A DNA stretch of 64,000 nucleotides from Schleiferia thermophila (GTDB lineage: Bacteria > Bacteroidota > Bacteroidia > Flavobacteriales > Schleiferiaceae). The number at the start of each line of letters is the position of its first letter. Within the stretch, counting starts at the first letter, position 1. Below, one piece after another: positions 1-64,000 of the stretch. The stretch lies in assembly GCF_003337435.1 (NCBI RefSeq), contig NZ_QPJS01000001.1, forward strand, positions 1 to 64,000, written 5' to 3'. A program made the translations under genes and the position numbers. The notes beneath the pieces are model-generated. The model searched no databases and was not told the DNA's origin. It was given only the letters and a program-made list of their open reading frames with translations.

Positions 1-160
1 GACCAGCTCATCAATGGTTAATCCGAAATACCTTGAGATTTTGTTCACGGCATCCAAAGACAAATTTCACTCACCTGTCTCTACCCTAGAATAATTGGAG
101 AGCGACATAGGGCCCGTTTGGGAAATTGCCGATACGTAAATTGTTTCTTTCTGTAGGTGG
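1..160 (-). pseudogene. Decayed XRE-type helix-turn-helix regulator fragment (runs off the left edge)
   Basis: Reading the minus strand from about 160 down to 1 gives a peptide with the residues MSLSNYSRVETGE, a stop codon (TGA at 67-69), then NLSLDAVNKISRYFG and LTIDELV. This matches the recognition helix and following helix of XRE/Cro-type HTH domains, where Y-S-R-x-E-x-G and the L-S-L-D-x-V-x-K-I pattern are typical. The stop lies where a normal protein would have a single residue between GE and NLSL, so it looks like a nonsense mutation. No start codon or clean upstream part of the domain is visible. The rest lies outside the window. What it regulated cannot be told. Confidence 0.5.
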
Positions 161-363
161 TTTTTAATTGGACCACATGGCTTAAGGCTTTTATACTTTT
201 ACAGACAATCTTTATCTGTAGCACAATCGCTAATAAAAATCAATTACCGATATCGTAACTGTTCCACTTAGATGTGAATACAGAGTCTGCAGTTGCAAGA
301 ATCAGCCGGCATTACAATCTGCTTTTTGTGAGCCCTGGGGCGCAATGGAGGGTTCATCTTGGT

Positions 364-401
364 CATATAGAGTATGTGACTGCATATAGAGTATGTGACT
401 G
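364..401. repeat. Perfect 2 x 19 bp tandem duplication
   Basis: The unit CATATAGAGTATGTGACTG occurs twice head to tail (364-382 and 383-401), followed by the partial copy ATAGAGTA at 402-409. It lies in non-coding DNA and looks like a slippage or duplication product; no function is evident. Confidence 0.95.
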
Positions 402-533
402 ATAGAGTAGAGGTGCCGTACTGATATTTCCACAACTTAAATATTTGTAAATAATAGATATACAATGAGAAATAGCATCATTAAACCTTTTAATTCCGAC
501 ATTTTTTATTTCTTTTAGAATTTTATAAAAACT

Positions 534-541
534 TAACTTTG
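534..541 (+). promoter_or_regulatory. Bacteroidota-type -7 element (TAACTTTG)
   Basis: TAACTTTG fits the Bacteroidota consensus TAnnTTTG and lies 49 bases before the start of the secreted protein at 591. No clear TTG -33 box is seen at the usual spacing, only a T-rich run. Confidence 0.4.
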
Positions 542-590
542 TTACTGACTGAATTACCAAAATATTTGTTTAGAATTAATCTAAATAAAA

Positions 591-3083
591 ATGAAACAAG
601 CTTTATCGTTTATTTTACTGATTTACAGCTTACATTCTTTGTCCCAGGTATCCAATGAGACAACACCCACCACACAAGGCTTGTGGGGTGCTGCAGAAAG
701 CGGAATTGGCCAACTTTTTATGGTGGGCAACAATGGAACCATCATCCGTCGGAATGCCGGTTGTGTAGCACAGTGGAGCAGCATAACGGCACCGACAACT
801 TCTGGCCTTCGTGCCATTACCTTTACAGGGGATAGCATCGGAATTATTGTAGGTGTAAGCGGCACTTTGCTGCGAAGTACAAATCACGGCAACTCTTGGT
901 CAACTGTTTTTTCTGGCACAACTGCGGGTCTTCTCGATGTTATAGCTGATGATTCGATTGTGATAGCTGTCGGCGGAGGGGCTGCCAGCGGAAATGTAGT
1001 GATCAGATCCGGTGATTACGGACAAACGTGGACTACGGTTGTCAGTACTCTGCCGGCTTCACCTTTCAGCATCGCCAAGGTAACCGATAATACCTTTGTT
1101 TTGTGTGGTGTGCAAGGTACTGTGTTTCGCTCTACCGATAAGGGTCTTACCTGGACTGCTGTAACTGGGCCTTTTGCGGGCACTCTTTCCTCAGTTGATT
1201 TTTTCGATCATGCAAATGGAATGATATGTGGTCAGAATGGGGCTGTATATAAGACAAAAGACGGTGGACTGACCTGGTCGCAGGTCAACTACAATTCCAG
1301 TGCGTTTTTTAACGGAGGGCTTGTATTAAAACCCTGGCGATATCTGTTGGTCGGCAACTCAGGAGTGGCACTTCAGGCAGATTCCTCCGGTACATCGCAT
1401 TCAGTAGGTCTTAGTACAACTCAGGCTATGCGGGTTATTATCAGATATAGAGACCGTATATACATCGCTGGTAATCAGGGTTTGGTATTCACTGTCCCAT
1501 TCGACGGCGACTTTCCTACCATATTCCAGGAAAATTTTTGTAGTTTTACCGATAGCATTCAGCCCCCTTCCGGTTGGTCAAATCAGTCACCTTTACCCAA
1601 CAGATTGTGGAGATTTGACAATCCATTTCCCACCACGTCTGCTGCAGCCTCTTTGTTCGTTCCCCCGTTTGCAGTTTATCAACCGGGATTCTATGGACCC
1701 GGACAAGACAGTGCTATATTGACCACCCCTCCATTCAATACCACTGGAGCATTGTTCCCATTGGTCCAATGGAATGAATTTGTACAGCCACCCCTCTCTG
1801 GTACCATGACCATGCGGATTCAGGCTTTCAATGGAAGTCAGTGGAGTACTATTTATGAATCCAACGGATTTTTTGATGGTGCCGCACCTACAGCCTTGGC
1901 AGCCTCACCTCGGTTAAAAAACACTGCACGTAGAGCAGCAGTTTTACCATTGCCAAACATGACCGGCGTACAGTTGCGATTTATCATATCATCTTCGAAT
2001 TCCACCGGCGGCTTTTGGCTGATTGATGATATTCGTGTGACCAATTCCTCTTACGATGTACAGCTTGATTCGGTCATTCATCACACTGGTTGCAGCCCGG
2101 TGAATAGCGATTTACCACAAGCTGTCGTGTTTAACAATTCGCAAATTGACCATTTTCCGATTTTAACAACCCTGTGGACAAACAGCGGAACGATACAACG
2201 CACTATTTCAGAAGTAGCTCCACCATTCAGCGACTATGCAGTAAATCTCGTACCATCTCCAATTCCTGTTTCCAATGGCGATAGTTTATATGCTCAAATA
2301 AATGCATGGGATCAGTCAGCCACCAACCATGCTGCATCGTTTATTTACAGCTTTATGCAGGCTGTTCCAGGCACAAATGGCGCTCGATATACCCTATGCG
2401 GCCCTGATACCATCACAGTAAGTCTATCAGCCCCAGCGGGCATTTCGATACAATGGACACTCGGAGGCATACTTTTATCCAATCAATCATCAATACAGAT
2501 TGCTCAACCCGGCACCTATTACGTCACTTTTCAGGAGGGAAATTGCTCAGAGACGGATTCGGTAGTGGTACATCAAGTGGCTCAGCCAGCGAATCCATTA
2601 CTATCCATTTCCGATACCATAAATCCACCCACAATGGTAACCATCCCAATAGGAAATGCAGATTCCATGCATGTAGTAGTATATCACTCTACCCTAGGGC
2701 AGTTTGTTAATGTAATCACTACTTCCGATTATTCCTTTACTCCCGGAGCTACCGGCAACATGACTGTTCAGGTTACGCTTTTTGAGGAAACTTGTGATTT
2801 TACTTATACAAAGTCCATCGCTGTAGTGTCAGGTCTTGGCCAATTTGAATCAGACCATCCACTTTACTCACTCTTTCCAAACCCAGCATCTGATTGGGTT
2901 TCAATACAAAGCGCTTCTTCAATTGCTCGGATGAATGTGTACAATTTACTCGGTCACCTTATTTGTTCTGTGGAATATCCAGGGAGCGATATTGCCATCG
3001 GACATCTTATGGCTGGTCCTTACATTGTTGAAATCATTGACCACTACGGGCACATAAAAAGATTCAAACTCATCAAAAAATAA
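591..3083 (+). CDS. Secreted YCF48/BNR-like repeat protein with T9SS C-terminal sorting domain
   Basis: The 830-residue protein begins with a signal peptide (about residues 1-19, ending LHSLSQ). Residues 20 to about 300 hold repeated blades of the type G-x-x-G-x-x-x-x-T-x-D-G-G-x-T-W, as in photosystem II stability factor (HCF136/YCF48) and BNR/sialidase-like beta-propellers. A middle part (about 310-490) resembles the beta-sandwich 'choice-of-anchor J' type found in secreted Bacteroidota proteins. The last 80 residues (SLFPNPASDWVSI onward, ending FKLIKK) are a type A T9SS sorting domain, so the protein should be exported and attached to or released from the surface. Substrate is unknown. 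It stands alone upstream of the flippase gene. Confidence 0.85.
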   Translation: MKQALSFILLIYSLHSLSQVSNETTPTTQGLWGAAESGIGQLFMVGNNGTIIRRNAGCVAQWSSITAPTTSGLRAITFTGDSIGIIVGVSGTLLRSTNHGNSWSTVFSGTTAGLLDVIADDSIVIAVGGGAASGNVVIRSGDYGQTWTTVVSTLPASPFSIAKVTDNTFVLCGVQGTVFRSTDKGLTWTAVTGPFAGTLSSVDFFDHANGMICGQNGAVYKTKDGGLTWSQVNYNSSAFFNGGLVLKPWRYLLVGNSGVALQADSSGTSHSVGLSTTQAMRVIIRYRDRIYIAGNQGLVFTVPFDGDFPTIFQENFCSFTDSIQPPSGWSNQSPLPNRLWRFDNPFPTTSAAASLFVPPFAVYQPGFYGPGQDSAILTTPPFNTTGALFPLVQWNEFVQPPLSGTMTMRIQAFNGSQWSTIYESNGFFDGAAPTALAASPRLKNTARRAAVLPLPNMTGVQLRFIISSSNSTGGFWLIDDIRVTNSSYDVQLDSVIHHTGCSPVNSDLPQAVVFNNSQIDHFPILTTLWTNSGTIQRTISEVAPPFSDYAVNLVPSPIPVSNGDSLYAQINAWDQSATNHAASFIYSFMQAVPGTNGARYTLCGPDTITVSLSAPAGISIQWTLGGILLSNQSSIQIAQPGTYYVTFQEGNCSETDSVVVHQVAQPANPLLSISDTINPPTMVTIPIGNADSMHVVVYHSTLGQFVNVITTSDYSFTPGATGNMTVQVTLFEETCDFTYTKSIAVVSGLGQFESDHPLYSLFPNPASDWVSIQSASSIARMNVYNLLGHLICSVEYPGSDIAIGHLMAGPYIVEIIDHYGHIKRFKLIKK

Positions 3084-3092
3084 ATTCAGGTT

Positions 3093-3123
3093 GCCGGCAT
3101 GGTATCTTTGGCCCCATGCCGGC
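3093..3123. promoter_or_regulatory. Perfect inverted repeat spanning the -7 element and start codon of the flippase gene
   Basis: GCCGGCATGG (3093-3102) and CCATGCCGGC (3114-3123) are perfect inverted repeats separated by 11 bases; an extra T-A pair extends the stem to 11 bp. The spacer carries TATCTTTG (3103-3110), which fits the Bacteroidota -7 consensus TAnnTTTG, and the right arm contains the ATG at 3116. It could be an operator, an RNA hairpin that hides the start codon, or a weak terminator of the upstream gene, although no T-run follows. A transcript from this -7 element would be almost leaderless. Confidence 0.6.
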
Positions 3124-4360
3124 ATACCTGTTTAGAAATTTTTCCTACATCACACTTTCGCAGGCCGCTAACTATTTGATTCCGCTTTTCACTATTCCTT
3201 ACATCAGCCGTACGGTTGGTGTGGATAAGTTTGGAATTCTCGAATATTCGTACACGCTTACTTTATACTTTATTCAAATAGTCGAGTACAGCTTCGACAT
3301 CACTGCTACCCGCCGTATGGCGGTGATTGCTCACAGGCCAGTTTTGGTTTCGAGGCTTTATAGCACGGTTTTCTGGAGCAAAATTTTTCTTTGGGTAATG
3401 GGTGCATTGGTATTTGCTGCGATGATGGTTTTAAAGAGGCAGTTACATCCATACATGCCGGCCTTATTGGGTTATTTTGCTATGACGATTTCTTTTGTAT
3501 TTACACAAAACTGGTTTTTCCAGGGATTGCAAAAGCTGGGAGCAGTGGCTCTGGCCAATGTAGCCATTAAGTTAATATTTGCACTATTGCTTTTTTCACT
3601 GGTAAAAAATGAAAGTGATTATTATCTGGTGGCAGTGAGCACTTCCTTAGGATATCTGATTGTATCAGCTTTCGTCTTTAGGTATAGTTTCAGGTTAATG
3701 CCTGAGCTTCGGTTGCGCTTCCCCGGAATCCGTTTGGTATTGAAAAATCTGACCAGTGGTTTTTATGTATTTGCAGGTGGCATGGCCAACAAAGTGTATG
3801 CTTTAGGTGGAATGTATTGGGCTGGTCTTTTGTTAAGTGGTGCTACACTTGGTTTTTATGGGGCTGCTCACAAATTGTATCTGGTAGCTCAGAGCATGAT
3901 GTTTTACCCTCTGCACATGACATTGCTTCCTCATCTTGCTCAGAAGGCCTCTGAGGGAATAACCATGTATAAAAAAGTGCTCTTCAAATACATTAAATGG
4001 CTTGTTGTCCCCTTTACAGGTGCAGGAGTGTTGCTTTTTCTGGTTTCTGAACTTGTGGTTAAGTTATTGTTTGGGTTGGAATATCGTGAATCTATTGAAC
4101 TATTCAGATGGTTTATTCCGTCGCTGGTAGCAGGTCTGTTCATTCATATGTTTGTTTATCAGGCATTTATTCATCTCAAAAAAGATGATGCACACCTTAA
4201 GATTCTGCTGGTAATGATGGTCATTTCAGTAGTTGGAAATTATTTTGCCATTAGAAATTTTGGCGCGTATGGGGGGGCAGTTTTTCGGTCGGTAATGGAT
4301 GCAGGATATGTGCTATTGGCCTGGAGATGGGTACATTTGATTTTACGAGATAAAGAGTAA
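3116..4360 (+). CDS. Polysaccharide flippase, Wzx/MOP superfamily
   Basis: The 414-residue protein is hydrophobic throughout with about 12 predicted membrane segments. Its N-terminus (SYITLSQAANYLIPLFTIPYISRT) is the typical first segment of RfbX/Wzx-type O-antigen and polysaccharide exporters of the MOP superfamily, which flip undecaprenyl-linked oligosaccharide repeat units across the inner membrane. It is followed after 4 bases by a family 2 glycosyltransferase, which supports a role in surface polysaccharide assembly. The remaining genes expected of a complete O-antigen or capsule locus (polymerase, initiating transferase, sugar nucleotide genes) are not next to it. The start codon sits inside a strong inverted repeat. 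Confidence 0.85.
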   Translation: MPAYLFRNFSYITLSQAANYLIPLFTIPYISRTVGVDKFGILEYSYTLTLYFIQIVEYSFDITATRRMAVIAHRPVLVSRLYSTVFWSKIFLWVMGALVFAAMMVLKRQLHPYMPALLGYFAMTISFVFTQNWFFQGLQKLGAVALANVAIKLIFALLLFSLVKNESDYYLVAVSTSLGYLIVSAFVFRYSFRLMPELRLRFPGIRLVLKNLTSGFYVFAGGMANKVYALGGMYWAGLLLSGATLGFYGAAHKLYLVAQSMMFYPLHMTLLPHLAQKASEGITMYKKVLFKYIKWLVVPFTGAGVLLFLVSELVVKLLFGLEYRESIELFRWFIPSLVAGLFIHMFVYQAFIHLKKDDAHLKILLVMMVISVVGNYFAIRNFGAYGGAVFRSVMDAGYVLLAWRWVHLILRDKE

Positions 4361-4364
4361 GAAG

Positions 4365-5327
4365 TTGAAACCTGAGGTATCAGTTTTATTAAGTGCTTAT
4401 AATGCAGAAAGATATATCAAAAAGTCTATTGAAAGTGTTTTGGCACAATCGTACAAAAATTTTGAATTTTTGATAGTAGATGACGGCTCAAAGGACCGTA
4501 CTTGGGAGATTATATCAAGGTTTCGCGACAAACGAATCAGAAGTTTCAAAATAGATAATTCAGGAGTAGCACGCGCCAAAAATTTTCTACTAAAAAATGC
4601 CAAAGGTGATTGGATTGCCATCATCGATGCGGATGATATCTGGCATCCGCTTAAACTGGAAATTCAGCTTCGATATCTCAGAATGCATCCGGAGTGCAAA
4701 ATGTTGGGCACTTTTGCTCAGGTCATTGATGACCAGGGTAATAAACTGCATGTAGAGCCTAAAGTGACGGATTGGCTTACAATTCAGAAAGTTATTTCGC
4801 AAAGAAATGTATTTACACACAGTTCCTTAGTGTATGATGCCTCCATAGCTGAGCGAATAGGCGGATATCCTGTTTCGATGCAAAAGGACTATGCTGAGGA
4901 TTATCAGATGATAAAAAACTTTATCAAATATGGAAATGCTGAAAATTTACCCGTTGTGCTGGTTGAATACAGGATAGCACTTCAATCCATCACTTCATCC
5001 CGGAGATTCAATTTCATCACGACATCTCAGAAAATCAGAATGGCCAATCATTATTACATTTTGGCACGAATACATGCCTTTTATCTCAATAACAAAAAAG
5101 AAGCTCTTAAAAATATCCTGAAAAGTATACAATATGAACCTGGACTGCCGATGTATTATATTTTTATTGCAATGCTTATGATCCCCGGTATACAACTATT
5201 GATTCAAAAGAAGATTATGAAAAGAGAGCATTTTGAATATCTCCAACAGCTTGAAAGCCCTGAAGAATTTCTCCAAAGATTAAAAGTAGAAGAAACACAA
5301 CATCAGCATCCGGAAAGTTTAACCTGA
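4365..5327 (+). CDS. Glycosyltransferase family 2 protein
   Basis: The 320-residue protein starts at a TTG codon 4 bases after the flippase stop; the N-terminal KPEVSVLLSAYNAERYIKKS is the standard GT-A nucleotide-binding start of family 2 glycosyltransferases. The acidic VDDGSKDRT and the DADD motif (IIDADDIWHP, about residues 86-95) are the expected nucleotide-sugar and metal-binding residues. A weakly hydrophobic stretch (YYIFIAMLMIPGIQLLI) near the C-terminus suggests membrane association. With the flippase it probably forms a two-gene unit for surface glycan synthesis. The donor sugar cannot be deduced. Confidence 0.85.
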   Translation: MKPEVSVLLSAYNAERYIKKSIESVLAQSYKNFEFLIVDDGSKDRTWEIISRFRDKRIRSFKIDNSGVARAKNFLLKNAKGDWIAIIDADDIWHPLKLEIQLRYLRMHPECKMLGTFAQVIDDQGNKLHVEPKVTDWLTIQKVISQRNVFTHSSLVYDASIAERIGGYPVSMQKDYAEDYQMIKNFIKYGNAENLPVVLVEYRIALQSITSSRRFNFITTSQKIRMANHYYILARIHAFYLNNKKEALKNILKSIQYEPGLPMYYIFIAMLMIPGIQLLIQKKIMKREHFEYLQQLESPEEFLQRLKVEETQHQHPESLT

Positions 5328-5337
5328 AATTTTCAGC

Positions 5338-5478
5338 CTAAGCCTTTTTGAAAATAACACCTCTTTCCAACTTGTAAGGAGCGATTGACAAGGGATTAAA
5401 TTTACCCTTATTGATGAAGGTTACACATCTGATCCCTACACCTCTAGTATTCATACAACATTTGTCTGGCAAAGCAAC
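5338..5478 (-). pseudogene. Possible decayed coding remnant (46-codon open stretch)
   Basis: On the minus strand a 46-codon open stretch has protein-like composition and ends KLERGVIFKKA before a TAG at 5338-5340. It is preceded by a TAA in the same frame, while the next frame continues upstream with SIVKGNFHYLSQ, so the segment looks like the tail of a frame-disrupted gene. It may have belonged to the zinc-ribbon locus upstream (5792-6120) on the same strand. I do not recognise the family. Confidence 0.3.
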
Positions 5479-5791
5479 CTTGACTTAAGTAGTGAAAATT
5501 ACCCTTTACTATTGAGACAAAATTTCTATTGAGATACTCTGGTTAGATGCGGTTATACGATAGTGACTGCTTGAGGACTAGGACAGTGTCATCTTTATGG
5601 GATGCAAGCATCAGGCACTACTGGCTTTTCAATGTAACGAACTCAAACATGGACCAAAGGTCTTCAGTACATCAATAGTTTGATTTAAGGTGATCTATGT
5701 GATGTACTAAGAAGTTGGGGCGGTGGTTACTCATTGATTATAAGAAAGGAAGTGTTAACTAAGGGGTCTACTGGGACCCGTATCATACAAA
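5479..5791. other. Non-coding or decayed stretch downstream of the zinc-ribbon ORFs
   Basis: No intact ORF. On the minus strand, just past the frame of the zinc-ribbon ORF, the residues GTITVVDLYDTGPSRPL can be read in the +1 frame before a TAA, consistent with a frameshifted continuation of that gene. The rest shows frequent stops on both strands. Confidence 0.4.
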
Positions 5792-5980
5792 TCAACTACA
5801 GTGATCGTGCCTTCCTGCAGTTATATTTGGCGGGTTTGCTTTAGCTGTGTCGGATAGCGAATTATTGTTATTGGCTTCATTCAATGGATAATTGCACCTA
5901 CGACAGCGTAGGTCTTTAGGCTCATTGGCGTACCCGCAATAGGGGCATCTTACAGGTTTGTTGGCCATAGGTATTTGCAT
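5792..5980 (-). CDS. Small zinc-ribbon protein (possibly truncated by frameshift)
   Basis: The 62-residue protein carries C-P-Y-C-G-Y-A-N and R-C-R-R-C-N-Y-P-L, two CxxC knuckles 11 residues apart, the pattern of a small zinc ribbon. After an Asn-rich linker the frame ends RHDHCS. A +1 shift inside GCAGGAAGGCACG would instead give EGTITVVDLYDTGP, a more natural beta-rich continuation, so the gene is probably truncated by a 1-base insertion. Its ATG overlaps the stop of the upstream zinc-ribbon ORF (TAATG), implying coupled translation. Alternative start: ATG four codons later (MANKPVRCP). Function unknown; such ribbons often sit at the N-terminus of larger Bacteroidota proteins. Confidence 0.55.
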   Translation of the reverse strand: MQIPMANKPVRCPYCGYANEPKDLRCRRCNYPLNEANNNNSLSDTAKANPPNITAGRHDHCS

Positions 5981-6120
5981 TAATCAATTTTAGGATCTGG
6001 GGAGGGCTCTGTCGACGATGACATAGGGTGATTGCACCTTTTGCAGCGCTTATTCCTGGGATCGTTTGCATATCCACAAATTCCGCATCTTATTGTTTTG
6101 TCAGGTGACTCGAGTGTCAT
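5980..6120 (-). CDS. Small zinc-ribbon protein, paralogue of the ORF at 5792-5980
   Basis: Forty-six codons from ATG (6118-6120) to TAA (5980-5982) encode MTLESPDKTIRCGICGYAND followed by R-C-K-R-C-N-H-P-M. The two CxxC pairs, the GYAN and the CNxPL/M ending align closely with the neighbouring ORF, so the two are tandem duplicates. The stop overlaps the next start as TAATG. The frame stays open upstream into an AT-rich region without a clear start, so the true N-terminus may be longer or lost. No function can be assigned. Confidence 0.5.
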   Translation of the reverse strand: MTLESPDKTIRCGICGYANDPRNKRCKRCNHPMSSSTEPSPDPKID

Positions 6121-6179
6121 GTCTGATGTTTTAGTATTTGTCTCAAAAGTAAATACATTTTCATTTATATTAAGATTTT

Positions 6180-7095
6180 TTTGTGAATAAGGCTTTTTTT
6201 TATAAGAAGTAGTCTTTTTTCTCAGGCTTGCTGGTAGTTAAGGTCGATTTTCCTTAAATCGGTATCTTTCGGATGGTGCTGCCAAGCATATGATATCTGA
6301 TAGAGTCCAGGAAGAAGTATTAAATAATGAATGAAATTTATTATATTCTTACTGTTTACATGCATTTTTAATGCTCACTTGGGTAAGTCGTAGATCGGAT
6401 GGTGAGTCAGATGGTTAACTGGATGGAGCAATACTTTTTGTATAAATATGTGTGAAGATTCCCTACTTGCATGAATGGTCTTAAAAAATGCTTGCGGTGT
6501 ATGTATAAAATTGGTTTAAAAAATTTTCCTGCAAATTTCAGTTTCCTATCTGAAATTGTCGGTCCAGCAGATTGGACTCACAATGTAGGTCAAGGTAATT
6601 TGATTGTTTTTATGGATCAAAGAGGTTTTCATCGCTAGTACAAGTGCAACTTCAACAGAGATTTAGGATACCGTTTTCAGCAACCTCTTAATCCAATGAA
6701 TATTATGATAGCTTATGGTTGATTGGTACATATCTTAAATTTTTTGTCTTGATTTTTTTAAGGCCGGAATACCGGCGCCTTGCATATGAACCGATCATGT
6801 CATTGGATGAATGAGATCTGCTCGGTATTGCAACTTCAATGCTAATCAGTTGTTTTGAGTTGCTCCTGGTAAGTTCTCGAAATTATACCATTATGACCAT
6901 TGTCGATGTCAGTGTTTTCTACGATTTGTTGTTCAAATATTTTCATGCGGATTGCAACATTGGTCAAAATTTTTAAAGTGGGATATTCAGGCCATTCAAG
7001 CATACCGAGTATTTGTATGGAATGACAATGCAAGCTTAAAAAATGTCTGTCCGTTTTGATAAAGCGTTGATATTTCTGAAATTTGCACAAAAATT
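6180..7095. other. Gene-poor, apparently decayed region
   Basis: About 900 bases with no intact recognisable gene. A signal-peptide-like start (ATG at 6331: MKFIIFLLFTCIFNA) runs into a stop after 20 codons. From 6519 to 6641 and on to 6731 one forward frame reads protein-like residues (EIVGPADWTHNVGQGNLIV; LGYRFQQPLNPMNIMIAYG) interrupted by one TAG. These look like remnants of a dead secreted-protein gene. A minus-strand ORF ending at 6842 overlaps the shikimate kinase start and is not convincing. Confidence 0.4.
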
Positions 7096-7101
7096 TTGAT
7101 A

Positions 7102-7629
7102 ATGCACACCAAAATTGTTTTGCTTGGATACATGGGATCTGGTAAAACAACCATAGGTCACCGACTTGCCAATGAATTGAAATTGCCCTTTTGGGATTTG
7201 GATGAGGTGATTGGCCAGATGTTCGGAATGAGTGTGCAGTACATGATAACCAGAAAAGGGGAACTCTATTTTAGAGAATGTGAACAAAAGGCTCTGAAAG
7301 TAGTGATTTCAAATCAGGCCTACATTTTGGCCACCGGCGGAGGCACTCCGTGTTATTACAACAATCTGGAGGTAATCAAAAATTCATCCACCAGCATATA
7401 TCTTCAGTGTAATCCCGGCACTCTTGCAGAACGTTTGGTGCCAGAAAAGCAAAACAGGCCATTGATTGCCGATATCGAGGATGACTTTATGACAGAGTTT
7501 ATAGCAAAGCATCTGTTTGAAAGAAATCCTTATTATCAGCAGGCTCATTATACGATAGACGCCAACAACTCTCCTGATATAGTGCTTGAGGATGTCTTAA
7601 GCGCTCTCGATGTAAAAAAGGTGGAATAA
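7102..7629 (+). CDS. aroK: Shikimate kinase
   Basis: The 175-residue protein phosphorylates shikimate at the 3-hydroxyl in aromatic amino acid (chorismate) biosynthesis. The P-loop GYMGSGKTT is at residues 9-17, followed by the substrate-binding WDLDEVI and FRECEQKAL regions, the ATGGGTP glycine-rich loop of the shikimate site, and the lid arginine in PEKQNRPLI. Length is normal for the family. I chose ATG 7102 rather than the TTG at 7096 because MHTKIVLLGYMGSGKT is the usual distance from start to P-loop. It stands alone; no other aromatic pathway gene is nearby. Confidence 0.93.
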   Translation: MHTKIVLLGYMGSGKTTIGHRLANELKLPFWDLDEVIGQMFGMSVQYMITRKGELYFRECEQKALKVVISNQAYILATGGGTPCYYNNLEVIKNSSTSIYLQCNPGTLAERLVPEKQNRPLIADIEDDFMTEFIAKHLFERNPYYQQAHYTIDANNSPDIVLEDVLSALDVKKVE

Positions 7630-7775
7630 TAATTTTAATAAATCCGGCATTTCTCATCATCCTATAGAAAGTCTGAGCCTTGTCAACAAAAAGTTTGCTT
7701 TTCAAAATCTTGCTAATGCACGTATGACAAGTGCATGAGTTGTAAATTTAAAAGTTTTGAAAAAACCCTAATTCG

Positions 7776-8327
7776 CTAATCTTTTAATTCTGCCAGTAAT
7801 CTGTCGATTAAATCTTCCATCGCTGCGCGTTCAGCTTCGTTCCATTGCTTCATAAGTCTGGCTTGCCGACGCAAGTGGTTGTACATAGATCTTTTGCGTA
7901 TCTCCAAGGCAATATGAGTTTCGTATTGATTGTTTGGCAGTTTGAACGTACGTTCACCTATCACCCTAATGTCGGCCAGCATGGTATTGGTCACTTCTCT
8001 GTTGAGCTCTTCGTATTTTGACATAAAATCGCTGGCATTCAAAGTGCTATTTTCCTTTACATAGCGGTCAGCCACCGTGCGCATGGTAGTATTAACAGAT
8101 GACGCAAGGCGTTGCTTGGCCGTTATCATGGCTTTGCTCTTTGAAGTGTTTAAATCCATACTGGTGCCACTCCCAGTACCTCGAAAATATCGGCTGTTAG
8201 TCTGATATCGTGATGAAGAAAAAGGCCCCGTAACTTCTTTGCCTGGTTTTTTAAAACCTGAGCAAGAGGTGATCAGCAGCAACGAAAGCAATATTCCAAA
8301 AGAGCTATAAGCAGACAGTGGTTTCAT
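7776..8327 (-). CDS. Putative lipoprotein, LPP20-like
   Basis: The 183-residue protein has a signal peptide with a lipobox (LLLITSCSG, Cys at about residue 22), so it should be lipidated. The mature part contains the pattern of LPP20-like/DUF4384-type lipoproteins: a small residue-rich N-terminal stretch followed by A-x-x-x-A-K-x-x-L-A-S-S and an alpha-beta segment (DIRVIGERTFKLPNNQYETHIALEIRKR). The C-terminus is a charged helix. A physiological role is not known. It is separated by a terminator from the esterase gene upstream on the same strand. Confidence 0.6.
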   Translation of the reverse strand: MKPLSAYSSFGILLSLLLITSCSGFKKPGKEVTGPFSSSRYQTNSRYFRGTGSGTSMDLNTSKSKAMITAKQRLASSVNTTMRTVADRYVKENSTLNASDFMSKYEELNREVTNTMLADIRVIGERTFKLPNNQYETHIALEIRKRSMYNHLRRQARLMKQWNEAERAAMEDLIDRLLAELKD

Positions 8328-8380
8328 TAGGTTAAGGGTTTAATTAGGATTAAGTCAATAACTGAGCCAAAGTACGACTA

Positions 8381-8410
8381 AAAAAAAACCGCCCGCAAGG
8401 GGCGGCTTTG
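8381..8410 (-). terminator. Rho-independent terminator of the esterase/TonB unit
   Basis: On the minus strand the hairpin CCGCCCC-TTGC-GGGCGG is followed by at least eight T residues, placed 18 bases after the stop of the esterase-like gene. It separates that gene from the lipoprotein gene at 7776. Confidence 0.9.
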
Positions 8411-8427
8411 CGTATGTTGTTTGGGTA

Positions 8428-10026
8428 CTATCGCAAAATAGCTTTTTTTACAAACCATTCGTTTTCCATTAAAATTCTGACCATGTATACACCTCTGGGT
8501 AAGTGTTCGGTGTGTACTGTGTGAAAGGACTCGTTGGGTGTAGAGTTGAGTACCACACGACCTGTTATGTCTACCAGCTCGAGTTTTTCTATCGGTTTGT
8601 GTGTGCTGAGGCTGAAGTGGGTAGTTGCTGGATTGGGATACATAATAATTTTTGCATCCAATTGATTTTCTGATACGCTTACTGGGATTTGGTATCCTTT
8701 GGTAGTTAGCATTTTTGCTATTCTGGGGGCAATAAAGCCCATTACCGTATCGATGTATGCGATGCTTTGGGCTTTAATGTTTGGATTTGTTTCGTTTTGT
8801 GACAATGGGTCATTTGGATCCCACCAATCCCATGGATTGGAATTCACGCGGAAAGGCATGGCGGGATTGGGAGGTGGAATGTCAAAAGGCAAAATATGGT
8901 GGATTTGTCCCGGGTTGATGGTGGCATTGGCTCTGGCTTTTACGCTGATGGGATCGTTCCAGTTGGTGGTAAGTACGTTGTTGTTGCCGATGGAATTTGA
9001 AAGTCGTACAGCGGTGTGACTACCTGCTACTTCTACTACCGGATAAAATTGTCCGGCAATAGGTACATTTACCATACCTTGAATGTATGGGGCAAAGAAA
9101 TCCTGAACTACGTGTACGGATACGATAGGGGGGTCACCGGCCTCTAGCCATGTGGAATCTCCCAATGCGCCTCCTAAATTTACAGTCATCGCCACATCCG
9201 AGGGCACGCCTACGTAATTTTCGAAGTTTCTGCCTCTTTGCGACATGTCTATTTGTGGAAGTCCCAGAGGAGTCTGCTGACCTGTGAGAGTGACTTTTCC
9301 TCCGAATCCATTCCAGTCGCCTACCACGGAAGTATCAACATACATATCGCCTGCTTGAACGGGGTATCCAAAAAGACCGGTAGAGCTTGAGTTGTCGTAT
9401 TTAAACTTATCTAACTGAAGTTCAGAATATTTATTAAGCGTTGCGTACGCTAAGGTTATGTACCCTCCGGATCCCTGTCCTATCAGCGTTATGGCATTTG
9501 TATTGATTTTTAAGGGATTGCCTTGAGATGCTGTAACTCTTAGATACCTTACCATTGTTTTGGCATCTTGTATGGCATTGTAAACCGCAAGCAAGTTGGT
9601 ACCTCGTCTTAAGTCCAGGTCGGTACTGTTGGCAAGCCATCCGACTCGATAGGAAGCGGAGACCGCCACGAACCCCATTCTGGCAAATCTCTTGCAAATT
9701 TCTACAGCAGCACTATCTGTTTTTTCTCCCATTGGGCTAGCAAGACCTTTGGGCAAAAAACTTCCGGTATGGAAATAGACAATTACAGGCCTGTTGGATA
9801 CATTGTCGACATTGGTATCGGGCATGTAAATATCGCACCTCAAGGGCAGGAGTTGGGGACCTCCGATGGAAGCGGGCGCATAGGCAAAGAAGTTGATGCC
9901 GTAGTTTACATCGGCCATCTTTACTATTTGCGCATCAGTAAAAACAGGCTCAAGATATCGTACCTGTGCCTGTAGTGCATATGCCGTCGCCACAATGGCG
10001 GTTAGCAGTTGTAGTGGTTTTCTCAT
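8428..10026 (-). CDS. Secreted carboxylesterase-like alpha/beta-hydrolase with T9SS sorting domain, Ser nucleophile replaced
   Basis: The protein (532 residues from ATG 10026, which gives the signal peptide MRKPLQLLTAIVATAYALQA) has a carboxylesterase/alpha-beta hydrolase fold: the oxyanion region YFHTGSF, SASYRVGW, and a nucleophile elbow reading LIGQGSGGY. In the family this motif is G-x-S-x-G-G; here Gly occupies the nucleophile place with Ser one residue later, so activity is uncertain. The C-terminus (YPNPATTHFSL onward, ending KKAILR) is a T9SS sorting domain. It follows the TonB-dependent receptor by 45 bases on the same strand, so the two are likely co-transcribed and linked to outer-membrane uptake of one substrate. 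A longer start at 10065 would leave the signal peptide internal. Confidence 0.8.
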   Translation of the reverse strand: MRKPLQLLTAIVATAYALQAQVRYLEPVFTDAQIVKMADVNYGINFFAYAPASIGGPQLLPLRCDIYMPDTNVDNVSNRPVIVYFHTGSFLPKGLASPMGEKTDSAAVEICKRFARMGFVAVSASYRVGWLANSTDLDLRRGTNLLAVYNAIQDAKTMVRYLRVTASQGNPLKINTNAITLIGQGSGGYITLAYATLNKYSELQLDKFKYDNSSSTGLFGYPVQAGDMYVDTSVVGDWNGFGGKVTLTGQQTPLGLPQIDMSQRGRNFENYVGVPSDVAMTVNLGGALGDSTWLEAGDPPIVSVHVVQDFFAPYIQGMVNVPIAGQFYPVVEVAGSHTAVRLSNSIGNNNVLTTNWNDPISVKARANATINPGQIHHILPFDIPPPNPAMPFRVNSNPWDWWDPNDPLSQNETNPNIKAQSIAYIDTVMGFIAPRIAKMLTTKGYQIPVSVSENQLDAKIIMYPNPATTHFSLSTHKPIEKLELVDITGRVVLNSTPNESFHTVHTEHLPRGVYMVRILMENEWFVKKAILR

Positions 10027-10071
10027 AGAGACTTTATTTAAAGTTAAACAATTACGAATGTACATTAAATT

Positions 10072-12921
10072 TTAAAAATCTACAACTCCTGATACATATG
10101 CCAATCTTCCTACTCTGGGACCACCATACACCATAAAGACCTTATTGTTCAGCAAGTTAGTACCTCCTAATTTGAAATTTGTATTCCATCGTTTTATGTA
10201 ATAATTGACCTGGGCATCCAGCATGTCATAGGTGTCGACACTTCCTGTAAACTGAGGTGAACCTTCGAATAAAAACCCCTGAATCCAACGATAATTTACA
10301 CTGAAACCAAATAGGTTGTCAGAGGTGCTTTTGAACTTTAGGTCCCGTCCGTTGATGCCGATATTGAACTTGTTTTCCGGTGTATTAAAGGCCGGGATGA
10401 TGGGATCGTCGGTGGCGGTATTCAGGACATTCCAGGTGTAATTTCCGGTGAGGGTATAATTATCCAAAAAGTAATAGTTGGCACCTATCGAAAAACCTTG
10501 TGTGGTAACTCTGTCGCGTGCATTGGTAGAGACGCGATAAACCGTCACTTTTGTAACCCTGTCAAAGGATGTCTGTCCGCCCTCTTCTATGTCCAGACCT
10601 ATGTTGAATCCTATAAAATCACGATACCAGGAGTAGTAGTAATTCATATCGAGAAAAAGGCGCTTGAAAAGCGTAGTCCGATATCCGATTTCTGCTGTCT
10701 GTACTCTTTCCGGGCGAATGGGGTCAATATTGTAGTAGTCAAATACGTGATCGAGTCTGCCTTGTGAGTTTTTTGCCAGATATTCACTCAAATTTTCCGG
10801 CGATACCAGGCTGTCTACCCCGTTGAGATTGCCCAGCAAGATAGCTCTTCCGACATTGTAATACAGGTATTGGTCCTGGAGAGTAGGATTTCTGATAGCA
10901 GAGGAGAGGCTTATTCTTAAGGTGTTGAGCTTGTCAAGCTGATAAATCCATGATAGGGCCGGGCTTACCAGATAGGGGAAGTTTTGATTTTTGTCCAGCC
11001 GGACGGTCAGATTGAATTTGTGCTTGTCATTGAGAAGTTTCTTTTCTATGCCTCCATAGATTCCAAATTCAAAATTTGTAATACGGGCATATCCGAGAGC
11101 TAGGCTGTCATAGACCAATCTCCCGTTGGGGAGGGTATCTACTACAAATCGGTCATAGCGCATGGAATCACTGAATATGTTGCCTCTTGAGTTGGGGACG
11201 TAAAGCCTCATATTTCCGCCTGAAGTCCAGTGAAATCCTTTCCAGTCCCACTCATATTGACCATGTATGTGGTAGAGAGCTGATCTGTCAAAAAATTTTG
11301 TTCCTCCTTCTGAAAAGGTTCTTGAAGTAAAATAGGTAAAGAGCGAGTCGAAAAGCGCTGTTCCGGGGATCAAAGGACCTCCATAGCGTTCTTCTACTCT
11401 TCGGCGATTTCGGTTGTGCATATATCGCAGGGTGTCTCGGTTGATCAAGAGATATTCCTGATATTGTTGCATCCAAAGCTCCCTTTCTGTAAACCAGTTG
11501 GCCGTGGGGTATCCCGGAAGGTTTTCAGCGGTTGATTTTTCAAAACTGTTCCAAAACGAACGATATGTATTTTGCCAGGCAAGGTCTTCTGCGAGGGCAT
11601 TTTGCATTCTTAGAGCGGTAAAGTACGCATCATACGAATTGCCGGCGTCTTCGTTGGTTGCGTATGCGCGTAAGAAAAATTTGTTTTTTTTCCTGAATTC
11701 GATGCGGTTTTGGAAGAATTTGATATCTTTAAGTGAATATCTGTTGTCTCCCTGGTATACAGTGGTTCCGTATCCAAAATTGGAAGCCAGGATCACTTCG
11801 CGGTCGTTGCTGAATTTGTGATGTAAAGAGAAAGCCAGTTTCAAATTTCGGGTGTTGTAGTCCACCAAATGAATTTCTTCAATCCCTGTACGGTGAAATC
11901 TGTAGAGTCCAGGATATGTTCTGGGTAGCTGACCGTCGTCAAACATTATTTCGTCTCCATATCGGTTTACCCCATCATACCATCCAGGGTTGTCTTTGCC
12001 CACTTTGGATTCTTCTGTGGGTTCATAATTGTCGGCTACCCAGTCAAAAGCTTGCAGATAAAACAAATTGAACTTTATGGCCACCTTGTCATTTCCTTTT
12101 GAATCCCTGAACACCTGTGCATGCCTGAGCGCCAATTCGTGTAGTGCTCTTTCTCCTATTTTGTAGGAGGCTGTAGTTCCCGGAAAGAGAAAGGGGTCTT
12201 TTGTGGTCATGGAGATGACCCCATTAAATGCATTTGGACCATAAAAAGCCGATGAGGCACCGGCTATGATGTCCACGTTCATTACATCCAGATCAGGGGC
12301 ACCGAGAAAATTTCCAAGGGAAAAGTTAAGACCCGGTGCCTGATTGTCCACGCCATCGATGATTTGGAGGGACCGGACTGGTGATGTACTGTTGAATCCC
12401 CGGGTGTTGATTATCTTAAATCCAAGTGAAGCAGCGGTCAGGTCTACACCCTTTAACGAAGCAAGGCCATCATAAAAGGATGCAGCAGGAGTTTCTTTTA
12501 TGGCGAGCATATCCATGGCTTCTACCGTCAAGGCGCTTTCTTTTTGTTTGTCAGAAAGTCGTTGTTCGACTACACTTACCTCTCCGAGCATCACTTTGTC
12601 TTCTTCGAGGTCGAAGGTGTATTTTCCGCCTTTTCTTATTTCAACTTTCCTGGTCCGGTAGCCCACAAAACTAATTTCAAGGGTGATGGGCATAGAGCCT
12701 TTATGTTCTAAAACGAAGAAACCACTCATATCTGTGGAGGTGCCTTTTTTTGTTTCTCTGATGACCACATTGGCTCCTGGTATAGGTTCTCGGTCTTTGG
12801 CATCTCGCACTACACCTGTTATCACTTCTTGTGCATGCATAATATTTAGCGATACTGCATTGATCAATAGCATTGACAAGAATGTAATGGAGCTGAAATG
12901 CAGCATTTTAAATATTTTCAA
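10072..12921 (-). CDS. TonB-dependent outer-membrane receptor with carboxypeptidase-regulatory-like domain
   Basis: The 949-residue protein has an N-terminal signal peptide, a CarboxypepD_reg-like beta-sandwich (VITGVVRDAKDREPIPGANVVI to about residue 110), a plug domain (ETPAASFYDGLASLKGVDL ... NTRGFNST ... VDIIAGASSAFYGPNAFNGVI) and a long beta-barrel ending in aromatic-rich strands (LAYVSGVVDF). It should import a ligand across the outer membrane using TonB-ExbBD energy. No SusD partner is adjacent; instead a secreted esterase-like gene follows, so it is not a classical SusCD pair. The start is TTG at 12921, preceded by GAAGG; ATG at 12906 is an alternative that still yields a signal peptide. 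Confidence 0.9.
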   Translation of the reverse strand: MKIFKMLHFSSITFLSMLLINAVSLNIMHAQEVITGVVRDAKDREPIPGANVVIRETKKGTSTDMSGFFVLEHKGSMPITLEISFVGYRTRKVEIRKGGKYTFDLEEDKVMLGEVSVVEQRLSDKQKESALTVEAMDMLAIKETPAASFYDGLASLKGVDLTAASLGFKIINTRGFNSTSPVRSLQIIDGVDNQAPGLNFSLGNFLGAPDLDVMNVDIIAGASSAFYGPNAFNGVISMTTKDPFLFPGTTASYKIGERALHELALRHAQVFRDSKGNDKVAIKFNLFYLQAFDWVADNYEPTEESKVGKDNPGWYDGVNRYGDEIMFDDGQLPRTYPGLYRFHRTGIEEIHLVDYNTRNLKLAFSLHHKFSNDREVILASNFGYGTTVYQGDNRYSLKDIKFFQNRIEFRKKNKFFLRAYATNEDAGNSYDAYFTALRMQNALAEDLAWQNTYRSFWNSFEKSTAENLPGYPTANWFTERELWMQQYQEYLLINRDTLRYMHNRNRRRVEERYGGPLIPGTALFDSLFTYFTSRTFSEGGTKFFDRSALYHIHGQYEWDWKGFHWTSGGNMRLYVPNSRGNIFSDSMRYDRFVVDTLPNGRLVYDSLALGYARITNFEFGIYGGIEKKLLNDKHKFNLTVRLDKNQNFPYLVSPALSWIYQLDKLNTLRISLSSAIRNPTLQDQYLYYNVGRAILLGNLNGVDSLVSPENLSEYLAKNSQGRLDHVFDYYNIDPIRPERVQTAEIGYRTTLFKRLFLDMNYYYSWYRDFIGFNIGLDIEEGGQTSFDRVTKVTVYRVSTNARDRVTTQGFSIGANYYFLDNYTLTGNYTWNVLNTATDDPIIPAFNTPENKFNIGINGRDLKFKSTSDNLFGFSVNYRWIQGFLFEGSPQFTGSVDTYDMLDAQVNYYIKRWNTNFKLGGTNLLNNKVFMVYGGPRVGRLAYVSGVVDF

Positions 12922-12976
12922 CCTTCATCTAATTTTAGATGCAATCATAATGAATTTTTAAAACATATAAAATTTT

Positions 12977-12984
12977 TAAATTTG
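12977..12984 (+). promoter_or_regulatory. -7-like element TAAATTTG upstream of the small membrane protein
   Basis: TAAATTTG matches TAnnTTTG and lies 36 bases before the ATG at 13021, in the gap between the divergent TonB receptor and the small ORF. No clear -33 TTG is present. Confidence 0.3.
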
Positions 12985-13020
12985 TCCTTTGTACAGTCCT
13001 GAAGTTTTATTGTACTTCGT

Positions 13021-13188
13021 ATGGTTTACGAAACTCTGTTGATGTTGGCGGTATTGACCCTGCCGCTACTTGCCGGTGTGTTTCTAGTGTGGTTTATGGC
13101 CACTGGCAAAGGAAATCCGGCCCCTACACAGGATGAAATTGAGGAGTTTAAGCGAAATAGAGAGGGACACAAGGCAAGTCAGCAGTAA
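13021..13188 (+). CDS. Small single-pass membrane protein, unknown function
   Basis: A 55-codon ORF from ATG 13021 to TAA 13188 encodes a short N-terminus, one hydrophobic helix (LLMLAVLTLPLLAGVFLVWF) and a charged tail (DEIEEFKRNREGHK). A -7-like element lies upstream and no other frame is open, so it is plausibly a real micro-protein. It is not a recognisable CcoS or other known small subunit. It precedes glutamate dehydrogenase by 176 bases. Confidence 0.5.
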   Translation: MVYETLLMLAVLTLPLLAGVFLVWFMATGKGNPAPTQDEIEEFKRNREGHKASQQ

Positions 13189-13306
13189 AGTAATTGCTAT
13201 AAAAAGTATCGTCCTGTGAATTCGTCTTTTCTCAGTGCATTTGCAAAAGCTTAAAAGTCCTGAAAGTGTAGATTTTACACAAAGTTTCAGCGAAAAAAAT
13301 TATGAT

Positions 13307-13335
13307 TTTGTATTCTGAGGATGACAATACATTTG
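13307..13335 (+). promoter_or_regulatory. Promoter of glutamate dehydrogenase (TTTG ... TACATTTG)
   Basis: TTTG (13307-13310) and TACATTTG (13328-13335) are 17 bases apart, slightly shorter than the usual 19-base Bacteroidota spacing. The -7 element ends 29 bases before the gdhA ATG. Confidence 0.45.
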
Positions 13336-13358
13336 CGCCAATTTTCAAAAAACGATAG

Positions 13359-14717
<1,359 letters not shown>

Positions 14718-14740
14718 TTTTTTCTCACCAGAATTGTTTC

Positions 14741-14767
14741 CCCGGCCTGTCGCCGGGTTTTTTTTTT
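14741..14767 (+). terminator. Rho-independent terminator after gdhA
   Basis: CCCGGC-CTGTC-GCCGGG forms a 6-bp GC hairpin followed by ten T residues, 24 bases after the gdhA stop. Confidence 0.93.
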
Positions 14768-15175
14768 ATCAAAAATTCGCAGATGTAATCTTAAGACTCA
14801 TGGAGAACCGGCAGGTTTGATTTCTGATGTATGACATCGAACTTAAATGTCAAGCCTGTTTCCTTAGATGCATCTTTTCAAATAAAATCAGGTATTCTGC
14901 CACAAACCCATAGTGCTTGTGATGAGAGCGGGTGGCACGTTGGTGCATAATCGATTCGGAGCAGAAATGTTTTATACCATGGCTTTTTTCAGGGGCTCAA
15001 GTTTTTGCCGGGAAATGAGGCTGAATAAAGCCAAACTAAAGATGTAGAGCGAATTCCTGGCTGCTTTTTCTTATATTCTTTCCACTTTTTACCACTAGAC
15101 AAAGTATTGTATAAGCAGCTATTTAAATTACTAAACAAAGCTCTCTTTCAAAAATTTTTTCAACAATTTGAAAAT
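14768..15175. other. Intergenic region upstream of the dcw operon
   Basis: About 400 bases without a gene I can support. A 50-codon forward open stretch ending at about 15046 (GGTLVHNRFGAEMFYTMAFF) has no start context or known family. The last 60 bases are AT-rich and lead into the MraZ-box-like repeats. Confidence 0.5.
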
Positions 15176-15200
15176 AAGTGGAAAAATGTGGGAAAAGTGT
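15176..15200 (+). promoter_or_regulatory. Putative MraZ operator: three GTG repeats with 10-bp period
   Basis: AAGTGGAAAA, ATGTGGGAAA and AGTG occur consecutively with a 10-base period, placing GTG(G) on the same face of the helix three times. MraZ proteins are known to bind short TGGGn or AAAGTGn direct repeats with 10-bp spacing upstream of their own operon. The repeats end just before the -7 element and 40 bases before mraZ, so autoregulation is the natural inference. Confidence 0.6.
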
Positions 15201-15203
15201 TTT

Positions 15204-15211
15204 TACCTTTG
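15204..15211 (+). promoter_or_regulatory. -7 element TACCTTTG of the dcw operon
   Basis: TACCTTTG matches TAnnTTTG and lies 28 bases before the mraZ start. The -33 position is occupied by the GTGG repeats instead of a clear TTG, as expected for a regulated promoter. Confidence 0.5.
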
Positions 15212-15239
15212 AGCATCAGAAAAATAAAAGCGAAAATCC

Positions 15240-15704
15240 TTGAATTTGATAGGGGTACATGAACTAAAGGCTGATGAAAAAGCGCGCATTCTGTTGCCAT
15301 CCGCGCTTAAGAAGCAGCTCTTGCCCTATCTGGAGGATGGATTTATATTGAAGCGAAGTGTGTTTCAGAAGTGCCTTGAGCTGTATCCGATGAAGGAATG
15401 GGATAAAATCATGGCAAAGCTCAACAAGCTGAATCGGTTTGTAAAGAAAAACAATGACTTCATCCGGATGTACACTGCCGGTGTGCGAATCGTGGAGATC
15501 GATGCAAACGGCAGATTGCTGATACCAAAAGACCTTGTAAACTACGCCGGAATTCAGGGTGAGATTGTGCTCAATGCCATGGGGGCCTGGATTGAAATCT
15601 GGGACAGGGAGGCATATGAATCGACTATAAACGATCCCAGAGTGGACTTTGCATCGCTGGCTGAAGAGGTGATGGGAAGTCTGGGAGATGACCTTCAAAA
15701 TTAA
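15240..15704 (+). CDS. mraZ: Transcriptional regulator MraZ
   Basis: The 154-residue protein has two SpoVT/AbrB-like MraZ repeats: GVHELKADEKARILLPSALKKQL near the N-terminus and GVRIVEIDANGRLLIPKDLVNYAGI in the second half. It binds DNA as a ring-shaped oligomer and regulates the division and cell wall cluster it heads. The start is TTG at 15240, giving the family-typical N-terminus MNLIGVHELK. It overlaps no other gene upstream and is followed 4 bases later by the rsmH ATG. GTG repeats upstream are the likely binding site. Confidence 0.93.
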   Translation: MNLIGVHELKADEKARILLPSALKKQLLPYLEDGFILKRSVFQKCLELYPMKEWDKIMAKLNKLNRFVKKNNDFIRMYTAGVRIVEIDANGRLLIPKDLVNYAGIQGEIVLNAMGAWIEIWDREAYESTINDPRVDFASLAEEVMGSLGDDLQN

Positions 15705-15708
15705 CCGC

Positions 15709-16626
15709 ATGAAACCTCAACTCTATCATACACCGGTGATGTTGAGGGCTTCGCTGGAGCTACTGTCCGTGAAGCCAGACGGCGTTTATGTAGACTGCAC
15801 ATTCGGTGGAGGAGGACACAGTAGGGGTATTCTCTCCAGGTTGGGCGATGAAGGTCGGCTTATTGCCTTCGATCAGGATCCTGATGCGGTAGTCAATGAA
15901 ATAGAAGACCCGCGCTTTACACTCATACAGGCTAATTTCAGGTATATGGGCAAATATCTCCGCCTGGAAGGGATCAGGCAAGTAGATGGCGTACTGGCCG
16001 ATCTGGGGGTATCGTCACATCAGTTTGATACAGCTGAGAGGGGATTTTCACTGCGGTATTCAGGGCCGCTGGACATGCGGATGAACCCCGGTATTCCCAG
16101 ATCAGCAGCCGACCTCATCAATGACTGGCCCGAAGATCAGCTGGCAATTCTCTTTTATCAATATGGGGAGCTTCCTCACAGTCGCCGGATAGCTAAAGCA
16201 ATCGTCAGAGCTCGGCAGCAAACCCCAATCACGACCACCGAACAGCTCAACCAAATCTGTGCTCCCTTCTGTAAAAAGGGATTTGAGCATCATTCCCTGG
16301 CCCGGATTTATCAGGCACTCAGGATAGAGGTCAATCAGGAAATAGCGGCCCTTAAAGAGATGCTGCTACAAACCACTGCCCTGGTAGTGCCCGGTGGCAG
16401 GCTGGTAGTGATATCCTATCATTCCATCGAGGACCGATTGGTAAAAGTCTTTATGCGCTCTGGAAATTTTGAAAATCGCACGGAAAAAGATTTTTACGGC
16501 AACGACCTCTCGCCCTGGAAGCCGCTGACGCGCAAACCACTGGAACCGGAAGAAGAGGAAATTAAAGCCAACCCCAGGTCGAGAAGTGCCAAACTGAGAG
16601 CAGCAACCAGAACCCATTGTTCATGA
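15709..16626 (+). CDS. rsmH: 16S rRNA (cytosine-1402-N4)-methyltransferase
   Basis: The 305-residue enzyme methylates N4 of C1402 in the ribosomal decoding centre using S-adenosylmethionine. The SAM-binding motif VDCTFGGGGHSRGIL lies near residues 28-42, followed by DGVLADLGVSSHQFD, RGFSLRYSGPLDMRM and the C-terminal VISYHSIEDRLVKVFMR, all diagnostic of RsmH (MraW). I chose ATG 15709, just after the mraZ stop, over an upstream ATG inside mraZ because MKPQLYHTPVML is the normal start. Its stop overlaps the next ATG (ATGA at 16623). Confidence 0.95.
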   Translation: MKPQLYHTPVMLRASLELLSVKPDGVYVDCTFGGGGHSRGILSRLGDEGRLIAFDQDPDAVVNEIEDPRFTLIQANFRYMGKYLRLEGIRQVDGVLADLGVSSHQFDTAERGFSLRYSGPLDMRMNPGIPRSAADLINDWPEDQLAILFYQYGELPHSRRIAKAIVRARQQTPITTTEQLNQICAPFCKKGFEHHSLARIYQALRIEVNQEIAALKEMLLQTTALVVPGGRLVVISYHSIEDRLVKVFMRSGNFENRTEKDFYGNDLSPWKPLTRKPLEPEEEEIKANPRSRSAKLRAATRTHCS

Positions 16627-16970
16627 GCAAAAGCGGAACAAAAATAGCCGAGGTGTTGAAAGGCAGTTTTCTGGCCGATTCCAAATGGAACAGACACAGG
16701 TTTTTTGTGCTTTGGCTCGCCCTTTTGGCTCTGATCAGCATTTACAGTGGGCACTTGGTTGAAAAAAGAGTTCAGCAGCTGGCTCAACTGCAGGCTGAGG
16801 CAAAAGACCTGAGTGCAGAGTTTACCGAAGTCCGAAGCCGGTTGATGAGATTGAGCACTCCAAGTAAAGTACGACAACGCGCTGAAGCGCTCGGACTTAA
16901 AGAGAGTAAAGAACCACCTGCCAGAATACTCATAGACAAAAAAGGCAACCTGTTAAAAGAAAACAAGTGA
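16623..16970 (+). CDS. ftsL: FtsL-like cell division protein
   Basis: A 115-residue bitopic protein with a short basic cytoplasmic N-terminus, one membrane helix (FFVLWLALLALISIYSGHLV) and a periplasmic coiled coil with heptad-like leucines (VQQLAQLQAEAKDLSAEFTEV). Sequence similarity within this family is low; identity rests on size, topology and position between rsmH and the septal penicillin-binding protein. FtsL with FtsB/FtsQ activates FtsWI at the septum. It starts at ATG 16623, overlapping the rsmH stop, and its stop overlaps the GTG of the next gene. Confidence 0.8.
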   Translation: MSKSGTKIAEVLKGSFLADSKWNRHRFFVLWLALLALISIYSGHLVEKRVQQLAQLQAEAKDLSAEFTEVRSRLMRLSTPSKVRQRAEALGLKESKEPPARILIDKKGNLLKENK

Positions 16971-18982
16971 GAGACCTGCAGAAAAAAATACAAAAGCGCA
17001 TCTATCTGCTTGCAATAATGCTTGTTTTGCCATTTATTGCCATCGTTTACAAGCTGGTGATCCTTCAATGGGTAGAGGGACCCGAGCTTAAAGCCAAGGT
17101 TGAAGAGCAAATTATAAAATACCATACAATTCCTCCTATACGCGGCAATATTTACAGTGCTGACCGCAAACTGCTGGCTACATCTGTCCCTACATTTGAT
17201 GTATACTTCGATCCGATAGCAGTAAGTCGGGATATCTGGAGCAATGAGCTTGATGCACTTGCTGCAAAACTAGCCCAATTTTCAAAGACCAAAGGTGAAT
17301 GGACTCGAATACTGTCCGCGGGAAGGCAATCTGGAAATCGATACATAAAATTGCTTGAAAATCTCACTTTTTCTGAGCTCCAGCAGATTAAGCAATTTCC
17401 GATTTTCAGACATGGCAAGTTCAAAGGCGGATTGATTGTGGAGCAGAAAGCGCACCGCCGGATGCCAATGGGCACCATCGCTGAGCGTACCATTGGCTAC
17501 AGCAGCGCCAATAGAGGACAGACCGGACTCGAAGGTGCCTGTGATATATGGCTCAAGGGAAAAGAAGGTAAGCGATGGATGCAACGCATGGCCAAAGGTC
17601 ATTGGAAACCCATCAACAATGGATGGGATGAAGACCCCGTAAATGGCTATGACGTCGTAAGTACATTGGATTCAAGGATTCAGGATATCCTACACCACGA
17701 ATTGCTCCAGACATTAATAAATTTTGAAGCAGACCATGGTACGGCCGTAGTGATGGAGGTAAAGACCGGTAAGATAAAAGCAATGGTCAACCTGGGGCGC
17801 ACCGAAGGAGGCTACTATGCAGAACGACTCAACTATGCTATATGGGAGAGCAGTGAGCCTGGAAGCACTTTTAAGCTGCTGACCGCTATGATTCTGCTCG
17901 AAGACAAAAAGGCCGATACCAATACTCTCATCGACATTGGCAATGGTTCATGGGTCTTCTACGACCGGATAGTTACAGAATCAAATTTCAGCGAAAAAGG
18001 CTCATTGGAGTCCTCAGGCCAAATCACATTGGCCAAAGCATTTGAACAGTCGTCCAATGTTGCCTTTGCGCGTCTGGTATTTGAGCATTACAAAGATCAG
18101 CCATCAGCTTTTGTGGATAAGCTCTACAAAATGGGCCTCCACAAATCGGTAAATTTCGAAATAAAAGGCGAAACTGCCCCCATGATTCCACACCCTGAAG
18201 ATAAGACTCAGTGGAGCGGTATTACCCTGCCCTGGATGGCTTTTGGCTATCAGACCAGTTTTACGCCTTTACAACTTCTCACTGTTTACAATGCCATTGC
18301 CAATGACGGAGTGATGGTACGACCGTACATAGTAGAAGAGATACGAAACAGCAAAAGAGTCATTAAACGATTTGGCACGACTGTTCTTAATTCGTCAGTC
18401 TGCAGCCGGCAGACACTGGAGAAACTCAAGGTGCTGCTCGCCAATGTAGTGAGGCAAGGAACAGCAAAACATTTATACAACCCAGCTGTACCTCTGGCCG
18501 GTAAAACCGGAACTGCAAAGCTTGACTACTGGAAAGAGAAAAACAGTCGTAAATACAGAGCATCTTTTGCCGGATACTTTCCAGCTGATCAACCACAATA
18601 CAGCATTATTGTAGTGGTCGATAGGCCCAATCCGGATAAGGCTTATTACGGCAGCAAGGTGGCAGCACCTGTGGCAGCCCGGTCGGCATCGGCCATTATG
18701 GGGCTCACTCCGGCTTCAATGCCGGTGGACTCGAGACCGGCTGAGCGAATCCTGGCGCTTTCAAAATCAAAAAAGGACCCTCATGAACTCGAAGATCATG
18801 TCCGGAAGCAAGTCATGCCAAATCTGGTAGGTCTGACAATGGCTCAGGCCGTCGCCCTTATGGAAAACAAAGGTTTTAAGGTCAGCTCTACCGGTTCAGG
18901 GCCTGTGAACTGGCAATATCCGCCACAAGGTTCCCAGTTGTCAAGATCAGTTTTAATCGAATTAAAAAGTTTTAATCCGTGA
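16967..18982 (+). CDS. ftsI: Septal penicillin-binding protein (transpeptidase) with PASTA domain
   Basis: The 671-residue class B penicillin-binding protein cross-links peptidoglycan at the division site. It has an N-terminal membrane anchor (YLLAIMLVLPFIAIVYKLVIL), the PBP dimer domain with the R-G-N-I-Y motif (about 59-63), and the transpeptidase triad: STFK at 300-303 (nucleophile Ser), SSN at 362-364 and KTGT at 513-516. A single PASTA-like domain (VMPNLVGLTMAQAVALMENKG) closes the protein, giving it the layout of FtsI/SpoVD. Starts at GTG 16967 within the ftsL stop, and ends overlapping murE. Confidence 0.94.
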   Translation: MRDLQKKIQKRIYLLAIMLVLPFIAIVYKLVILQWVEGPELKAKVEEQIIKYHTIPPIRGNIYSADRKLLATSVPTFDVYFDPIAVSRDIWSNELDALAAKLAQFSKTKGEWTRILSAGRQSGNRYIKLLENLTFSELQQIKQFPIFRHGKFKGGLIVEQKAHRRMPMGTIAERTIGYSSANRGQTGLEGACDIWLKGKEGKRWMQRMAKGHWKPINNGWDEDPVNGYDVVSTLDSRIQDILHHELLQTLINFEADHGTAVVMEVKTGKIKAMVNLGRTEGGYYAERLNYAIWESSEPGSTFKLLTAMILLEDKKADTNTLIDIGNGSWVFYDRIVTESNFSEKGSLESSGQITLAKAFEQSSNVAFARLVFEHYKDQPSAFVDKLYKMGLHKSVNFEIKGETAPMIPHPEDKTQWSGITLPWMAFGYQTSFTPLQLLTVYNAIANDGVMVRPYIVEEIRNSKRVIKRFGTTVLNSSVCSRQTLEKLKVLLANVVRQGTAKHLYNPAVPLAGKTGTAKLDYWKEKNSRKYRASFAGYFPADQPQYSIIVVVDRPNPDKAYYGSKVAAPVAARSASAIMGLTPASMPVDSRPAERILALSKSKKDPHELEDHVRKQVMPNLVGLTMAQAVALMENKGFKVSSTGSGPVNWQYPPQGSQLSRSVLIELKSFNP

Positions 18983-20439
18983 AGATTATCAAAGACTTGC
19001 TCTACAAAGTGAATCTCAAAGGAGTAAAAGGCAATGTTCATCATACCATAGCCGACATCGCCTCAGATTCGAGACTGGTAAGTCCTGGAAGCATGTTTGT
19101 GGCCATCAGAGGAAGCCAATCCGACGGACATTTGTTTATCGAACAAGCCATTCAGGCCGGAGCGACTGCCATTGTTTGCGAAAGTGATTACGGGTATACT
19201 GAAAAATATCCGAATACTTCCTTCTTTTTTGTCGAAAACAGCGCACGCGCTCTGGGGCTTATAGCCTCCAATTTCTACGACAATCCATCAGAAAGCATCA
19301 AAATAGTTGCTGTGACGGGCACAAATGGTAAAACCACCGTTACCACTCAGCTCTATGAGGTTTTCAAAAAGATGGGGTATAAATGCGGATTGATTTCTAC
19401 GGTAAAGGTGATGATCGGTCACGATGAACAACCGGCCACCCATACCACTCCGGATGCTCTTTCTCTGCAAAAACATTTAGCCGAGATGCACAAACAGGGC
19501 ATTGAATACTGCTTTATGGAGGCCAGTAGTCACGGCATTCATCAGGAACGTCTGGTTGGTACTCACCTTACCGGGGCAGTTTTTACCAACATCACACACG
19601 ACCACCTGGATTATCATAAAACTTTTGCCAACTATTTAGCTGCCAAGCAAAAGCTTTTTAATGAGCTTCCTTCCAAAGCCTTTGCCCTCTACAATGCCGA
19701 CGACAGAAATGGAGCCATCATGGTACAAAATACCCGCGCCCGCAGGTATTCTTATGCCATAAAGCAAATGGCTGACTTCCACTGCAAAGTAATTGAAAAC
19801 AACATTGGGGGACTGACCATCCGCATTGGTGGAGCTGATGTATATACCACTCTCACAGGAGTATTTAACGCCTATAATCTATTGGCGGTATATGCGACAG
19901 CTGTTCTGCTCGGTGCCGACGATAGCCTTGCACTGATGGCTATCAGTTCGCTAAGCCCGGTAGCCGGTAGATTTGAAACCATTACCGGTCCAAACGGTAT
20001 AGTGGCCATTGTAGATTATGCACATACTCCCGACGCATTGCTCAATGTGCTTCAAACCCTCCGGGAATCCATAAAAACAAGCCAGCAGATTATCACAGTG
20101 ATGGGATGTGGTGGCGACCGCGACAAAGCCAAGAGACCTCTGATGGGCAAAGTCGCAGCTGACTGGAGTGACAAAGTCATCATTACATCCGACAATCCCC
20201 GGTCTGAAAATCCTCAGGCCATCATCGATGAAATCGAACAAGGCATCGATTACCATCTCCGCAAAAAATGCCACAAGATCGCCGACCGTAAGGAGGCTAT
20301 TCGGCTTGCGCTGAGCATGGCTAATCCGGGTGATGTGGTGCTTGTAGCCGGAAAGGGTCATGAAAAATTTCAGGAAATCAAAGGGGTAAAACACCCCTTT
20401 GACGACAAGGAAGTCATTCTACAATACTTCAACGAATAA
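18979..20439 (+). CDS. murE: UDP-MurNAc-L-Ala-D-Glu:meso-diaminopimelate ligase
   Basis: The 486-residue Mur ligase adds the third residue to the peptidoglycan stem peptide. The ATP-binding [15 protein letters not shown] is present around residues 111-125, followed by the H-D-H-L-D-Y-H catalytic segment and the C-terminal [19 protein letters not shown]. The DNPR sequence is the known signature for meso-diaminopimelate rather than lysine selection. GTG start at 18979 overlaps the ftsI stop (GTGA). Confidence 0.95.
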
Positions 20440-20443
20440 GGCG

Positions 20444-21682
20444 ATGCTTTACTATCTCTTTGACTATCTCAATGATGTGTACGACCTGCCAGGAGCAGGG
20501 GTGTTTCAATACATTACGTTCAGAGCCTCGATGTCTGTGATTGGAGCACTGTTTATAACAATGATTTTTGGAAAACGCATCATATTGATTCTTAGGCGAA
20601 AACAAGTTGGAGAAACCGTTAGAAACCTCGGTTTGGCAGGTGAGAATCTAAAGGCCGGTACTCCAACCATGGGTGGATTGATTATTCTTGGTGGGATAAT
20701 GATTCCTGTGCTGCTATTTGCCCGGCTCGACAATGTGTATGTCATTTTGCTGTTGGTTTCTACCGTGTGGATGGGTATTATAGGATTTATAGACGATTAC
20801 ATCAAAGTATTCAAAAAGGACAAAAAGGGTCTCAGGGGAAAATTTAAAGTGCTCGGTCAGGTCGTCCTTGGCCTCATCGTTGGAACTACCCTCTACTTTC
20901 ACCCGGAGGTGACTATCAAAGAGAAAACAGTCAATTCCAAAATTGAAACCCTCACCGCTCAAATCGACCAGGGTAAAAAGCCGGTTTTTGGTGATGCGAA
21001 AAAAAGCATTAAAACAACCATTCCCTTTCTTAAGAATAATGAACTGGATTATTCCAAAATAATCGAATGGACCGGTCTGAATGGAGAGACCTGGGGGTGG
21101 GTGGTATTTATCCCCATTGTCATATTTATCATCACGGCAGTATCCAACGGGGCCAATCTTACCGACGGTCTGGATGGGCTCGCTACAGGTACATCTGCCA
21201 TCAGCGCTGTAGCTCTGGGCATCTTCGCCTATGTGTCAGGTTCGATCATCTTCGCTGATTATCTCAACATTATGTATATTCCCAATTCCGGTGAGATGGT
21301 AGTCTTTGTGGCTGCTTTGATAGGAGCGTGTATAGGCTTTTTGTGGTACAATACCTATCCGGCGCAGGTTTTTATGGGTGATACCGGGAGTCTGGCATTG
21401 GGAGGAATTCTTGCTACACTGGCCATAGCGGTGCGCAAGGAGCTCCTGATTCCAATCGTTTGCGGAATCTTTTTGGTCGAAAATCTCTCTGTGGTCTTGC
21501 AGGTCAGTTATTTCAAATACACCCGAAGAAAGTTTGGGGAAGGACGTCGGATTTTTTTGATGGCACCTCTGCATCACCATTTCCAGAAAAAGGGATATCA
21601 CGAAGCTAAAATCGTAACAAGATTCTGGATAGTAGGAATCATGCTCGCAGTCATTGCCTTTGTAACACTGAAAATCAGATGA
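20444..21682 (+). CDS. mraY: Phospho-N-acetylmuramoyl-pentapeptide transferase
   Basis: The 412-residue polytopic enzyme transfers phospho-MurNAc-pentapeptide to undecaprenyl phosphate, producing lipid I. Catalytic motifs are intact: [46 protein letters not shown] and [14 protein letters not shown]. An insertion of roughly 60 residues between the third and fourth motif-bearing helices ([14 protein letters not shown] onward) is a common feature of Bacteroidota MraY. I chose ATG 20444, five bases after the murE stop, because the longer frame would begin inside murE with no membrane-compatible sequence. Confidence 0.95.
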
Positions 21683-23034
21683 AAGCACCGCGCGAAATCC
21701 AAAATATAGCCATAATAGGAGCCGGGGAAAGCGGCACCGGTGCTGCACTGCTGGCCCGTCATCTAGGCATGACTGTGTATCTGAGCGATGCAGGGCGCAT
21801 ATCGGACAAGTACAAAGAAAAACTCTTGCAGAATGGGATTGCCTGCCAAGAGGGTACTCACCAACTGGAAAAAATCCTAGAAACTGATGTGGTGATAAAA
21901 AGTCCCGGAGTACCAGATAAAAGCCCCGTGGTCCAAAAGGCACTGGAATCTGGCGTATCGGTGATTTCCGAAATTGAATTTGCTTCCTGGTATACTACAA
22001 AACCCATCGTGGCCATCACTGGTACCAATGGAAAAACCACAACCACGGCTCTTACAGGTCATATCTTCACAACAGCTGGTATCCGTACAGGCATTGGAGG
22101 CAATATAGGTCGCAGCTTTGCCGAGCTGGTGATGCATGACGAGCAGTACGAGACATATGTCTTGGAAGTGAGTAGTTTTCAGCTGGATGGCTGTTATACG
22201 TTTGCACCAGATATCGCAATTCTCACCAACATTACACCCGATCACCTCGATCGCTACGATTACAAATTCGAAAACTACATCGCTTCAAAATTCCGAATCG
22301 CTCAGTCTCAAAAACCTGATCAGGTATTTGTGTATTGTGCTGATGATGAGGCTACTGTGACCAACTTGCCAAAATTTGCCATACAATCCCGGAAAATTGC
22401 CTTTAGCGCTCTCAAAGAGCCGGAAGAAGGAGCATATCTACTTAATGAAAACGAATTCATCGTAAAAATTAATACCATGGACACTATGATCATCAAAGAC
22501 TTCAAGCTCAAAGGCACTCACAATGCCTACAATAGCATGGCAGCAGCCATCGCAGCGCGCATTCACGAAATCAGGCAGGAAAAAATCAAAGAAGCTTTTT
22601 CAGACTTTAGAGGAGTGGAGCACCGCCTGGAGAGCGTAGCTACCATTGGAGGTATTGAGTTTATTAACGATTCAAAAGCTACGAATGTAAATTCTGTGAT
22701 TTACGCGCTCAGCAGCATAAAACGACCAATCGTCTGGATCGCGGGTGGAGTGGATAAGGGCAATGACTATTCTGCACTGCACGACCTGGTAAAAACATAT
22801 GTAAAAGCAATCGTATGCCTGGGTAAAGACAATTCAAAACTGCTCGATGAGTTTACAGGTATGGTAGATGTAATAGCCGATACTCACAATATGGAGCAAG
22901 CCGTAAAAACTGCCTATAGTCTCGCCTCCAAAGGTGATGCTGTATTGCTCTCTCCGGCATGTGCCAGTTTTGACTTGTTTGAAAATTATGAAGACCGTGG
23001 CAATCAATTCAAATTCTGGGTTCGGCAATTGTAA
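21679..23034 (+). CDS. murD: UDP-N-acetylmuramoylalanine--D-glutamate ligase
   Basis: The 451-residue cytoplasmic ligase adds D-glutamate to UDP-MurNAc-L-alanine. It shows the N-terminal Rossmann start [21 protein letters not shown], the ATP-binding [17 protein letters not shown], the [11 protein letters not shown] catalytic stretch and FRGVEHRLE with [11 protein letters not shown], all conserved in MurD. Its ATG overlaps the mraY stop as ATGA. Next gene ftsW begins 13 bases later. Confidence 0.95.
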
Positions 23035-23047
23035 GTAAGAAAAGCCC

Positions 23048-24271
23048 ATGATTTCCTTCAATCGGCTTAAACTAAAAGGGGATAAGGTTATTTGGATAGT
23101 GGTATTTCTGCTGTCCATTTTTTCCTTTCTGAGCATATACAGCGCTGGCAGCAATTTGCAGTGGAACAATAAAATCACGGCTCTTTCGCTGTTGTTGCGT
23201 CACGCTATGCACATAGTTATGGGCTGGTTAATTATTTGGATGCTTCATACCATTCACTACCGGTATTTTGCTCCTATTTCAGTACTACTGATACTCCCGG
23301 CTATTGTATTGCTGATTTACACCCTCTCCCAAGGATATACCATAGGCAATGCAAATGCAAGCCGATGGATTCAGATACCCATGCTTGGGATCACCTTGCA
23401 GAGCAGTGTCATTGCAGGGCTTATCCTTCTGGTGTATTTGTCCCGTACACTTTCAAAGAAAGAAGACCCAAAAGACTGGAATCTGAAAAGCGCAATTGCT
23501 CAGGTATTTGCTCCGGTATTTCTGGTTGTAGGATTGGTGTTTCCAGCGAATTTCTCTACGGCGGCTTTGATTTTTATTCAGTGCATCTTGTTGATGATGA
23601 TTTCACCCTTTCCGGGCAGGTATGTAGTTTCATTGATCGGATTTGGAGTAGTGTCCTTTGGACTTTTTGTTTCTGCTGTAGTCACCTTTCCTGAGCTGAT
23701 GCCCAATAGGGTGGATACCTGGAAATCGAGGATTGAAAATTTTGTATCTGGCGATGCTGAGGAGAGTTATCAGGTCCAACGTTCAAAAATGGCTATTGCC
23801 AATGGTGGTTTGATAGGTACAGGCCCCGGCAAGAGTACTCAGAAGTATTTTCTGCCACAGTCATCCAGCGATTTTATATTTAGCATAGTTACCGAAGAAT
23901 ATGGTTTTGTTGGTGCATTTATACTGCTATTTCTCTACTTTGTTCTGCTGATTCGCTTCCTGCTGATAGCCACCCGAAGTCGTTCAGTTTTTGGCAGCCT
24001 GTTGGTCGTGTCGGCAGGCTTTGGCATCGTCATTCAGGCGTTGATCAACGTAGGAGTTGCGGTAAATTTATTGCCAGTTACCGGGCAAACATTGCCATTG
24101 ATCAGTGCCGGGGGCAGCAGTATCTGGACCACTTGTGCAGCCATAGGTATAGTGCAGTCAGTAAGTAGGTTTTCATCTGATGAGGCCGAAGAGGAAGGGT
24201 CTGAACAGCCGCATTCAACCATTGCTATTTCCAATGATGATGCAAATGAAAGAGAAGAGGTTCCTGCTTAG
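23048..24271 (+). CDS. ftsW: Septal peptidoglycan glycosyltransferase FtsW
   Basis: A 407-residue SEDS-family protein with about ten membrane segments. Diagnostic stretches are the large periplasmic loop residues VDTWKSRIENFVSGDAEESYQVQRSKMAIANGG with LIGTGPGKSTQKYFLPQSSSDFIFSIVTEEYGFVG, and the C-terminal LPVTGQTLPLISAGGSS. The catalytic aspartate expected in the large loop region corresponds to the SSSDFIFS segment. FtsW polymerises lipid II at the septum together with the FtsI transpeptidase encoded in the same operon. The C-terminal tail is acidic and overlaps murG by 26 bases. Confidence 0.94.
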   Translation: MISFNRLKLKGDKVIWIVVFLLSIFSFLSIYSAGSNLQWNNKITALSLLLRHAMHIVMGWLIIWMLHTIHYRYFAPISVLLILPAIVLLIYTLSQGYTIGNANASRWIQIPMLGITLQSSVIAGLILLVYLSRTLSKKEDPKDWNLKSAIAQVFAPVFLVVGLVFPANFSTAALIFIQCILLMMISPFPGRYVVSLIGFGVVSFGLFVSAVVTFPELMPNRVDTWKSRIENFVSGDAEESYQVQRSKMAIANGGLIGTGPGKSTQKYFLPQSSSDFIFSIVTEEYGFVGAFILLFLYFVLLIRFLLIATRSRSVFGSLLVVSAGFGIVIQALINVGVAVNLLPVTGQTLPLISAGGSSIWTTCAAIGIVQSVSRFSSDEAEEEGSEQPHSTIAISNDDANEREEVPA

Positions 24272-25340
24272 TGGAGGTGGCACTGGTGGTCACATTTTCC
24301 CGGCCATTTCAATTGCCGGAGAAATCAAACACAGATGGCCTGATGCACGCATTCTGTTTGTTGGTGCAAAAAATCGCATGGAGATGACACAGGTGCCGGC
24401 AGCAGGTTTTGATATCATTGGTTTACCCATTACCGGACTTAGGAGATCGCTAAGCGTTAAAAATCTGATTTTACCTATTAAACTGATTTACAGCCTGCTT
24501 AGATGTTTCAGCATTCTTTTGAAGTTTAAACCCAGCGCAGTCATTGGTACAGGGGGCTTTGCCAGCGCGCCCGTAGTGATTGCAGCAGGTTTGATGAGAT
24601 TACCGGTTTTTGTTCAGGAGCAAAATTCATTTGCTGGCCTTTCCAACAGGCTTGCCGGACGATTTGCTAAAAAAGTCTTCGTTGCTTTTGAAGGCATGGA
24701 CAGACAGTTTCCTCCTCAAAAGGTTGTTGTAACAGGCAATCCCGTACGCCAGGAAATTCTCAAAACCAATGAAATACCATCGGGTATTGCTGAGCGCTAC
24801 CGGCTTAATGTACAAAAGCCCACCTTACTGGTGGTTGGAGGTAGTCTCGGCGCAGCCAAAATCAACGAAACCATCGATCGCTTTACAGACTCCATTCTGC
24901 CGATAGCCAACCTGATTTGGGTTTGCGGGAAGCTCTACTACAACCGGTATCGCATCAAGTATACTGACAATATGGAAGGTTTTTACCTCACTGACTTCAT
25001 ACCTGACCTTTACCAGCTGTATCCTGTAGCTGACTTGGTAATTTCAAGAGCTGGTGCAGGTACTCTTTCAGAGCTGGCAGTGGCGCAAAAAGCCTGTATC
25101 TTGATACCTTCGCCTAATGTAGCCGAAAATCATCAATACAAAAATGCTATGGCCTTTGGCAACAGCGGTGCTGCTGTGGTGGTGACCGAAGATCAGCTGG
25201 ATTCGCTGCCGTCGGTAATCGATGATCTGATCAAAAACCCGGAAAAACGAAAAAATCTTGAAAAGAACATTCGTCAATTTGCCCGTCCTGATGCAACCAA
25301 ACAAATTGTAGACTACATCGCAAAATACCTTCAGACATGA
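24246..25340 (+). CDS. murG: UDP-GlcNAc:undecaprenyl-PP-MurNAc-pentapeptide GlcNAc transferase
   Basis: The 364-residue GT28 enzyme makes lipid II from lipid I at the inner face of the membrane. It carries the N-terminal GGGTGGHIFPA loop, GTGGFASAPVVIAA, the PVFVQEQNSFAGLSNR region, LVVGGSLGAAKIN and the donor-binding ISRAGAGTLSEL...PSPNVAENHQYKNA. ATG 24246 is preferred because MKEKRFLLSGGGTGGH has the family-typical distance to the glycine loop; ATG codons at 24234-24240 are equally possible. The start lies inside the ftsW 3' end; the stop overlaps murC (ATGA). Confidence 0.94.
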   Translation: MKEKRFLLSGGGTGGHIFPAISIAGEIKHRWPDARILFVGAKNRMEMTQVPAAGFDIIGLPITGLRRSLSVKNLILPIKLIYSLLRCFSILLKFKPSAVIGTGGFASAPVVIAAGLMRLPVFVQEQNSFAGLSNRLAGRFAKKVFVAFEGMDRQFPPQKVVVTGNPVRQEILKTNEIPSGIAERYRLNVQKPTLLVVGGSLGAAKINETIDRFTDSILPIANLIWVCGKLYYNRYRIKYTDNMEGFYLTDFIPDLYQLYPVADLVISRAGAGTLSELAVAQKACILIPSPNVAENHQYKNAMAFGNSGAAVVVTEDQLDSLPSVIDDLIKNPEKRKNLEKNIRQFARPDATKQIVDYIAKYLQT

Positions 25341-26710
25341 ACCTTCCCCTCGACGATTTCAAATACTGTTATTTCATTGGTATCGGCGGCATTGGCATGA
25401 GTGCAATTGCCAGGTATTTCAATACCCGGAAGGCTGTGGTATCAGGATACGACCGCGAAAAATCTAACCTAACACAGGAACTCGAGCAGGAAGGTATTTC
25501 CATTACCTATTCGGACCGGGTAGAAGATATTCCAATGAATAAAATAGGAAATGCAAATGATACCCTTGTGGTGTATACACCGGCTATTCCATCCACTCAT
25601 CCACAGCTCAATTGGTTCGAAACAAGAGGATATACGCTTGTGAAAAGGGCGCATTTGCTCGGTTGGATCACCAGATCATCTGAAAGCATCGCAATAGCCG
25701 GAACGCATGGTAAAACAACCACCACAGCCCTGGTGGCTCATATCCTCAAGCGCAGCGGAAGGCATATCAGTGCGTTCATAGGGGGTATTTCGGCCAATTA
25801 CAACACAAATTTTTTAGTCGGCACTGAAGATACGGTTGTGGTCGAAGCAGATGAATTTGACAGATCGTTTCTGCAGCTTACTCCAGATTGGTCGGTCATT
25901 ACATCTACAGATCCCGATCATCTCGATGTATATGGCAATCAAGATGGTGTCCGACAGGCGTTTATTGAGTTTGCCAAAGTGGCCAGAAAACATGGAAAAC
26001 TGGTGGTAAAGGCCACTTTACCCGTAGCAGGTGATTATACCTATAGCATAAGCGAACCGTCAGCCCATTTCTATGCTGACCAGATCAAAATTTATGACGG
26101 AAAATTTCACTTTTCTCTTCATCTCCTTGATGAGCCGGTTTTGGAAACTTACCTTCAAGTTCCAGGCTTTCACAATGTGGAAAATGCGGTGGCAGCCGCG
26201 GCTTTATGTTATCTCTATGGCATAAAAACAGCTGAAATTTCTACTGGAATTAAAACATTTAAAGGCGTAAAACGCAGATTTGAAATTGTGCTTTCCCGAC
26301 CAGAAGTTATACTAATCGACGACTATGCCCATCATCCTGCAGAAATCAGGGCTTTACTCACCTCGGCCCGGGCATTCTATCCTGGCCGAAAAATCACCAT
26401 TGTCTTTCAGCCACACCTCTATAGCCGTACCAGGGATTTTTATCTCGATTTTGCGACTAGCCTATGCCTTGCAGACCGAGTCTTGCTCACTGAAATATAT
26501 CCGGCAAGAGAAGAAAAAATTGAGGGTATTTCCGAAAAGTTAATTTATGACAATATGACCATAACGGATAAGCATCTGATTCAATTGACCCGTATTGAAA
26601 GTGAGATAAAAAATTTTCACTTTACAAACGATGTAGTCATACTGGCAGGAGCAGGAAATATCAGTGATTATGTAAATACAATAAAACTAATACTCGATGA
26701 AGGTCACTAA
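25337..26710 (+). CDS. murC: UDP-N-acetylmuramate--L-alanine ligase
   Basis: The 457-residue ligase adds the first amino acid of the stem peptide. Motifs: YFIGIGGIGMSAIARYF near the N-terminus, ATP-binding [16 protein letters not shown], the EADEFDRSFLQLTPDWSVITSTDPDHLDVYG region, and the C-terminal DDYAHHPAEIRA. The substitution THGKTT for TNGKTT is the normal distinguishing feature of MurC. Start overlaps the murG stop and the 3' end overlaps ftsQ by 14 bases, so translation across the three genes is probably coupled. Confidence 0.95.
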   Translation: MNLPLDDFKYCYFIGIGGIGMSAIARYFNTRKAVVSGYDREKSNLTQELEQEGISITYSDRVEDIPMNKIGNANDTLVVYTPAIPSTHPQLNWFETRGYTLVKRAHLLGWITRSSESIAIAGTHGKTTTTALVAHILKRSGRHISAFIGGISANYNTNFLVGTEDTVVVEADEFDRSFLQLTPDWSVITSTDPDHLDVYGNQDGVRQAFIEFAKVARKHGKLVVKATLPVAGDYTYSISEPSAHFYADQIKIYDGKFHFSLHLLDEPVLETYLQVPGFHNVENAVAAAALCYLYGIKTAEISTGIKTFKGVKRRFEIVLSRPEVILIDDYAHHPAEIRALLTSARAFYPGRKITIVFQPHLYSRTRDFYLDFATSLCLADRVLLTEIYPAREEKIEGISEKLIYDNMTITDKHLIQLTRIESEIKNFHFTNDVVILAGAGNISDYVNTIKLILDEGH

Positions 26711-27431
26711 AGTAAAGGCAAAATGGTTTTTGATACTTGTAATGACCGGAGTCTATTTGACCATTTCGGCATTCTCGTCCGATAAATTGGATGAAATTCA
26801 ATGTGTAAAAACTACCATCGATATCCAACAATTTGAAAACAACTTTCTTCTTATCCGTGAAGATATTCTTTCAGTGGTGAATAACCAGGTGCCTTTAAAA
26901 CATCCGTTTTACAAAAAATCTTTCAACATTCAGTTGTTAGAAGATTTAATTGACAATCACAAAATGGTAGAAAAATCAGAGGTATTTTTCACGTTAAGTG
27001 GCGAGTTGTATATACGTGTATTACCAAAAATACCAATAATGCGAGTTCAAGCAGATAATCATTCATATTATATTGATTACAATGGGGATAAATTCCCCTT
27101 ATCGCCACATTATACACCGGTAGTTCCTATTCTTTCTGGCAAAGTAAATGACCAAAACATACAGGATGTTCTTGCTATTTTAAAAACGTGGAAATTGCAA
27201 TTGTTTCATGCAGATTTTTTCAGCGGCTTTTACATAAGTCCAAATGACAATATTACAGCCTACAGTTATGAAACAACTGAGTCGATAGAATTTGGAAAGG
27301 CTGTTAATATAGAACAAAAACTCTTGCGACTAAAAGCATTTTATCAATATTTCTATCCCACTATTTCAAATAAAAAAATAAAGAAGATCAATTTAAACTT
27401 CGAAAAACAAGTTGTCTGTGAGTATGAATAA
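26697..27431 (+). CDS. ftsQ: FtsQ/DivIB-like cell division protein
   Basis: The 244-residue protein has a short basic N-terminus, one membrane helix (WFLILVMTGVYLTISAF) and a periplasmic part with a POTRA-like N-terminal region followed by the segment LEDLIDNHKMVEKSEVFFTLSGELYIRVLPKIPIMRV, which matches the FtsQ consensus for an exposed beta strand region with P-x-A-x-V/I-R-V. Similarity is weak, as is usual in this phylum; assignment depends on position between murC and ftsA. It would link the FtsLB complex with the Z-ring-associated machinery. Codon use is more AT-rich than that of its neighbours. Confidence 0.78.
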   Translation: MKVTKVKAKWFLILVMTGVYLTISAFSSDKLDEIQCVKTTIDIQQFENNFLLIREDILSVVNNQVPLKHPFYKKSFNIQLLEDLIDNHKMVEKSEVFFTLSGELYIRVLPKIPIMRVQADNHSYYIDYNGDKFPLSPHYTPVVPILSGKVNDQNIQDVLAILKTWKLQLFHADFFSGFYISPNDNITAYSYETTESIEFGKAVNIEQKLLRLKAFYQYFYPTISNKKIKKINLNFEKQVVCEYE

Positions 27432-28800
27432 TGAAAAAATATCAGTAGGACTCGATATCGGAACTACAAAAATTGTAGCAGTGATTGGCCGTAAGAATCC
27501 ACATGGAAAAATTGAGATTCTCGGCATGGGACGGGCCAAATCGCTGGGAGTAAGTCGCGGGGTAGTCACCAACATTACGCAAACAATAGAATCCATAAAA
27601 CAAGCAGTGAGCGAAGCCGAAGCTCGTTCAGGATTAAAAATTTCTGAGATAGTGGCTGGAGTTGCAGGTCAGCACATTCGCTCGCAGCAGCACAGAGACT
27701 ACATTGTCCGCAATAATCCCGATGAGGTAATAGGAGAAAGTGATATCGATAATCTGATCTCCAACGTTCAAAAAATGAACATGCTTCCAGGCGATGAAAT
27801 AATTCACATCATCCCTCAGGAATTCAAAATCGATGGCAATATTGAAACTACAGAGCCCAGAGGAATGTATGGTTCACGACTGGAGGCAAACTTCCACATT
27901 GTAATCGGCGACATGGCCTCAATAAAAAACATAGGACGCTGCATCGTCAGTGCCGGTCTTACCCTTCAGCAGATTACACTGGAACCCTTGGCCAGTGCAG
28001 AGGCCGTGCTTACAGCAGAAGAAAAAGAAGCTGGTGTAGTATTGGTCGACATCGGTGGGGGTACCACAGATGTAGCCATCTTCAAAAACGGCATCATACG
28101 CCATACTGCTGTAATTCCCTTCGGAGGCAACATCATTACTGAAGATATCAAAGAGGGATGCTCCATAATAGAAAAACAAGCCGAATTGCTGAAAATTCGG
28201 TTTGGCTCGGCCTGGCCTGGCGAAAATAGTGAAAATGAAATCATCTCCATTCCTGGACTTAGAGGTCGTGATCCCAAGGAAATTTCTCGTCGCACCCTTT
28301 CGAAAATCATTCACGCCCGGGTAAGCGAGATTATCGAGCAGGTATTTGTTGAAATCAAAAATTACGGTTTCAATGAGCAACGAAAACGCTTGATTGCCGG
28401 CATCGTGCTCACTGGTGGTGGCTCTCAACTTGCACATCTGAAGCAGCTTACTTCCTACATCACAGGTCTGGATACACGCATCGGTTATCCCAACGAGCAC
28501 CTGGCTCAAAACAACTATCCGGAGTTGGCCTCTCCAGCTTACGCTACCGCCATCGGTCTGGTAATGAAAGGCCTTGAATATCAAGAGGTTGAAGAAAAAA
28601 AGCGCCAGCGGGAAGCGCAACATCCCACTGTCACCTCTACCGAGGAAATGACCGGCAAAAAAGAAGAGTCAGAAACTCAAGAAGTTTCTGATGCTCCCCA
28701 CCCTCCCAAAGCAGAAGACAGACAAACGAAAAGAGCTAGTGTCTTTGACGGCTGGGTAAAAAAACTCATGGACTTTTTGAATAACGATGTAAAAGCTTAA
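27424..28800 (+). CDS. ftsA: Cell division actin-like protein FtsA
   Basis: The 458-residue actin-fold ATPase tethers FtsZ filaments to the membrane. Visible motifs are the phosphate-1 loop GLDIGTTKIVAVIG, the SHS2-type 1C insertion (GVVTNITQTIESIKQAVSEAE), phosphate-2 LVDIGGGTTDVAIFKNG and the adenosine motif VLTGGGSQLAHL. After a charged low-complexity linker the last residues (SVFDGWVKKLMDFLNNDV) form the amphipathic membrane-targeting helix. I chose ATG 27424; the frame also offers TTG 27412 and GTG 27418. It overlaps ftsQ by 8 bases. Confidence 0.94.
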   Translation: MNNEKISVGLDIGTTKIVAVIGRKNPHGKIEILGMGRAKSLGVSRGVVTNITQTIESIKQAVSEAEARSGLKISEIVAGVAGQHIRSQQHRDYIVRNNPDEVIGESDIDNLISNVQKMNMLPGDEIIHIIPQEFKIDGNIETTEPRGMYGSRLEANFHIVIGDMASIKNIGRCIVSAGLTLQQITLEPLASAEAVLTAEEKEAGVVLVDIGGGTTDVAIFKNGIIRHTAVIPFGGNIITEDIKEGCSIIEKQAELLKIRFGSAWPGENSENEIISIPGLRGRDPKEISRRTLSKIIHARVSEIIEQVFVEIKNYGFNEQRKRLIAGIVLTGGGSQLAHLKQLTSYITGLDTRIGYPNEHLAQNNYPELASPAYATAIGLVMKGLEYQEVEEKKRQREAQHPTVTSTEEMTGKKEESETQEVSDAPHPPKAEDRQTKRASVFDGWVKKLMDFLNNDVKA

Positions 28801-28812
28801 AAACAGAAAGAT

Positions 28813-30666
28813 ATGGAACTAAATGAAGCCTTCAACTTTGACCTACCCAAAAATAAATCCTCCATCATCAAGGTAATTGGAGTAGGTGGGGGCGGTGGAA
28901 ATGCCGTCAATTATATGTATTCACTGGGCATCAAGGGAATTGACTACGCCGTATGCAATACTGACCAGCAACATCTAGAAAACAGCCCCATTCCTATCAA
29001 ATTGCAGCTTGGCGCCAATATAACCGAGGGATTGGGTGCAGGTGCTAATCCTCAGGTAGGAAAAGCTGCTGCTGAAGAGAGTCGCGCTGAAATCGAAAAA
29101 CTCCTGTCTCAGGATACAAAGATGGTTTTCATCACTGCAGGCATGGGAGGTGGCACTGGCACAGGTGCTGCACCAGTGATTGCCGAAGTCTCAAAAAGTC
29201 TTGGAATATTAACCGTAGGAATCGTCACCACTCCATTTCAATTCGAAGGCAGGGTGCGACTCCAGCAAGCCGAAGCCGGCATTGAGGAAATGAAAAAATA
29301 CGTGGACTCACTAATCATTATCAACAACAATAAATTGCGTGAGATATACGGCAACCTGAGTTGGAAGGAAGGATTTGCCAAAGCGGATGAAGTAGTGGCC
29401 ACTGCAGCACGGTCGATAGCAGAGGTCATAACCCGAAATTTCAATATCAACATAGACCTGCGCGACGTTCGGACCGTGCTTTCAGATAGCGGTACCGCCA
29501 TCATGGGTAGCGGAAGAGCAAGTGGTACTGACCGGGCAGCAAAAGCCGTAAGGGCAGCTCTCGACTCTCCACTTCTCAACGACAATCACATAAAGGGAGC
29601 TACCAATGTACTGTTGCTTATCAATGGCTCCAGCGATGTTACAATAGATGAAATTGCCGATATCAACGACTACATACAACAGCAGGCAGGCGGCAGTGCC
29701 AACATCATCATGGGACTGGGCGAGGATGAAAGTCTGGGACAGGACATCTCCGTTACAGTCATTGCAACTGGATTCTCAAGAGATACATATACTTCTATAG
29801 TACCAAAAGAAGAGAAAAAAACCATATTTGTACTAAATGATGATGAAAATGAAAAACCTAAAAATTTAACTGAAGTAAACAAAAAACCCGGCGGGATCAA
29901 TCAAAAATCATCTAGCTCAAAAGAAGACGTACAACCCACTTTGTTGGATTTTGAAGAAAAAATTCCAGCGGAGGATCAAAAAAATTCACCAACAGCCAAT
30001 CAACCACAGCAACCCTCTCCTACTAATCAGATAGTGCTCAATACAGAAAGTGACGAAGAAGTAATTTTTGAACTGAAAGAAGATGCGGAACAAGTTGATT
30101 TGCTCTATACCACCGAACAAGGGACCGATACCCAAATCGTTGAGTTTGATTTCGAAGTACCCATCAGCAAGGTGATGGCCGTAGAGGGTAAAAAAGAAGT
30201 GCATGCTCCAGATTCTGATGCCACTGAAAGGCCCGGCATTCAAAGATATACTTTAGAAGATGCAGAGGAGGTAAGTAGTCAAAACAGCTCTTATGTCTCA
30301 TCTAAGGAAGATACAGAAATACACTTTGGTATCGAACTGAAAAAAGTAGATAAAAAATCAGAGCCTCTCCAAAATGCCTCAGATACCACCAAAGCCAGTG
30401 TATTTGAAATGTCTATAGAAGAGGGATTCAAAAGAATGAATAAAATCAAATCCGAAGCAGTGCGAGCTTATAATTTCCGATTTGGAACTCAAAAACAGAA
30501 GTTGAGAGAGTTAGAAGTAGAGCCAGCCTACAAGCGCAGAGGTATCAGTATCGATGAAGAACTCTACTCCCGAAAATCAGACGAAAGCAGATTTTCTGTA
30601 AGCGGTACTGGAAATTCAACAGAACTTAAGACCAATAATTCATTTCTCCATGATAATGTGGATTAA
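28813..30666 (+). CDS. ftsZ: Cell division GTPase FtsZ
   Basis: The 617-residue tubulin homologue forms the Z ring. The nucleotide-binding GGGTGTG signature is at residues 112-118 and the T7 loop NIDLRD (NxDxxD) at 213-218, so GTPase residues are intact. Residues from about 335 to 575 are a long, acidic, low-complexity linker, longer than in proteobacterial FtsZ. Near the end are [17 protein letters not shown], the probable partner-binding peptide for FtsA, and the terminal [10 protein letters not shown] seen in Bacteroidota. It is the last gene of the dcw operon and is followed by a terminator. Confidence 0.96.
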
Positions 30667-30697
30667 TGTAGATTGAAGACTCCGTAAAAAGCTGAAT

Positions 30698-30735
30698 AAG
30701 CCATCCATTTTCTCCAGGGGATGGCTTTTTCCTTT
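30698..30735 (+). terminator. Rho-independent terminator after ftsZ
   Basis: AAGCCATCC and GGATGGCTT form a 9-bp stem with a 12-base loop, followed by TTTCC and more T residues, 32 bases beyond the ftsZ stop and between the convergent ftsZ and hemA genes. Confidence 0.9.
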
Positions 30736-30764
30736 TTTAATCAGAAGAGTAGGTTCCGGTGGAA

Positions 30765-31979
30765 TTAGTTTTTAAGATATTCATTAATAGCGCCCAGAAA
30801 GTGACATCCTTTGAAGTCATTTTTTTTCAAATTAATCACCAGGTGATTTACCGCATTCTGTACCTTTTTTTCTTTTGATACGTAGGATTCTGCGCAATCG
30901 AGCTGGTACAGAAAATCTTTTACCCTATGAATCAGCCATCTCTGAAGATATATTTTGTGCCACTCCACAAACTCCATGATGTGCTTGTGGATAATTTGCA
31001 TGGCTTTAGGCACTTCGGCTTTGCGTTTTTCGAGCGTTTTATCCAAAATTTGTGATATGTCATCAATATTAAAATATTGACAACCCTTTTCAACTACATT
31101 CGAAGAGATACCAGCAGGAACGCTCATATCCAAGAAGAAAATACCACTTCTGCTCACTTCTTCCCGGCTGAGGATGGGTTTTTCTACTGCAGCTGTGTTG
31201 ATTACGATATCAAAGCGGTTGAGTTGTTCATTGATTTTTTCAAACGAAAGCACTGAACAGGGGTGATACCGGGAAAAATGCTCAGCTTTTGTCTGAGTCC
31301 TGTTGGAGATGGTAAGTTCTGCTTTTGGAAGATAATGAAGAATGTTTTTGGCCACATTTTCTCCAAAAGACCCAAGACCTATCAATAAGATGGATGGGTT
31401 TGTTTTTTGGCAGCGATCCTGAATTAATTCAATGGCTGCATAAGAAGCCGAAACAGTCCCCGTCGATAGCTGTGTCTGCGATTTTACTTCTTTTGAGGCT
31501 TGCAGAGCATAATTTACCAATCTTTCGGTCAGACTGCTTAATCTACCGTATTTTTTTGAAAATTTCGCAGCTTGTTTGAGCTGTCCGGCGATTTCAAAGT
31601 CACCGAGAATTTGAGAATCCAGTCCCGAAGCAACCTTAAATAAATGGGCTACCGCTGCTTTAGCAGTAAGGATATACCCATACTTGTAAAAGGTCTCTTC
31701 GGCCTGTCCTAAATAAGAAGCGACCTGCCTTAGCAGGACGTGAGGATTGCCCAGACCGTATATTTCCGTTCTGTTACAAGTACTGAGGATAATGATATCG
31801 CCGGCTTCATTTGTAAATGATTCCGATAGAATTTCTTCCGCTTGCTGAGCACCGATGGCAAACGTGCCTCTGATCTCAGCAGAGGCTTTATGATAGTTAA
31901 TACCAAAAACAAAAAAGTCGTTTAATCCCTGACATGACTTCTCTTCTGCCAGATACTTCATTGCATCTTCAGATTTCAT
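30765..31979 (-). CDS. hemA: Glutamyl-tRNA reductase
   Basis: The 404-residue enzyme reduces glutamyl-tRNA to glutamate-1-semialdehyde, the first committed step of C5 tetrapyrrole biosynthesis. The catalytic cysteine is C68 in ILSTCNRTEIYG, followed by GLDSQILGDFEIAGQLKQA, the NADPH-binding LLIGLGSFGENVAKNIL and the C-terminal dimerisation helix. A long N-terminal extension of about 20 residues precedes the usual FGINYHKAS start; the ATG at 31979 is supported by a -7 element 14 bases upstream. No other hem gene is adjacent. Confidence 0.94.
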   Translation of the reverse strand: MKSEDAMKYLAEEKSCQGLNDFFVFGINYHKASAEIRGTFAIGAQQAEEILSESFTNEAGDIIILSTCNRTEIYGLGNPHVLLRQVASYLGQAEETFYKYGYILTAKAAVAHLFKVASGLDSQILGDFEIAGQLKQAAKFSKKYGRLSSLTERLVNYALQASKEVKSQTQLSTGTVSASYAAIELIQDRCQKTNPSILLIGLGSFGENVAKNILHYLPKAELTISNRTQTKAEHFSRYHPCSVLSFEKINEQLNRFDIVINTAAVEKPILSREEVSRSGIFFLDMSVPAGISSNVVEKGCQYFNIDDISQILDKTLEKRKAEVPKAMQIIHKHIMEFVEWHKIYLQRWLIHRVKDFLYQLDCAESYVSKEKKVQNAVNHLVINLKKNDFKGCHFLGAINEYLKN

Positions 31980-31993
31980 TTCCTTTACACCGG

Positions 31994-32001
31994 CAAAACT
32001 A
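31994..32001 (-). promoter_or_regulatory. -7 element of hemA (TAGTTTTG on the minus strand)
   Basis: The minus strand reads TAGTTTTG, matching TAnnTTTG, 14 bases before the hemA ATG. The -33 region has no clear TTG. Confidence 0.4.
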
Positions 32002-32236
32002 AAATGACCCGAATTTCGAAAAATCTAACCTTTATCACAATTTTCGATGCTTTTTGTTATTTAAATTGATTCTAAACTTCAAGGAACTTTGTTTTTTAGG
32101 ATTGTATCAAGGATTGGAACTTCTTAAACGGCAAAAAAGTATTATGCAGGAAGCGAAGGACGATGAAGACTAACATTTTTTTAATATATTTATTTCGATG
32201 GCATAAGCAGGAGATAATCTGTGAAAAACAAAATTC

Positions 32237-32244
32237 TATTTTTG
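32237..32244 (+). promoter_or_regulatory. -7 element TATTTTTG before the alpha/beta hydrolase
   Basis: TATTTTTG matches TAnnTTTG and ends 24 bases before ATG 32269. Since it lies inside the longer frame that would begin at GTG 32221, it supports the ATG as the real start. Confidence 0.45.
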
Positions 32245-32268
32245 CAGCCTCAAAGCGATATACACAAA

Positions 32269-33048
32269 ATGTCGATAGAAACAAAAAATTCCGGTAAATT
32301 TGAATATGCTGAAGCCGGCGAAGGTCATCCGCTTGTTTTGCTACATGGTTTGATGGGGGGGTTGAGCAACTTTGACGATGTATTTCACTATTTCAGCCGG
32401 CGAGGATACAGGGTTTTGATACCAAAATTACCTCTGTACACCCTACCACTACTCAATACCAATGTCAGCTCTTTGGCATCCTATGTAGTAAATTTTATTA
32501 AAGAATTGAAGATAGCCCCGGTCACCCTCATTGGTAATTCTTTGGGGGGGCATATCAGCTTGATCATTACTAAAAATCATCCTGAATTAGTACATTCCCT
32601 GGTACTTACAGGCAGCTCAGGTCTCTATGAAAATGCGATGGGTGATTCTTTTCCCAGACGAGGTGATTATCAATATGTTGCCAATAAAACAAAGGACGTT
32701 TTTTACAACAAAGAGGTCGCAACCAAGGAGCTTATCGATGAGGTATACTCTATTGTAAACGACAGAAATAAAGTGCTGCGTACGCTATCTATTTCCAAAT
32801 CAGCCATTCGCCACAATATGGCCAAAGATCTGGTAAATATGAAACTTCCGGTCTGTATTATTTGGGGTGAAAACGACAATGTAACTCCTCCTGATGTAGC
32901 CAAAAGATTTCATGACTTGCTTCCAAACAGCGATCTGTATTGGATTCCCGAATGTGGACATGCAGCCATGATGGAAAGGCCATTGGAATTCAACCAAATA
33001 TTGGAAAAATGGCTCGAAAAGGTAATCGTCAGATCCAATGCCGGCTGA
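32269..33048 (+). CDS. Alpha/beta-hydrolase fold protein
   Basis: The 259-residue protein is a typical soluble alpha/beta hydrolase: the oxyanion segment VLLHGLMGGLSNF, the nucleophile elbow IGNSLGGH (Ser91), the acid residue region IWGENDNVTPP and the catalytic His in ECGHAAMMERP. Substrate cannot be told; close relatives include esterases and C-C bond hydrolases. Choosing ATG 32269 gives a start directly before the core fold; a GTG at 32221 would add an unstructured 16 residues. Its stop lies 4 bases before the engB ATG, suggesting an operon. Confidence 0.85.
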   Translation: MSIETKNSGKFEYAEAGEGHPLVLLHGLMGGLSNFDDVFHYFSRRGYRVLIPKLPLYTLPLLNTNVSSLASYVVNFIKELKIAPVTLIGNSLGGHISLIITKNHPELVHSLVLTGSSGLYENAMGDSFPRRGDYQYVANKTKDVFYNKEVATKELIDEVYSIVNDRNKVLRTLSISKSAIRHNMAKDLVNMKLPVCIIWGENDNVTPPDVAKRFHDLLPNSDLYWIPECGHAAMMERPLEFNQILEKWLEKVIVRSNAG

Positions 33049-33052
33049 TGAA

Positions 33053-33661
33053 ATGACCATCAATTCAGCCATATTCATCAAAAGCAGTGAAAGTGTAAAG
33101 CAACTTCCCAAGTCAAACTATCCGGAATATGCCTTTATCGGCAGGAGTAATGTGGGCAAATCTTCCCTAATCAACAGTTTATGCCAGCGAAAAAATCTGG
33201 CTAAAACCTCATCCACTCCTGGAAAAACCAGGCTTATTAATCATTTTCTTATCAACAATGCCTGGTATCTGGTAGATCTGCCGGGCTATGGGTTTGCCAG
33301 GGTATCCAGAAGTATGAGAAATAAATTCTCCGGCCTTGTCCATGAATACTTGCTTTCAAGGGAATCCCTGGTTAATACCTATGTCTTAATTGACTCCAGA
33401 TTACCACCCCAAAACATTGACCTGGAATTCATGGAGTGGATGGCTTTGAATCAGCTCCCCTTTACAATGATATTTACAAAAGCTGATAAACTAAGCAAAA
33501 ATCAGCTCAATACCAATTTGATACAGTATCATTCTGCTATGTTGCAATTTTGGGAAGAACTGCCCTCCCATATTGTCACCTCATCTCTGGATGGTAGAGG
33601 TCGCAATGAAATTTTATCTCAAATTGAGAGCTGCAATCGGCTTTACAATACTCCGAAATGA
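33053..33661 (+). CDS. engB: Ribosome biogenesis GTP-binding protein YsxC/EngB
   Basis: The 202-residue TRAFAC GTPase takes part in late 50S subunit assembly. G1 GRSNVGKSS is at residues 30-38, the G2/G3 region TSSTPGKTRLINHF with VDLPGYGFA, and G4 TKADKLS are all present. The N-terminal MTINSAIFIKSSESVKQLP is normal for the family; an ATG at 33038 inside the preceding gene is also possible. Its stop overlaps the ATG of the next gene (ATGA at 33658). Confidence 0.94.
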   Translation: MTINSAIFIKSSESVKQLPKSNYPEYAFIGRSNVGKSSLINSLCQRKNLAKTSSTPGKTRLINHFLINNAWYLVDLPGYGFARVSRSMRNKFSGLVHEYLLSRESLVNTYVLIDSRLPPQNIDLEFMEWMALNQLPFTMIFTKADKLSKNQLNTNLIQYHSAMLQFWEELPSHIVTSSLDGRGRNEILSQIESCNRLYNTPK

Positions 33662-34422
33662 AAGGTCATCTACTGACGAGCTGCTTTTATCTGATGGTAT
33701 TGATCACTGCTGCCAGTAGAAAAGAGAAGGCCGGTGGATTTGATGGCCTATGGCTTGATTGGAAGGGATTTATCTGGCAGGTGAAGCGAAAAGAAAATCC
33801 TGTAGGACCGGGTCCAAACTACTTTGGCATGGATCATCGGAATGTATCGATTTCCAAATCAGGCGATCTGGTACTTTCGATCGAAGAAGTTGATTCTTTG
33901 TGGAGCTGTGCAGAAGTTTTTTCCCTTACCATTTTTGGAAACGGCCTTCTCTTATTTGAAGTTGAAGGCCTGGCTAGAGAACTACATCCGCAGGCAGTAC
34001 TAGGAATGTTTACCTTCAACGAAAACGAGGAATCCCATTTTAATGAGTCGGATGTGGAAGTCTCCAGATGGGGTCAGCCAGATAACCCAAACGCTCAGTT
34101 TGCCCATTATAGCTTGGCCGATACTCCTGAATTACACCGTTTTGAATTGAGTAAAAAGTCAAACCTTCACACATTTATATTGGCCAAACACAGGGGCGAA
34201 GTGAGTTTTTACTACCTTGACCGAAAGCATGGTCTGAAGTTGCCGGACGTGTCAAAGGCCAAAGCATTCCAGAGATATTCAAATCTTACGCATAGTTCCG
34301 GTTCTTACAGGATTCACATCAATCTTTGGCTTTTTAAGGGGGAAAAACCCATGAAACTGAACAAAAAGAATGTGCTGAAGGTAAGAATAAAAAATTTCAT
34401 GTATCAACCTTTGGCTCCCTAA
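33658..34422 (+). CDS. Glycoside hydrolase family 16-like protein
   Basis: The 254-residue protein starts with a hydrophobic segment that may be a signal peptide (LLTSCFYLMVLITAASR) and then shows the concanavalin-like jelly-roll fold of GH16. FDGLWLDWKGFIWQVKR near the start and ESDVEVSRWG at residues 130-139 match the family; ESDVE agrees with the GH16 E-x-D-x-E catalytic motif (two glutamates and the aspartate between). The rest (GSYRIHINLWLF) is also typical. Substrate would be a beta-glucan or similar polymer but is not deducible. It is coupled to engB by ATGA overlap and converges with the exonuclease gene, overlapping it by 26 bases. Confidence 0.7.
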   Translation: MKGHLLTSCFYLMVLITAASRKEKAGGFDGLWLDWKGFIWQVKRKENPVGPGPNYFGMDHRNVSISKSGDLVLSIEEVDSLWSCAEVFSLTIFGNGLLLFEVEGLARELHPQAVLGMFTFNENEESHFNESDVEVSRWGQPDNPNAQFAHYSLADTPELHRFELSKKSNLHTFILAKHRGEVSFYYLDRKHGLKLPDVSKAKAFQRYSNLTHSSGSYRIHINLWLFKGEKPMKLNKKNVLKVRIKNFMYQPLAP

Positions 34423-35419
34423 CTTCTAGATCTTCACCCTCTCCATAGAACTGGCTCTGAACGGGTTCGGCCTGTATTCCTATTTTGGGTAAATATCTGG
34501 CAAATGGGTCTGAGTATCCATGGGTGAGATAAACTTTTTCGGCTCCTGTACATCGAATTACCTGAATGAGTCCGTCCCAATCGGCATGATCGGAGATCAC
34601 AAATCCTGCATCGGCCGCCCTTCTTCGCCTGATTCCTCTTATGGCCATCCAACCTGATACAATTCCAAGGCTAAAGGGTGAAAATCGCCTGATCCACGTG
34701 CTTCCTATCGCTGAGGGAGGTGCCAGTACTAGTAAGCTTTTGTCTTTTACCCTGTTGTTCAGTTCGGAAATCTTTTCACAAGATGCAATCGGAAGTCCAG
34801 CATGTTTGAGTATCTCATTCATGCGGTAAATCGATCCGTGCACCACTATGCGTCCATCCCCGGCAAGGTCATTGAGTAATCTCTGGGCCTTACCCAGGGC
34901 ATATGCAATTAAAACAGAATTTTTGTTCTGGGATTGATTGGTCATCCACCAGTCTGTTATTTCTTGAATAGAAATTTCAGATGGCTTCCACCGAAAGATG
35001 GGCAAGCCAAAAGTACATTCGCTTACAAATTCATGACATCTGATAGGTTCGATAGGGATTGATAATCCGTCTGGCTCAGTTTTATAATCTCCGCTCACCA
35101 CGGCCACATACCCATTTTTTTCTATGCGTATCTGCGCACTTCCGGGAATGTGACCCGCAGGATGTAGGCTTACCGATACTCCATTGATGGTCAATTTTTC
35201 CCCATAATTCAAGGCCGTAACGGAAATATCCTCTGAAATCCTGGCCTTCATAAGTGCAGCGGTGATAGGGGTACTGATGTAGCATCCCATTCCTTGCCTT
35301 GCGTGATCACTATGTGCATGGGTGATGAAAGCTCTTGTCACCGGAAGCCAGGGGTCGATGTAAAAATCTCCTGCTGGGCAATAAATACCTCTTTCAGTAA
35401 ATTTTAGCAGATGTGCCAT
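34397..35419 (-). CDS. Ligase-associated DNA exonuclease, metallo-beta-lactamase fold
   Basis: The 340-residue protein is of the metallo-beta-lactamase/beta-CASP-like group called ligase-associated exonuclease, normally encoded beside an ATP-dependent DNA ligase and a helicase in a DNA repair cluster. Metal ligands are visible: THAHSDH (residues 34-39), PAGHIPGSAQI, SGDYK and the late H in LTHGYSDPFARYL. ISDHADWDGLIQ is the conserved C-terminal motif. Here the partner ligase and helicase genes are absent from the neighbourhood, so the gene is separated from its usual partners. It overlaps the GH16-like gene tail to tail. Confidence 0.85.
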   Translation of the reverse strand: MAHLLKFTERGIYCPAGDFYIDPWLPVTRAFITHAHSDHARQGMGCYISTPITAALMKARISEDISVTALNYGEKLTINGVSVSLHPAGHIPGSAQIRIEKNGYVAVVSGDYKTEPDGLSIPIEPIRCHEFVSECTFGLPIFRWKPSEISIQEITDWWMTNQSQNKNSVLIAYALGKAQRLLNDLAGDGRIVVHGSIYRMNEILKHAGLPIASCEKISELNNRVKDKSLLVLAPPSAIGSTWIRRFSPFSLGIVSGWMAIRGIRRRRAADAGFVISDHADWDGLIQVIRCTGAEKVYLTHGYSDPFARYLPKIGIQAEPVQSQFYGEGEDLEVREPKVDT

Positions 35420-35542
35420 TTTACAAATAGTCTCATATTTATATATGCTTGCATCACAGGAATTGTTTTTTGTCTTTATCCGGGAACATGATTGTATCTA
35501 CCGGTGACTTTTGAAATGAGTGCAGATAATTGGACTGCTGCT

Positions 35543-35550
35543 TACTTTTG
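35543..35550 (+). promoter_or_regulatory. -7 element TACTTTTG upstream of purQ
   Basis: TACTTTTG matches TAnnTTTG and ends 19 bases before the purQ ATG at 35570, supporting that start over an upstream in-frame TTG/ATG. Confidence 0.45.
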
Positions 35551-35569
35551 GCCATTGAAATTTTTTCCA

Positions 35570-36268
35570 ATGAAATTCGGAGTAGTAGTATTCCCAGGAA
35601 GCAATTGTGATGAAGACATGGTGTATGTGCTTAAGAATATTCTCGGTCAGCAAGTCGTTAAGCTTTGGCACAAAGACCATAACCTACAGGGTGTGGATAT
35701 GATTGTTCTGCCGGGAGGATTTTCGTATGGCGATTACTTGCGCAGTGGTGCCATTGCCAAATTTTCCCCCATCATGAACGAGGTGACAGAATTTGCTAAA
35801 AAAGGAGGTTATGTGTTGGGAGTGTGCAATGGTTTTCAAATACTTTGCGAGGCCCAATTGCTGCCAGGTACATTGATTCACAATACTTCTCACCGCTTTA
35901 TATGTAAAAATCAATTTATTGTAGCGGATAACAACGTTTCACCTATCAACGCTTCAATTCCTTTGGACAGAGTATTGAACATTCCTATTGCACATGGTGA
36001 AGGCTGTTACTATGCAGATGTTGAAACAATAAAAGAAATAGAAGACAATGCCCAGGTGCTCTTTAGATACTGCAATCCTGAGGGTCATATCACAGAGGAT
36101 GCCAATCCAAATGGCTCGGTGAACAACATTGCCGGGGTGACCAATATACATAGAAATGTATTTGGTATGATGCCACATCCGGAAAGGGCTGCCGATGAAG
36201 AGCTTGGCAATACCGATGGCAGATTGATTTTTGAAAGCCTTCTCAATCACATGATGGCAAATGTCTGA
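35570..36268 (+). CDS. purQ: Phosphoribosylformylglycinamidine synthase, glutaminase subunit
   Basis: The 232-residue class I glutamine amidotransferase supplies ammonia to PurL in de novo purine synthesis. FGVVVFPGSNCDEDM at the start, LPGGFSYGDYLRSGAIA, and the catalytic cysteine C86 in LGVCNGFQIL are diagnostic; the His/Glu pair lies in MMPHPERAADE. ATG 35570 matches the usual N-terminus; a longer frame from 35492 would add residues unlike the family. PurS and PurL are not adjacent. It overlaps cysC by 8 bases. Confidence 0.95.
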   Translation: MKFGVVVFPGSNCDEDMVYVLKNILGQQVVKLWHKDHNLQGVDMIVLPGGFSYGDYLRSGAIAKFSPIMNEVTEFAKKGGYVLGVCNGFQILCEAQLLPGTLIHNTSHRFICKNQFIVADNNVSPINASIPLDRVLNIPIAHGEGCYYADVETIKEIEDNAQVLFRYCNPEGHITEDANPNGSVNNIAGVTNIHRNVFGMMPHPERAADEELGNTDGRLIFESLLNHMMANV

Positions 36269-36815
36269 AATTTCCAAGGCGTCGAGGGCCAAGGTAATAT
36301 GGCTGACCGGACTGCCCGGTTCTGGAAAAAGCACGATTGCCCTTGCTCTTCAAAACCGATTGTCAGAAAAAGGCATACCAGCTGTGGTACTCGATGGAGA
36401 TGATCTACGCCAGGGTCTTAACAGCAACCTTGGCTATACTGATGAAGACCGACTGGAAAACGTAAGGCGCGCAGCCCATGTGGCAGACTTACTCAGGCGG
36501 CAAGGCATTTGGGCTATAGCAGCACTTATCACCCCGCGCGAGCCAATGAGACAGCTGGCCACCAGGATTATTGGTACCGAACACTGTGTCCTTGTCCATG
36601 TAAAAGCCTCGGTAGAAACATGCAGCAAACGAGACCCAAAAGGACTTTATCAAAAAGCGAAAAAAGGATTCATCAGTAATTTCACGGGAGTATCAGCGCC
36701 ATTTGATCCGCCTGCGGCTCCCGACCTTACATTGGATACCGAGATGTACGACCTAACACAGACCGTTGATCACTTGTACAGTTATATCTTCGGGCTACAA
36801 ACGGATCCTTTTTAA
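36261..36815 (+). CDS. cysC: Adenylyl-sulfate kinase
   Basis: The 184-residue P-loop kinase phosphorylates adenosine 5'-phosphosulfate to PAPS. GLPGSGKST is at residues 17-25, followed by DGDDLRQGLNSNLGYTDEDRLENVRRAAHVA, ALITPREPMRQLA (replacing the usual FISPFR loop) and RDPKGLYQKAKKGFISNFTGVSAPFD, all recognisable APS kinase elements. No ATP sulfurylase or PAPS reductase gene is adjacent, so the PAPS could serve sulfotransfer instead of cysteine synthesis. It is translationally overlapped with purQ, an unusual pair. Confidence 0.9.
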   Translation: MSEISKASRAKVIWLTGLPGSGKSTIALALQNRLSEKGIPAVVLDGDDLRQGLNSNLGYTDEDRLENVRRAAHVADLLRRQGIWAIAALITPREPMRQLATRIIGTEHCVLVHVKASVETCSKRDPKGLYQKAKKGFISNFTGVSAPFDPPAAPDLTLDTEMYDLTQTVDHLYSYIFGLQTDPF

Positions 36816-36892
36816 CTCATAGAAAATTACCCGGACCTCTGAGCTTCAAAAACAGAAAAAGTATCTTTACCCCTGAAAAATATTATATTAAG

Positions 36893-37546
36893 ATGCTCTC
36901 AAAAGAACAGATTGCCAAACGCATAGCTCGTGAACTCAGAGATGGATATTATGTTAATCTGGGAATCGGGATTCCAACCTTAGTGGCCAACTATGTGCCA
37001 GAAGATATTGAAGTGGTTTTTCAGAGCGAAAATGGCTTGCTAGGAATGGGACCTTTTCCCTATGAAGGAGAAGAAGACCCGGATGTAATAAACGCTGGTA
37101 AACAAACAGTGACAGTGCTTCCGGGAGGAGTATTCTTCGATAGCAGCACCTCTTTTGCTATGATCCGAGGCCGCCATGTCCATCTTACAGTGCTCGGAGC
37201 AATGGAAGTGTCTGAAAAAGGAGACATCGCCAATTGGAAAATTCCCGGAAAAATGGTAAAAGGTATGGGAGGAGCAATGGACCTGGTTGCGAGTGCCAAA
37301 AACATCATAGTAGCCATGATGCATACGGACAAATATGGCAATTCAAAACTGCTGAAAGAGTGTACACTTCCCATCACAGGTCTGCAATGTGTAAAAAAAG
37401 TCGTCACCAATCTGGCTGTTCTCGATATCACAGAGCGAGGCTTCGAGCTGCGCGAGCTGGCGCCTGGTGTGAGTGTGGAAACAGTTCGCAAAGCCACAGA
37501 GGGCACCTTGATTGTAGAAGGCGATATTAAAACTATGGAGATTTAA
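36893..37546 (+). CDS. scoB: 3-oxoacid CoA-transferase, subunit B
   Basis: The 217-residue protein is the beta subunit of a succinyl-CoA:3-ketoacid CoA-transferase, which transfers CoA between succinyl-CoA and acetoacetate-type acids. It carries the conserved YYVNLGIGIPTLVANYVP and the catalytic glutamate E46 in QSENGLLGMGP, plus GGAMDLVASAKNIIVAM. The alpha subunit, normally encoded directly upstream, is not present; the upstream gene is cysC. A TATCTTTA element at 36862-36869 could be a separate promoter. Confidence 0.9.
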   Translation: MLSKEQIAKRIARELRDGYYVNLGIGIPTLVANYVPEDIEVVFQSENGLLGMGPFPYEGEEDPDVINAGKQTVTVLPGGVFFDSSTSFAMIRGRHVHLTVLGAMEVSEKGDIANWKIPGKMVKGMGGAMDLVASAKNIIVAMMHTDKYGNSKLLKECTLPITGLQCVKKVVTNLAVLDITERGFELRELAPGVSVETVRKATEGTLIVEGDIKTMEI

Positions 37547-37558
37547 TCAGGCTTTCTG

Positions 37559-38905
37559 ATGCTCGAAAAACTGCGCCATCATCCGGCATGGCCTGCCAGT
37601 CTGATTGCTGTTTTCCTAATTGTGTACATTACATACGACAGGCGATGGACATATAGCCCCATTATCGAATGGGATGTATGCAATTATTACAGTTACATCA
37701 AAGGAGTGCTTTTTGAAGGGGACCCATATCTAAGGGTTTGGAACGTAGATTCCAACCGTATGGAGATTTTTACATACAAAGGTGAGAAAAGTGAAAAAAT
37801 GACCGGAGGTCTGGCCTTTTTATACCTGCCTGGAATTATTGTTTCACACATATTTGCTTCGATAAGCAATGATTTTAGCCCCGACGGCTTGAGCTTGCCC
37901 TACAGAATCGGGCTTCAGTACAATGTGCTTATTTATCTCTGGATAGGTTTTTTTGTGCTTTACAAGGTGGTTTTCCGCCTGGTAAAAAATCACCTGGCAA
38001 CTTTTCTCTCCTTGCTTACAGTGTTTTTTGGAACCAATCTTTTCTACTATGCTGCAGTCGAAAATGCCATGTCACACGCGTATACCTTCTCGCTATTCTC
38101 CCTGTGGCTCTATTTGAGTATGAAGTGGATTGACAGACCCTCACAAAAGCTTTCAGTAGCTATGGGCCTAATTGCTGGTTTGATTATCTGGGTAAGACCA
38201 GTGAACTTGGTTCTACTTCCGGCCGGATTGGGTTTTTTGTTCGCTAATCAGGGACCGAAAAAAGTTTCTATGGTGATGAGAAAGTTGCCCATGCATTCGA
38301 TGGTCGTTGTTCTGATGGTTATCATCGTATTGATCCCACAGATGTACTATTGGTATACGACTGAGGGTCGACTGCTTGTATATTCTTATGGCGAAGAGAA
38401 GTTTTTCTTCAACGACCCTAAAATAATCGATGGTTTGTTGAGCTGGAGGAAGGGTTGGCTTGTGTATTCACCTGCACTGGTAGCCGTCATTCCGGGTTTT
38501 ACATGGCTGTGGCACAGATATCCCGGTGCGTCTTTGGTGTTTTCGACGGTAGTGTTGTCGTTTTTGTACATCACTTTTAGCTGGTGGTGCTGGTGGTATG
38601 GGGGAGGCTACAGTCAACGGTCACTTATTGATATGCTGCCTCTACTGGCGGTGCCCATGGCAGCTACTTGGTACTTACTGTTTAGGTTTATAACACCAAT
38701 TAGACTGGGTTTGATTTTCGTTCTTTTGGCGTTGATTAGTCTCAATGTGTTTCACATATGGCAGTATAAAAACTATTTAATCCATTTTGATTCGAATACA
38801 AGAAAATCCTATTGGTTACATTTTTTGAAAACCCAACATGTACACGGTTGGTGGGAGGCATTGGAAGCCCCGGATTATGAAGCAGCTATGAAGGGTCACA
38901 GATAA
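37559..38905 (+). CDS. Polytopic membrane protein, GT-C glycosyltransferase-like
   Basis: The 448-residue protein has about ten hydrophobic segments and, after the first, a periplasmic stretch IIEWDVCNYYSYIKGVLF with acidic residues where GT-C (ArnT/PMT-like) enzymes place the catalytic aspartate. The segment FGTNLFYYAAVENAMSHAYTF and RPVNLVLLP are also in keeping with lipid-linked sugar transferases. The exact family is uncertain; it could be an uncharacterised membrane protein. It begins 12 bases after scoB and may be co-transcribed. No sugar-nucleotide genes are beside it. Confidence 0.6.
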   Translation: MLEKLRHHPAWPASLIAVFLIVYITYDRRWTYSPIIEWDVCNYYSYIKGVLFEGDPYLRVWNVDSNRMEIFTYKGEKSEKMTGGLAFLYLPGIIVSHIFASISNDFSPDGLSLPYRIGLQYNVLIYLWIGFFVLYKVVFRLVKNHLATFLSLLTVFFGTNLFYYAAVENAMSHAYTFSLFSLWLYLSMKWIDRPSQKLSVAMGLIAGLIIWVRPVNLVLLPAGLGFLFANQGPKKVSMVMRKLPMHSMVVVLMVIIVLIPQMYYWYTTEGRLLVYSYGEEKFFFNDPKIIDGLLSWRKGWLVYSPALVAVIPGFTWLWHRYPGASLVFSTVVLSFLYITFSWWCWWYGGGYSQRSLIDMLPLLAVPMAATWYLLFRFITPIRLGLIFVLLALISLNVFHIWQYKNYLIHFDSNTRKSYWLHFLKTQHVHGWWEALEAPDYEAAMKGHR

Positions 38906-39068
38906 AAAAATTTCTGAATTGTCTCCAATTGTACATATATTTTCCAATAAATGAATAAATAACCTTTTGTAATTGCGGGGATTGGTACGAGTGGTTTGAA
39001 GATCGATAAGTTTTTTCGCCTATTTCATTAATGGATAAAATGTAATTTCGCGGCCTACTTGTTTATTC
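38906..39068. other. AT-rich intergenic gap before nadK
   Basis: No ORF. A TAATTTCG at 39043-39050 resembles the -7 consensus with one mismatch and may be the nadK promoter; the TTG start follows 18 bases later. Confidence 0.35.
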
Positions 39069-39950
39069 TTGAGAGCAGCTGTATTTGGGATCAACATTCC
39101 AGGCGATGCCAGGGGCTATGTGCAGAGGTTTTTTGACCTTTTGCAGATGTTTGACATTAAATTTAGTATCTACTTACCTCTGATGAAAGTTCTCAGGGAC
39201 CTGAAAATTGAATCCTACACCAAAGAAGTTTTTGAAAACGAAGAAGAGCTCATACTTAAAAGGCCAGACTTTTTGATAAGCCTTGGTGGCGATGGAACCA
39301 TACTCGAGGCTTCTACCCTTACAGCAGGAAGTGGTATAGCTGTACTCGGGATCAACCTGGGAAGGTTGGGATTCTTGTCGAGCGTATCGAAAAATGAAAT
39401 CGAGCCGGCACTCAGGGCGTTGATCACCGGAAAATACTCAATTTCAGAGCGATCAATGCTGGCTGTGAGGCATGCTTCTAACTCACTTGCAGCAGACCAT
39501 CTTGCACTGAATGAAGTCACCGTTAGCCGAAAAGATACCGCCTCGATGATAAACATTCACGCATGGATCGACGGAGAGTTTCTAACCAGTTACTGGGCTG
39601 ATGGGCTTATCATAAGCACACCGACCGGATCTACTGGCTATAACCTGAGCTGCGGGGGTCCGATAGTAAACCCTCAAAGTGAAGTTTTTGTAATCACACC
39701 CATTGCACCTCACAATTTGAATGTCCGCCCGGTAATACTTTCGGATGCATCGCAGATCCGTTTGCAGATCGAAGCCCGGGAAAAACACTTTCTGGTAGCA
39801 ACCGACTCCAGGACTCAAAATTTTGAATGTGGCAAAGACATCATTATCCAAAAGGCCAGAGTTACCTTTTCGTTGGTTCAGATTGAAGGTTATCCTTACT
39901 ACCGAATTCTGAGGGAAAAACTCTACTGGGGCATTGATAAGCGCAATTAA
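39069..39950 (+). CDS. nadK: NAD kinase
   Basis: The 293-residue enzyme phosphorylates NAD to NADP. The GGDGT motif (LISLGGDGTILEAS) is at residues 73-77, with GINLGRLGFLSSV, LNEVTVSRKDTASMINIHA, and the second conserved block SYWADGLIISTPTGSTGYNLSCGGPIV. The start is TTG 39069; MRAAVFGI is the normal N-terminal strand. It heads the envelope cluster nadK-DUF6089-uppS-bamA, an order often seen in Bacteroidota. Confidence 0.95.
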   Translation: MRAAVFGINIPGDARGYVQRFFDLLQMFDIKFSIYLPLMKVLRDLKIESYTKEVFENEEELILKRPDFLISLGGDGTILEASTLTAGSGIAVLGINLGRLGFLSSVSKNEIEPALRALITGKYSISERSMLAVRHASNSLAADHLALNEVTVSRKDTASMINIHAWIDGEFLTSYWADGLIISTPTGSTGYNLSCGGPIVNPQSEVFVITPIAPHNLNVRPVILSDASQIRLQIEAREKHFLVATDSRTQNFECGKDIIIQKARVTFSLVQIEGYPYYRILREKLYWGIDKRN

Positions 39951-39993
39951 ACATAAAATAAGCTGGCAAATGACATCGTTATCATAGCATTTG

Positions 39994-40806
39994 ATGAAAA
40001 AATTTATTCAGACTTTTACACTGTTTTTATCGATTTCAAAAGCCTCCATTGGGCAATTTATAGGTGCGGGTTTTACCGGTGGAATGTCGCATTTCATCGG
40101 AGATGTGGGGCATTATGGCATCCATGTACCGCAAGGTTACAACATCGGTGCAAGTGCCATTTACGGCATTGACCCTCATTATTCCATTGAGCTGTCAGGT
40201 ATTTACGGAGTTGTTTCAAATGATGATGCTCTCAGCAGCATCCAATGGAGGCAAAATAGAAATCTCAGCTTCCGAAGCTTTGTGTACGAAGCCAGTGGAA
40301 GAGTAAACTTCAATTTTTTCCCGGTCACGCTCAAAAAGGGAGAAAACCACAGCCCATTTATCTTTCTAGGATATGGAATCTTTGCCTTTTATCCGGAAGC
40401 CTGGTACCAAAACCGCTGGGTCAAATTGAGACCCCTCGGTACAGAAGGACAGGGAACTCTCCTCAGCAATACTGGGATCTATCCAGAGACCAGTAGTTTT
40501 ATCCTCTTTGGCTTTGGTTACACCATTGCGCTATCTCCCATCGTCAATGTGTATTTGGAAACAGGATTCCGACGTACTGCTACGGATTACCTCGATGATG
40601 TAAGCGGATTTTATGTCGATGCTGGTGAGCTTGCGGAAATCAGAGGACCAGTGGCAGCTGAATTGAGCAATAGATCCATTATCAGATATGATACAACAGA
40701 TAGACTTAGGGGAAATCCAAACAACAACGATTGGTATGTCTTTTCAAATTTTAAAATAATATTCAAACTATCTTCGTCGCGCGAAAAATGCACCCGGGGT
40801 TGGTAA
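39994..40806 (+). CDS. DUF6089 outer-membrane beta-barrel protein
   Basis: The 270-residue protein has a signal peptide (FIQTFTLFLSISKASIGQ) and then alternating beta strands rich in glycine and aromatic residues (IGAGFTGGMSHFIGDVGHY; FGFGYTIALSPIVNVYLETGFR; RTATDYLDDVSGFYVD). This corresponds to the DUF6089 family that sits between nadK and uppS in many Bacteroidota. It probably forms a small outer-membrane barrel; function unknown. ATG 39994 preferred over TTG 39991. It overlaps uppS by 19 bases. Confidence 0.8.
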   Translation: MKKFIQTFTLFLSISKASIGQFIGAGFTGGMSHFIGDVGHYGIHVPQGYNIGASAIYGIDPHYSIELSGIYGVVSNDDALSSIQWRQNRNLSFRSFVYEASGRVNFNFFPVTLKKGENHSPFIFLGYGIFAFYPEAWYQNRWVKLRPLGTEGQGTLLSNTGIYPETSSFILFGFGYTIALSPIVNVYLETGFRRTATDYLDDVSGFYVDAGELAEIRGPVAAELSNRSIIRYDTTDRLRGNPNNNDWYVFSNFKIIFKLSSSREKCTRGW

Positions 40807-41579
40807 ACAAGACAGTAAAGAAAACATCAGATTCTACCATTATCTCACTTGATAAAAATCGTCTTCCAAGACACATAGCCATCATTATGGATGGCAATGG
40901 GCGCTGGGCAAGGTCCAAAGGATTGGTTCGCACCCTTGGCCATGAAAATGGCGTTGATGCATTAAGGCGAATAGCCACAGCTTCCGCAGAGATTGGTATC
41001 GAATACCTTACCGTATATGCGTTTAGCACAGAGAACTGGCATCGCCCGAAATCCGAAGTAAAAGCCCTGATGTCAATTCTCGTCAGAGCGCTCCGAAAAG
41101 AGCTCTCTACTTTACTGGACAATAACATCAGACTGCAAGCCATAGGAGAAATTGCACTGCTTCCCAACGAGATTCAAAAGCAGCTTAGAGAAGTCATTCA
41201 GCTTACATCAGAAGGCGACCGAATGGCGCTTACCCTGGCGCTCAGCTATTCTTCAAAAGAAGAAATTCTGAGAGCAACCCGATTACTCGCCGAAGATGTG
41301 CAAAGAGGCTTTTTGTTGCCAGAAAATATAACCGAAGAAGTGTTCGAAAACTATCTCTATACCAGAGGAATGCCTCACCCTGATTTGTTGATCAGAACCA
41401 GCGGAGAGTATCGTATCAGCAATTATCTGCTCTGGCAGTTAGCATATACGGAATTGTATTTTTCTCCAAAACTTTGGCCTGATTTTACGAAAGAAGACCT
41501 CTACCAGGCAATCGCAGAATATCAAAAGCGCGAACGAAGGTTTGGACTAACATCAGAACAACTAAATGAAAATACATAA
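40788..41579 (+). CDS. uppS: Undecaprenyl diphosphate synthase (cis-prenyltransferase)
   Basis: The 263-residue enzyme condenses isopentenyl diphosphates into the C55 carrier lipid for peptidoglycan and surface glycans. The catalytic aspartate D35 is in HIAIIMDGNGRWA, followed by HENGVDALRRI, LTVYAFSTENWHRP and the C-terminal DLLIRTSGEYRISNYLLWQLAYTELYF, all conserved. The N-terminal 25 residues are extra. The ATG lies inside the DUF6089 3' end, and the stop overlaps bamA by 14 bases, so the genes are tightly linked. Confidence 0.95.
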   Translation: MHPGLVNKTVKKTSDSTIISLDKNRLPRHIAIIMDGNGRWARSKGLVRTLGHENGVDALRRIATASAEIGIEYLTVYAFSTENWHRPKSEVKALMSILVRALRKELSTLLDNNIRLQAIGEIALLPNEIQKQLREVIQLTSEGDRMALTLALSYSSKEEILRATRLLAEDVQRGFLLPENITEEVFENYLYTRGMPHPDLLIRTSGEYRISNYLLWQLAYTELYFSPKLWPDFTKEDLYQAIAEYQKRERRFGLTSEQLNENT

Positions 41580-44100
41580 ATATAAGCGGGCTCATAATCT
41601 GACTTTACCACTGCTTTTTTTAATCTTTAACATCTTACAATTCAACGTTTTGCGCGCACAGTCAGGCGAGCCTGTGGACATCATCGAAGGTTTAGAATAT
41701 GAAATTGGCGGAATTACACTTGCCGGTGCCGAAAACCTGGATTATAATCTGGTGCTGCTCATCGCAGGAATCAATGTAGGCGACCGCGTTACATTTCCTA
41801 GCGATAAAATAACACGCGCCATCAAAAATCTATGGAAACAAAAACTTTTTGAGGACATCCAAATCTATGTAACCGGAAAAAGCGGTCGCATTATTTATCT
41901 CGAAATTTATCTGAAAGACCTCCCAAGACTGAGCAAATATTACATCACCGGAATAAAAAAAAGCCGCAGAGACGAACTGCGCGAAGAACTCAAACTCAAT
42001 CGCGGCATTGTAGTAACTGACAATCTGATACTCACATCAAAAAATAAAATCCTAAAATACTACGAAGAGAAAGGATATTTCGATGCCTCAGTAGAAATTG
42101 TCACCGAAAAAGACACCGCTGAGTCCAATGCCGTGATATTAGGATTTAACATTACCGAAGGGGAGCGAATCAAAATACGCGACATTTACTTAATCGGAAA
42201 TAATGCACTCACCGATCGTCAGCTGCGCAAAACCATGAAAGAAACCAAAAGACATCGAAGCTTCAATATTTTCCGAACCTCTAAATTCATTGATGAAAAG
42301 TTTAGGGAAGACCTGGAAAAAATAATTGATAAATACCAGGAAATTGGCCACAGAGATGCACGCATTATCAAGGACTCCATCTACAAAATACCAGGAGAAA
42401 ACTTCATCAATATCTACATCGCCATAGAGGAAGGCAATAAATTTTATTTCAGAAACATCACTTGGATAGGCAATACCAAATATCCATCAGAGGTGCTCAA
42501 TTCTGTACTCAAAATCAAAAAGGGCGACCCCTACGATGCTAAACGACTTAGCGAAAGACTTTATGCCGACCCCAACGGCAACGACGTAAACTCGCTCTAC
42601 ATGGACAACGGGTATCTGTTTTTTAATCTGACTCCCGTAGAAGTACTGATCGAAAATGACTCCATCGATTTGGAAATGCGAATTCGGGAAGGTAGACAAG
42701 CCACCATCAATCGTGTGACGGTATCAGGTAATGAGCGCACAAACGATCACGTGATCATGCGCGAAATCCGAACCCGACCAGGCGACCTCTTCAGAAAAAG
42801 CGACATTCAACGCACCATGAGAGAGCTCTCCCAACTAGGCTTTTTTGACCCTCAGCAGCTAAATGTCAATCCCGTACCAAATCCCGAAACTGGCACTGTA
42901 GACGTTGAGTATACTGTCGTTGAGAGAAGTACAAGTCAGCTGGAACTTCAGGGAGGATGGGGAGGTGGTCTTGGAATTGTCGGTACTCTGGGACTTAGCT
43001 TCAACAACTTCTCCGCAAGGAACATTTTTAACAAAAAAGCATGGACACCTTTACCCTCAGGCGACGGGCAAACACTCAATTTGAGAGCACAGAGTACAGG
43101 CAGATATTTCCAGAATTACTCCTTCTCTTTTACCGAGCCATGGCTCGGAGGTAAGCGACCCAATTCTCTCACCATATCAGGCTATCACTCTGTGCAAAAC
43201 TTCGGAGGCCGCCGTATCGGCGACCCCCTCCGACAGGCATTAAACATTACCGGACTAACAGTAGGACTTGGCAGACGCCTCCGCTGGCCCGACGACTACT
43301 TCACCCTCTATCAAGCTTTGGAATTCCAGCACTACCGCCTTGACAATTTCGAGCTTGGCATTCCCAACTTCCGAAACGGATTTTCCAACAACTTCTCCTA
43401 CAGAATTGTGCTGACCAGAAACAATACCGATGTGCCCATCTTCCCCACCAGAGGCTCTAACACCATCTTTACGCTAAAACTTACCCCACCGTACTCACTT
43501 TTGTCGGGCCGCGACTTTACAGATGCAACACCTCAGGAAAAATTCTTTCTTCTTGAATATTACAAGTTTAAGTTTAATACCACCTGGTACACCGAAATTT
43601 ACAAAAACCTCGTCCTTTCATCCCACGCTGAAATGGGTTTTATGGGAGCCTACAACCGTACCATAGGTTTGAGTCCTTTTGAGCGCTTCTTCGTCGGGGG
43701 TGATGGTTTGCAGAATTTCGTACTCGACGGCAGAGAAATTATCGGCCTCAGAGGATATATGAACAATTCCATAGTTCCCTCAGGAGTAGCCGGATCCAAC
43801 CAGTTGGGCAACGGAGGTGTGCTCTACAGCAAATACACTGCCGAGCTGCGATTTTTGATTTCTCCCAACCCCAGTGCTCAGATCTGGCCCCTGTTGTTTG
43901 CTGAAGCCGGCAACAATTTCGGTTCGTTCAACGAATACAGGCCTTTCCAATTGTACCGAAGTACAGGTGCCGGAATCAGAATTTTTATGCCCATGTTTGG
44001 GCTGCTTGGTATAGATATTGGCTACGGATTTGATCCGATGCCCGGGTTTTCCTCACCCTCCGGCTGGAGAACACACTTTATCATTGGACAGCAATTTTAA
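41566..44100 (+). CDS. bamA: Outer-membrane protein assembly factor BamA
   Basis: The 844-residue Omp85 protein inserts beta-barrel proteins into the outer membrane. A signal peptide is followed by tandem POTRA domains (about residues 45-450; e.g. GITLAGAENLDYNLVLLIAGINVGD, IYLIGNNALTDRQLRK, ITWIGNTKYPSEVLNSVLKIKKG) and a 16-strand barrel ending in GQQF with the terminal Phe required for barrel recognition. VERSTSQLELQGGWGG is the usual entry to the barrel. It is followed by two Skp-like chaperone genes, its functional partners. A promoter for the first of these lies in its last bases. Confidence 0.95.
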   Translation: MKIHKYKRAHNLTLPLLFLIFNILQFNVLRAQSGEPVDIIEGLEYEIGGITLAGAENLDYNLVLLIAGINVGDRVTFPSDKITRAIKNLWKQKLFEDIQIYVTGKSGRIIYLEIYLKDLPRLSKYYITGIKKSRRDELREELKLNRGIVVTDNLILTSKNKILKYYEEKGYFDASVEIVTEKDTAESNAVILGFNITEGERIKIRDIYLIGNNALTDRQLRKTMKETKRHRSFNIFRTSKFIDEKFREDLEKIIDKYQEIGHRDARIIKDSIYKIPGENFINIYIAIEEGNKFYFRNITWIGNTKYPSEVLNSVLKIKKGDPYDAKRLSERLYADPNGNDVNSLYMDNGYLFFNLTPVEVLIENDSIDLEMRIREGRQATINRVTVSGNERTNDHVIMREIRTRPGDLFRKSDIQRTMRELSQLGFFDPQQLNVNPVPNPETGTVDVEYTVVERSTSQLELQGGWGGGLGIVGTLGLSFNNFSARNIFNKKAWTPLPSGDGQTLNLRAQSTGRYFQNYSFSFTEPWLGGKRPNSLTISGYHSVQNFGGRRIGDPLRQALNITGLTVGLGRRLRWPDDYFTLYQALEFQHYRLDNFELGIPNFRNGFSNNFSYRIVLTRNNTDVPIFPTRGSNTIFTLKLTPPYSLLSGRDFTDATPQEKFFLLEYYKFKFNTTWYTEIYKNLVLSSHAEMGFMGAYNRTIGLSPFERFFVGGDGLQNFVLDGREIIGLRGYMNNSIVPSGVAGSNQLGNGGVLYSKYTAELRFLISPNPSAQIWPLLFAEAGNNFGSFNEYRPFQLYRSTGAGIRIFMPMFGLLGIDIGYGFDPMPGFSSPSGWRTHFIIGQQF

Positions 44101-44114
44101 TCTGAGTAACTTTG
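44084..44114 (+). promoter_or_regulatory. Promoter for the first ompH gene, inside the bamA 3' end (TTG-N20-TAACTTTG)
   Basis: TTG at 44084-44086 and TAACTTTG at 44107-44114 are 20 bases apart, fitting the Bacteroidota -33/-7 arrangement. The -7 element ends only 4 bases before the GTG start at 44119, so the transcript would be leaderless. Confidence 0.6.
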
Positions 44115-44118
44115 CCTT

Positions 44119-44649
44119 GTGAAAAACGGTAAACTGCTGAAATTTAGTTTTATAGCAATATTCTTTGCGACAATCGGCGGTCTCCTCGGTCAGACTCAGC
44201 GAATTGCCATTGTCGATACAGAATACATCCTAAAAAAAATTCCCGAATACAATCAGGCTCAAATGGAGCTTGACCGACTTTCAGCCCAGTTTGAAGGCGA
44301 AATAGAGGCGCTGAAAAGCGAACTTCTGGCCCTGCAGCGCACTCTTAACGCCGAAAAAGTTCTCCTCACCGACGATATGATCCGCGAACGCGAAGAAGCT
44401 ATCGCCAAAAAAGAAAAACAAATCATCGATACCCAACGCAAATATTTCGGTGTGGAAGGCGAGCTCTTTAAAAAGCGCAAAAGCCTTGTGAAACCCATTC
44501 AAGACCAGGTATACAACGCCATTCAGGAAGTAAGCCGCCAAAAAAAATTTGACCTGGTGATAGACCGATCCAATGCCTTGATCGTTTTGTATTTCAGCGA
44601 CAAAATTGATATTTCAGACGAGGTGCTCAATAAATTAGGCTACAGATGA
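44119..44649 (+). CDS. OmpH/Skp family periplasmic chaperone (first copy)
   Basis: The 176-residue protein has a signal peptide (FSFIAIFFATIGGLLG) and a Skp-like body: a beta-strand core around QRIAIVDTEYILKKIPEY and long alpha-helical arms of the coiled-coil type (MELDRLSAQFEGEIEALKSELLALQRTL), closing with KFDLVIDRSNALIVLYF. Skp holds outer-membrane proteins soluble in the periplasm on their way to BamA. Starts at GTG 44119. Second paralogue follows 34 bases later. Confidence 0.9.
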   Translation: MKNGKLLKFSFIAIFFATIGGLLGQTQRIAIVDTEYILKKIPEYNQAQMELDRLSAQFEGEIEALKSELLALQRTLNAEKVLLTDDMIREREEAIAKKEKQIIDTQRKYFGVEGELFKKRKSLVKPIQDQVYNAIQEVSRQKKFDLVIDRSNALIVLYFSDKIDISDEVLNKLGYR

Positions 44650-44683
44650 ATTTTATAAACAAAAACCATAAATACCAATTGTC

Positions 44684-45313
44684 ATGATCAGAAAAACCCT
44701 ATCAGCCGCAATAGTCTGCATTTTTTCTCTTGCCGGACTAAACGCACAAAAATTTGCACACCTGGATTTCACAGAGCTCGTCCGCTCCATGCCTGAGTAC
44801 AAACTGGCTCAGGAAGAAATGGAAAAAATGCGAAAAGAGATGGAAGACGAACTCATCGAATTGCAAACCGAGCTCAGAGAAAAAGCCCAAAAATTCGAAA
44901 AAGAAGCTGCCAGCTATACCGACCTTGTACGACAAAGAAAAATCCGCGAAATCCAGGAAATGCAACAAAAAATCCAGGAATATGCCGAGGAAAATCAGGA
45001 AAATCTCGCTCGACGTCAGCAAGAACTCCTCCAGCCACTCACCCAAAAAGCTCAAAAAGCCATTGAAGAAGTGGCCAATCGCAACGGATATACCTATGTA
45101 TTTGATTCAAGTCAAGGCAATGGATTGCTCTTTTTCAAAAATGGAGAAGACATCTTACCCCTGGTAAAAAAACAACTGGAATCAATGCCAGCTATCGATA
45201 TCCGAGGTACTGGTCCTTCAGCACCCAGTGCAGGCTCAGCCCAGCCAGCTCAAAACAACCAGCAACAAGCTCCCGCTCAAAATCAGCAATCAACCAAACA
45301 AAAGAGAAAATAA
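44684..45313 (+). CDS. OmpH/Skp family periplasmic chaperone (second copy)
   Basis: The 209-residue protein repeats the Skp design: signal peptide (LSAAIVCIFSLAGLNA), QKFAHLDFTELVRSMPEYKLAQ, two long charged helices (EEMEKMRKEMEDELIELQTEL) and the core strand TYVFDSSQGNGLLFF. Unlike the first copy it has a C-terminal Gln/Pro/Ala-rich tail (about residues 180-209), probably unstructured. Tandem Skp genes after bamA are common in Bacteroidota. A terminator follows. Confidence 0.9.
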   Translation: MIRKTLSAAIVCIFSLAGLNAQKFAHLDFTELVRSMPEYKLAQEEMEKMRKEMEDELIELQTELREKAQKFEKEAASYTDLVRQRKIREIQEMQQKIQEYAEENQENLARRQQELLQPLTQKAQKAIEEVANRNGYTYVFDSSQGNGLLFFKNGEDILPLVKKQLESMPAIDIRGTGPSAPSAGSAQPAQNNQQQAPAQNQQSTKQKRK

Positions 45314-45337
45314 GCCCCGCTACATCACACTATCTCC

Positions 45338-45366
45338 AGACCTTCAGTTCAGAAGGTCTTTTTTAT
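45338..45366 (+). terminator. Terminator after the bamA-ompH unit
   Basis: AGACCTT (45338-45344) and AAGGTCT (45353-45359) form a hairpin followed by a T-run. A -7-like element for the next gene (45364) overlaps the T-run. Confidence 0.85.
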
Positions 45367-45371
45367 TTTTG
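45364..45371 (+). promoter_or_regulatory. -7 element TATTTTTG for the DUF493 gene
   Basis: TATTTTTG matches TAnnTTTG, directly in the terminator tail and 21 bases before ATG 45393. No clear -33 box. Confidence 0.35.
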
Positions 45372-45392
45372 CAAGATAAATTATTCCTGAGA

Positions 45393-45671
45393 ATGGCCAA
45401 AAAACAATACAATTTCGATAAACTCATGGAACTGCTTAGCAAAGAGCCTTGGCCTCAGGTGTATTACTTCAAATTTATCGTACCAGCCGATAACAAACTT
45501 ATCGCAAGAGTGCAATCCCTGTTTAACTCACAAGAAGCAAACATCAGCATGCGCAGGTCTTCCAAAGGCAAATACATCACCATATCAGCTAAAGAAATGA
45601 TGCTCTCTGCCGAAAGCGTTGTCGAAAGGTATAAAAAAGCCTCAGAAATCGAAGGTATCATATCCCTTTAG
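45393..45671 (+). CDS. DUF493 family protein (YbeD-like)
   Basis: The 92-residue cytoplasmic protein has the ferredoxin-like alpha-beta fold of the DUF493/YbeD family: WPQVYYFKFIVPADNKLIARVQSLF, then SMRRSSKGKYITISAKEMMLSAESVVERYKKASEIEGII. Length matches the family. ATG 45393 gives the usual start; a longer frame from 45228 would run back through the ompH gene. Function unknown. It may head a unit with the LD-carboxypeptidase 15 bases downstream. Confidence 0.85.
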   Translation: MAKKQYNFDKLMELLSKEPWPQVYYFKFIVPADNKLIARVQSLFNSQEANISMRRSSKGKYITISAKEMMLSAESVVERYKKASEIEGIISL

Positions 45672-45686
45672 CACACCTATACTGCC

Positions 45687-46619
45687 ATGACAATACCAAT
45701 AATCCCTCTGCTTAAGCCAGGGGATAAAGTATTTCTTCATGCTCCGGCCAGGGCCATAGATACATCCATAGCTCAAGCAGCCGTCGAAATCATGACATCA
45801 CATGGTTTGAAAGTAGAATCTGGAAACACCCTCACTACCAAATACCTTCAGTGGTCAGCACCAGACATTGACCGTGCAAAAGAACTTACCAATGCGATTG
45901 CCCGGCCTGATATCAAAGCCATTTTTATGGCACGAGGAGGTTACGGATGTGTCCGTATCATCGACCATGTCGACTTCAGCCCATTGCATAAGTATCCAAA
46001 GTGGCTGGTCGGATTTAGCGATATCACTTGTATATTGGCTCATCTATGGCAAAGCCAGAAAATGCCTTCCCTACACGCACCAATGCTTATCAATTTCAAA
46101 GACAACACTCCGGAAAGCATCCATTCCATCTTTCAACAACTGATTACGGGCCGTGGTGAACTTTTCGGAGACGATGGTATCCCGGGCACTGCCGTAGGTC
46201 ACCTGATCGGTGGCAACCTTTCTGTTCTTTATTCACTCCTGGGCTCTGTCTCCTTCCCGGACCTCAAAAACAGCATACTAATCCTCGAAGATGTTGACGA
46301 ATACTCGTATCACATTGACCGCATGCTCTATGCCCTTCGGAGAGCAGGTGCTTTTCAACACTTGGCAGGTCTGGTAGTAGGCTCCTTTACATCCATTCGC
46401 GACCACGATGTTTCTTTCGGCTACACCGTACACGAAATATTTCTCCATCACTTCGCCTCCATGGGCATTCCGGTAGCATTCGGTGCCAATATAGGCCATC
46501 ATCGCGATCAGCGAGCCTTCATTCACGGAGCTATGGCTACCCTCGACGTTTCCCCGCAACAAACCTGGTCACTGCAATGGCACTACATCACAAAACAGGA
46601 AAAGGAGGAGAACAATTAG
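45687..46619 (+). CDS. LD-carboxypeptidase (peptidase family S66)
   Basis: The 310-residue enzyme removes the terminal D-alanine from tetrapeptide murein fragments during recycling, or is MccF-like. The nucleophile Ser111 is in WLVGFSDITC; the general base pair is visible as LEDVDEYSYHIDRML and GHHRDQRAFIHG. KAIFMARGGYGCVRIIDHVDF is the conserved glycine loop. No signal peptide, so it acts in the cytoplasm. It overlaps yraN by 43 bases, so the two are tightly linked. Confidence 0.92.
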   Translation: MTIPIIPLLKPGDKVFLHAPARAIDTSIAQAAVEIMTSHGLKVESGNTLTTKYLQWSAPDIDRAKELTNAIARPDIKAIFMARGGYGCVRIIDHVDFSPLHKYPKWLVGFSDITCILAHLWQSQKMPSLHAPMLINFKDNTPESIHSIFQQLITGRGELFGDDGIPGTAVGHLIGGNLSVLYSLLGSVSFPDLKNSILILEDVDEYSYHIDRMLYALRRAGAFQHLAGLVVGSFTSIRDHDVSFGYTVHEIFLHHFASMGIPVAFGANIGHHRDQRAFIHGAMATLDVSPQQTWSLQWHYITKQEKEENN

Positions 46620-46936
46620 CAGCCGAATACCTCCTTAAAAAAGGCCACAAAATTCTCGAGCGAAACTGGCGCTGGGACAAAGCCGAAATCGATATCATAT
46701 CCCTCGATGCAAACTTTCTGGTATTTACCGAAGTCAAAACACGCTCAGGCTATCCGGTCCCTGAGGCCTACGAAACCCTTAACGAATCAAAAATGACCCA
46801 CTATGCCGAGGCTTCCGAAGCCTATCTCGAATGGAAAAACCTCGATCACGAAGTCCGTTTCGATTTTATCGTCGTATGGCTCATTCCCGGAAAAGACCCC
46901 ATTATCCGCCATTTCCCCTTTGCCTTTAATCCCTGA
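46577..46936 (+). CDS. YraN family putative endonuclease (UPF0102)
   Basis: The 119-residue protein has the restriction-endonuclease-like core of YraN/UPF0102: GKGGEQLAAEYLLKKGHKILERNWR, KAEIDIISLDANFLVFTEVKTR and a C-terminal FDFIVVWL. The E-D-E-K residues (GEQ, AEIDII, EVK) match a PD-(D/E)xK site. Its biochemical role is not established. The start lies well inside the LD-carboxypeptidase gene. Confidence 0.9.
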   Translation: MALHHKTGKGGEQLAAEYLLKKGHKILERNWRWDKAEIDIISLDANFLVFTEVKTRSGYPVPEAYETLNESKMTHYAEASEAYLEWKNLDHEVRFDFIVVWLIPGKDPIIRHFPFAFNP

Positions 46937-47075
46937 ATAACAGCCTAAATACCGCCCGGAACATTTGTACCAAAAAATGAAATTAAATATTCCTTAGGCA
47001 GGTGTGCAACAAAAGTTACGCAATCCTTGTTATAAGCATCGTTTCTTTACACTAAATTTTAATCTATCAAACTAA

Positions 47076-47441
47076 ATGGCAACCATAAAACTAACCACCG
47101 AAGATTTTAAAGAAAAAATCTTTGACTATACAAAAGAAAAAGAGTGGAAATACAAAGGTCAACGTCCCGCACTTATTGATTTCTATGCAGACTGGTGCGC
47201 CCCCTGCCGCATGGTAGCACCCATCCTGGAAGAGCTCTCCGAGGAATACAAAAATCAAATCGATATCTACAAAGTAGATACAGAAGCCGAAGAAGAACTC
47301 TCCGCAGTATTTGGCATCCAAAGCATCCCAACCTTCCTTTTTATCCCTATGGAAGGCTTGCCCATGATGCAACCGGGAGCCCTTCCAAAAAATGTATTTA
47401 AAAAAGCCATCGACCAGGAGCTGCTCAAGCAAAAAGCTTAA
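47076..47441 (+). CDS. trxA: Thioredoxin
   Basis: The 121-residue cytoplasmic oxidoreductase has the redox site WCAPC at residues 40-44 in LIDFYADWCAPCRMVAPILEEL, the buried YKVDTEAEEEL strand and the cis-proline in IQSIPTFLFIP. It is about 12 residues longer than E. coli thioredoxin because of an N-terminal extension. It reduces protein disulfides. It stands alone with its own terminator. Confidence 0.93.
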   Translation: MATIKLTTEDFKEKIFDYTKEKEWKYKGQRPALIDFYADWCAPCRMVAPILEELSEEYKNQIDIYKVDTEAEEELSAVFGIQSIPTFLFIPMEGLPMMQPGALPKNVFKKAIDQELLKQKA

Positions 47442-47463
47442 TCTGTCACAACACATCACCACT

Positions 47464-47502
47464 AAAAATCCCGTAGCTCTGATTGAGCCATGGGATTTTT
47501 TA
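47464..47502 (+). terminator. Rho-independent terminator after trxA
   Basis: AAAATCCC (47465-47472) pairs with GGGATTTT (47492-47499) and contains an inner GCTC/GAGC stem; a T-run follows, 24 bases after the trxA stop. Confidence 0.88.
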
Positions 47503-47665
47503 TTTCCCTACATTTCAGCAAGTTTTGGAAATTTCTGCATGCACCTATCCCTCTTAATTGACAATTATCAGCACTACCAGCAGGTTTCAATTTTACCTTA
47601 GCCGCGAAATTTGAAGCTCCGGCTTCAGCTTTCATCACACGGATTAGTAACCAAACACTTTTAAA

Positions 47666-49492
47666 ATGAGCGATTATTCCAAAGACGTAAAACACAAGAA
47701 ACTGCTCAACTGGGTTCACCAAATGCAGGAATTGCTCAAACCCGATAGAGTTCACTGGTGTGACGGAACGGAAGATGAGTACCAGGCTATGTGCAATGCC
47801 CTTGTCAAAAAAGGTACTTTCATACCGCTGAACCCGGAAAAAAGACCCGGGAGTTATGCGTGTTTTTCCGATCCCTCAGATGTAGCTCGCGTAGAAGATC
47901 GCACCTTTATATGCAGTCTCCGGGAAGAAGACGCCGGCCCGACCAACAACTGGATGGCCCCTGAAAAAATGAAAGCCATACTGCAGCCCCTCTTCGATGG
48001 CAGTATGCAGGGCCGCACCATGTACGTCATACCCTTCTGTATGGGTCCGCTTGACTCACCCCTCTCACAGTTTGGTGTGCAGATCACCGACAGCGAATAC
48101 GTCGTTATCAATATGCGCATCATGACCCGCATGGGCAAAGCCGTGATCGACAAACTAGGAGCCGATGGCGAATTCGTAGAGGCCGTACATACCGTCGGAG
48201 CACCCCTGAAACCCGGCCAGCAGGATACCAAGTGGCCCTGTAACCCCACAGTCAAATACATAGTCCACTACCCCGAAGAACGCAGCATCTGGTCCTATGG
48301 ATCAGGCTACGGCGGCAATGCCCTCCTTGGCAAAAAATGCTTCGCCCTGCGCATCGCCTCCGTTATGGGTCGCGACGAAGGCTGGCTCGCTGAACACATG
48401 CTCATACTCGGCGTCAAAAGCCCGGGAGGCTCCAAAAAGTACGTAGCCGCTGCCTTCCCGAGCGCCTGTGGCAAGACCAACTTCGCCATGCTGATCCCAC
48501 CAAAAGGACTGGAAGGCTGGGAAGTCACCACCGTAGGCGATGACATCGCCTGGATACGCGAAGGCGAGGACGGCCGCCTCTATGCCATCAACCCCGAGTC
48601 AGGCTATTTCGGTGTAGCCCCCGGAACCAGTGCCCACACCAACCCCAACGCCATGGCTACCATCAGCCGGAATACCATCTTTACCAACGTAGGCGTTACC
48701 CCTGATGGGGATGTTTGGTGGGAAGGCATCGGCTGGCCCATGCCCGAAGGCACCATCAACTGGAAAGGACAAGTCCATGACCCCAATTCAGGCGAACCCT
48801 GCGCCCACCCCAATGCACGCTTTACCGTATCGGCCAGCCAAAATCCGGCCATCGACAGCGAATGGGAAAACCCCTCCGGCGTACCCATCTCAGCCTTTAT
48901 CTTCGGCGGCCGGCGCAGCACCACCGTCCCCCTCGTCTACCAGGCCTTTAACTGGAACTTCGGCGTCTACTCCGCAGCCACCATGGGCTCCGAAATGACC
49001 GCAGCCGCCTTTGGTCAGATCGGTAAAGTCCGCCGTGATCCCTTCGCCATGCTCCCCTTCGCCGGTTACCATATGGCCGACTACTTCAACCACTGGCTCA
49101 ATTTCGGCCGAAAACTCAAAAACCCACCCCGCATCTTCGCCGTCAACTGGTTTCGAAAAGATAAAGACGGAAAATTCCTCTGGCCCGGCTTCGGCGAAAA
49201 CATGCGCGTCCTGAAGTGGATCTTCCAGCGCGCCAGCGGACAGACCTCAGCCGTAGAAAGTCCCATCGGCTGGATGCCCCGCTACAAAGACATCGACTGG
49301 ACCGGACTGGACTACACCCCAGAACAATTCGAAGAAGTCATGCGCATCGACACCAAAGAATGGAAAGCCGAAATCCTCTCCCACCAGGAACTCTTCGAAA
49401 CCATGTACGACAAAATGCCGAAAGAGTTCTTTTACATGCGCGAACTCATCCTCTCCAGCATCTGGCGCAAACCCGATGACTGGCATGTATAG
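47666..49492 (+). CDS. pckG: Phosphoenolpyruvate carboxykinase (GTP)
   Basis: The 608-residue enzyme interconverts oxaloacetate and PEP with GTP/GDP, for gluconeogenesis. The kinase loop [13 protein letters not shown] (residues 264-276) contains the reactive Cys268 of the GTP class, not the ATP-class motif. Other family blocks are [38 protein letters not shown] and [20 protein letters not shown]. Length is standard. Its codons are markedly C-ending and GC-rich compared with most of the window, consistent with high expression or a different ancestry. A strong terminator follows. Confidence 0.96.
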
Positions 49493-49514
49493 CACATCAG
49501 CAAATCCTTTACTA

Positions 49515-49543
49515 CACACCCGGCACCAAAGCCGGGTTTTTTC
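49515..49543 (+). terminator. Rho-independent terminator after pckG
   Basis: CCCGGC (49519-49524) and GCCGGG (49531-49536) with a 6-base loop are followed by a run of six T residues, starting 27 bases after the stop. Confidence 0.92.
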
Positions 49544-49564
49544 TTTCATCTCCTATTCATTCCC

Positions 49565-49694
49565 TTGGGCGTGCCCCCGCGCGCCGGCCTGATGGCCTTT
49601 CCGCGCGGGGTCGGGCTGCTCCGGGGTGCGCTTCGCTCCCGTGCTCCGCTGCGCTGCGCACCGCCCTGCGGGCGCCCTCCGCATCCCTCACGCA
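49565..49694. repeat. Highly structured GC-rich intergenic element (putative dispersed repeat)
   Basis: The element begins GGGCGTGCCC (49567-49576), continues with a long hairpin whose arms CCCCGCGCG (49575-49583) and CGCGCGGGG (49602-49610) enclose GGCC-TGAT-GGCC, passes TCGGGCTGCTCC, then a stem GGTGCGC (49625-49631)/GCGCACC (49656-49662) and a small GCCC-TGC-GGGC hairpin (49663-49673), and ends GCATCCCTCACGC (49681-49693). It is far more GC-rich than the surroundings and has no believable ORF. The head GGGCGTGCC, the middle GGTCGGGCT and the tail GCATCCCTCACGC resemble a recurrent intergenic element I associate with Bacteroidota genomes (from memory, unverified). Whether it is RNA, mobile, or a REP-like repeat is unknown. 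Confidence 0.6.
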
Positions 49695-50240
49695 GTACTC
49701 CCCCCTGCAAGTCCACACCCCCACCACATTCCAACCTTTCAACCGACCAATCCGACCCATAATCCGGCTCCCACTCCCTTACAATCCTCCGCGTAACCAC
49801 TCCTTATTGAACTTCCATATCCCGCACACACCCGCTTTCCAATTGCTTCATTAGCCACAAAACCACGCCTGCATCAGGCCTCCCTGTGCTAAAACTACCG
49901 GCTCGCTCAGCTCCGCAAGCCCGCCAATCCCCCAATTTCCGGCCTATCCAATGCCATCCCGGACCCATTGCCTATAGCTTGCCTTTCCCTTTCATCTCTT
50001 CCCTTTTCATGCACCTGAACATCTCCCTTTATTCACTTTTCTCTTTTTTCACACTTCTGCGCGGTCTTCAGACGGGCTGCCCTTCACCGGCACATATTCC
50101 GGAAACAGGCTCCCACCCTCACAGGCCTTTGGCACTGGTTGAGGCCCGCAGGCTCCGTCCGGCCTCTGAGGACTACTGCCCTTCGATCAGGAGGCTATTG
50201 GCATCCTGATTATGCAGGGATTGCCGGTCGAGATAGTTTT
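49695..50240. other. Long non-coding stretch, pyrimidine-rich on the + strand
   Basis: No ORF with believable protein composition. The + strand is rich in C and T between about 49700 and 50100, with short direct and inverted motifs, and its composition differs from both neighbouring genes. Forward ORFs at 49886 and 50139 are proline- and serine-rich shadows without domains. Confidence 0.5.
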
Positions 50241-50320
50241 CTTGCCGGGCGTAGCCTTTGTCGGTTTAAGAGTCAGGAAGCTACGCGATGGAATAGCCCG
50301 ATCGGACGTGGCTTAGATGA
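50241..50320. repeat. Second structured intergenic segment (nested inverted repeats)
   Basis: GCGTAGC (50249-50255) pairs with GCTACGC (50280-50286) around a 24-base loop, and CGGGC just outside the left arm can pair with GCCCG about 50297-50301. This nested palindrome lies in the same non-coding interval as the GC-rich element and may be another RNA-like or repeat segment. Confidence 0.35.
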
Positions 50321-50564
50321 AGTGTTACAAGATAGCGTATTCATTTATTGGGCACTGCAAGCGCCTTACGGCCCGGTCAAATGTGATTATGTTTTATTCA
50401 TTGGGTGTACCAGCTGACAAGAAACAGCTTTATGCGGTAAGCTTTATCAAAAATTCTCTTTAAAAGCTCAAAGCCGATTCTGTAGAATTTTTTAAAAATG
50501 CTTTCCGTCCTTTATACAGATGAACAATTCCTTTTTTGCCAGCGTCGTAAATAAAAAAATTACA

Positions 50565-50915
50565 ATGCCCACTCTGATCTTTAAAGGCAAAAAAATTGAA
50601 ATTGACCAATCCAAAACCTTGAGAAATCAGCTCATCAAACATGGGGTGTCCCCGCACAATTATGCAGCTGAAATCATTAATTGCCGTGGAATAGGGACCT
50701 GTGGTACCTGTGCTATAAAAATTGTGGACGGACTATATACTCCACCCACCCGACAAGAAAAATGGCGTTTAAACTTTCCTCCCTTTAAAAACGGCCTACA
50801 AGCCGGATTTCGCCTTTCTTGCCAGACCAGAATTCTCTCTGACTCCATTGCAGAAAAAGGCATTGGATTTTGGGGAGAAAAATTTTATGATAAAAGTACA
50901 TCATCCGTCGGGTAA
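50565..50915 (+). CDS. Plant-type [2Fe-2S] ferredoxin
   Basis: The 116-residue protein is a small electron carrier with the ferredoxin pattern C40-x5-C46-x2-C49 (NCRGIGTCGTCAI) and a fourth cysteine C86 in FRLSCQTRIL. The ubiquitin-like beta-grasp start (PTLIFKGKKIEIDQSKTLRNQLIKHG) is clear. I chose ATG 50565; an upstream ATG at 50520 adds 15 residues without the fold. Its redox partner is not adjacent. It stands between the structured intergenic region and the acyltransferase gene. Confidence 0.88.
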   Translation: MPTLIFKGKKIEIDQSKTLRNQLIKHGVSPHNYAAEIINCRGIGTCGTCAIKIVDGLYTPPTRQEKWRLNFPPFKNGLQAGFRLSCQTRILSDSIAEKGIGFWGEKFYDKSTSSVG

Positions 50916-51033
50916 TTCTCTGTGGTATTTTCTATTAATCTGTCCCCTGAAAATGCTGATGAAAAACCGAAATTTTCAAATTCCGAAGGGGTCCTTTTAT
51001 ATCAGAGAGAAGTTCTTAAGGAAAACAAAAAAC

Positions 51034-51615
51034 TCAGTAAATCTTGGGATTATAAAGTTCCGGATATTTCCCTTTAACGTCTTTATACGTCTCCTCAATG
51101 ATTTTCATATCTTGTTCAAAGTTGCCGGTGGGTTTGAGAACTTTCAGTACTCCGGTTTCTTTTTTTTCATAGTCAGCAAATCCCAGCGTTATATTGCAAG
51201 AGGCCAGCTGAGCAATATGGTAAAAACCTGTTTTCCATCGATCAACTCGTTTACGCGTTCCTTCAGCCGGCACTAAAATCACCATATCGTGGTTTTGTTT
51301 CAAAAGGTTGGCAGCGTATTCCACCAGATTGTTCTTCATTTTTTTTCTATTTACACCAATAGCACCTGTCCATCGGAAAAACCAACCGATTATCGATTTG
51401 GTGTAGGTGTCTTTTATAAAATACCTGAAAGGAATCTTCATCTTCCAGAAAGCAAATAAAGCAATGGGAAAATCCCAGTTGGAAGTGTGTGGAGCTGCCA
51501 CCATTACGGTCCCTTTTATCATATTATAGTCAGATACTTTCAACTTCCATCCTGAGACCTTAAAAAAAATACTTGCCAGTAGATATCTCACAATTGTTTT
51601 CTGATTAGATTGCAA
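51034..51615 (-). CDS. 1-acyl-sn-glycerol-3-phosphate acyltransferase-like protein (PlsC family)
   Basis: The 193-residue acyltransferase has the catalytic HxxxxD motif HTSNWD (residues 43-48) and the second motif PAEGTRKR, with FFRWTGAIGVNRKK between. It is smaller than E. coli PlsC and may act on lysophosphatidic acid or another lysolipid or ornithine-lipid acceptor. The start is TTG 51615; a -7 element lies 20 bases upstream on the minus strand. It is divergent from recG. Confidence 0.85.
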   Translation of the reverse strand: MQSNQKTIVRYLLASIFFKVSGWKLKVSDYNMIKGTVMVAAPHTSNWDFPIALFAFWKMKIPFRYFIKDTYTKSIIGWFFRWTGAIGVNRKKMKNNLVEYAANLLKQNHDMVILVPAEGTRKRVDRWKTGFYHIAQLASCNITLGFADYEKKETGVLKVLKPTGNFEQDMKIIEETYKDVKGKYPELYNPKIY

Positions 51616-51634
51616 CTTAATTTGTAATATCTTC

Positions 51635-51642
51635 CAAAACTA
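51635..51642 (-). promoter_or_regulatory. -7 element TAGTTTTG of the acyltransferase gene
   Basis: The minus strand reads TAGTTTTG, fitting TAnnTTTG, 19 bases before the TTG start at 51615. The -33 box is unclear. Confidence 0.4.
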
Positions 51643-51699
51643 AAACAATTTCTAATCAATCGAAGTTGAAAAACACAATTTTGCAAAAATCAGCAGAAT

Positions 51700-53808
51700 T
51701 TGAACTTTGACCTTGCTAAAACGCCCGTTGAGTATATCAAAGGTGTCGGTCCTAAAAAGGGGGAATTGCTCCGAAAAGAGCTTGATATCCACACCTTGGA
51801 ACATCTTCTGATGTACTATCCGTTTAGATATGTAGATCGCACCAACTTCAATACCATATCAGAAATAAGAAGTAATGATATTGATTATCAGGTAATTGGT
51901 AAATTTAGGGGGCTTTCAGAAAATAAAACCAAGAACGGACGAAAATTACTTTCTGCATTCTTTTACGATGCTACAGGAACGGTTGAAGTTACCTGGTTTC
52001 ACGGATTTAAGTGGATTAAAGAATTTATAAAACCCGATCTAGAGTATGTTTTGTTTGGAAAGCCAAATTACTTCAACGGAAGCTATTCTTTTATTCACCC
52101 GGAGTTGGAGGTCAAAGGTGAACAGGTATCAGTTTCCTTTGGCAAGCTTCAACCGATTTATTCCACTACTGAAAAGCTCTCTGCCATTGGGCTCCACTCA
52201 AAAGGAATCTCAAAAATACTTCAAAATGCCCTTGAAATCGTCAAGGGCAAATGGAATGAAATTTTACCTCAAAGTGTGATCGAACAATTTAATTTAATTG
52301 ATAGGGAGGAAGCATTTACTCAGATTCACTTTCCAACTACTCAGGAACACCTGCATCAGGCGAAACTTCGGTTAAAATTTGAAGAATTATTTTTTATCCA
52401 GGTTTCAGTGGTTTGGCAAAAAATGTTTATAAAGCACAACCAAAAAGGGTTTGTTTTCCATGAAAAAACAAACTTTCTCAAAAGGTTTTATCGAGAAAAG
52501 CTCCCGTTTAACCTCACTAATGCACAAATCAAAGTGCTACGGGAAATAAGAGCTGATGTCACCTCAGGTCATCAGATGAATCGCTTACTTCAAGGCGATG
52601 TAGGAAGTGGTAAGACTTTAGTCGCATTGATTAGTATGCTTATGGCGGTAGACGCAGGGCATCAGGCCTGTCTGATGGCTCCTACTGAAATTTTGGCCCA
52701 GCAGCATTTTCAAACCATTTCGGAGTTGCTTGATGGACTTCCAGTTCAGGTCAGACTACTCACCGGCAATACCAAAGCTTCCTTAAGAAAAGAAATCAGT
52801 CAGATGCTCTCCGATGGATCTTTGAAAATATTAATCGGCACCCACGCATTGATCGAAGACTCTGTACGATTTAAAAACCTCGGGCTGGCAGTCATTGATG
52901 AACAACACAGATTCGGTGTGGAGCAGCGGGCTAAACTTTGGAGCAAAAACAGACTGCCTCCTCACATTTTGGTGATGACGGCCACCCCAATACCTCGTAC
53001 TTTGGCTATGACTCTGTACGGGGATCTGGATGTGTCCATCATAGATGAAATGCCGCCCGGGCGCACTCCGGTGGCCACTTATCACATCACTGAAGCTCAT
53101 CGGCTTAAACTCTATGGATTCATTAAGCAGCAAATAGCCAAAGGACGTCAGGTGTATATCGTTTATCCGCTAATCGAAGAATCGGAAAAACTCGACTTAC
53201 TAGCCCTGGAAGAGGGTATCGAAAGCCTTCAACGCATATTTCCCCTACCAGACTACCAGTTCAGCGTTGTACACGGCAAAATGCCTCCTGATGTAAAGGC
53301 ACATGAAATGGACCGATTTGTCAAAGGAATTAGCAACATTATGGTCTCCACAACCGTCATTGAAGTAGGTGTCAATGTCCCTAATGCTACCATTATGGTC
53401 ATTGAAAATGCCGAACGCTTTGGACTTTCTCAGCTACATCAACTGAGAGGCAGAGTTGGACGAGGGGCTGAAAAATCATATTGCTTTCTGATGACGGGAA
53501 ATAAAATCTCATCAGATGCCAAAGTGCGAATTGAAACCATGTGCCAGACCAATGATGGATTTAAAATTGCAGAAATAGACCTTAAGCTTCGAGGCCCGGG
53601 TGAAATCTCAGGCACCCGACAGAGTGGATTGGCAAGGTTAAAGATTGCCAATCTCGCTACCGACCAGGATATTATTCAGATTACGCGCGAGGCTGCTTTC
53701 AATCTCTATAAAGTTGATCCCGAGCTATCAAAGCCCGAACACAAAAATACCAAACTTTACTACCAGCACCTTTATGCACACAATTCACACTATGCTAAAA
53801 TCAGTTAA
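51700..53808 (+). CDS. recG: ATP-dependent DNA helicase RecG
   Basis: The 702-residue helicase reverses stalled replication forks and processes branched DNA. It has the N-terminal wedge (OB-fold) domain (VDRTNFNTISEI ... GTVEVTWFHG), Walker A GDVGSGKT at residues 299-306, Walker B DEQH at 400-403, and the helicase C-terminal motifs (VSTTVIEVGVNVPNATIMVIENAERFGLSQLHQLRGRVGRG). Start is TTG 51700, giving MNFDLAKTPVEYIKGVGPKK, the usual N-terminus. Length is normal. Confidence 0.95.
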   Translation: MNFDLAKTPVEYIKGVGPKKGELLRKELDIHTLEHLLMYYPFRYVDRTNFNTISEIRSNDIDYQVIGKFRGLSENKTKNGRKLLSAFFYDATGTVEVTWFHGFKWIKEFIKPDLEYVLFGKPNYFNGSYSFIHPELEVKGEQVSVSFGKLQPIYSTTEKLSAIGLHSKGISKILQNALEIVKGKWNEILPQSVIEQFNLIDREEAFTQIHFPTTQEHLHQAKLRLKFEELFFIQVSVVWQKMFIKHNQKGFVFHEKTNFLKRFYREKLPFNLTNAQIKVLREIRADVTSGHQMNRLLQGDVGSGKTLVALISMLMAVDAGHQACLMAPTEILAQQHFQTISELLDGLPVQVRLLTGNTKASLRKEISQMLSDGSLKILIGTHALIEDSVRFKNLGLAVIDEQHRFGVEQRAKLWSKNRLPPHILVMTATPIPRTLAMTLYGDLDVSIIDEMPPGRTPVATYHITEAHRLKLYGFIKQQIAKGRQVYIVYPLIEESEKLDLLALEEGIESLQRIFPLPDYQFSVVHGKMPPDVKAHEMDRFVKGISNIMVSTTVIEVGVNVPNATIMVIENAERFGLSQLHQLRGRVGRGAEKSYCFLMTGNKISSDAKVRIETMCQTNDGFKIAEIDLKLRGPGEISGTRQSGLARLKIANLATDQDIIQITREAAFNLYKVDPELSKPEHKNTKLYYQHLYAHNSHYAKIS

Positions 53809-53846
53809 CACTTTAAACAAAATGATTTCTATCCTTTCTAAGTTTC

Positions 53847-53854
53847 TAAATTTG
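53847..53854 (+). promoter_or_regulatory. -7 element TAAATTTG before the M43 protease
   Basis: TAAATTTG matches TAnnTTTG and ends 30 bases before ATG 53885; no TTG at the -33 distance. Confidence 0.4.
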
Positions 53855-53884
53855 TAAAAAAGATAAGATTATTTAACACTTATA

Positions 53885-55948
53885 ATGAAGAAAATAGTTT
53901 CTTGTTTCCTCTTTTTGCCAGTACTGATAAGTGCTCAGGTAAATTTTCCTCACCGCTGTGGCACCAATCATATGACCGAACAATTGGTACTCAACAATCC
54001 TTCTCTGAAAGAACTCATCGAAGAATACGACCAAATATTGGCCAAGGGAGCTCAGGAATATGAAATGATCCACAAGCGCACACAAAATAATTTGATCATC
54101 ATTCCTGTAGTATTTCACGTAATTTATGATGATGCTGTCAGCAACATCTCCAGGGAGCAAATCATGGACGCCATAAGAGCACTAAATGATGATTTTCGCC
54201 GAAGAAATAATGATACTGTAAATACCAGACCGATCTTCAAGCCTCTAGGAGCAGATGTTGAGATAGAATTCAGGTTGGCCAGCATCGATCCATTCGGCAA
54301 TTGTACAGATGGGATCAATAGAATATTTAGCAATCTAACTAACAATGCCAATGACAATGTCAAGAACCTCTCTATGTGGAATAACCGCAGGTATCTGAAC
54401 ATATGGGTCGTAAAAAACATACAACTGCCCAATCAGCCCGCTCAAGGTACGGTTCTGGGGTATGCTTACAGACCCTTTTTTAATCAGCCCGGTATAAATG
54501 ACGGAATTGTCATCAGGCACGACCGAGTAGGAACCATCGGCACTTCCAATACCAGAGGCAGAACCCTGACCCATGAGGTAGGGCATTTCCTCGGGCTCAA
54601 GCACCCTTTTGACGGCGGATGCTTTGGCGGTGACGATATCGCTGACACGCCTCCGGTTGCTAATGAAAGCTTTGGATGCGACTTACAAAAGAATACTTGC
54701 ACCAATGATGTTCCCGATTTGCCCGATATGATAGAAAATTACATGGATTATGCCAATGACAACTGTATGAACATTTTCACCATTGGCCAGCGCAATTACA
54801 TGCGAAATGTACTTTCAACCTTTGCTCACAGAGCAGAACTTGTTTCACAGGCCAATCTGCAGCGAGTGGGTCTTATCAACAACACTCAATGCCCTCCGAA
54901 GGCATTTGGATTTGCTCCTCGCAGAGTAGCTTGTCTGGGGGACACATTACAATTTATCGACATCTCAGCCGGTGGACCGGCTTTATCGCGTACGTGGTCT
55001 TTTGCAGGAGGCACCCCCTCTACCAGCAGTGATGAAAACCCGAGTGTCATTTTCAATCAACCAGGCTTGCACAAAGTAGAGCTCACACTGACCAATGCCG
55101 CAGGCACAAGTACTTTCAAGAATTATGAGTACATAACAGTAAGACCCAAACCAGCAAATTTCGGCAACTTCCTGAAAGAAGATTTTTCAGTCACCTGGTT
55201 GCCCAGTTTTAACTGGTTTGTTGAAGACGTAAACAACACCGGAAATTCATGGACTACTGCCACCAATGCAGGCTACAATGATTTGCGCTCTGCCCGGATA
55301 CTCAATGCGGACACAATGGCAGGCACTGTGCACAATCTGATTTCACCTACCGTCGATGTAAGGTTTTCCACTAATCTGACGATGCGCTTCAGATATGCTT
55401 ACGCCCGTCGAGATCCATCTAACAACGATGCCTTACGGTTTTACATTTCACTGAATTGCGGCCGCACATGGATTCTGAGAAGAGCCGTTTTAGGCAATCA
55501 AATCATCACGGCACCGGATATGCCTACCGGCTCCTTCGTGCCGACCAACAACAGCGAGTGGAAAGAAGTAACAGTTCCTTTGGGGATCTATTCAAATTTT
55601 CCGGAGGACATCATGTTTAAATGGGAATTTACATCCGGTGGAGGCAACAATTTTTATCTAGATGATATCAATTTGGATGTGGTGGTCGGACAGGATGAGT
55701 GGAATACCCCATCCGAGATTTCTGTGTATCCAAACCCTGTATTTCGCGGTGGAATCGTGATTTTCGAAGCTCCTTTGGAGCTGGGACAGAAGGTGAAACT
55801 TCTCAGCATAACAGGACAAGTTGTAGCAGAATTTGAAAATTTAAACAACCAAACAACTCAGGAACTTCAAATTCCGGCATCTTTGTCCCCGGGTGTATAT
55901 TTTCTCGTAACTGGTTCAGGAATTTCCAAAAAACTAATTGTCCGCTGA
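53885..55948 (+). CDS. Secreted M43 (pappalysin-type) metalloprotease with PKD and T9SS sorting domains
   Basis: The 687-residue protein has a signal peptide (IVSCFLFLPVLISAQ), a metzincin catalytic domain with HEVGHFLGLKH at residues 230-240 (three zinc-binding His and the catalytic Glu) and Met-turn NYMDY at 285-289. Next comes a PKD domain (about 350-415: ACLGDTLQFIDISAGG ... WSFAGGTPSTS), then a beta-sandwich region (about 430-600) and finally a T9SS sorting domain (VYPNPVFRGGIVI to LIVR). It is therefore exported to the cell surface or medium as a protease. Its stop shares a base with the cinA start. Confidence 0.93.
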   Translation: MKKIVSCFLFLPVLISAQVNFPHRCGTNHMTEQLVLNNPSLKELIEEYDQILAKGAQEYEMIHKRTQNNLIIIPVVFHVIYDDAVSNISREQIMDAIRALNDDFRRRNNDTVNTRPIFKPLGADVEIEFRLASIDPFGNCTDGINRIFSNLTNNANDNVKNLSMWNNRRYLNIWVVKNIQLPNQPAQGTVLGYAYRPFFNQPGINDGIVIRHDRVGTIGTSNTRGRTLTHEVGHFLGLKHPFDGGCFGGDDIADTPPVANESFGCDLQKNTCTNDVPDLPDMIENYMDYANDNCMNIFTIGQRNYMRNVLSTFAHRAELVSQANLQRVGLINNTQCPPKAFGFAPRRVACLGDTLQFIDISAGGPALSRTWSFAGGTPSTSSDENPSVIFNQPGLHKVELTLTNAAGTSTFKNYEYITVRPKPANFGNFLKEDFSVTWLPSFNWFVEDVNNTGNSWTTATNAGYNDLRSARILNADTMAGTVHNLISPTVDVRFSTNLTMRFRYAYARRDPSNNDALRFYISLNCGRTWILRRAVLGNQIITAPDMPTGSFVPTNNSEWKEVTVPLGIYSNFPEDIMFKWEFTSGGGNNFYLDDINLDVVVGQDEWNTPSEISVYPNPVFRGGIVIFEAPLELGQKVKLLSITGQVVAEFENLNNQTTQELQIPASLSPGVYFLVTGSGISKKLIVR

Positions 55949-57261
55949 TGTTGGCCGAAATCATAACCATTGGCGATGAGCTGCTCATAGGACAGGTCAT
56001 CGATACCAACTCGGCTTGGATAGCTCAAAAGCTCAATGAGTCAGGAGTCGAAGTGATACAACGCAGAGCCATAGGTGATAACAGAGATGAAATTTTCAGA
56101 GCGCTTGACTCCATTCATCCAGATACAAAGCTGGTAATATTGACCGGAGGTCTGGGACCAACGCGCGATGACATCACAAAAAAAACCCTTGCTGAATACT
56201 TCGGCCAGGAGTTGATCTTTCACGAAGAGACCCTTCGACATATTACCAACATTTTTACCAAGCTGGATAGGGAAGTCAACGAACTGAATGCTTCCCAGGC
56301 CTGGCTTCCATCGGGTTGTACCCCGTTGAAAAATATGTACGGCACTGCACCGGGCATGCAATTTGAAAAAAATGGAGTTTACTATTTTTCCCTTCCGGGT
56401 GTGCCTTACGAAATGAAAGCCCTGTTTGAATCCTACATTCAGCCTTTTATCAGGGAGAAATTGACACCCGATTATCAGATTGTCCATGCCGTTTTTCACA
56501 CACAGGGAATTCCGGAAAGCATACTCGCAAAAAGACTTGAAAACTGGGAACTCAATCTGCCACCACAGCTGAAATTAGCCTATTTGCCATCGGCTGGCGC
56601 TGTACGGCTGAGACTCACCGCCAGAGGCAAAAAAAATGAAGACCTGAAGGCAATACTGGATGCTCAAAGCAAAAAATTACGCGAATTGCTAGGGGCTGAT
56701 TTGTACGCTGAGGGCGATGAGCCACTGGAAGTAGTGGTAGGCAAATTACTCAAAACCAACCACAAAACCCTTGCACTGGCTGAAAGCTGCACCGGCGGGT
56801 ATATCTCACATCTGATAACAAGCGTTCCAGGAAGTTCGGCTTATTACATGGGTGGAGTAGTGGCCTATGACTATATGGCCAAAGAAGTTGCGCTGGGAGT
56901 TAATCACGACGATATTGTCAATTTTGGAGCAGTGAGCAGTCAGGTAGTGATTCAGATGGCTGACGGTGCACGTTCCGTATTCAACACAGACTATGCCTTG
57001 AGTGCTTCCGGTATTGCCGGTCCTGATGGAGGCACACCTGAAAAGCCTGTAGGCACTGTATGGATTGGGATTGCTACACCTACCGAAACTCGAGCATATC
57101 TGTTTCGCTTTGGAAACGATCGAATGCGCAATATTCGCAAAACAGCCCTTGCTGCACTTAATCTTCTGAGAAGATCTCTCAATTCCTTAGACCTGGACGA
57201 CATCGACCTTCCCGACCTGAAAAGCATCGTGGTAAGCAAGCGAGAAAAGATGGCAAATTGA
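55948..57261 (+). CDS. cinA: Competence/damage-inducible protein CinA (NMN amidohydrolase family)
   Basis: The 437-residue protein joins a MoaB/MogA-like nucleotide-binding domain (LAEIITIGDELLIGQVIDTNSAWIAQKL, LTGGLGPTRDDITKKTLAEYFG) to a C-terminal CinA/PncC amidohydrolase domain (ALAESCTGGYISHLITSVPGSSAYYMGGVVAYDY, SASGIAGPDGGTPEKPVGTVWIGIA). This arrangement is that of full-length CinA, which has ADP-ribose pyrophosphatase and NMN deamidase activities in other bacteria. Start ATG 55948 overlaps the protease stop. Its stop codon abuts that of the convergent DUF3365 gene. Confidence 0.94.
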   Translation: MLAEIITIGDELLIGQVIDTNSAWIAQKLNESGVEVIQRRAIGDNRDEIFRALDSIHPDTKLVILTGGLGPTRDDITKKTLAEYFGQELIFHEETLRHITNIFTKLDREVNELNASQAWLPSGCTPLKNMYGTAPGMQFEKNGVYYFSLPGVPYEMKALFESYIQPFIREKLTPDYQIVHAVFHTQGIPESILAKRLENWELNLPPQLKLAYLPSAGAVRLRLTARGKKNEDLKAILDAQSKKLRELLGADLYAEGDEPLEVVVGKLLKTNHKTLALAESCTGGYISHLITSVPGSSAYYMGGVVAYDYMAKEVALGVNHDDIVNFGAVSSQVVIQMADGARSVFNTDYALSASGIAGPDGGTPEKPVGTVWIGIATPTETRAYLFRFGNDRMRNIRKTALAALNLLRRSLNSLDLDDIDLPDLKSIVVSKREKMAN

Positions 57262-57882
57262 TCATTCAGAGCTTGATGCAGAGCCTGATGGAGCTGCAGA
57301 TAAATATACAACCCAGGCTCCCCTGAGTTCGTTCAAGTTAAAATCATACGCCCTGTCGTCGGGATATCGCTTTTGTATCTCTGCCATGGTTGCATCGGCG
57401 ATGTCACCGCGCTCCCGGATCCCGTGGCAATTCAGACATAAAGGTTTCATGATGATCGGTTCAAAATGACGGATGTAACCATCGAATAAATCCAAGGTCT
57501 GAGCCGGTGGTATCTGACCCTTGGCCGAAAGTTCTGCCATATGCTGGAGTACAGCAGATTCAATTGAATCAGGTTTGTTGGCGGGATTGCGGTATCTCAG
57601 TGCCACTCTTCTGACTAATACGCCATAGTGTTTTGAAAGAGAATCCGTGACAAACAATGCCCTTTCATTGCAATACCCGACCGCCTTTGAAGCGTCTCCA
57701 TCTTTCATCCCCTTCATCAATTCGTTGAGCAGTGCTTCCTGCATGATACCCACTATTTTCCGGGCATCTGTCCTCGGCTGCCCGGTAAACAGTTGGCTAG
57801 TCTCCTCTTTCTCGGCTCTCTGACCACATTGGTTGCAGAGAAGTACGATTGCTCCGATTACTACAACAGCAAATTTTTTCAT
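57262..57882 (-). CDS. DUF3365 lipoprotein with haem-binding CXXCH
   Basis: The 206-residue protein has a hydrophobic N-terminus with Cys (VIGAIVLLCNQCG), likely a lipoprotein signal, and a DUF3365 (Tll0287-like) domain with the c-type haem motif CLNCH in IIMKPLCLNCHGIRERG. It may be a periplasmic haem sensor or electron-transfer protein. I chose ATG 57882 because it overlaps the rhodanese stop as ATGA, indicating coupled translation; longer frames would add unlikely residues. Its partner gene is a rhodanese lipoprotein. Confidence 0.78.
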   Translation of the reverse strand: MKKFAVVVIGAIVLLCNQCGQRAEKEETSQLFTGQPRTDARKIVGIMQEALLNELMKGMKDGDASKAVGYCNERALFVTDSLSKHYGVLVRRVALRYRNPANKPDSIESAVLQHMAELSAKGQIPPAQTLDLFDGYIRHFEPIIMKPLCLNCHGIRERGDIADATMAEIQKRYPDDRAYDFNLNELRGAWVVYLSAAPSGSASSSE

Positions 57883-58250
57883 CTCCTTGACCATTTGTTG
57901 TATCCACCATCGAGATTTCCGATGTACGAAAATCCAGCTTTTTTCAATACGTCTATGCTCGCTGTGCTTCTGCGACCGCTGGCGCAATACACCAATACGC
58001 TATCGTACCCTCTGATTTGCTTCACTTTCTGCTCAAAATCATCACTGTAAAAATCAATGTTGACAGCACCCGGAATATGACCAGCTTTATATTCGTCCAA
58101 GGTACGGACATCCAATATCAATACATTTGGCGATTGTCTTATTTTATCAAACTTTGATTTATCTAAAACATATACTTCACCTGGCTCGGTGACCGATGTA
58201 CATCCTAAAATCCAAAGCGAAAAAAATAGCGACTTGTAATAGGCTCTCAT
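57879..58250 (-). CDS. Rhodanese-like lipoprotein
   Basis: The 123-residue protein begins with a lipoprotein signal (SLFFSLWILGCTS, Cys17) and continues as a single rhodanese domain: VLILDVRTLDEYKAGHIPGAVNID, then the active-site cysteine C89 in VYCASGRRS. It should be tethered in the periplasm or on the membrane and handle sulfane sulfur or act as a redox protein. It is directly upstream of and coupled to the DUF3365 gene. Confidence 0.85.
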   Translation of the reverse strand: MRAYYKSLFFSLWILGCTSVTEPGEVYVLDKSKFDKIRQSPNVLILDVRTLDEYKAGHIPGAVNIDFYSDDFEQKVKQIRGYDSVLVYCASGRRSTASIDVLKKAGFSYIGNLDGGYNKWSRR

Positions 58251-58258
58251 GGACCAGG

Positions 58259-58627
58259 TTATTTCTTAAACACCAAATATACTGCAATCACTAGTAGAAT
58301 AAAAGCAATTACATGATTGAGTCTGAGGTGTTCGGATTTGAAAAACAACAAAGCAAAAATCAGAAAGACTGTAATAGAAATTACTTCCTGAATTACTTTA
58401 AGTTGAAGAAGCGAAAAGGGGCCGCCGTATTCCCTGAATCCAATCCGATTGGCAGGTACCTGCAGGAAATATTCAAAAAGAGCAATTCCCCAACTGATCA
58501 AGACTACCGAGATAATACCAAGGTTTTCAAATCCTTTCAGGTCTTTAAATTTCAGATGTCCATACCAGGCCAGTGTCATAAATGTATTGCTCAAAATAAG
58601 CAAACCTATACTTATAAATCCCTTCAT
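58259..58627 (-). CDS. DUF486 family small membrane protein
   Basis: The 122-residue protein has four membrane segments and the DUF486 sequence (FISIGLLILSNTFMTLAWYGHLKF; FEYFLQVPANRIG; LQLKVIQEVISITVFLIFALLFF), a family related to small DMT transporters. I chose ATG 58627; the upstream ATG at 58672 would lie within the terminator hairpin and adds a non-hydrophobic extension. It is followed 8 bases later by the rhodanese gene. Function unknown. Confidence 0.85.
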   Translation of the reverse strand: MKGFISIGLLILSNTFMTLAWYGHLKFKDLKGFENLGIISVVLISWGIALFEYFLQVPANRIGFREYGGPFSLLQLKVIQEVISITVFLIFALLFFKSEHLRLNHVIAFILLVIAVYLVFKK

Positions 58628-58635
58628 CTTTGGCA

Positions 58636-58680
58636 ATAAAAAACCATCGCGAAGGTAATTTGAGGCCTTCACTTGATGGT
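58636..58680 (-). terminator. Terminator of the TPMT gene unit (minus strand)
   Basis: On the minus strand ACCATC and GATGGT pair around GAAGG/CCTTC, followed by TTTTTTATT. It lies between the stop of the methyltransferase gene and the DUF486 start. Confidence 0.85.
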
Positions 58681-58713
58681 ATCGCTACAGGCTGGAATGG
58701 CTAGTTTGTTCAA

Positions 58714-59307
58714 CTAAATTTTTTGCAAATGAATAAAAAACTCTTTTCCTGCCCTTTGTGGAATACTTTTATCAGTTTTCTCAAGCGAAAGAATTTTGAA
58801 AAATTTAGAAAATCGGCTCATGTATTCTTCATAACTGCCTCCGAAAGGTGGACCTTCATTCGAGAGTGGAAAATCAAAGAGCAAACCGGCCAGTTGGCCG
58901 CCTTTTCTGAGCAGTGACCACGATTTTTTGACATAATGGTCTCTGAGCGATGGATTAAGAGCGCAGAAAAATGTTTGTTCCAGAATCAGGTCATATTGCT
59001 CTTCTGGAAGATTAAAAAAGTCAGAATGAACAAGCCGATGCTCCGGAAAACCTGGAAATCTTTTCTTCAAATTTTCCAAAGGCACTTTGGATATATCCAC
59101 TACGGTTACATCAGCGTATCCGGCTTTATAAAGAGCCTCAGCTTCATAGGCATTGCCGGCGCCGGGGATGAGTATTTTTGAATCTTTGGAAATGTTGTTA
59201 AAGACAAATTCCACAATGGCGGGCGACGGATATCCAATATCCCACCCGGTTTGACCGATGCTCCATCTTTCTGTCCAATACTTTTCACCTAAAATTACAG
59301 GATCCAT
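58714..59307 (-). CDS. SAM-dependent methyltransferase, TPMT family
   Basis: The 197-residue class I methyltransferase has the thiopurine-methyltransferase-family N-terminus YWTERWSIGQTGWDIG, the SAM site ILIPGAGNAYEAEALYKAGY, VVDIS, and QYDLILEQTFFCALNP. Substrate may be a thiol, selenium or tellurium compound, or another small molecule. It overlaps the 3' end of the upstream CXXCH gene by 13 bases. Confidence 0.88.
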   Translation of the reverse strand: MDPVILGEKYWTERWSIGQTGWDIGYPSPAIVEFVFNNISKDSKILIPGAGNAYEAEALYKAGYADVTVVDISKVPLENLKKRFPGFPEHRLVHSDFFNLPEEQYDLILEQTFFCALNPSLRDHYVKKSWSLLRKGGQLAGLLFDFPLSNEGPPFGGSYEEYMSRFSKFFKILSLEKTDKSIPQRAGKEFFIHLQKI

Positions 59308-60113
59308 AGTTTTTGGACGACCTCTTTGCCATTTAGACCTTTTACCCTCAGCAAGTAGACTCCGGTTTTCAGACCACTTAACTGCACACTAATTTCTGTT
59401 TGGTTATTAAAGTACTTTTCCAGAATCCTGCGTCCATCGAGGGTAAAAATCTCCACATCGGTAAAAGGTATATCCGACACGATATTGACAAACTCGTTTG
59501 TTGCAGGGTTGGGAAACAACTTTACCTGGAATGGTGGCCTATAATCTCTCTGACCGAGAGACGCTTCCTGCACAATCAGGCTGCCCAGTATAGTTTGATC
59601 TCCAGAGGTTGTGCCATTGTCGTTTACCGCATTAATTGCCGTGTAGAAAGCCACTTCTCCGCTTCCGGCCGGAGGAGCGGTCCAGTCAACTTGCCAGGTG
59701 CGGCTGTTGTTGGAGCCCTGAGTACCTTGAAAAGTATGCGATACGTATCTGTTGTTGATTCTCAGCTGAGTCTGATTGTTTGTCAATGTCCACGTGCCTG
59801 TAAAAGATGGATTTGCTGTAGTATTGGTCTGGGAAGTGAGCATAAATCCAAACCGATTAAAAGTCGGGTGAGATGCGCTGAGGGTGATGGTGTAGGTGGA
59901 TCCTGGTTCATATCCGCTGGCTGGAATGTTGGTTTGAATTAAATTGGTTCCTGTCACAGGCTGTTCGCTGTGGCAGCTCGAACAATTCAACCCATTGTCT
60001 ATAGGAGCTCCGGTGTAACCTGCAGAAAAGGCTCCATTCGAATTTGAGTTGAGATGTACCGAGAAAATCAGTGCGAAAAGAACTGAAAAAACCACGAAGT
60101 ATGTGTTCTTCAT
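59295..60113 (-). CDS. Choice-of-anchor V-type secreted protein with CXXCH and T9SS sorting domain
   Basis: The 272-residue protein has a signal peptide, then the haem-type motif CSSCH in DNGLNCSSCHSEQP, a beta-sandwich domain related to Reeler/choice-of-anchor V (YEPGSTYTITLSASHPTFNRFGFMLTSQ) and a T9SS sorting domain (VKLFPNPATNEFV to VQKLWIL). The single CXXCH in a T9SS-exported protein is notable: it may bind one c-type haem or simply be a disulfide. It is between lpxK and the methyltransferase and overlaps both, so all three are likely one unit. Confidence 0.75.
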   Translation of the reverse strand: MKNTYFVVFSVLFALIFSVHLNSNSNGAFSAGYTGAPIDNGLNCSSCHSEQPVTGTNLIQTNIPASGYEPGSTYTITLSASHPTFNRFGFMLTSQTNTTANPSFTGTWTLTNNQTQLRINNRYVSHTFQGTQGSNNSRTWQVDWTAPPAGSGEVAFYTAINAVNDNGTTSGDQTILGSLIVQEASLGQRDYRPPFQVKLFPNPATNEFVNIVSDIPFTDVEIFTLDGRRILEKYFNNQTEISVQLSGLKTGVYLLRVKGLNGKEVVQKLWIL

Positions 60114-61135
60114 AGCATTAGTTTTTTCTTTATAATGTTTATAAACTCAGTTTTGTTTTCAATTACGAATTCTATCTCAAGAATTCCGATCAAGTGCCTG
60201 TAGGCCTGATAAAGTTCTTTTGGCAATTTTACTTTTTCTTTTTGTGTAACAATGCAAAATAGATTAAATCTCATGCAATATTCCAAAATTTCAATCCACT
60301 TTGCCGGATCGATTGTCTGATGATCTTTGAATCGATAAATTTTTTTTACGCAAAATCCAAGCAATCGAACGGATTGGACCATCTGATCGGGGTTGGCTAT
60401 TGTGCTCACTACTGCAACTTTTTGATGCGTTGGGTGCGGTAGAGCAGCTATTGTATTGATAAAGGTACAAAAAAATACCGGAGACCCGGAGTATTTGGAG
60501 TGTATGGATTGCAATGCTTTTTTTCGCTGTATTGAAGCATCGGCAGGCGTCTTGGTGATGACTGTAACATCTACATTTTTCGCGCGTTCTTTGAGGTCTC
60601 TGAGGGTGCCTGCCGGAAAAAGACAGTCAGAAAAATAAGGTTTGTCCCAGGTGGTGAGCAATACAGAAACATCCGGATGTACTTTCCGATGCTGAAGTGC
60701 ATCATCCAGGATAATGAGGTTCAGATCTGGATACATACCTTTTAGTTTGCGTATGCCTTCCAATCGATCTTCGCATACGGCTACAGGGACATCGGGAAAG
60801 TTTTGTTTGATGAGTAAAGGTTCGTCACCTACATCCTGGTAATCGTCCTCAGGCTCCACGATTCGAAATCCTTTGGTAGTCCGACCATAACCTCGCGACA
60901 ATACAGCAATTTGGTATTCTGATGAAAGCAGTTGAATTAAGAGTTGCACCATGGGAGTTTTGCCAGTACCCCCAAAAGAGAGATTCCCGACAGCAATTGT
61001 GCGGATTTCTTCAGGCTTTTCTGATAAAAGAATTTCAAGGTTAAAAAGAATGTGCCTTAATTTGATTACCAAATAAATTGGCAAAACAAGCGGTATTAAA
61101 AGAATTCTTTTTATTGAAAAAATAATAGCTGACAA
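60110..61135 (-). CDS. lpxK: Tetraacyldisaccharide 4'-kinase (lipid A synthesis)
   Basis: The 341-residue membrane-associated kinase phosphorylates the 4' position of the lipid A precursor. It has an N-terminal amphipathic or membrane segment (LLIPLVLPIYLVIKLR), then the P-loop GGTGKTP (residues 55-61) in VGNLSFGGTGKTPMVQLL and the DVGDEPLLIKQNFPDVPVAV, LILDDALQHRKV catalytic blocks. Length is normal. Stop overlaps the next gene's start (ATGA). It is divergent from the response regulator gene. Confidence 0.93.
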   Translation of the reverse strand: MSAIIFSIKRILLIPLVLPIYLVIKLRHILFNLEILLSEKPEEIRTIAVGNLSFGGTGKTPMVQLLIQLLSSEYQIAVLSRGYGRTTKGFRIVEPEDDYQDVGDEPLLIKQNFPDVPVAVCEDRLEGIRKLKGMYPDLNLIILDDALQHRKVHPDVSVLLTTWDKPYFSDCLFPAGTLRDLKERAKNVDVTVITKTPADASIQRKKALQSIHSKYSGSPVFFCTFINTIAALPHPTHQKVAVVSTIANPDQMVQSVRLLGFCVKKIYRFKDHQTIDPAKWIEILEYCMRFNLFCIVTQKEKVKLPKELYQAYRHLIGILEIEFVIENKTEFINIIKKKLML

Positions 61136-61165
61136 TTGGTACTTTGTATAAAAAAATTAAATTTG
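61136..61165 (+). promoter_or_regulatory. Promoter of the response regulator gene (TTG-N19-TAAATTTG)
   Basis: TTG at 61136-61138 and TAAATTTG at 61158-61165 are 19 bases apart, the canonical Bacteroidota spacing; the ATG 61186 is 20 bases downstream. Confidence 0.6.
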
Positions 61166-61185
61166 ACGCTGGTAGTTGCTTAGCT

Positions 61186-61575
61186 ATGACAAATAAAAAA
61201 CAAATCATGGTCGTCAACGATGATCAGATTCAAAATCTCATTTGCCGAAAGGTTTTTACAATGAACATTCCAGATACTGAAGTCATTGATTTTGTCGATC
61301 CAGCGGAAGCATTCAACGCTATTGTCGAACAAAAAGCTGCTCCGAGATTTATTTTGCTGGACGTGAATATGCCAGGCATGAGTGGATGGGATTTTATCGA
61401 GCGGCTCAAAGAAAAGGGATTAGAGTTTCCTATTGTGATGTTTACAGCTTCAGTAGACGAGGAGGACAGGGAAAAAGCCGCTGCCGCAAAAATGGTAAAA
61501 ATGTTTCTGGACAAGCCTATGACTAAAGAAAAACTGCCGCTGCTAATACCATTTTTGAATGGTCAGCAGCATTGA
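61186..61575 (+). CDS. Receiver-only response regulator
   Basis: The 129-residue protein is a CheY-like receiver without an output domain. The acidic pocket is N11-D12-D13, the phospho-acceptor D59 is in FILLDVNMPGMSGWDF, the conserved Thr is in MFTAS, and the Lys is in LDKPM. It probably signals to a partner protein or kinase encoded elsewhere. I chose ATG 61186, preceded by a well-spaced promoter; an earlier TTG at 61144 would fall on the promoter. No histidine kinase gene is adjacent. Confidence 0.9.
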   Translation: MTNKKQIMVVNDDQIQNLICRKVFTMNIPDTEVIDFVDPAEAFNAIVEQKAAPRFILLDVNMPGMSGWDFIERLKEKGLEFPIVMFTASVDEEDREKAAAAKMVKMFLDKPMTKEKLPLLIPFLNGQQH

Positions 61576-61576
61576 G

Positions 61577-64000
61577 ATGCGTCGTGCTTTTGTATTACTT
61601 ACTTGTTTTTGTTTTGTTGTTTTAAAAGGAGCTTCCCAATATTTTTCGGGGACGCTTGTCGATGCATCTACAGGCGAAAGGCTGCCATTTGGCCATATCA
61701 GTAGCAGCGATTTCAAAAGGGGGGTTACAAGCGATATTGAAGGTCGTTTTGCCTTCAAACTTCTTCCGCAAGATACAGTGTTGATTATATCGTATGCCGG
61801 GTATCAGCGTAAGGAAATTGACATCCGGCACTATACATGTTCATCCAATTGTGTTATTTCTCTTAAACCTACACCCCAAGTATTAGGTGAGGTGAATGTT
61901 TTTCCAGGTGAAAATCCTGCCCTTCGTATCATTCGACAAGCCTCTTCTCGCAGAAAAGAAAATGATCCGGAGAACCTTGAATCGTTTAGCTACAAGGCGT
62001 ACAACAAGTTCATAATGTCATTTGACACCAATGATCTAAAAACTATTACCGATTCACTTACACCTGATAAAATAGATTCATTTGCATTAAAAGCTATCGA
62101 ATTAGCCGGAAAACAGTACCTTTTTCTTTCGGAATCTGTATCCGAAAGACGCTATCTCAGGCCAAATAAAGTAAATGAAACAGTTATTGCTTCCAGGATT
62201 TCTGGCCTAAAAAACCCACTCTTTAGCATCTTAGCTACTCAACTGCAGAGCTTTACATTTTACAAGGATGAATTTGAGCTCTTTAACATCACACTGGACA
62301 ATCCCCTGTCGCCAAAAGCTGAAAGACAATACTTCTATTTAATTGAAGATACCTTGTACAACTTGCCCAATGCGGATACTACCTTCATTATTTCATTCAG
62401 ACCGCGTCCTAGTCACGAGCATAAAGGAATGAAAGGACTTCTCTACATTGCTACTCCCGATTATGCAATATCCAATGTAATAGCATCTCCGGGCAAGGAG
62501 CAAAATTTCAACGTATCCATACAGCAATTGTACGAAAAGATAGAGGGAAGATGGTTTCCTATGCAATTGAACAGCGATTTTAAAATTTTAAATGTGGCAG
62601 TCAATGGGTTGCATTTGTATGGTCGAATGCGCTCCTATCACAGCTACGTGAATCTCTCCCCAGGGCTCAAGTTTAAAGATTTCAGAAGCATCGATATCCG
62701 AATAAATCCGGATGCTGCTGAAAAGGATTCGGTATTTTGGAGTCAATTTCGCGTTCACCCACTCACAGAAATGGAACAACGCACATACGAAGTCATTGAT
62801 TCACTGGGAGATGCGCTGAACCTGGATAGAAGATTGCTCTGGCTAAAGGCTTTTACAGAGGGTAAGATAAGGGTAAAATTTATCGATCTTGAATTGGATA
62901 GGATACTCAGCTTCAATCTTTTTGAAGGATTAAGAACAGGAATCGGTCTATCGACCAACGAACGCTTTCATCCGCGATTTACAGCCGGAGGTTTTGCCGG
63001 CTATGGATGGGGGGATCGCATTTGGAAATTTGGCTACAAAGCATCATATCAGCTATATCAGCCTTACAATGTGGTAATCGGTGCAGGATATTCATATGAT
63101 ATGATGGAAGCCGGCCAGCCATTTTTTGCCTTTTCTACCCGTAGAAATGTGTTGGAGTCAGCTGCCAGAAAATTTTATGCGACCGGCTGGGATTATGTTT
63201 CATCAGCCTTTGGCTATGCAGCATGGGAGTGGACGCCGAGATTTAAAAATCAAATACGGTACGTTAGAGAATTTAGAAAGCATGGTCAGGACTACTACTT
63301 TTACTATCCCGAAAAGGACATTGCACAATTTACCAACGGTCTTGCTATACATTTTCTGGAATCTTCTATGGAGTTTGCTCCAAACGATGTAGTTACCGAA
63401 ACCTTTCTTGGGCGACAAACCATACGATTCACCTATCCACGCTACTACTTTACCTGGATGCAATCGATAACTTCTATCCCTGGAGAGCTTCAGTTTGCAA
63501 AGTTGGATTTCAAAATATTGCATCGCTGGGGAAGAATGCGAACGGGATATCTGTATGCCGAAGTGTCGGGCGGTCATGTATCGGGCGGGGCGCCTTACGG
63601 ATACCTCTACACCGGGCGAGCTAATCTCTACAATGGTGAAAGCGACAGATTCAGGCGATTTTCACTTGCCGACCGTAGCAGTTTTGAAACCATGCTGTTT
63701 AATGAGTATCTGATGGACACATACCTTCAGACTTTTCTGAGGTATGATACCCGGAATATGCTCTTCGGAAGAAAACCCAATCGGCCGCATCTTGAAGTTG
63801 TGTATAGAGTTTTGTATGGATTGCAATCTCAGGCAGATGTGCACTTCCTGGTAAACACTTCAGCTCCCAGGGGGATATTTCAGGAGGTGGGATTGGAGCT
63901 CAACCGTGTACTGTCCAATCTGGGTGTGGGGATGTATTACAGAATTTCCCCGGTCAACACCACGATGCCAGGAATGTCTGCCTTCTTACTGAAGTTAACC
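61577..64000 (+). CDS. DUF5686/carboxypeptidase-regulatory-like outer-membrane protein (C-terminal end outside the window)
   Basis: An open frame of 808 codons starts at ATG 61577, 1 base after the response regulator stop, and is still open at the window end. The N-terminus is a signal peptide (FVLLTCFCFVVLKGASQ) followed by a CarboxypepD_reg-like domain (FSGTLVDASTGERLPFGHI ... YAGYQRKEIDI), then a DUF5686-type region (ALRIIRQASSRRKENDPENLESFSYKAYNKF) and a predicted outer-membrane barrel. Such proteins are common in Bacteroidota surface functions but their role is unknown. Its nearness to the receiver gene may indicate an operon. Confidence 0.8.
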   Translation, partial: MRRAFVLLTCFCFVVLKGASQYFSGTLVDASTGERLPFGHISSSDFKRGVTSDIEGRFAFKLLPQDTVLIISYAGYQRKEIDIRHYTCSSNCVISLKPTPQVLGEVNVFPGENPALRIIRQASSRRKENDPENLESFSYKAYNKFIMSFDTNDLKTITDSLTPDKIDSFALKAIELAGKQYLFLSESVSERRYLRPNKVNETVIASRISGLKNPLFSILATQLQSFTFYKDEFELFNITLDNPLSPKAERQYFYLIEDTLYNLPNADTTFIISFRPRPSHEHKGMKGLLYIATPDYAISNVIASPGKEQNFNVSIQQLYEKIEGRWFPMQLNSDFKILNVAVNGLHLYGRMRSYHSYVNLSPGLKFKDFRSIDIRINPDAAEKDSVFWSQFRVHPLTEMEQRTYEVIDSLGDALNLDRRLLWLKAFTEGKIRVKFIDLELDRILSFNLFEGLRTGIGLSTNERFHPRFTAGGFAGYGWGDRIWKFGYKASYQLYQPYNVVIGAGYSYDMMEAGQPFFAFSTRRNVLESAARKFYATGWDYVSSAFGYAAWEWTPRFKNQIRYVREFRKHGQDYYFYYPEKDIAQFTNGLAIHFLESSMEFAPNDVVTETFLGRQTIRFTYPRYYFTWMQSITSIPGELQFAKLDFKILHRWGRMRTGYLYAEVSGGHVSGGAPYGYLYTGRANLYNGESDRFRRFSLADRSSFETMLFNEYLMDTYLQTFLRYDTRNMLFGRKPNRPHLEVVYRVLYGLQSQADVHFLVNTSAPRGIFQEVGLELNRVLSNLGVGMYYRISPVNTTMPGMSAFLLKLT

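Follow-up and report, generated by a model that had tools for sequence, protein, structure and literature searches.

What is the GC-rich, non-coding sequence that separates a PEPCK gene (47666-49492) from a ferredoxin-like gene (50520-50915) in Schleiferia thermophila, and how does it relate to the DNA around it? The window analysed here is a stretch of 64,000 nucleotides (assembly GCF_003337435.1, contig NZ_QPJS01000001.1, positions 1 to 64,000, forward strand), in which an earlier reading, made from sequence alone, had marked positions 49565-49694 as a folded element that may be a repeat dispersed in Bacteroidota or a structured RNA. Our analysis shows that a dispersed structured element, with a fold proven by covariation and a three-way-junction-like core, has one of its copies here, directly 3' of T-rich sequence. 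The discrete element spans 49567-49693 (127 nt), at most three bases off the marked limits, and its parts are as follows.

49567-49693, + strand: structured dispersed repeat, whole element (GGGCGTG...CACGC); + is the reading direction used, and the functional strand is unproven
49554-49566, + strand: T-rich 5' flank, after a terminator-like hairpin at 49518-49537
49569-49573, + strand: 5' arm of stem P1 (GCGTG), pairing with 49689-49693; covaries as GCGTG/CACGC, GCGTT/AACGC, GCGTA/TACGC and GCATG/CATGC
49574-49610, + strand: P2 hairpin (CCCC...GGGG), helices 2 and 3; the most variable part, swapped wholesale between copies with pairing kept
49613-49619, + strand: arm X (GGGCTGC), helix 4; pairs with arm Y at 49681-49687, one mid-helix position being unpaired (here C.T)
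49663-49673, + strand: small hairpin GCCC-TGC-GGGC, helix 8
49681-49687, + strand: arm Y (GCATCCC), partner of arm X
49689-49693, + strand: 3' arm of P1 (CACGC), partner of the P1 5' arm

Copies and fold of the element

A BLAST search with the interval and 20-nt margins located 40 places in the home genome, 38 of them full length and two cut at contig ends. The covariance model built from the 38 full-length copies (R1) raised the total to 44, adding four divergent copies to those found by BLAST. Full-length copies in this genome measure 117-144 nt. The proposal of a dispersed repeat thus held by both nucleotide search and covariance model, as did the claim that the interval has no ORF: the ORFs that overlap it (65-84 aa) overlap each other on both strands and none is credible. 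Two home contigs, C6 (63760-63868, L021) and C2 (517722-517830, L022), terminate within copies, which suggests that the repeat breaks assembly.

Most home copies are intergenic and lie near the gene on their 5' side, as judged by simple ORF calling. They are immediately preceded by a T-rich tract, and some lie just beyond a terminator-like hairpin. In a broad set of copies collected by pattern, TTT directly precedes GGGCG in 72 of 113 (CTT at the window copy), and the base adjoining the element on its other, 3', side is a purine in 106 of 113. No target duplication was detectable in 177 flank pairs compared with shuffled pairs, no neighbouring protein family is widespread (the largest clusters hold five of the 118 loci of the broad set), and the 3' flanks share just weakly enriched words, several of them with CCGG. 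A promoter scan of the window gave two weak, overlapping hits on the upper strand. Several local arrangements were also observed. Copies L012 (C2:12662) and L011 (C4:232308) are alike in their 3' flanks and downstream proteins, so that a larger duplicated unit, perhaps an insertion sequence, adjoins the element there. Six of the 44 home copies fall within 54 kb (C3:130742-184805), the genome average being one per about 59 kb. In three records (L220, L227, L251) a TypA/BipA-type GTPase gene lies 46-58 nt from the element in the same orientation.

The sequence-only reading had inferred several nested stems, and this claim held by covariation and not by folding energy. Folded with its flanks (170 nt), the single sequence has a z score of -1.76 and is equalled by 9 of 200 shuffles; since this is merely modestly better than chance, the stems are unproven by energy and covariation was used as proof. 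RNAalifold was applied to an alignment of the 38 home copies (A1), which omits the four divergent copies and the two truncated at contig ends, and gave a closing stem P1 (GCGTG/CACGC), the hairpin P2 and a helix X/Y (GGGCTGC/GCATCCC) that bears further hairpins. A larger alignment (A2) holds 78 distinct copies from the home genome, Thermaurantimonas, genome G019 and Chryseobacterium-like genomes; its input to R1 was 76 loci, with five home copies excluded (L012, L013, L016 and the two cut ones). In A2, 25 of the 34 pairs have changed on both sides, which none of 500 shuffles matched, and 95.7% of the cells pair. The covariation score is 0.286, compared with 0.087 in shuffles and at most 0.061 when the structure is slid. 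Because A2 was fitted to the structure of the model, it leans towards that structure. The X/Y helix takes 17 letter combinations in the 78 copies, 12 of which are fully paired save for one unpaired or wobble fourth or fifth position, and the last pair of P1 across genera (n = 117) is G-C in 61 copies, T-A in 48, A-T in five and something else in three. The pattern that defines the broad set fixes GGGCGT, TCGGGCT, ATCCCT and ACGC, so the evidence for covariation there comes from the free positions alone.

Which strand folds is less clear. The upper strand has the better folding energy in only 6 of 78 copies, and the lower strand is better in 106 of 117. We have withdrawn this difference as proof of the functional strand, as shuffled letters nearly match it (-5.62 versus -4.81 kcal/mol, p 0.11). 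Non-Watson-Crick cells in P2, read on the upper strand, comprise 102 A.C and 50 G.T, which favours the lower strand, with the caveat that related copies are not independent; helix 5 has G.U pairs on the upper strand, which favours folding of that strand. Covariation proves the structure without settling whether the element acts as DNA or RNA or which strand folds. The structural part of the structured-RNA alternative has held, and we have no evidence for an RNA role; no RNA-seq data bear on transcription. In five Chryseobacterium-like copies (L051, L099, L101, L102, L104) the P2 loop bears an extra hairpin of the type AAACCTCATAG...CTATGAGGTTT, like an inserted second repeat.

Distribution across phyla and turnover of sites

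The architecture GGGCGTN...TCGGGCT...ATCCCTNACGC is shared by many Bacteroidota and, in addition, by Fibrobacter, Treponema and Leptospirales. A search of 84,980 species genomes for the exact pattern returned at least 118 stretches. The matches include Flavobacterium, Chryseobacterium, Epilithonimonas, Pedobacter, Sphingobacterium, Chitinophagaceae, Saprospiraceae, Cytophagaceae and Bacteroidales, as well as Treponema, Spirochaetaceae, Leptospirales and Fibrobacter. A match in Arthrobacter (L245), beside integrase-type proteins, is taken as chance, and four stretches from viral contigs (L322-L325) contain the exact pattern. In an even sample of the phylum the pattern occurs in 16 of 392 genomes, the home genome included, and a backwards control gave zero in every row listed. 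With strict filters, R1 detects the element in 14 of 296 genomes from the order and in 4 of 40 near relatives, both counts including the home genome. Rfam has no family matching any part of the window at gathering scores; with E values up to 10 there are two sub-threshold hits, both off the element.

The earlier reading had associated a head and tail pattern with intergenic sequences recurrent in Bacteroidota. Head, middle and tail do recur there, and also in Spirochaetota and Fibrobacterota. That reading had named in advance what would refute it, namely a single-copy sequence with no matches and no covariation, and this failed on all three points. Its interpretation as a dispersed structured repeat is supported and its restriction to Bacteroidota was too narrow; that the element is a structured repeat of several phyla is, in our judgement, very likely.

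L245 and L283 (a duplicate of a Thermaurantimonas contig) were excluded from the paired statistics, the P1 count, the strand-folding comparison, the P2 wobble count and the flank tests. Both were retained in the pooled skew table and the protein clusters described here, and the correlation of score with skew given below excluded L245 alone.

Individual sites turn over. Downstream of pdxJ in Flavobacterium, the element occupies one place in three named records. Among 30 further loci inspected by eye, L352 carries the element, L330 and L335 have it with altered ends, L333 keeps a remnant, 25 have none and one was unread. This comparison indicates that copies persist at a site, decay and get lost. 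Between the two Schleiferiaceae genomes, S. thermophila and Thermaurantimonas, the comparison of neighbours found no copy at a shared position; a few genes adjoin copies in both, but these are differently placed. As the two genomes hold copies at different sites, copies move.

The composition gradient beside the element

The sequence-only reading had noted a sharp GC difference between the element and its flanks. This contrast is real, but the gene upstream is itself unusually GC-rich (up to 0.59, compared with 0.36-0.49 in nearly all of the remaining window), and the richness of that gene led us to our main finding. Two further features of the window are needed here.

41000-49566, + strand: 5'-side composition gradient; GC skew about -0.05 to -0.28, GC content 0.40-0.45 to 0.58
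49694-50056, + strand: 3'-side G-poor tract, change point at +363

In the window, GC skew is about 0 near 41 kb and drops to -0.43 at the element. Over the same distance GC content climbs from about 0.42 to 0.58, across a stretch that covers a thioredoxin gene (47076-47441) and the PEPCK gene. Both quantities regain the background about 0.5-0.7 kb past the element.

The same profile is found across the home genome. The mean skew profile of the 44 copies, all turned to element orientation, starts at about 0 at -7 kb and reaches -0.10 at -3.5 kb, -0.20 at -2 kb and -0.29 at -0.5 kb. Skew is still -0.29 in the first 0.5 kb on the 3' side; a weak tail follows, with -0.10 at 0.5-1 kb, -0.07 between 1 and 2 kb and about -0.04 beyond. 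The 2 kb upstream have negative skew at 42 of the 44 copies (sign test 1e-10). As a control, the mean for 62 gene ends remote from any element is +0.012; 20,000 resamplings of these ends gave no value below -0.048, the observed value near elements being -0.242.

The change lies at neutral sites, and second codon positions alter far less. On approach to the element from its 5' side, four-fold upper-strand C increases from 0.30 to 0.64 where genes are oriented along the element and from 0.21 to 0.44 where they are oriented against it. C at second codon positions is 0.22 both far and near for genes along the element, and moves from 0.17 to 0.22 for genes against it. At two-fold sites, upper-strand C/(C+T) shifts from 0.43 to 0.71 (genes along) and from 0.40 to 0.64 (genes against), whereas A/(A+G) shifts much less (0.64 to 0.69-0.73 and 0.57 to 0.61-0.65), which indicates that the driver is mainly T-to-C on the element's strand. 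Exponential fits in the home genome give a decay length of 2.9 kb in both gene orientations. In high-copy genomes, then, neutral sites on the 5' side (decay about 2-3 kb) and in about 0.4-0.5 kb on the 3' side are enriched in C and depleted in T and G, and the enrichment is on the element's strand regardless of gene direction. The 3' end of the gradient is variable, with change points from 37 to 1500 nt in a search restricted to 30-1500. The model score of a copy correlates only weakly with its skew (Spearman -0.18, p 0.25). Nearly identical copies likewise sit in strong gradients, which is unexplained; possibly they are old at their sites and convert one another, or else they seek skewed DNA.

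Other genomes show the gradient to differing degrees. In Thermaurantimonas aggregans (G001, Schleiferiaceae; 22 copies) four-fold C rises from 0.27 to 0.53 and from 0.18 to 0.35, with fitted decay lengths of 2.4 and 1.7 kb, and A/(A+G) drops near the element (0.67-0.69 to 0.57, and 0.62-0.59 to 0.55). In Flavobacterium ichthyis (G250; 10 copies) four-fold C goes from 0.18 to 0.34, and in the other gene orientation from 0.13-0.21 to 0.29. Five low-copy genomes with 11 elements together show a rise in four-fold C alone, from 0.16 to 0.23 and from 0.15 to 0.26 within 1 kb; their raw skew within 1 kb is +0.03, so the gradient there is weak or doubtful. No gradient was seen at 15 fetched elements of the Chryseobacterium-like family, where sites are few and several are shared between species. 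When 119 elements of many genera are pooled, skew averages -0.043 to -0.047 between position -1500 and the element and is close to zero past it, and in the broad set the upstream 1 kb is negative at 67 of 100 (p 0.0006). Over these groups the strength of the gradient goes with copy number, which is an observation and not a test. An element-associated directional gradient in high-copy genomes is very likely real.

Does the gradient belong to the element or to the genes that happen to lie beside it? We compared orthologs between the two Schleiferiaceae genomes, using the fetched stretches only. Of 59 reciprocal-best pairs, 11 have one gene within 2.5 kb upstream of an element and a partner far from any element, and 15 pairs in which both genes are far served as controls. 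Upper-strand C is higher in the near gene in 9 of the 11 pairs (means 0.35 and 0.23, Wilcoxon p 0.024) and upper-strand G is lower in 8; the clearest flips for C are 0.52 versus 0.17 and 0.51 versus 0.16, and two pairs run against the trend (0.34 versus 0.48, and 0.18 versus 0.20). The control pairs agree with each other on average. On the basis of these 11 pairs, the gradient tracks the element and not the gene. Overall, we judge it likely that the element causes the gradient.

Possible origins of the gradient

Upper-strand T-to-C change that decays leftwards is the mark expected if the lower strand were synthesised again and again with the upper strand as template and G opposite T were left uncorrected. 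We infer from this that recurrent one-sided repair or restart synthesis near the element may leave a T-to-C "mutation shadow". No nuclease, nick or break has been shown, and we rate the proposal as a serious candidate that falls a little short of probable. In this view, the element would be a recurrent site of strand breakage, nicking or fork collapse, initiated by a nuclease or other protein that is unidentified. Synthesis would start repeatedly within about 0.5 kb 3' of the element and proceed leftwards through it, copying the upper strand; uncorrected G opposite template T would accumulate as T-to-C, with a density that declines with synthesis tract length. Through this break-and-repair activity, copies could also convert one another and, on rare occasions, seed new sites without a dedicated transposase.

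Some background is available for such a spectrum. In mismatch-repair-defective E. coli, A.T transitions exceed G.C transitions about threefold, and A.T-to-G.C changes double in likelihood when T templates the leading strand (PMC8510543). Y-family polymerases frequently yield T-to-C (PMC8510543). Genes for MutS and a Y-family polymerase are present in all four genomes tested, which counts against loss of either as the cause; nor can their presence explain why the effect is strong in some lineages.

Several findings count against the synthesis reading. The Chryseobacterium-like set has no gradient, the low-copy genomes show a weak one, and the upstream skew, once pooled, is as small as about -0.045. 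In genes against the element, second codon positions also shift somewhat. The fall of A/(A+G) in Thermaurantimonas is not expected from G-to-A errors, and at four-fold sites all three other bases yield to C, which exceeds pure T-to-C. In addition, the distance at which the gradient ends on the 3' side varies, and the model score fails to predict skew.

One rival holds that the element is not the cause: domains would be C-skewed for other reasons, and elements would preferentially insert, or be retained, at their borders. In its favour are the near-identical copies in strong gradients, the weak correlation of score with skew, and the fact that copies apparently move whereas gradients build slowly. 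Against it, orthologs lacking a nearby element show lower upper-strand C in 9 of 11 pairs, the change is located at the element and follows its strand at 42 of 44 copies, and neither gene-strand nor far-field skew accounts for such domains. We therefore consider it unlikely.

Also unlikely is that the copies are a structured RNA, or an RNA-level signal, in a transcript that starts a few hundred bases away and continues for kilobases through the element, the gradient being transcription-associated mutation that fades as transcripts end. The strong covariation and conserved letters speak for it, as do the start of the gradient 0.3-0.5 kb to one side in many copies, which resembles a transcript start, and the P2 non-Watson-Crick cells that favour lower-strand folding. 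However, the four-fold sites of coding strands far from elements are rich in C and not in G, so ordinary transcription leaves no such mark here. Promoter motifs on the lower strand are sparse: with a Bacteroidota-type consensus, any -7 box was found within 1.5 kb in 15 of 41 home copies and the full motif in 3 of 41. The better energy of the lower strand is mostly composition, the G.U pairs of helix 5 lie on the upper strand, and there are no transcript data.

A third rival, a REP-like element mobilised in trans by an IS200/RAYT-type Y1 transposase whose nicking makes the gradient, is very unlikely. For it are the hairpin repeat without target duplication, the single Y1 gene of the home genome, and the report that the Bacteroidetes TnpA_REP subclass 2.6 has flanking 'atypical secondary structures' with copies elsewhere in the genome (PMC6006769). 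Against it, core motifs of the element occur within about 1.5 kb of none of the 36 Y1 loci examined (of 46 matches, being 30 of 40 from one search and all 6 from another), and R1 finds no copy at them, although R1, being tuned to the home family, may overlook distant forms. Thermaurantimonas, with its 22 copies, has no Y1 match (PF01797, E up to 1), nor have G019, G164 and G300. The sole PF01797 match of the home genome is a 124-aa, IS200-like Y1 protein (L047:3986-4360; C1, about 430.6 kb) that lies more than 50 kb from any copy. Its DHVH and YIKNQKQHH motifs resemble subclass 1.2, which is described as generally without typical terminal structures (PMC6006769).

An ordinary MITE moved by the DDE transposase of another genomic element would account for a short, dispersed, non-coding sequence with inverted ends (GCGTG/CACGC, the 5-bp P1 alone), and is the least likely rival in our judgement; against it stand the absence of direct target repeats above the shuffled level in the 177 flank pairs, the lack of a widely shared neighbour protein in the broad set and an internal structure maintained through compensatory change. 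A retroelement or group II intron derivative is not supported, as G000, G001 and G019 have no match to the reverse transcriptase family PF00078 at E up to 0.001.

To return to one-sided synthesis, a bolder form of it is possible, though no more than that: a conserved, transposase-free structured DNA would be a programmed origin of one-directional mutagenic synthesis, each active copy casting a 2-3 kb shadow on its 5' side, in which neutral sites of nearby genes shift to C on one strand, and copies persisting by conversion. If true, Bacteroidota, and perhaps the other phyla that bear the repeat, would possess an element-encoded local mutator of genome-wide reach. A short non-coding repeat would set the local rate and direction of mutation over kilobases, on one side of each copy, and the adjacent genes would evolve under a mutation spectrum unlike that of the remaining genome. 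Such copies would offer a natural handle on strand-specific repair synthesis in bacteria. They would also call for caution, since analyses of GC skew, codon usage and horizontal transfer would misread these regions.

Neither the element nor such a gradient is described among the titles in the open-access literature that we searched (hits were partly viewed, and most subscription papers lie outside it), and papers matching the element's short sequence strings looked unrelated by title in the part of the matches viewed. The repeats of PMC5771137 concern Porphyromonas MITEs. Chi sites are oriented and have a one-sided effect that decays over kilobases, like the gradient of the element; unlike the element, Chi is 8 bp long, unstructured and far more frequent, and stimulates recombination. 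No mutation gradient is known to us at Chi sites. Break-associated hotspots in E. coli are reported to place mutations within kilobases of a break through repair synthesis (Shee et al. 2012), but those are experimental breaks, with no natural repeat and no fixed structured site. Structured RNA families in Rfam share compensatory base-pair changes with the element, and none matches it. Integron attC sites end in the R boxes RYYYAAC and GTTRRRY and occur in cassette arrays, whereas copies of the element are dispersed and their end letters seemingly do not fit.

A further likeness is to REP and REPIN sequences with RAYT (TnpA_REP), which are short palindromic intergenic DNA repeats, present in tens of copies and believed to move as single-stranded DNA. 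The element differs in being longer (117-144 nt in the home genome), with several helices, conserved letters and a multi-phylum range, and in having a directional composition gradient, no GTAG tag and no linked Y1 gene at the 36 loci. CGTC-tagged REPs, reported in five phyla including Bacteroidetes and Spirochaetes (PMC3733652), are likewise dispersed palindromes seemingly without a dedicated transposase. They are small hairpins (REPs of 20-40 bp) with an unpaired CGTC end, whereas the element has a multi-helix fold and ends in GGGCGTG/CACGC, with GCGTG and CACGC paired and no unpaired GTAG or CGTC at the end of a single hairpin. In a Chryseobacterium-like genome, a RAYT-like gene (L094:1320-2030, motif NHVH) lies between different GC-rich hairpins and apparently belongs to a separate REP system.
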